Source of the DNA: a virus
DNA: 21,549 nucleotides
Virus record (IMG/VR): IMGVR_UViG_3300017783_002948
Location: 1 to 21,549 of that record
Reading direction: 5' to 3' (one strand)
This document shows positions 1 through 21,549 of the stretch, one piece after another; the first letter of the stretch is position 1, and every line of letters begins with the position of its first letter. A model generated the notes under the pieces. That model was not told where the DNA came from. It searched no databases and saw only the letters and a list, made by a program, of their open reading frames with translations. A program made the translations under genes and the position numbers.

Positions 1-371
1 ATTCTGTAAAAAGAGTACCATCTATAGTTAGGCAAACTGTTTCACCATCTGTACCAAAACCAAAAGATGTAGATTACAAAAGGGGATATGTAAAAAGATA
101 TTTTGTACAAAGAGCAAATGATAACAGAGCTCCTATTAGTGAAGTTTCATCAACAAAATTTTCACAAATAGCAACTAATGCATTTTACAAACAAGTAAAA
201 TTAAGATGGAGAATCAACGGACCTTTGGAGGATTATGAAGATGCGGAAGGAAATGTGAAAAAGGGAGTATATACATCGAATAAAAGAAGTATAGAAGAAC
301 AATTAAGAAAAATGCCATCTTTAAAGAATAGATTGGTAAATCTTGGAGAATATCATATCTCAAGAAAATAG
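1..371 (+). CDS. Probable virion structural protein, 3' end only
   Basis: The reading frame is open from base 3 to a TAG at 369-371, giving about 122 C-terminal residues; the start lies outside the window. The visible part is basic and has no membrane segment or catalytic motif. It contains a YKRGYVKRYFVQRANDN stretch followed by an FYKQVKLRWRINGPLEDYE stretch. I associate this kind of tail loosely with conserved neck or structural proteins of marine T4-like phages, but I cannot name the T4 equivalent. The call rests on that resemblance and on T4-like genome context, so it is an inference. The next gene begins about 50 bases downstream after an AT-rich spacer. Confidence 0.5.
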   Translation, partial: SVKRVPSIVRQTVSPSVPKPKDVDYKRGYVKRYFVQRANDNRAPISEVSSTKFSQIATNAFYKQVKLRWRINGPLEDYEDAEGNVKKGVYTSNKRSIEEQLRKMPSLKNRLVNLGEYHISRK

Positions 372-420
372 TTTTTCTAATTTTCTTAATATATATAGAT
401 ATACAAACTAAAGAAGTTAT

Positions 421-1185
421 ATGAGTTACTTATCAATAGAAGAAAAACAACAATTACAATTTGATTGGAGATACAAAGGTGTATCTATTTTAAATCTCTT
501 AACAGAATCAGAAGCTGATGCTATAGGAGATGAATTAGAAAGAATCAGAATTAATAGACAAGAAAACGATACAGAAGGTGAATGGGGAGATTATGACCCT
601 TATATGTACCCACATAAAGAATCTAAAGTACTTGATGGATTAATGAAACATCCTAAAGTAATAGAAGCTTGTGAATTTTTAATGGATTCTAAAATATTAG
701 GTGTACAAACTTGGGCATATTATAAACCACCAGGACAATTGGGTAGAGATATGCATCAAAATATATTTTATACACAATGTAATACCAATGAAATAATAAA
801 TGTTTCAGTTGCTATAGATAATCACGACCCAAATAATGGTTCTGTTTGGTATTTAGAGGGGTCTCATCACTTAGGTAGGTTACCAATTGAGGTAGATGAA
901 GAAAGAGTAGGTTCAAATCCAAAGAATTGGAGAAGTGAAAGAGGTAAACCTTGTGTATTACCAAAAGACCACAATTTTCCACATATAGATGGTTATCTAA
1001 GAAAAGGACAGATTGCTTTACTACATTCAAACGTAATACATGGTTCAGAACCAAATACATCAAAAAGATTTAGAAGAGCATTCTTAACTGGGTATATAAA
1101 AGAAGGTGCTAAATTCGCTGCTGGTAATCAAATGAAAAGAAAACCTATATATGTAGGTTCTGCTGAGTTACCACAAAACGGGTAG
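421..1185 (+). CDS. PhyH-like Fe(II)/2-oxoglutarate-dependent dioxygenase
   Basis: A 254-residue protein of the phytanoyl-CoA dioxygenase (PhyH) superfamily, soluble double-stranded beta-helix enzymes that use Fe(II), O2 and 2-oxoglutarate to hydroxylate a small or macromolecular substrate. Visible signs are the first metal motif at H112-Q-N114, the GSVWYLEGSHHLG block at 140-152, the distal His in HSNVIHGSEPN (H207), and Arg residues at 216-219 that would hold 2-oxoglutarate. The usual first motif is HxD; here it reads H-Q-N, so one carboxylate ligand seems replaced by Asn. The substrate is unknown; phage members are often suspected of modifying nucleotides or cell-surface groups. The stop codon lies inside the acceptor stem of the following tRNA-Cys. 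The ATG at 421 fits the family length; a start without a Shine-Dalgarno is normal in this window. Confidence 0.75.
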   Translation: MSYLSIEEKQQLQFDWRYKGVSILNLLTESEADAIGDELERIRINRQENDTEGEWGDYDPYMYPHKESKVLDGLMKHPKVIEACEFLMDSKILGVQTWAYYKPPGQLGRDMHQNIFYTQCNTNEIINVSVAIDNHDPNNGSVWYLEGSHHLGRLPIEVDEERVGSNPKNWRSERGKPCVLPKDHNFPHIDGYLRKGQIALLHSNVIHGSEPNTSKRFRRAFLTGYIKEGAKFAAGNQMKRKPIYVGSAELPQNG

Positions 1186-1250
1186 TTGACCGAGTGGTGA
1201 GGTGGTGGATTGCAAATCCATATACGGGAGTTCGAATCTCTCACTACCCT
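1180..1250 (+). tRNA. tRNA-Cys (anticodon GCA)
   Basis: A full cloverleaf can be drawn. The 7-bp acceptor GGGTAGT (1180-1186) pairs with ACTACCC (1243-1249). There is an ACC/GGT D stem, an anticodon stem GTGGA/TCCAT around loop TTGCAAA with anticodon GCA at 1212-1214, and a T arm GGGAG-TTCGAAT-CTCTC. The discriminator base is T1250, the known Cys identity base. CCA is not encoded. The first six bases overlap the end of the dioxygenase gene, including its stop codon. Confidence 0.93.
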
Positions 1251-1252
1251 CG

Positions 1253-1301
1253 AAAATAATTCACTTTTCCTTGGATATTTAAAAAAGATTTCGTATATTT
1301 A
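1253..1301 (+). promoter_or_regulatory. Bacteroidota-type promoter P1 upstream of tRNA-Arg
   Basis: TTG at 1271-1273, exactly 20 bases, then TATATTTA at 1294-1301, matching the Bacteroidota -33/-7 pattern (TTG, TAnnTTTG) except for the last base. A TTTCG block directly precedes the -7 element. The upstream block AAAATAATTCAC and CCTTGGAT recurs at two other promoters here (1389 and 6686). The likely transcript starts just before the tRNA-Arg at 1312. Confidence 0.7.
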
Positions 1302-1311
1302 CGGAGTAAAT

Positions 1312-1388
1312 GGCTTCGTAGCTCAGTTGGATAGAGCATCTGCCTTCTAAGCAGACGGTCAAAGGTTCGAATCCTTTCGAAGTCACCA
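1312..1388 (+). tRNA. tRNA-Arg (anticodon TCT), CCA encoded
   Basis: Acceptor GGCTTCG (1312-1318) pairs with CGAAGTC (1378-1384) with one G-T pair. D arm is GCTC/GAGC. Anticodon stem TCTGC/GCAGA encloses loop CTTCTAA with anticodon TCT at 1346-1348. T arm is AAAGG-TTCGAAT-CCTTT. Discriminator A1385 is followed by an encoded CCA (1386-1388), unlike the tRNA-Cys. It reads AGA/AGG; AGA is the dominant Arg codon in these genes, so the tRNA plausibly supports phage translation. Confidence 0.96.
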
Positions 1389-1438
1389 AAAATAATTCAC
1401 TTTTTCCTTGGATTTCTCATTTATTTTTCGTATATTTA
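1389..1438 (+). promoter_or_regulatory. Bacteroidota-type promoter P2
   Basis: TTG at 1408-1410, 20 bases, then TATATTTA at 1431-1438, preceded by TTTTTCG. It shares the AAAATAATTCACTTTTTCCTTGGAT-type upstream block with P1 and starts right after the tRNA-Arg CCA. The ATG of the LPD29-like gene is 36 bases downstream. Confidence 0.75.
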
Positions 1439-1474
1439 CTATGTAAATAAGTTAAAACACTAAAAGTTAAAATT

Positions 1475-2065
1475 ATGAGTAAAAAATTTAAATTTTCAAT
1501 CAACGGAACTGAGTTCCAACTTCCTGTTACACAAATCAGAGATGATAATTATGATGGTGGAAAATACATCTATATGAACGCTAAGAGTTGTGCTTCGATA
1601 ATCAAACAATTTGTTAAGAAAAATTACCCTTCCTTAAAGGTGTGGGCTACTTCTGATGTTTATAGTGGTGGTTCTTCTGTAAGAGTTAATGTATGTAACA
1701 CCGATGGTTCGGAAGTAGATTATGATGTATTCAAAAAGATATCAGAATGGAAATACATTCTGCAAGGTGGTACTTTCAATGGTATGATTGATATGTATGA
1801 AATGAGAGAAGATTCCGTTTCTTCAGAAAATGGAACTCCTTTAAAATATTTCCCATCATATGTATTTATTGAAAACAAACCAACTTGGGGCTCTGTTGAG
1901 TATTGGGTTAACTCATACAATGAGTATAAAGAAAATCTATCTAATCCTGATTGGAAAACTATGGTAGATATGGTTAATAATAAATTTGGAGGTTCATTCT
2001 TAGAATATAACAAAACTTATATGAGTAAGAAAGAATATGAAAGATGTTCATTAGTATTAAGCTAA
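1475..2065 (+). CDS. LPD29-like domain protein, function unknown
   Basis: A 196-residue soluble protein. Its first half (about residues 35-110) has the pattern of Large polyvalent-protein-associated domain 29. There is an AKSCASIIKQFVKKNYP helix, then YSGGSSVRVNV, then an aromatic region ending in FNGMIDMYEMRED. LPD29 is known from very large polyvalent proteins of phages and conjugative elements, where its role is not established. Here it stands alone with a Tyr/Lys-rich C-terminal half. No catalytic motif is evident. It follows promoter P2 and is separated from the polymerase-like gene by one base, so the two are probably co-transcribed. The family call is from memory of the domain pattern and is moderate in strength. 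Confidence 0.6.
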   Translation: MSKKFKFSINGTEFQLPVTQIRDDNYDGGKYIYMNAKSCASIIKQFVKKNYPSLKVWATSDVYSGGSSVRVNVCNTDGSEVDYDVFKKISEWKYILQGGTFNGMIDMYEMREDSVSSENGTPLKYFPSYVFIENKPTWGSVEYWVNSYNEYKENLSNPDWKTMVDMVNNKFGGSFLEYNKTYMSKKEYERCSLVLS

Positions 2066-2066
2066 A

Positions 2067-3347
2067 TTGATAATAGTAGAATCTCAATATGAGAAAGAAC
2101 AATTCTTAGAATATTGGAATAATGAAGAATCAGTAATTATTCCAATTTTCTTCGATTTGGAACGGCATCCTATGAATAATGGGTTGTCATTTCTCTATGT
2201 CCAATTCCGAAACTTAGATTTTATACTACCATTTAATCATAATGATTGTGAAAAGTTAGAAATAGACTTAACAACCTCTAACAAAAAGAAATGGTGTTGG
2301 GATAAAAAATCATTGTTACAAACTGATTTAGGAATAACGGATTTGAAAGATGTTCAAACGGTATTATTCTTTATGCATAATAAAATATATCCATTTAGAG
2401 AGAAAATAGAGGTTTTAACGAACTTTTACCATAGATTGGGTATGAGAGATGATTTAGGTAAAAGTATCTCTATAATGAAGTGGGGTGAAGTACTAAGAGG
2501 TATAACCGATGAGATAAGCAAAAATTTACCACTAAATGAGAATATTGGTAAAAATTGGGTAGATGATACTATGATTCCTATCCTTTCAGATGTAGAACGA
2601 TTGGGGGTTCGGGTCGATAGGGAAAAATTTTTTGATAGATGGCCAAGCAATCATAAATCCATAAGCGATGGGGGGAGTAGGGTATATACGGAGTACAATC
2701 CATACACAATAACCTCAAGACCTTCAAATAGGCATTTAGGAATCAATTACGGAGCACTTAATAAGAAAGATGGTAGTAGGGAGTGTTTTATACCAAAAGA
2801 TGGTAAAACATTATTACAATTTGATTACGATGCGTATCACGTTAGAATAATAGCAAAGTTGATTGGATACGATTTACCAAAAACTTCGGTTCACCAATGG
2901 TTGGCAGACCAATATGGTTGTGATTATGATGAATCCAAAGGAAGAACGTTTAGAATCCTTTATGGTGGTGTATCCGATGAAGATAGAAAGATTCCGTTCT
3001 TCGACAAAGTAGATAAGTTTATTCACAAAATGCAAATCGAATCGGTTGATAGAGGATATCTACAAACACCAAAAGGTAGAAAGATTCCGTTGGGGTGGAT
3101 TGAACAACCAAACGCTCAAAAATTCTTTAACTACATTCTACAAGCGACAGAAACGGAATTCAACATCGAAGTATTGAATAAATTAAAAAAAGAAGGTTTA
3201 CCCCTTCCTATTCTTTACACATACGATTCATTCTTATATGAGTTTGGTATAGAAGATAAAGAAACTATACTAAAAGTAAAAGAAACATTAGAGTCATTCG
3301 GATTCCCAGTTAAGCAGGATTGGGGTTCGGATTATTCAAAACTCTAA
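2067..3347 (+). CDS. Short divergent family A (PolA-like) DNA polymerase
   Basis: A 426-residue protein, much shorter than Klenow (about 600). The N-terminal part resembles a reduced 3'-5' exonuclease with D30-L-E32 in FFDLERHP. The polymerase part shows TSRPSN (216-221), motif A FDYDAYHVR with D253, motif B K291-x3-F295-x3-Y299-GG, a GYLQTPKGRKIP strand (330-341), the QATETEFN helix (359-366), and motif C TYDS with D387. Both catalytic Asp residues are kept. The Pol I steric-gate Glu in motif A is His258 here, the motif B Arg is not obvious, and motif C HDE reads YDS. I recall similar DxxAYH motif A variants in polymerases of other Bacteroidota phages, but could not check. The only start that keeps the exonuclease motif is TTG at 2067; an in-frame stop lies at 2058-2060. 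It could be the replicative enzyme or an accessory one. Confidence 0.75.
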   Translation: MIIVESQYEKEQFLEYWNNEESVIIPIFFDLERHPMNNGLSFLYVQFRNLDFILPFNHNDCEKLEIDLTTSNKKKWCWDKKSLLQTDLGITDLKDVQTVLFFMHNKIYPFREKIEVLTNFYHRLGMRDDLGKSISIMKWGEVLRGITDEISKNLPLNENIGKNWVDDTMIPILSDVERLGVRVDREKFFDRWPSNHKSISDGGSRVYTEYNPYTITSRPSNRHLGINYGALNKKDGSRECFIPKDGKTLLQFDYDAYHVRIIAKLIGYDLPKTSVHQWLADQYGCDYDESKGRTFRILYGGVSDEDRKIPFFDKVDKFIHKMQIESVDRGYLQTPKGRKIPLGWIEQPNAQKFFNYILQATETEFNIEVLNKLKKEGLPLPILYTYDSFLYEFGIEDKETILKVKETLESFGFPVKQDWGSDYSKL

Positions 3348-3376
3348 TATTTATATATTGAACTAAACTATACTAA

Positions 3377-3994
3377 ATGAAAAGGAAGTTAAGCTTATCC
3401 CTACTATTATGCGTAGGAGTTGTTTTGAGTTTGTTCGCTCAGACCAGAACAAATGTAATTATTAAAAATGAAGTTTTTAAAGTATCTTACAATGAAACGT
3501 TGGAACAACCAAATTGGGTTGAATATGATGTTCGTAAGATAACTAAAGTAGCTGATAGAGATGGAATGGACTTTTACACAGTAAAAGGAGTGTACACATC
3601 TAACTCAGCTGATTATAAGAATAATGTTTGGGATAAAGGGCATATGGCTCCGGCCGCTGCCTTTACCGATTCATATAAAAATTTAAAAACAACATTTTCG
3701 TATTTAAATTGCTCTCTACAATTTGATAAATTAAATAGAGGAGCATGGAGAGAGTTAGAAGCACAAGAAAGAGTGTGGGCAAACAAATTCGGTACTCTAA
3801 AAGTTAGAGTAGTTTTAGAATTTAAAGAAGGGCATATGGTTCTACCTACAGGTGGACATGTTCCAAGTGGATATTTTAAATATATAAATTTTCCAAATGG
3901 AGATTCTAAATGTTATTATTTTCCAAACTCTACACCAACTAAACATTGGAGTGAATACGAATATAGTTGTAAACGAAGAAAAAGTGTAATATAG
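3377..3994 (+). CDS. Secreted DNA/RNA non-specific endonuclease (NUC family)
   Basis: A 205-residue protein with a clear type I signal peptide: MKRK, a hydrophobic core at 5-20, and a likely cut near FAQ-T (21-23), typical of Bacteroidota exports. The mature part is the beta-beta-alpha-Me nuclease fold of Serratia nuclease and endonuclease G. It has DKGHMAPAAAF at 86-96 with catalytic H89, then N111 and LNRGAWRELE at 119-128 holding the metal-binding Asn and Glu. The first motif reads DKGH rather than DRGH, a conservative change. It would cleave DNA and RNA without strong sequence preference, in the periplasm or outside the cell. It sits between the polymerase-like gene and a large unknown gene, with a 29-base AT-rich spacer upstream. 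Confidence 0.85.
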   Translation: MKRKLSLSLLLCVGVVLSLFAQTRTNVIIKNEVFKVSYNETLEQPNWVEYDVRKITKVADRDGMDFYTVKGVYTSNSADYKNNVWDKGHMAPAAAFTDSYKNLKTTFSYLNCSLQFDKLNRGAWRELEAQERVWANKFGTLKVRVVLEFKEGHMVLPTGGHVPSGYFKYINFPNGDSKCYYFPNSTPTKHWSEYEYSCKRRKSVI

Positions 3995-4005
3995 GATATT
4001 TATAG

Positions 4006-6240
4006 ATGGTGGATAAGAATCAGATTATAGAACAAATAATAGAAGAATTGAACTTCCGTTCAAGAGAAGGGTATCCCTTACTTAAAAAATCTTCACATAT
4101 AGAATTACTTAGTGAGATTCTGACCGAATTAGGATTATCATCAATCAAACACGAACTTATTGAAAATCTTTTAATAGAAGATGAAGAAGAACCCTTAGAT
4201 GATAGAGAAAAAGAACGAGCTAAGAAAATGGGGCTTGTTTGGAAAGGTAAAGGATATGGGAAAGAAGAAGATGATTTTATATCTTATAAAAATGATGGTG
4301 GTAAGTTAGTAAAAGTAGATAAAGATGGTGAATCAGAACCTGAAGAAACAAAAACAGCATTTTCGGGTGAAGCTGGTGATGAATTTAAATCACAATTACC
4401 AAAAGAAGACCCAGCATATAAACCATCTGATGTAGATAAAGCTAAAAAGAAAAAAATAATCCCTAAAAAAGTTGATAATACAGAAATAGGTAAAGTTGTA
4501 TCTGAAACTGGAGATAGTGAAGTTAAAAATACAATGTTTGATGAAGGTTATAAGGGATATGAAAAGAAAACAGGTTCAAAACCAGCTCCAGGTGGACCGG
4601 GTTCGGCATTTAATGAAATAGTTTCTGGTGAATTGGTTCTTATATTAGAAAAATATCCTAATACTACTGAAGAAGAGTTAGCAAATTATTCTCACAAAAG
4701 ATTTGGAGGTACAACATTAGGTAAGGAACAAAAAGAAACTGCTGGTATTCCAAAAAATCCTGAGTTAGAAAAAAGAAGAAAAGAGGCAATTGGAAATGGT
4801 AAAGCAAGCAAACCACAATTTCCAGAACAATATAATGAAGTTATGCAGGAAAGAGCATCATACTCTAAATCAAGAGTTTCAGCTCGTTCTGCTATAAAAA
4901 AACATAGAATAACTCAACAAAGAATTAAAAATCTTCAATCAAGTGTTGGGTTTGGTAAAGAAACAAAAACATTTCCATTCTACGGAGCTGATGCTAGTAT
5001 ATCTGCTCAAGTTGATATGGTAAATAACGCAAAAGGAAAAGTTTACTTACCAAATGGAACTGAGGTTGAGAAAGATGATTTAAATGAATTTATAAAAGCA
5101 GGTGGTGGTGGAATGAATCCATCTGATACTGCAACTTTCGTAACTGATGAAAATGGAAATTTATTAGTACAATTCCATAGTGATAAAACTACAACTCAAG
5201 ATATTCAAGATAATTCTACATTAGCGAATGAAGAGAATAACTATAATTCTTACATTGAAAAATCTTTACTAAATGAAGATGATAAAGCTAAAGCTAAAGA
5301 TATCAATAAAGAATATTCTACTAAAATGACCGAAATTGAAGAAAAGTATAATAACCAATCAGTTACTATAGCAAGTAACTTATTAGAATTAGATACAGAT
5401 AAGATAGCAAAAATCATAAGTAACGATAAGGGAACTTTGGTGAAAAATATGGATTATGCTTTATATGGTGAAACTGCTTGGAAAAAGGGTGACTTTACTC
5501 AAATAAATAAAAAATGGGATAATTATTTACCAAAAGGTGTAAAGCCCGAAGATTTAACAAATATTCAAAAAGCAGAAATGATATATAAATTTGCTAATGA
5601 TGGTAATAAGTTAAATGCCCCAATAGTTAAATCAATTAACAAAGTTGCACTACAATATCAAGAAGAAAATCCTACTACAGTTGGATTAGATGTAAAGAAA
5701 CTATTATCTGAACAACGAAGAGAAGTTGTAGAAATGCAAAGAGAAAAAATTCAGGTAATGAATGACTATCAAGCTGATGTAGATGGGGTTAAGGTTGGAT
5801 TGGGTACATTAATGGAAGCAGAAGAAAATATTAGAGGATTTCATTTAACTATGATGGATTACCCACCTAAAGCATATACAAAAGGAAATCCAAATTCAAT
5901 AGCTGGTGCTTCTCTTGATGTAAATATGGGTGGAACTATTGTTAATGGTGAAGTTTTAAGAGGATGTTTGGGTGTAGAAAGTACAACTGAATTTAAGCAA
6001 AAGTTTGAATTAGTAGAAGAAGAAGCTCTAACATATGATAGTAATGAAAAGGATAAAGATGGAAACCCTACTGGTAATGTAACAGGTAAAAAGGTATTTA
6101 CATATGTTGTTGATGGTAGTGGGGGTAAAAAAGAGTTAGGATATAAAACTTATAGAAGTAAAGAAGGTGCTGTAGGAAAGACAAGTAACACAATGACTTA
6201 TTCAACTGAAATGCAGAGTTGTTTCAAATCTAAATCATAA
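4006..6240 (+). CDS. Large charged phage protein of unknown function
   Basis: A 744-residue soluble protein, very rich in Lys and Glu, with no signal peptide, membrane segment or enzyme motif I recognise. Several regions stand out. The N-terminal helical part (1-55) ends in the acidic run EDEEEPLDDREKE. At 69-95 is a KKMGLVWKGKGYG-type motif followed by a DGGKLVKVDKDG repeat, similar to short motifs I associate with structural proteins of marine T4-like phages. A low-complexity linker (100-200) follows. Long helical segments lie at 255-310 and 420-455, probably coiled coil. The C-terminal domain (about 630-744) has LDVNMGGTIVNGEVLRGC and ends with Cys near CFKSKS. A virion or internal head protein is plausible but unproven. 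The ATG at 4006 lies 11 bases after the nuclease stop with no Shine-Dalgarno. Confidence 0.55.
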   Translation: MVDKNQIIEQIIEELNFRSREGYPLLKKSSHIELLSEILTELGLSSIKHELIENLLIEDEEEPLDDREKERAKKMGLVWKGKGYGKEEDDFISYKNDGGKLVKVDKDGESEPEETKTAFSGEAGDEFKSQLPKEDPAYKPSDVDKAKKKKIIPKKVDNTEIGKVVSETGDSEVKNTMFDEGYKGYEKKTGSKPAPGGPGSAFNEIVSGELVLILEKYPNTTEEELANYSHKRFGGTTLGKEQKETAGIPKNPELEKRRKEAIGNGKASKPQFPEQYNEVMQERASYSKSRVSARSAIKKHRITQQRIKNLQSSVGFGKETKTFPFYGADASISAQVDMVNNAKGKVYLPNGTEVEKDDLNEFIKAGGGGMNPSDTATFVTDENGNLLVQFHSDKTTTQDIQDNSTLANEENNYNSYIEKSLLNEDDKAKAKDINKEYSTKMTEIEEKYNNQSVTIASNLLELDTDKIAKIISNDKGTLVKNMDYALYGETAWKKGDFTQINKKWDNYLPKGVKPEDLTNIQKAEMIYKFANDGNKLNAPIVKSINKVALQYQEENPTTVGLDVKKLLSEQRREVVEMQREKIQVMNDYQADVDGVKVGLGTLMEAEENIRGFHLTMMDYPPKAYTKGNPNSIAGASLDVNMGGTIVNGEVLRGCLGVESTTEFKQKFELVEEEALTYDSNEKDKDGNPTGNVTGKKVFTYVVDGSGGKKELGYKTYRSKEGAVGKTSNTMTYSTEMQSCFKSKS

Positions 6241-6246
6241 ATCTCC

Positions 6247-6261
6247 AAGTATTTAATACTT
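6247..6261. repeat. Short inverted repeat in intergenic gap
   Basis: AAGTAT (6247-6252), three bases TTA, ATACTT (6256-6261). An overlapping alternative pairing ATACT/AGTAT follows immediately (6256-6271). It lies in the 51-base gap after the 744-residue gene. It has no T-run, so it is not a classic terminator. The composition is AT-rich, so chance is possible. Confidence 0.3.
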
Positions 6262-6291
6262 ATAGTAGTATAAAACATTGAAAGAGACTGA

Positions 6292-6687
6292 ATGAAAACT
6301 CAACTATTGTGTACTTTTACAACTAAGGAGAAATTACAAGACCAGCTTCAACAGATTAGAGAAACATATCATATAGTTTACAACTACATATATGTTCTAC
6401 AGAATAAATCTGATTTGGATGAATTGTTTGTAACCTATAATATAGATACGGCATATAAGCCAGAGAAACCATTGACCGATACAATATTGGTACATAGAAA
6501 AAAACAATCTAATACATTGTACACAATTAACGCATTAAACGAACTAATCAAAGAAGAGAATGGTGGAACTTTAGATAAAAGTTTTACTGTTGATTGGGAT
6601 AAGTTTAAAAACTCCATCATAGTAACTAATGTTGATGGAACAAAGAAGATAAACACAAGAGTTTTTGATATTATAAAATTTTCTTAA
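6292..6687 (+). CDS. Conserved-type phage protein of unknown function
   Basis: A 131-residue protein I do not recognise by function. It starts with a hydrophobic beta strand (MKTQLLCTFTT), then an alpha-helical region with several Tyr (YHIVYNYIYVLQN), then HRKKQSNTLYTINALNELIKE at about 64-84 and a C-terminal half rich in short strands. The TLYTINALN...NGG block looks strongly patterned and I associate it loosely with uncharacterised proteins of marine T4-like phages. No signal peptide, membrane helix or metal-binding cluster is present. The next promoter (P3) begins at the stop codon, so this gene likely ends the transcription unit of the upstream large protein. Confidence 0.6.
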   Translation: MKTQLLCTFTTKEKLQDQLQQIRETYHIVYNYIYVLQNKSDLDELFVTYNIDTAYKPEKPLTDTILVHRKKQSNTLYTINALNELIKEENGGTLDKSFTVDWDKFKNSIIVTNVDGTKKINTRVFDIIKFS

Positions 6688-6735
6688 AATAATTCAAATT
6701 TTCCTTGGATATATGAAATCTTTTTCGTATATTTG
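6686..6735 (+). promoter_or_regulatory. Bacteroidota-type promoter P3
   Basis: TTG at 6705-6707, 20 bases, TATATTTG at 6728-6735 (full match to TAnnTTTG), preceded by TTTTTCG. The upstream AAAATAATTCA and TTTTCCTTGGAT block matches P1 and P2. The ATG of the Nmad1-like gene is 23 bases downstream. It would serve the Nmad1-methyltransferase pair and perhaps the gp32 cluster. Confidence 0.78.
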
Positions 6736-6758
6736 TGTTAACAAATTAAATAAGTTAT

Positions 6759-7103
6759 ATGAAACAACAATCAGCGCAGCAATTCTGCGAAGAAAAATAT
6801 CCCCAAACCACAAAAGAATTTAAAAAGATATTAGATGAGATGTATGTTACCTTTTGTAAAAAACAAAGGAATTACGGACCAGGTAATATATCAGTAGGTT
6901 CAAACTTAGAAACCGAAGATGATAAAAAAATAGCACTAACTGGGTTGTGGTTTAGAAAAAATGATAAAATCCAAAGATTATTACAATTAGTAGTAAAAGG
7001 ACAACCCGATGAAGTTGGAGAGAATATTCAAGATACATATGAAGATTTAAGTGTGTATGGAATCATATCACAAATAGTTCAGAGAGGAAAGTGGGCAAAG
7101 TAA
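6759..7103 (+). CDS. Nmad1/DUF1599-like protein
   Basis: A 114-residue all-alpha protein matching the pattern of Nucleotide modification associated domain 1 (DUF1599). It shows KKQRNYGPGNI (34-44), then LTGLWFRKNDKIQRLLQL (60-77), then a C-terminal GENIQDTYEDLSVYGII helix (87-103). These paired acidic helices recall MazG/dUTPase-type all-alpha nucleotide-binding proteins. By its name and known contexts the family is tied to modified-nucleotide metabolism in phages, but its chemistry is not established. It overlaps the following methyltransferase gene by 13 bases, implying coupled translation and possibly a shared task. The start follows promoter P3 closely. Confidence 0.7.
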   Translation: MKQQSAQQFCEEKYPQTTKEFKKILDEMYVTFCKKQRNYGPGNISVGSNLETEDDKKIALTGLWFRKNDKIQRLLQLVVKGQPDEVGENIQDTYEDLSVYGIISQIVQRGKWAK

Positions 7104-7699
7104 TTAGTTTAAATATAAGTGAGGATAAGATAACTACCTCTGATTTTGATAATACTAAATTCAGAAAACATAGGTTAGTTATGCATGTGGCTGAAACTGA
7201 TGTGATGAAAGAGTTCGCAAAAGTTGTTACCCAAAATGGTGGAGATATCTTAGAGATAGGATTTGGAATGGGTATTTCAGCTACAGAAATTCAAACTTAT
7301 AATATTAAATCCCATACAATTATAGAAAAACATCCCGAAATATACGAAAAAGCTTGTGAATGGGCTAAAGATAAACCAAATGTTACAATACTACATGGTG
7401 ATTGGTATCATATCTTACCTGTAATTGGTAAAACATTTGATGGTATATTTCACGATACTCATAGGGATGTTAACAAAGAAATATTTCCAAAACAAAGTAT
7501 TAAATTAGCAAACGAAAATTGTATTATGACTATGTTTAATTATGGTACTAAAATAAAATTCCCAAATACAGATGTGGTTAAAGTAAAACTTAAAGGTGAA
7601 GCAAAAGATTACTTTGATAGAGAATACTTTAACATAATTTACAGTCATATGGTGAATGGAAAATGGACCGGAAAAAATAGCAAAAAAAATGTAATTTAA
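7091..7699 (+). CDS. Class I SAM methyltransferase, GAMT-like
   Basis: A 202-residue Rossmann-fold methyltransferase. Motif I is LEIGFGMG (54-61), the acidic ribose-binding residue is E79 in TIIEKHP, and further motifs are LHGDW (101-105) and FDGIFHDTHRD (116-126). The combination GFGMGIS, IIE and FDGIxxDT closely follows guanidinoacetate N-methyltransferase and the Rmt2-type protein arginine methyltransferases rather than typical DNA methyltransferases. The substrate is therefore more likely a small molecule or protein than DNA, but this is inference. The start is GTG at 7091 inside the end of the Nmad1-like gene; the next ATG (codon 31) would leave most of the fold but lose a conserved-looking N-terminus. 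A structured leader follows its stop. Confidence 0.75.
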   Translation: MGKVISLNISEDKITTSDFDNTKFRKHRLVMHVAETDVMKEFAKVVTQNGGDILEIGFGMGISATEIQTYNIKSHTIIEKHPEIYEKACEWAKDKPNVTILHGDWYHILPVIGKTFDGIFHDTHRDVNKEIFPKQSIKLANENCIMTMFNYGTKIKFPNTDVVKVKLKGEAKDYFDREYFNIIYSHMVNGKWTGKNSKKNVI

Positions 7700-7706
7700 C
7701 CCTAAA

Positions 7707-7772
7707 AAGTATGCCGTTTTTGGTGGAACGTTATACTTATATATGTAAACACCGCGTGTAGGATAGACACGT
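7707..7772 (+). promoter_or_regulatory. Structured leader of the gp32-like gene, possible pseudoknot operator
   Basis: Two hairpins are visible. Hairpin 1: AAGTAT (7707-7712) with ATACTT (7733-7738), a 2x2 internal loop, then CGTT (7715-7718) with AACG (7727-7730), closing an 8-base loop TTTGGTGG. Hairpin 2: CGTGT (7755-7759) with ACACG (7767-7771), plus a flanking G-T pair. The loop bases GGTG (7722-7725) are complementary to CACC (7750-7753), which would form a pseudoknot. The following stretch to the start codon is A/T-rich with TTAAA-like repeats. This resembles the organisation of the T4 gene 32 autoregulatory operator; function is inferred. Confidence 0.55.
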
Positions 7773-7810
7773 AAATAAAACCATTAAATTAATAAATTTT
7801 TAAACTTAAA

Positions 7811-7823
7811 AGGAGTAATTATG
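7811..7823 (+). promoter_or_regulatory. Shine-Dalgarno of the gp32-like gene
   Basis: AGGAG at 7811-7815, six bases from the ATG at 7821. Most starts in this window have only A-rich upstream sequence, so this is one of two clear Shine-Dalgarno sites and suggests high or regulated translation. Confidence 0.7.
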
Positions 7824-8648
7824 GCAATTAACATTGACGCAATCAGAGGTAGACTGAACAAACTACAAAACACACAAAAGAAGAGTGATTCATTATGGAA
7901 ACCTACACCAGGTAAAACGCAAGTAAGAATCGTTCCTTACAAATTCGATAAGGATAATCCATTCATCGAATTGTATTTTCACTACAACATTAATAACAAA
8001 ACTTATTTATCACCACAATCATTTGGTAGACCAGACCCTATTGTAGAGTTTGCGGATAAACTAAAAAGAATGGGTGATAAGGAAGATTGGAAAGCTGCTA
8101 AACAAATGGAGCCGAAGTTAAGAACTTTCGTACCTGTTTTGGTTAGAGGGCAAGAAGGTGAAGGAGTGAAATTTTGGGGATTTGGTAAAACTGTATATCA
8201 GGAAATTTTAGGATATATAGCAGACCCAGATTATGGTGATATCACCGACCCAACCAGTGGTAGAGATATTACAATTGAATATCAATCCGCTGAAGAAGCA
8301 GGTACTTCGTATCCTGTAACAACTATCAGAGTTAAACCAAAGCAAACACCTTTGACTGAAAATGCTGATAACGTTCAAAAGTTCTTGGAATCACAAACTG
8401 AAATTACAGATTTATATTCTGAATTATCTTATGATGAATTAAAATCAGTATTAGAAGGTTGGTTAAATCCAGGCGCAGCAAATGAAAATGCTAGTGAACC
8501 TTCAGTATCAGCAGAAACTCTTTCAACTAAGAAAGAAGCTGCACCAGTAAAAGATGATTTACCATTCGATGTAGATGAGAAAAAACCTGCACCATCAAAG
8601 AAAACTGATGATGTAGCAGCTGCATTCGATGATTTGTTTAACGGATAA
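7821..8648 (+). CDS. 32: gp32-like single-stranded DNA-binding protein
   Basis: A 275-residue protein of the T4 gp32 type, which coats single-stranded DNA and coordinates replication and recombination proteins. Evidence: the N-terminal basic segment AINIDAIRGRLNKLQ, then WKPTPGKTQVRIVPY (27-41) and an aromatic-rich OB-type core with FIELYFHYNI and VKFWGFGKTVYQEILGYI. A Pro/Ala/Lys linker leads to a very acidic C-terminal tail ending DDLFNG. Gene order with uvsX directly downstream supports the call. The protein contains no Cys at all, so the zinc-binding site of T4 gp32 is absent. A structured leader and strong Shine-Dalgarno precede it. It is 10 bases from uvsX. Confidence 0.88.
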   Translation: MAINIDAIRGRLNKLQNTQKKSDSLWKPTPGKTQVRIVPYKFDKDNPFIELYFHYNINNKTYLSPQSFGRPDPIVEFADKLKRMGDKEDWKAAKQMEPKLRTFVPVLVRGQEGEGVKFWGFGKTVYQEILGYIADPDYGDITDPTSGRDITIEYQSAEEAGTSYPVTTIRVKPKQTPLTENADNVQKFLESQTEITDLYSELSYDELKSVLEGWLNPGAANENASEPSVSAETLSTKKEAAPVKDDLPFDVDEKKPAPSKKTDDVAAAFDDLFNG

Positions 8649-8658
8649 ACCCCAATAA

Positions 8659-9777
8659 ATGGCGAAAAAAGAATTAGATTTAGCGGACATCCTAGCGGGT
8701 GAGCTTAACAAACAAGCGAAAAATAACAAAGTGGCATTCTTCTTAGATGAGGACGAAGCACCTACAAATGTGCAAGGTTGGGTATCTACAGGATGTGCTA
8801 TGTTAGATGTAGCAATTTCCAATCGCCCTTATGGTGGTTTTCCTGTTGGTAGAATCGCAGAAATTACTGGTTTAGAACAATCGGGTAAATCATTAGTATC
8901 GGCTCACCTACTTGCTGAAACACAAAAGCAAGGTGGTGTAGCTGTTCTTATTGATACAGAAACGGCAGTGAGTAGAGAATTTTTAGAAGCAATCGGTGTT
9001 GATGTTTCCAAACTTCTTTATGTATCAGCTGATTCGGTTGAACAAATCTTTGATTTCACAGAAACTATCATAGAGAAAGTTAGAGAAACTTCCAAAGATA
9101 AATTAGTTACTATCGTAGTAGATTCGGTAGCAGCAGCATCAACAACTAATGAGTTGGCAGCTGATTACAAAAAAGATGGATATGCTACAGATAAGGCAAT
9201 TATTATATCTAAGGCAATGAGAAAGATTACCAATATGATTGGTAGACAGAAAATCTCATTGGTATTCACTAATCAACTTAGACAAAAGATGAACGCTATG
9301 TTCGGAGACCCTTGGACTACTTCAGGTGGAAAAGCTATTGCTTTCCATGCTTCAGTAAGATTAAGGTTAAAGAATATGGGGCAAATCAAAATGAAGGTAA
9401 ATGGTAAGGATAAGACGGTTGGAATGAAAGTTCGTTGTCAAGTAGTAAAAAACAGAATGGGACCACCTCTAAGGGCGGCTGATTTTGAAATCTACTTTGA
9501 TAGAGGAATAGATAACTACGGTTCGTGGTTAGGAGTAATGAAAGAAAATAAACTATTAAAACAGGCTGGAGCTTGGTACACTTACATTGATACTGAAACT
9601 GGGGAGGAATTAAAATTCCAATCAAAAGATTTCATAGAATTAATGGATAATAGAGAAGATGTTAGAGAACAAATCTATAAAAAGATATGTGAATCAACAA
9701 TTCTACAATATAAATCAGATACCCTTGATGTTGAAGCAATGGAAAGGAATTCTGAAGGTGCCGAAGAAGAAGCATAA
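8659..9777 (+). CDS. uvsX: UvsX/RecA-like strand-exchange recombinase
   Basis: A 372-residue RecA-fold ATPase that forms filaments on single-stranded DNA and drives strand exchange and recombination-dependent replication. Walker A is GLEQSGKS (71-78). The catalytic Glu lies in DTET (E101), Walker B is TIVVDS (151-156), and FTNQLRQK (at about 208-215) is the sensor region. TSGGKAIAFHASVRLRL corresponds to the C-terminal part of the RecA core. The Walker A is closer to bacterial RecA than the altered T4 UvsX loop. The C-terminus is acidic (NSEGAEEEA), as is usual for RecA-type proteins. It lies between the gp32-like gene and a 77-residue gene in a tight cluster. Confidence 0.92.
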   Translation: MAKKELDLADILAGELNKQAKNNKVAFFLDEDEAPTNVQGWVSTGCAMLDVAISNRPYGGFPVGRIAEITGLEQSGKSLVSAHLLAETQKQGGVAVLIDTETAVSREFLEAIGVDVSKLLYVSADSVEQIFDFTETIIEKVRETSKDKLVTIVVDSVAAASTTNELAADYKKDGYATDKAIIISKAMRKITNMIGRQKISLVFTNQLRQKMNAMFGDPWTTSGGKAIAFHASVRLRLKNMGQIKMKVNGKDKTVGMKVRCQVVKNRMGPPLRAADFEIYFDRGIDNYGSWLGVMKENKLLKQAGAWYTYIDTETGEELKFQSKDFIELMDNREDVREQIYKKICESTILQYKSDTLDVEAMERNSEGAEEEA

Positions 9778-9786
9778 AATTAAGTT

Positions 9787-10020
9787 ATGGAAAAAACACT
9801 ATTTGAAATGTTAATGAAGGGAGCTGAAGCTGATAAAGCTAAAGCGCTCCTTTCATTGGAATTATTAGGAAATAAAGCAGTTGGTATTGGAGACCATTCT
9901 ACAGAAGATTTCTACAAAAATGCAGATGAAGCTCTCATTATGCTGGTAGATGCGGATGATAGAATCGCAACTTTAAACAAATACTTTAATTCCTCAACTG
10001 GTGATGTTATAAACGGATAA
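9787..10020 (+). CDS. Small protein of unknown function in recombination cluster
   Basis: A 77-residue acidic, mostly helical protein: helix MEKTLFEMLMKGAEADKAKA, a GIGDHSTEDFYKNADEAL segment, and a C-terminal helix DADDRIATLNKYF. No known motif or metal cluster. It is 9 bases after uvsX and its stop is directly followed by the ATG of the 5' nuclease gene, so it is firmly inside the operon. The position suggests a replication or recombination accessory role, but nothing in the sequence proves it. Confidence 0.7.
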   Translation: MEKTLFEMLMKGAEADKAKALLSLELLGNKAVGIGDHSTEDFYKNADEALIMLVDADDRIATLNKYFNSSTGDVING

Positions 10021-11076
10021 ATGAAACAATTATACAAAAACATATGGAACTCGGTTGAAAAAGAACACAACCAAAATATCGATAAAAAACTCAATGATAG
10101 AGTATTAATTATAGATGGTTTAAATACATTTATCAGATGCTGGTCATCCATTCCTACAATGAATGATGATGGTGAGCATGTTGGTGGAGTTACTGGTGTT
10201 CTAAAATCAATAGGTTACGCAATTAGAAATGTACAACCGACTCGTGTTGTTGTTGTATTTGATGGACAAGGTGGTTCACTTTCCCGAAAAAAGAAATTTA
10301 GTGGATATAAAGCTCAAAGAGATAAGAATAAACTTAGAGTAAATCGCCAATATAAAGATTTGATGAACGACGAAGATGAGCGTGAATCAATGAAAAGGCA
10401 ATTTGTTTGGTTAAATGAAATGTTAGATGCATTACCTTTAACTACAATGATTTACGATGGAGTTGAAGCTGATGATATTATGGCTTATATATCTACAAAA
10501 CTTTTAAAGGAAGGTGAACAATCCGTTATAATGTCAACTGATAAAGATTTCTTACAATTAGTAGATGATGATACAATCGTATGGTCACCAACTAAGAAGA
10601 AGATTTATAATACGAAAATGGTAAAAGAAGAATTTGGTATCGAATCAAAGAACCTTTTACTTTACAGAGTTTTGGATGGTGATAAATCAGATAATATACC
10701 AGGTGTTTACGGATGTGGTATTAAAACAGTAGTTAAACGATTTCCTGAAATTACGGAAGATGTTAAATTAACTGTAGATGATTTATTAAAATTATCAGAA
10801 CAAAAAAATGAAGAGAAAAAGGGTAAGATAAAAATCTATAAAGATATAGTTGAAGCTAAAGACCAAATACTATTAAACAGAGAACTAATGCAATTAGATG
10901 ATGTTGATATAAGTGGTAATATTAAAATGAACGTATTGGATAGATTTAACGAACCTATTTCTCCGATTTCAAAATTAGGATTTATGAAAATCTTAAATAA
11001 ATACAAAGTAATAGGCAACTTTGGAAATATAAACGATTGGTTGCGTGATACTTTTTCAAATATAATTACGAAATAA
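10021..11076 (+). CDS. rnh: FEN/PIN-type 5'-3' exonuclease (T4 RNase H-like)
   Basis: A 351-residue structure-specific 5' nuclease like T4 RNase H, which removes RNA primers from Okazaki fragments. It shows the full set of metal-binding acids: D32 in LIIDGLN, D81 in VVVVFDGQ, the VEADD motif at 148-152, STDKDF at 172-177 (D174, D176), and GDKSDNIPG at 220-228 (D221, D224). A helix-three-turn-helix DNA-binding motif GVYGCGIKT follows (228-236). A lysine-rich arch region lies between residues 88 and 125. Length is somewhat above T4 RNase H (305). No separate polymerase domain is fused. It starts immediately at the stop of the 77-residue gene and ends before promoter P4. Confidence 0.88.
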   Translation: MKQLYKNIWNSVEKEHNQNIDKKLNDRVLIIDGLNTFIRCWSSIPTMNDDGEHVGGVTGVLKSIGYAIRNVQPTRVVVVFDGQGGSLSRKKKFSGYKAQRDKNKLRVNRQYKDLMNDEDERESMKRQFVWLNEMLDALPLTTMIYDGVEADDIMAYISTKLLKEGEQSVIMSTDKDFLQLVDDDTIVWSPTKKKIYNTKMVKEEFGIESKNLLLYRVLDGDKSDNIPGVYGCGIKTVVKRFPEITEDVKLTVDDLLKLSEQKNEEKKGKIKIYKDIVEAKDQILLNRELMQLDDVDISGNIKMNVLDRFNEPISPISKLGFMKILNKYKVIGNFGNINDWLRDTFSNIITK

Positions 11077-11108
11077 TTTGGATAATTCAAATATTTTTCG
11101 TATATTTG
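11071..11108 (+). promoter_or_regulatory. Bacteroidota-type promoter P4 of the clamp operon
   Basis: TTG at 11078-11080, 20 bases, TATATTTG at 11101-11108 (full match), preceded by TTTTTCG. It begins at the stop codon of the 5' nuclease gene. The clamp ATG is 31 bases downstream. It lacks the CACTTTTCC segment seen at P1-P3 but keeps AATAATT and TGGAT directly joined. Confidence 0.78.
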
Positions 11109-11139
11109 TTACAAATATTAAATTAATAAAAGATAAAAA

Positions 11140-11835
11140 ATGGAAAAATTAAAACTGGATGGTTTTATTAATCGATATAATCTCGGTGGTGAGGTAGAAT
11201 CGGTAATGTTAAACTCAACTGATGCGAATGTATCGGTAAAAATGATATCAGATGACAAAACTTTATTAGGTGATGTTACTGTTACAGAAAAAGAATTCCC
11301 AACTGGAGATTTTGGTATTTATACTACATCTCAATTAAAGGGGTTGTTAAGTGTATTAGATTCTTCAATCAAAGTAGAAGAAACTACAGGCGCTCTTAAA
11401 TTTAGTGATAAGGGAACTAAGGTTCAGTATATGTTAGCTGCACCATCAGTAATCCCAGCGGTACCTGATTTAAAAGCATTACCACCATTTGATTCCGATT
11501 TAACATTGGATGATGAATTTGTTACTAAGTTTATCAAATCAAAAGGTGCATTAGCTGATGCTGATACATTTACATTCACTTGTAAAGATAACAAAGGAGA
11601 AATCATCTTAGGATACTCTTCAATCAATTCTAATAGAATTAGTATTAACGTTAATTGTACTTGTGAAGGTGATATCGAACCGATTGCATTTTCAGCAAAA
11701 TATCTTAAAGCTATTTTAATCGCTAATAAGGGTTCTAATAAATCATCATTAAAGATTTCTTCAAAGGGATTAGCACATCTTTCTTTTGAAGATGGAGATT
11801 ATGTTTCTAATTATTATTTAGTAGAGATTAAATAA
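11140..11835 (+). CDS. 45: gp45-like DNA polymerase sliding clamp
   Basis: A 231-residue protein, the size of T4 gp45 (228), which forms a trimeric ring around DNA and tethers polymerase. It is predominantly beta strand with alternating hydrophobic patterns, has no Cys-rich or catalytic motif, and ends with a short hydrophobic C-terminal strand (SNYYLVEIK). Recognisable stretches include NVSVKMISDDKTLLGDVTV near the N-terminus, IYTTSQLKGLLSVLD in the first third, and FSAKYLKAILIANKG near the end, the typical PCNA-like helix. The call is supported by gp44 and gp62 clamp-loader genes in the same operon. Its stop overlaps the next start (TAATG). Confidence 0.85.
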   Translation: MEKLKLDGFINRYNLGGEVESVMLNSTDANVSVKMISDDKTLLGDVTVTEKEFPTGDFGIYTTSQLKGLLSVLDSSIKVEETTGALKFSDKGTKVQYMLAAPSVIPAVPDLKALPPFDSDLTLDDEFVTKFIKSKGALADADTFTFTCKDNKGEIILGYSSINSNRISINVNCTCEGDIEPIAFSAKYLKAILIANKGSNKSSLKISSKGLAHLSFEDGDYVSNYYLVEIK

Positions 11836-13052
11836 TGAGTTTTTGGGATACCGAACCAGCTAAACCTGAATTTATATTTGAGGATGAGAAACAAAAGCTC
11901 ATTGATAATATGGATTATCTTATGGAAATGAGTGTTGAAGAACAGACATTATATAAGAAATGGGTTGAGCTGCAGGAGGATTCTATGTTAAGAGATAAAT
12001 CTACCATAGCATCTTATTATGATTGGCAGTGGAAACCAACTGATATCAATAACAAAGAACTAACTATTAAAGAAATTGAAGAGTTAGAACCTTGTATTGA
12101 GATTGTAGATGATAAAGAGAGTGCCACAAAGTGGACTCACCTTCGTAGAATGATTCATACAATGAGTTGGACAGCTAATCCTGGTAGGAATGTTAAAATC
12201 TTTATTAAAGATAAAAAAAGTGGTAAAGGTTTAGGTTTAGTATCACTTGCATCTGATGTTACATCAATGGGTGTAAGAGATAAATACATAGGTTGGAATA
12301 AAGAGAATAAGTTTAAAGAAGGTAAACTTAATTATACAACTATGGCATCTACTATAGTATGTACTCAGCCATTGGGATATAATTTCTTAGGAGGTAAACT
12401 TACAGCTATGATGTGTACATTACCAGAAGTTAGAGAATTTTGGAAAAAGAAATATGGACAAACTTTAATCGCTGTTGGTACAACTTCTCTTTACGGAATA
12501 CATTCCCAATATAATGGAATCCCACATTACAAAACATTAGGTGAATCGGCTGGTAAGATTTCCTTAAAACCAGATGATGAGTTTTATGACCCTTGGCATC
12601 AATGGATAAAAGAGAATAGAGCAGAGTGGTATCAGAAAGCTATTACTAATGAAAGAATTCGTAATGGTAAAAATATGGGAGCTGGTAAAGGTGCTAGTGG
12701 ACCTGTAAGTGGTATCAAACAAAAGATACTAACTCAGATTTTTAAAGAGTGTGGTATCAAAGCTACAAGTTATCATCATGGTTTTAAGAGAGGAGTATAT
12801 CTTGCTATGATGTATGAAAACGGACCTGAGTTCCTTCGTTCTGAAATCGAAGAGAAAGATTTGAAGATGAAAAAGAAGTTTACTGAAGGTATTGATTACA
12901 TCAATAATTGGTGGAAAAGACAAGCAATTAAGAGATATTCTAAATTGCATGATAATAACAAACTTAAACCAGAACATCTGTTTTACATAGATGCAATTGG
13001 TATGAGTTGGGATAAAATGAAAGAAAATTATTTAAAAGAAGTAGGTAGGTAA
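11835..13052 (+). CDS. DUF4338 / Druantia DruA-like protein
   Basis: A 405-residue protein whose middle part follows the DUF4338 (DruA-type) pattern. It has GLGLVSLASDV (132-142), VRDKYIGW (147-154), LNYTTMASTIVCTQPLGYN (165-183), KYGQTLIAVGTTSLYG (206-221), and HYKTLGESAGK (231-241). DruA is the shared component of Druantia anti-phage systems; its enzymatic activity is not established. The fold pattern (strand-rich core, GTTSLYG) also recalls acyltransferase-type folds, but that is speculation. Flanking parts are a helical N-terminus (1-110) and a Trp/Lys-rich C-terminus (345-405) with NWWKRQAIKRY. I recall related uncharacterised proteins in marine T4-like phages. It overlaps clamp and 62-residue genes by one base each, so translation is coupled with core replication genes. 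Confidence 0.68.
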   Translation: MSFWDTEPAKPEFIFEDEKQKLIDNMDYLMEMSVEEQTLYKKWVELQEDSMLRDKSTIASYYDWQWKPTDINNKELTIKEIEELEPCIEIVDDKESATKWTHLRRMIHTMSWTANPGRNVKIFIKDKKSGKGLGLVSLASDVTSMGVRDKYIGWNKENKFKEGKLNYTTMASTIVCTQPLGYNFLGGKLTAMMCTLPEVREFWKKKYGQTLIAVGTTSLYGIHSQYNGIPHYKTLGESAGKISLKPDDEFYDPWHQWIKENRAEWYQKAITNERIRNGKNMGAGKGASGPVSGIKQKILTQIFKECGIKATSYHHGFKRGVYLAMMYENGPEFLRSEIEEKDLKMKKKFTEGIDYINNWWKRQAIKRYSKLHDNNKLKPEHLFYIDAIGMSWDKMKENYLKEVGR

Positions 13053-13240
13053 TGAACGAAAAAGAATTTGTACAATGGTTACGAGGGTTCTTAGAAGGAA
13101 TCCATCATTATAACATAACGCCAGCTCAATTGGATTTATTGAAAGATAAACTATCAGAAGTAAAAGTTAAGAAATCACTTTACGAATATAGTATATCTTC
13201 CATATCTGATTACTGGACTAGAAATACAACAATAGATTAA
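13052..13240 (+). CDS. Small phage protein of unknown function
   Basis: A 62-residue protein with two predicted helices: EKEFVQWLRGFLEGIH and TPAQLDLLKDKLSEVK. This FVxWLRGFLE...Q...L..KL pattern is common in short uncharacterised phage proteins. The start codon overlaps the stop of the DruA-like gene (TAATG) and one base separates its stop from the clamp-loader ATG, so it is a true operon member. No function can be read from the sequence. Confidence 0.75.
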   Translation: MNEKEFVQWLRGFLEGIHHYNITPAQLDLLKDKLSEVKVKKSLYEYSISSISDYWTRNTTID

Positions 13241-13241
13241 T

Positions 13242-14189
13242 ATGGCATTTTTTGAAGAAACTGAAGAATCAGTAGATAATTCATTATGGGTTGAAAAATA
13301 TAGACCTGTAAAGCTTGATGATTATGTGGGTAATGCACACCTAAAAGAAAAGATTGCACAATATATAGAAACTGGTGATGTACCTCATTTACTATTATTT
13401 GGTAGAGCTGGTACGGGTAAAACTACATTAGCTAAATTGGTTGTAAAATCAATAGAATGTGATTATATGATTATAAACGCATCTGATGAAAACAATGTAG
13501 ATACAGTTCGTAATAAAGTAAAAAACTTTGCATCATCGCAAGGTTTTAAAAAGTATAAGATAGTAATACTTGATGAGTTTGATTATATGACACCAAACGC
13601 ACAAGCAATACTTAGGAATTTAATGGAAACATTTTCTAAACATTGTAGGTTTATATTAACTTGTAATTATGTTGAAAAGATTATTGAACCTATTCAAAGT
13701 AGATGTCAAACATTCCAAATTATTCCTCCAACTAAAAAGGATGTAGCTGTACAAATGGATAAAATCTTAAAAACCGAAGATGTAAATTATAAGGTTGAAG
13801 ATTTAGTACCTATTATAGATTCAGCATATCCTGATATTAGAAAGGTAATAAATACCTGTCAACTTAATTCATTTAAAGGTGAATTAAAAGTATCTAAAAA
13901 TGATTTAATGGATTCTGATTTTAAAACTAAAGTTGTAGAAATCCTAAAATCTTCAGATGATACCAGAAACAAATATACCAAAATAAGAAAAACTATAGCA
14001 GATTCAAAAGTACAGGACTTTACAGAAATGTATTCACTTCTTTATGATAAAGTAGATGAATTTGCAAATGGGAGTGTAAGTGGAGTTATTTTAGTATTAG
14101 CAGAAGGTCAACATAGAGATGCGTTGGCTGTTGATAAAGAAATTCCATTTATGGCAACAATATTAAATATATTATCAAACATTAAATAA
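13242..14189 (+). CDS. 44: gp44-like clamp-loader AAA+ ATPase
   Basis: A 315-residue AAA+ protein, equal in size to T4 gp44 (319), the ATPase that opens the sliding clamp and loads it on primer ends. It starts with LWVEKYRPVKLDDYVG (15-30). Walker A is GRAGTGKT (54-61), Walker B VILDEFD (108-114), sensor 1 LTCN (139-142), and the SRC arginine-finger motif is at 153-155. The C-terminal helical collar domain follows (230-315). It shares its operon with the clamp and the gp62-like small subunit, but GroEL and two other genes separate it from gp62. GroEL begins 4 bases after its stop. Confidence 0.93.
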   Translation: MAFFEETEESVDNSLWVEKYRPVKLDDYVGNAHLKEKIAQYIETGDVPHLLLFGRAGTGKTTLAKLVVKSIECDYMIINASDENNVDTVRNKVKNFASSQGFKKYKIVILDEFDYMTPNAQAILRNLMETFSKHCRFILTCNYVEKIIEPIQSRCQTFQIIPPTKKDVAVQMDKILKTEDVNYKVEDLVPIIDSAYPDIRKVINTCQLNSFKGELKVSKNDLMDSDFKTKVVEILKSSDDTRNKYTKIRKTIADSKVQDFTEMYSLLYDKVDEFANGSVSGVILVLAEGQHRDALAVDKEIPFMATILNILSNIK

Positions 14190-16336
<2,147 letters not shown>

Positions 16337-16344
<8 letters not shown>

Positions 16345-16618
16345 AATTATAGGAATGAATGGTGGAGGAAAAAACACACCACCAAAAGGACCAGGCGGAC
16401 CACAACAACCAAAGATAGATTTATCTAAAGCAAAGGAAATGAAATGTACCAATTGTGGAGGTACAATATTCATACCTGGTCAGAAATTCTTAACCATATC
16501 AAAGATTATAACAGGCACACCGCAAGATGCTATTATTCCTGTTGAAATTTGGTTATGTGGGGATTGTGGAGAAGTAAACGAACAATTATTACCAAAAGAA
16601 TTTCAAACTAAAAAATAA
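16337..16618 (+). CDS. Zinc-ribbon protein of unknown function
   Basis: A 93-residue protein with a Gly/Pro/Gln-rich N-terminus (GGGKNTPPKGPGGPQQP) and one four-Cys zinc ribbon: CTNC at C37/C40 and CGDC at C74/C77, with a 33-residue hydrophobic strand region between. Such ribbons bind nucleic acids or proteins. No further domain. It overlaps the Api92-like gene by 8 bases and ends one base before the gp62-like gene, so co-translation with clamp-loader parts is likely. A transcription-coactivator role has been seen for small phage proteins in T4, but nothing here proves it. Confidence 0.8.
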
Positions 16619-16619
16619 A

Positions 16620-17069
16620 ATGGCTAAATCATTATTCGACCATATAAAGGCAATAACAAACGAACAGAATCCAAATTATTTTGATACGTTGGAAGATTCT
16701 GATTTAAAGAGTTGGTCTAATTATATGATTCATAGATTTCTATCAATGAATTCAGATTGGATTGATTTAATAGCTGAACTACAACCATATACACAAGCGT
16801 TAGAACCAAAAGCATTATACTTAGCATACATTGGTATTCTACCAAAGGGTAGACATTATTTAAGATATGTTAAAGGTAAGAAAGACCAGAAATATGAAGA
16901 TTGGTTATTGGATTTACTAACTGTGGAATATGAGTGTTCCAAAAGACAAGCTACCGAATACTTAGAGATACTTTATGCAACTCGAGAAGGAAGAGAGCAG
17001 ATAAAATATATTTGTGAGAAATATGGTACAGATAAAAAGCAAATAACAAAATTAAAATTAAAGGTATAA
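16620..17069 (+). CDS. 62: gp62-like clamp-loader small subunit
   Basis: A 149-residue helical protein resembling T4 gp62 (187 residues), the non-ATPase subunit that bridges the gp44 ring. The best matching stretch is YLAYIGILPKGRHYLRYVKGKK (67-88; T4 has a PRGKRYGKWAK stretch in the same place). Next come LLDLLTVEYECSKRQATEYLEIL and a C-terminal KYGTDKKQITKLKLK resembling the T4 tail. Similarity is from memory and weak in absolute terms, but the size, gene neighbourhood with gp45 and gp44, and position just before the helicase support it. It is the last gene before promoter P5. Confidence 0.8.
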   Translation: MAKSLFDHIKAITNEQNPNYFDTLEDSDLKSWSNYMIHRFLSMNSDWIDLIAELQPYTQALEPKALYLAYIGILPKGRHYLRYVKGKKDQKYEDWLLDLLTVEYECSKRQATEYLEILYATREGREQIKYICEKYGTDKKQITKLKLKV

Positions 17070-17104
17070 ATCCTTGTATATATCAAATATATTTCGTATA
17101 TTTG
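17067..17104 (+). promoter_or_regulatory. Bacteroidota-type promoter P5 of the helicase gene
   Basis: TTG at 17074-17076, 20 bases, TATATTTG at 17097-17104 (full match), preceded by TTTCG. The helicase ATG is 18 bases downstream. Confidence 0.78.
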
Positions 17105-17122
17105 GTAAAATAAAAGTTATAA

Positions 17123-18520
17123 ATGGGAGAACAGGACAATTTATCCAAATTTGGTAATTCATTCCAATCTAAGGTAATATCAGCTTTATTAACAGATGAA
17201 AAGTTTTTAGATAAACTTCAAGAAGTAATATCACCTAAGTTTTTTGAATCGGATGCAAACAAATGGATAGTTGATGAAATTATTGATTATCACGATGAAT
17301 ATAGGAAAGCACCATCAATGGATGTTTTCAAACATAAGTTAGCTACGTTAGATAATGATATTCTTAAAACTACAGTTGTTGAACAACTTAGACACGTTTA
17401 TACTCAGATTGGTAATGTAGATTTAGATTATATCAAAAAAGAATTCACATCTTTTTGTAGAAATCAAAATTTAAAAGGAGTAATTTTACAATCAGTTGAT
17501 TTACTAAAAGCAGGAAACTTTGATAGAATCAAAGATTTAGTAGATAAAGCTATGAAGGTTGGTACTGAAACCGATTTAGGACATGATTATAAGGATGATT
17601 TCATATCTCGTATGGAAGATGTTAAACGTTCAACAGTTCCTTCAGATTGGTCACCTATAAATGATTTAATGGATGGGGGATTAGGACCAGGTGAATTAGG
17701 AGTTGTAGTAGCACCATCGGGTGTTGGTAAAACTTGGATTCTAACTGCTTTAGGAGCATCTGCGGTAAGACAGGGGTTAAGTGTGGTTCACTACTCAATG
17801 GAGCTATCTGAACACTATGTAGGAGCAAGATACGATACAGTATTCTCAAAGATACCATCATCTGATATAAAAGAGAAGAGAGATATAGTAGAAGAAAAAA
17901 TTAGAGGATTAAAAGGTAACTTAATGATTAAGTACTTTCCACCTAAAGGGGTATCCTCAAAAAAGATTGCGCAACACATTGATAAGATGATAGCTAATGA
18001 TAACAAACCAGATTTAATTATATGTGATTATGCTGATTTATTATTATCACATTCAAATAAAACAGATTCGACATATGCAGAGCAAGGTGGTGTTTACATT
18101 GACTTGAGAGGTTTAAGTGGTGAATATGGTATACCTGTTTGGACAGCATCACAAACAAATCGTTCAGCAATAGATTCTGAAGTGATTGAAGCAGATAAGA
18201 TTTCTGATTCATACGCTAAGGTAATGAACGCAGATTTCATTATGAGTTGGAGTAGAAAAGCAAAAGATAAATTGAACAATACTGCTAGAGCTCATATTAT
18301 GAAAAATAGATTCGGACCAGATGGAATTACATTCCCTTGTAAGATGGATACTAATACAGGTTTTATAGAAGTTTATGATGGACAATCATCTGAAGGTATG
18401 TTATCAACTAAGGAATCAGCTAGTGGTGAAAATCAAAGAAAACAATTGTTGCACAAAAAATATGTGGAAAATATGGGCTTTTCGAAGTCTACCACAAATC
18501 AAGAGAGTATGGGATTTTAA
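17123..18520 (+). CDS. 41: gp41-like DnaB-family replicative helicase
   Basis: A 465-residue hexameric 5'-3' helicase, matching T4 gp41 in size (475). The N-terminal helical domain (1-150) precedes the RecA-like motor. Walker A is APSGVGKT (197-204), HYSMELSEHYVGARYD (223-238) is the DnaB-type motif following it, Walker B is LIICDYADLLL (298-308), and PVWTASQTNRSA (338-349) is the sensor/DNA-loop motif. A C-terminal tail rich in Ser/Lys/Gln (about 420-465) would reach protein partners such as the primase, which is not in this window. It has its own promoter P5 and is followed by an inverted repeat region. Confidence 0.93.
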   Translation: MGEQDNLSKFGNSFQSKVISALLTDEKFLDKLQEVISPKFFESDANKWIVDEIIDYHDEYRKAPSMDVFKHKLATLDNDILKTTVVEQLRHVYTQIGNVDLDYIKKEFTSFCRNQNLKGVILQSVDLLKAGNFDRIKDLVDKAMKVGTETDLGHDYKDDFISRMEDVKRSTVPSDWSPINDLMDGGLGPGELGVVVAPSGVGKTWILTALGASAVRQGLSVVHYSMELSEHYVGARYDTVFSKIPSSDIKEKRDIVEEKIRGLKGNLMIKYFPPKGVSSKKIAQHIDKMIANDNKPDLIICDYADLLLSHSNKTDSTYAEQGGVYIDLRGLSGEYGIPVWTASQTNRSAIDSEVIEADKISDSYAKVMNADFIMSWSRKAKDKLNNTARAHIMKNRFGPDGITFPCKMDTNTGFIEVYDGQSSEGMLSTKESASGENQRKQLLHKKYVENMGFSKSTTNQESMGF

Positions 18521-18539
18521 AATACTCTTAAAAAAAGTG

Positions 18540-18595
18540 TATGTATTCGGATTTTTTTTCTAATATATACTATAGTTATATTCACCGAATACATA
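18540..18595. repeat. Long inverted repeat between helicase and histone-like genes
   Basis: ATGTATTCGG (18541-18550) and its exact reverse complement CCGAATACAT (18585-18594), extended by a T-A pair (18540/18595) and a G-T pair. The 34-base loop is T-rich with ATTTTTTTTC next to the left arm. A weaker hairpin (18523-18541) lies just before. The pair could act as terminator for the helicase unit, as an operator for the histone-nrd unit, or as an mRNA structure. No Bacteroidota-type promoter is evident in this 115-base gap. Confidence 0.6.
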
Positions 18596-18635
18596 TTTTC
18601 GGTATAATTTAAATTAATAAAAAAAGAAAAATTTT

Positions 18636-18806
18636 ATGGCAAATTCACAAGAACTATTCGAACAAATTAAAGAGTTATATACTCAATTCGAAGCAGAACA
18701 CAATGGAACAACAAAAGCAGCTAAATCAAGAGCTAGAAAAGCAATTGGTGAAGTTAAGAAACTTGTAACAGATTACAGAAAAGCATCAGTAGAAGAAAAT
18801 AAATAA
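18636..18806 (+). CDS. Histone H1/HC1-like small basic DNA-binding protein
   Basis: A 56-residue protein. The N-terminal helix is amphipathic and acidic (SQELFEQIKELYTQFEAEHNG), followed by a basic segment TTKAAKSRARKAIGEVKKL and YRKASVEENK. The order, an acidic helix then KAAxSRARKA then ...YRKxSVE, matches the short histone H1-like (HC1-type) proteins of Bacteroidota. They bind DNA and are thought to help compact it. A phage copy could coat replicating or packaged DNA, or compete with the host protein; both are inference. It has an A-rich start region, is preceded by the long inverted repeat, and is 18 bases from nrdB. Confidence 0.72.
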   Translation: MANSQELFEQIKELYTQFEAEHNGTTKAAKSRARKAIGEVKKLVTDYRKASVEENK

Positions 18807-18824
18807 TTAAAAAAGTTATAGAAA

Positions 18825-19838
18825 ATGAGCAAACTATTTAAAGAACGAATTCCGTTCAAACCATTCGAATATCCAATATATCATACAGAAGGCTGGTTGA
18901 AACAAGCACAGGCATTTTGGTTACATACCGAAATCCCCATGTCAGGTGATGTTAAAGACTGGAACGAAAAATTGACAAATGAAGAAAAGCATTTGGTTGG
19001 AAATATTCTTTTGGGGTTTGCTCAAACTGAATGTGCGGTATCCGATTATTGGACTAATATGGTTACCGATTGGTTTCCTAAGCATGAGATAAAACAAATG
19101 GCGATGATGTTCGGTTCACAAGAAACTATTCACGCTACTGCTTACTCATACTTAAACGAAACATTAGGATTAGATGATTTCTCAGCATTTCTGCATGAAC
19201 CTGCAGTAGCTGAGAAATTTGAACTCCTTACTTCAACTACAGCTAATTGGACACATGAGGATTTAGCAAAGAATCCAAAAGCAAGACAAGAAGTTGGTAG
19301 AAGTTTAGCAATCTTTTCAGCATTCGCTGAGGGGGTATCTTTATATTCTTCATTTGCGGTACTTTACTCATTTCAAATGAGAGACTTACTAAAAGGTATT
19401 GGACAACAAATGAAGTGGAGTGTAAGAGATGAATCTTTACATTCTAAAATGGGATGTCAGTTATTCAGACATATGTGTGATGAATATCCTGAACTATTAG
19501 AAGAATGTAAAGAATCAATCGAACAAGCTGCAAAACTAATTGTAGAACTCGAAACAAAATTTATTGATAAGATGTTTGAAATGGGTAACTTAGAAAATCT
19601 TGATAAAGATGATTTAAAGGAATTCATAAAAGCAAGAACAAATACGAAATTAGCTGAGTTGGGATACAATCCAACAGAAGGTGGAGATTTCTATTTTGAT
19701 TTCAATAAAAAGAAAGCAGAAAAGTTAGAATGGTTTTACCATCTAACGGGTGGACTAACCCATACAGATTTCTTCGCTATCAGACCTACTGATTACAGTA
19801 AGGCAAATGAAGGTGAAGATTGGGGTGATTTATTTTAA
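18825..19838 (+). CDS. nrdB: Class I ribonucleotide reductase small subunit NrdB
   Basis: A 337-residue ferritin-like protein that carries the dimetal cofactor and generates the radical used by NrdA for reducing ribonucleotides. Metal ligands appear as E69 (in GFAQTECAV, an acid where E. coli has Asp84), E100 and H103 in QETIHATAY, E169 in AFAEGVSLY, and E203 and H206 in RDESLHSKMG. The radical-site Tyr is present (Y107), four residues after H103, which argues against the Tyr-less class Ic type. The C-terminus NEGEDWGDLF fits the usual tail that docks to NrdA. nrdA follows after 18 bases, so the two are co-transcribed and would supply dNTPs for phage replication. Confidence 0.95.
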   Translation: MSKLFKERIPFKPFEYPIYHTEGWLKQAQAFWLHTEIPMSGDVKDWNEKLTNEEKHLVGNILLGFAQTECAVSDYWTNMVTDWFPKHEIKQMAMMFGSQETIHATAYSYLNETLGLDDFSAFLHEPAVAEKFELLTSTTANWTHEDLAKNPKARQEVGRSLAIFSAFAEGVSLYSSFAVLYSFQMRDLLKGIGQQMKWSVRDESLHSKMGCQLFRHMCDEYPELLEECKESIEQAAKLIVELETKFIDKMFEMGNLENLDKDDLKEFIKARTNTKLAELGYNPTEGGDFYFDFNKKKAEKLEWFYHLTGGLTHTDFFAIRPTDYSKANEGEDWGDLF

Positions 19839-19856
19839 ACAATTAAATAATATAAA

Positions 19857-21549
19857 ATGGCTAAAAACTACGGCGATGAGCTTGGTTGGGAATTAGGTGT
19901 TGATTTCCCAGAATGGGCAAATACTGAAATCTATGTAAAAACCATCTCAAAAGGTTACTTACTTGAAGGTGAAAAACCAAAAGATGCATATTGGAGAGTA
20001 TCTACTAAGGTAGCTCAAAGATTAAACAAACCACAAATGGCATCAAAATTCTTTGATTACATATGGAAAGGTTGGTTGTGTTTAGCAACACCAGTACTTT
20101 CAAATACAGGTACAGATAGAGGATTACCTATCTCTTGTTTTGGAATTGATGTTGGTGATTCAATATATGAAATAGGTAATAAAAACTTAGAACTAATGTT
20201 ACTTGCTAAACATGGTGGTGGGGTTGGTATTGGTATCAATCAAATTAGACCAGCTGGTTCTAACATTACTGGCAACGGAACATCGGATGGTGTTGTACCA
20301 TTCGCTAAAATATATGATTCTACAATCCTTGCTACAAATCAAGGTTCAGTAAGAAGAGGTGCTGCTTCAGTTAACCTTAATATTGAACATGATGACTTTT
20401 TGGATTGGTTAGAAATCAGAGAACCTAAAGGAGATGTAAATAGACAATCACTTAATCTACACCAATGTGCAGTTGTAGGTGATAAGTTTATGAGAAAACT
20501 TCAAGATGGTGAACCTGAGGCAAGAAGAAAGTGGGGAAAATTACTACAAAAAAGAAAAGCAACAGGTGAACCCTACATTATGTATAAAGGTAATGTAAAC
20601 AAACAAAATCCTGAAATGTATAAAAAGAATGGATTAAAGGTATTTATGACTAATATCTGTTCTGAGATTACTTTACATACAGATGAGAACCATTCATTTG
20701 TATGTTGTTTATCTTCTCTTAACTTAGCAAAATATGATGAGTGGAAAGATACAGACTTAGTTTATACAGCAACTTGGTTCTTAGATGGGGTTCTAACTGA
20801 ATTTATTCAAAGAGCTAAGAATATGAGAGGGTTTGAAAACTCAGTTGCATCTGCTGAAAAAGGTAGAGCATTGGGATTAGGAGCTTTGGGTTGGCATACT
20901 TACTTACAGAAAAATGGTATTCCATTTGAAGGTATGGATGCTCAATATGAAACTCGTAAGATTTTTTCCCAGTTAAAGATAGAATCAGAAAGAGCAAGTA
21001 GGGATATGTCTGAGGAGTTAGGTGAACCTCTATGGTGTAGAGAAAGTGGATTCAGAAATACACACCTTAGAGCTATAGCACCTACAGTTAGTAACTCTAA
21101 ATTAGCTGGTAATGTATCAGCTGGTATCGAACCTTGGGCTGCTAATGTATTCACCGAACAAACTTCAAAGGGTACATTTATTAGAAAAAATACTGAATTA
21201 GAAAAAGTACTTAGAAAAGCAGGTGTTAATAATAAAGATACTTGGGATAAGATAATGGAAGATGGTGGTTCAGTACAAGGAATAAAAGAATTGGATAAAT
21301 GGTGTTTTCTCAATAGTAAAATGGTACTTTGTGAAGAAATCACTAATGGGGATAGACATAAAACATATCCCGTTAAGGATGTATTTAAAACATTTAAAGA
21401 AATTAATCAAATGGATTTGGTCAAACAAGCTGGTGTTAGACAGCAGTATATTGACCAAGGAGTTTCGTTAAATTTAGCATTCCCTTCGATTGCATCACCG
21501 AAGTGGATTAATCAGGTAACAATGGAAGCTTGGAAACAAGGTATTAAAA
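19857..21549 (+). CDS. nrdA: Class I ribonucleotide reductase large subunit NrdA, 3' end cut
   Basis: Open from ATG 19857 to the window end, 564 codons seen. It reduces ribonucleoside diphosphates to deoxy forms with NrdB. Visible active-site residues are C94 in LPISCFG (redox Cys), NICSE at 266-270 with C268 (thiyl radical Cys), and VCC at 282-284 (second redox Cys). PTVSNSKLAGNVSAGIEPW and RQQYIDQGVSLNLAFP are typical later blocks. The N-terminus begins directly with the catalytic barrel, so the about 90-residue ATP cone that senses dATP in E. coli NrdA is absent. The C-terminal Tyr pair and Cys tail lie beyond the window. The order is nrdB before nrdA. Confidence 0.96.
   Translation, partial: MAKNYGDELGWELGVDFPEWANTEIYVKTISKGYLLEGEKPKDAYWRVSTKVAQRLNKPQMASKFFDYIWKGWLCLATPVLSNTGTDRGLPISCFGIDVGDSIYEIGNKNLELMLLAKHGGGVGIGINQIRPAGSNITGNGTSDGVVPFAKIYDSTILATNQGSVRRGAASVNLNIEHDDFLDWLEIREPKGDVNRQSLNLHQCAVVGDKFMRKLQDGEPEARRKWGKLLQKRKATGEPYIMYKGNVNKQNPEMYKKNGLKVFMTNICSEITLHTDENHSFVCCLSSLNLAKYDEWKDTDLVYTATWFLDGVLTEFIQRAKNMRGFENSVASAEKGRALGLGALGWHTYLQKNGIPFEGMDAQYETRKIFSQLKIESERASRDMSEELGEPLWCRESGFRNTHLRAIAPTVSNSKLAGNVSAGIEPWAANVFTEQTSKGTFIRKNTELEKVLRKAGVNNKDTWDKIMEDGGSVQGIKELDKWCFLNSKMVLCEEITNGDRHKTYPVKDVFKTFKEINQMDLVKQAGVRQQYIDQGVSLNLAFPSIASPKWINQVTMEAWKQGIK

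Follow-up and report, generated by a model that had tools for sequence, protein, structure and literature searches.

A short Hc1-family gene without a lysine-rich tail between the helicase and ribonucleotide reductase genes of a virus

Hc1-family (PF07432) proteins are already known from phages, having been reported in the moraphages, a group of aquatic jumbo phages with mostly predicted Bacteroidota hosts, in which the gene is present in four complete genomes (Arch Virol 2025, PMC12619734). The authors suggested a role in genome compaction, while giving the function as unknown (PMC12619734). The moraphage proteins belong to the same Pfam family as the product of the gene considered here, hc1, and both are phage-borne; the passages that describe them (PMC12619734) contain no motif anatomy, tail loss, upstream element or protein tree. 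That paper was the only one found in a literature search on histone H1-like or PF07432 phage genes. The family takes its name from chlamydial Hc1 (HctA), whose N-terminus is described as dimerising and whose lysine-rich C-terminus is described as binding DNA, and expression of which compacts chromatin in Escherichia coli (PMC2848022).

Among individual phages, Synechococcus phage S-SRM01 (MW015081.1) encodes an annotated histone H1 of the Hc1 family (62 aa), which is phage-encoded like hc1 but belongs to a different subfamily (a starred 15-row group in our tree) and has different gene neighbors; no paper joining S-SRM01 and histone was found in a literature search. A hypothetical protein of Flavobacterium phage vB_FspM_immuto (NC_055915.1) is 68.5% identical to the hc1 product over residues 3–56 and falls with it in a common starred clade (99/96), although the immuto gene follows groEL whereas hc1 follows dnaB, and its motif reads KKSQASARK. 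Contigs of the immuto group (L124, L162 and L168) scored 17.8–21.1 bits, below the Pfam Hc1 cut-off, a possible reason for the annotation of such genes as hypothetical. In cells, the Hc1 proteins of Fidelibacterota (Marinimicrobia; L084–L090) are 55–64% identical to the hc1 product and share GExKKLVT(D/E)YRK(A/S)SV with it, but have GNKAAGSRARK or similar where it has GTTKAAKSRARK. The phage proteins T4 MotB and lambda NinH, described as binding DNA or touching the nucleoid, served as a working analogy, with no sequence relationship claimed. The gene described here adds one member to a family with phage copies already reported.

The window, a virus record of 21,549 bases, carries hc1 as an ATG-initiated open reading frame on the plus strand (positions 18636–18806; 56 aa, pI 9.05, charge of about +1.6 at pH 7). 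The initial annotation had described a 56-residue gene encoding an acidic helix, KAAKSRARKA and YRKASVE, and all of these were present: the N-terminal helix has five Glu and one Lys, and precedes KAAKSRARKA (residues 27–36; 18714–18743, plus strand) and YRKASVE (residues 47–53). Its proposal of Hc1-family membership was borne out by a profile search, in which Pfam Hc1 (PF07432) matched residues 6–56 of the protein over positions 2–56 of the 57 in the profile (E = 1.2e-10, 41.5 bits versus a curated cut-off of 23.5), with a concordant genome search. An in-house family profile gave 102.6 bits, versus 16.0 for the best of 10,000 composition-matched shuffles; because that profile was made from the protein's own relatives, the Pfam result is the independent one. 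PHROGs profiles returned only a weak match to a stretch of a DNA-transfer protein (E = 0.029), and NCBIfam profiles none. Judged from these profile comparisons, membership of the Hc1 family is secure.

The label "histone H1/HC1-like" stood as far as the family match goes, but the protein has no lysine-rich tail, and its predicted fold is neither a winged helix nor a histone fold. It stops at residue 56, and its net charge is only about +2. Among 241 distinct relatives (444 hits at 443 loci, with open frames of up to 400 aa admitted), 239 were 40–64 aa long. The frame of one 81-aa relative continues across masked bases, and a 71-aa Hc1 (L236:734–946) ends in a basic extension of 12 residues, a tail seen in no other of the 241. 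We take the 57 positions of Pfam Hc1 to correspond to the dimerizing end of the chlamydial protein. Chlamydial Hc1, as described, has an added lysine-rich DNA-binding C-terminus that the window protein is without (PMC2848022), and the name "histone H1" therefore overstates the latter. The absence of this tail also weakens the earlier suggestion that the protein could compact phage DNA, displace a host chromatin protein or regulate transcription, as far as the chlamydial description extends.

A protein reduced to the dimerization part might act instead as an antagonist of host chromatin, with the phage Hc1 hetero-oligomerizing with host Hc1 and poisoning or redirecting it, in the manner of truncated, dimerization-only proteins of the H-NS type. 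The chlamydial counterpart of the region is described as the dimerization part (PMC2848022), truncated silencers with an N-terminal domain are described as able to be dominant-negative (PMC7074111), and Hc1 is present in the candidate host phyla. However, the cellular copies sampled were equally short and tail-less, so that tail loss is no phage trick, and the basic face of the protein is conserved under purifying selection, which is what retention of the same activity would predict. Moreover, Hc1 was found in only 15 of the 149 genomes drawn from Fidelibacterota, and the target would often be missing if this were the host phylum. We consider such antagonism unlikely, although worth some weight.

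An AlphaFold2 model built from a 101-row alignment predicted a two-helix hairpin with no strand (pLDDT 96.4), comprising an acidic helix 1 (residues 4–22; 18645–18701, plus strand) and a helix 2 (residues 27–54; 18714–18797, plus strand) that bears the conserved residues K27, R34, K35, K42 and R48. The basic residues of helix 2 are directed toward roughly 19 degrees and its hydrophobic residues toward roughly 212 degrees, and in the model this helix appears to have a conserved basic face opposite its hydrophobic packing face. The histone fold has three helices, and the globular domain of eukaryotic linker histone H1 is a winged helix; both were ruled out, the former by the two helices of the model and the latter by these together with the lack of any strand. 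A sequence search of the PDB found no solved relative (sole match at E 0.76), and Foldseek returned nothing at E ≤ 0.001 from two libraries. Among viral predicted structures, the second-ranked match was "Histone H1 [uncultured virus]" (TM 0.90/0.83, but E 0.32), and the VIA-align matches were common hairpins. Since no solved relative was found and the hairpin is a very common fold, the structure says little about function.

Relatives of hc1 were encoded in 282 of the 325 stretches from a scan of IMG/VR, the best 80 of these 282 being 86–100% identical. The window cluster provided 61 distinct nucleotide variants, among which dN/dS averaged 0.118 (1,500 of 1,830 variant pairs sampled, of which 1,377 were usable and 123 had no dS in the accepted range), and variable sites at codon positions 1, 2 and 3 numbered 26, 16 and 50 of 56, respectively. 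By its substitution pattern, hc1 is a real gene under purifying selection. A chance open reading frame or frame artefact was ruled out by this ratio and the Pfam E-value.

Related phages conserve the basic motif, the absence of which would, by the initial annotation's own terms, have refuted its reading. R34 and K35 were invariant in all 101 aligned diverse sequences, the window's included (the 71-aa L236 protein was excluded from 102 listed references, and N-terminal ends of relatives were placed at the nearest Met), and K27, A33, E39, K42, L43 and R48 were kept in at least 90% of rows. Residue 30 is K in the window protein and G in most relatives. All 101 members matched the Hc1 profile at E ≤ 0.01, some of them below the curated cut-off. 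Compared by group (with three of the 241 distinct Hc1 sequences, which had an X or fewer than 50 aa, left out), the immuto group has residues 28–30 changed and R32 lost, and the gene is still kept. Whole-contig searches gave exactly one Hc1 match per contig in 15 contigs of at least 134 kb. Two different copies of Hc1, separated by about 2.7 kb, are encoded on a 30-kb viral contig (L274:1272–1454 and 4001–4168), and both were seen again on the whole record.

The position of hc1 in a phage between helicase and ribonucleotide reductase genes was as first described. A DnaB-like replicative helicase identified by profile scan (17123–18520, plus strand) lies upstream, across a 115-nt gap, the third largest separating window ORFs that were accepted as genes. 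The ribonucleotide reductase small subunit gene nrdB (18825–19838, plus strand) starts 18 nt downstream, followed by that of the large subunit, nrdA (19857–21549, plus strand), which is cut by the window end. The window also encodes a clamp loader, a UvsX-like recombinase and a single-strand binding protein, and no structural gene was recognized among the 20 window ORFs scanned. A full-length phage GroEL is encoded at 14193–15791; none of the 20 ORFs compared with PHROGs gave a match to GroES, which in immuto is next to GroEL. Two tRNA genes, tRNA-Cys (gca; 1180–1251) and tRNA-Arg (tct; 1312–1388), are at the window's largest inter-ORF gap.

This arrangement was largely constant in the 126 loci of the window cluster, 66 of which are distinct when hc1 and the preceding 100 nt are compared. 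The nrdB gene was downstream of hc1 in 102 of the 104 loci with room for it (loci redundant by contig), and the first window gene met within 1 kb upstream was dnaB in 89 of 122. When 80 loci were fetched by DnaB, hc1 was at most 1.5 kb downstream of dnaB in 62 of the 71 assessable, and at least two of the remaining nine carry it further off (L482 and L509). Among 80 loci fetched by NrdB (78 assessable), hc1 was just upstream (≤1.5 kb) in 46 and absent there in 32, and 30 of these 32 contain a dnaB 42–58% identical to the window's. No Hc1 was found in nine of the 32 contigs searched whole (fragments of 20–53 kb). The existence of NrdB loci with and without the gene indicates a gain or loss of hc1 at the site between dnaB and nrdB. 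Other groups have hc1 after groEL (immuto group, 58/58 with room) or after the clamp loader gene (one cluster, 6/6), and most other clusters have no window gene beside it (for example, 77/77 in the cyanophage-type cluster), by a search that used the window's proteins and would miss diverged neighbors; the replication neighborhood is therefore not general. The empty site in 32 of 78 loci would suit a passenger gene acquired from a host and with no role in the phage. We regard this as highly improbable given the low dN/dS, the conserved upstream element and the conserved position.

The region between dnaB and hc1 contains a promoter-like element, ATATACTATAGTTATA (18565–18580, plus strand), that in this lineage occurs almost solely upstream of hc1, and a predicted 5'-leader stem-loop with arms ACCGAA and TTCGGT and an 8-nt loop (18584–18603, plus strand). 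Of the 65 distinct upstream regions that could be assessed, 62 have a ATATAYWATARTTATA-like element ending 31–57 nt ahead of the hc1 start; it is missing from those of L266, L267 and L075, the last of which has a close variant. Across the 126 loci (a redundant 927 kb), every one of the 123 sites of a strict pattern precedes hc1; a slightly looser pattern also gave 123 before hc1, plus three elsewhere, on L029, L069 and L245, the first and last of which belong to a single contig. The DnaB and NrdB scans, whose 160 loci have contigs in common with these 126, yielded 109 sites before hc1 and one on L481, where an hc1 start comes after the element and the contig then ends. There were no sites in the 32 NrdB-fetched loci without hc1, which links the element to hc1 and not to nrdB. 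Within the window, the only mismatch-free match was at 18565; with up to three mismatches there were nine matches, versus 12.1 in shuffles, so that weaker copies are indistinguishable from chance. A general promoter of the phage was ruled out by this sole perfect match and the near-restriction of sites to hc1 in the window-cluster loci. The element and stem-loop were not met in literature listings on histone-like phage proteins, from searches not aimed at them.

The stem-loop was counted in 48 of 62 leaders (shuffle mean 4.0, maximum 10; 200 mononucleotide shuffles). Leaders were of two lengths: a stem of at least five pairs was present in 48 of the 49 that were 51–57 nt long and in none of the 13 that were 31–35 nt long. 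Stem sequences varied (GACCAA/TTGGTC, CTACCAT/GTGGTAG, ACCGAA/TTCGGT, CCACC/GGTGG and others). RNAalifold on a MAFFT alignment of 36 leaders (the window's and 35 distinct upstream regions picked for the element and mostly a stem) found no consensus pair and did not recover the stem-loop, so the claim for it rests on the hairpin counts. We infer that the element is probably a promoter and the stem-loop part of a leader. Together they suggest that an hc1-nrdB-nrdA unit is expressed strongly or with special timing.

The retention of the stem-loop as a structure well above shuffled expectation was also counted in favor of a regulator that binds RNA or acts on translation, perhaps through the stem-loop of its own leader. 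The title of a 1994 study by Pedersen reportedly links chlamydial Hc1 and RNA, and Hc2 is described as binding RNA more strongly than Hc1 (PMC2848022). Ribosomal proteins were among the many hairpin matches (Z near 7), an uninformative level. Against this, the 13 short leaders do without a stem-loop, which is thus not needed in all; the freely varying stem sequence suits an mRNA stabilizer better than a sequence-specific operator; and RNAalifold gave no consensus pair. Regulation of this kind seems to us a poor prospect.

We infer that the likeliest role of the tail-less phage Hc1 is that of an oligomeric, non-specific nucleic-acid-binding architectural protein, to which we assign a probability of roughly 0.5. 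The hairpins would pack against one another, hydrophobic face to hydrophobic face, as dimers or larger bundles in which the conserved basic face of helix 2 stays exposed, and the oligomer would bind double-stranded DNA, and possibly RNA, without sequence preference. Possibly expressed strongly or at a special time from the promoter-like element and leader stem-loop, together with nrdB and nrdA, it may coat or bridge the intracellular phage genome during replication, or occupy the host nucleoid. The position between replication and nucleotide-supply genes, the selection on the gene, the basic face, the Hc1 match and the compaction of E. coli chromatin by chlamydial Hc1 were counted for this reading, and the absent tail, the charge of about +2, the common fold, the loss of R32 in the immuto group and the differing neighbors in other clusters against it.

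Genome size raised the alternative of a virion or packaging protein, packed with or condensing a large genome, as speculated by the moraphage authors. All but one of the 24 phage-collection records found with an Hc1 match are 160–635 kb long (the exception being a 48-kb linear record), window-cluster contigs reach 276 kb (L247), and an NrdB-fetched contig with hc1 is 289 kb (L560). However, the association with genome size is confounded by shared ancestry, and hc1 in this lineage sits among replication and nucleotide genes, with no structural gene recognized in the ORFs scanned; packaging is, in our view, quite unlikely.

An architectural protein of this type would be of wider interest, as the nucleoid proteins that large phages carry give them a means of taking over the host and handling their genomes. 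Several phage groups (the window lineage, the immuto group, Lak phages and the cyanophage type) have the Hc1 domain, with no long tail in the sample. Whether the isolated Hc1 hairpin binds DNA is one question common to all of them, and its answer would also give meaning to the "histone H1" annotations in Bacteroidota.

We assessed what the relatives of hc1 indicate about its host. Five records of the phage collection matched the window protein; with a Fidelibacterota copy as query (E ≤ 1), the 24 records comprised 15 Prevotella Lak phages, four immuto, two S-SRM01 and three others. The nearest isolated phage, vB_FspM_immuto, infects Flavobacterium. An exact-peptide scan of 84,980 species genomes, which picks up close relatives only, confirmed seven relatives from 359 stretches, with contig titles naming Neomarinimicrobiota, Marinimicrobia, TMED46 or an uncultured bacterium; the nearest cellular copies found were those of Fidelibacterota. 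In Bacteroidota, Hc1 copies were found on plasmids (16 records at E ≤ 1, 12 of them annotated as histone H1), and the control genome of Bacteroides ihuae gave an Hc1 profile match.

The tree had 60 rows and was built on 62 columns (60 of 61 clusters, with one of the two L274 copies left out, and no chromosomal Bacteroidota copies). In it, the starred clade shared with immuto-type rows has eight rows and lies inside a 28-row group (90/82, not starred), where every Fidelibacterota row but one is also placed. The plasmid copies from Bacteroidota lie outside it, in two groups. Because hc1 groups with phage and Fidelibacterota copies and apart from the Bacteroidota plasmid copies sampled, it does not identify the host phylum, as had been proposed, and Hc1 also occurs in a cyanophage. 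Comparisons of other window proteins did not settle the host: among the matches listed, GroEL was closest to Bacteroides phages (55%), with four further records at 60–80% over a part, and DnaB to an uncultured phage (47%), a Microcystis phage (43%) and immuto (42%). On sequence relationships, there are at least two candidate host phyla, the nearest cellular copies pointing to Fidelibacterota and the nearest phage to the phylum of Flavobacterium. A broader and rather unlikely proposal is that hc1 is a self-contained cassette (element, stem-loop and tail-less Hc1) setting the chromatin state of infection, in hosts that may be largely uncultured Fidelibacterota, and that the family is chiefly phage-held and exchanged with cells.

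Other members of the family were seen in distinct settings. A Fidelibacterota Hc1 (L086:4001–4177) is near cytochrome c oxidase genes, which marks it as a cellular copy. Bacteroidota plasmid Hc1 genes (L117:2968–3144 and L441:968–1144) are between a topoisomerase-repeat gene and a pair encoding an S24 peptidase and a Y-family polymerase, with one hypothetical gene intervening in this arrangement in L117. A large second phage subfamily is formed around cyanophage S-SRM01 (L112 and L354–L433), for which a relative was encoded in 443 of 475 stretches.
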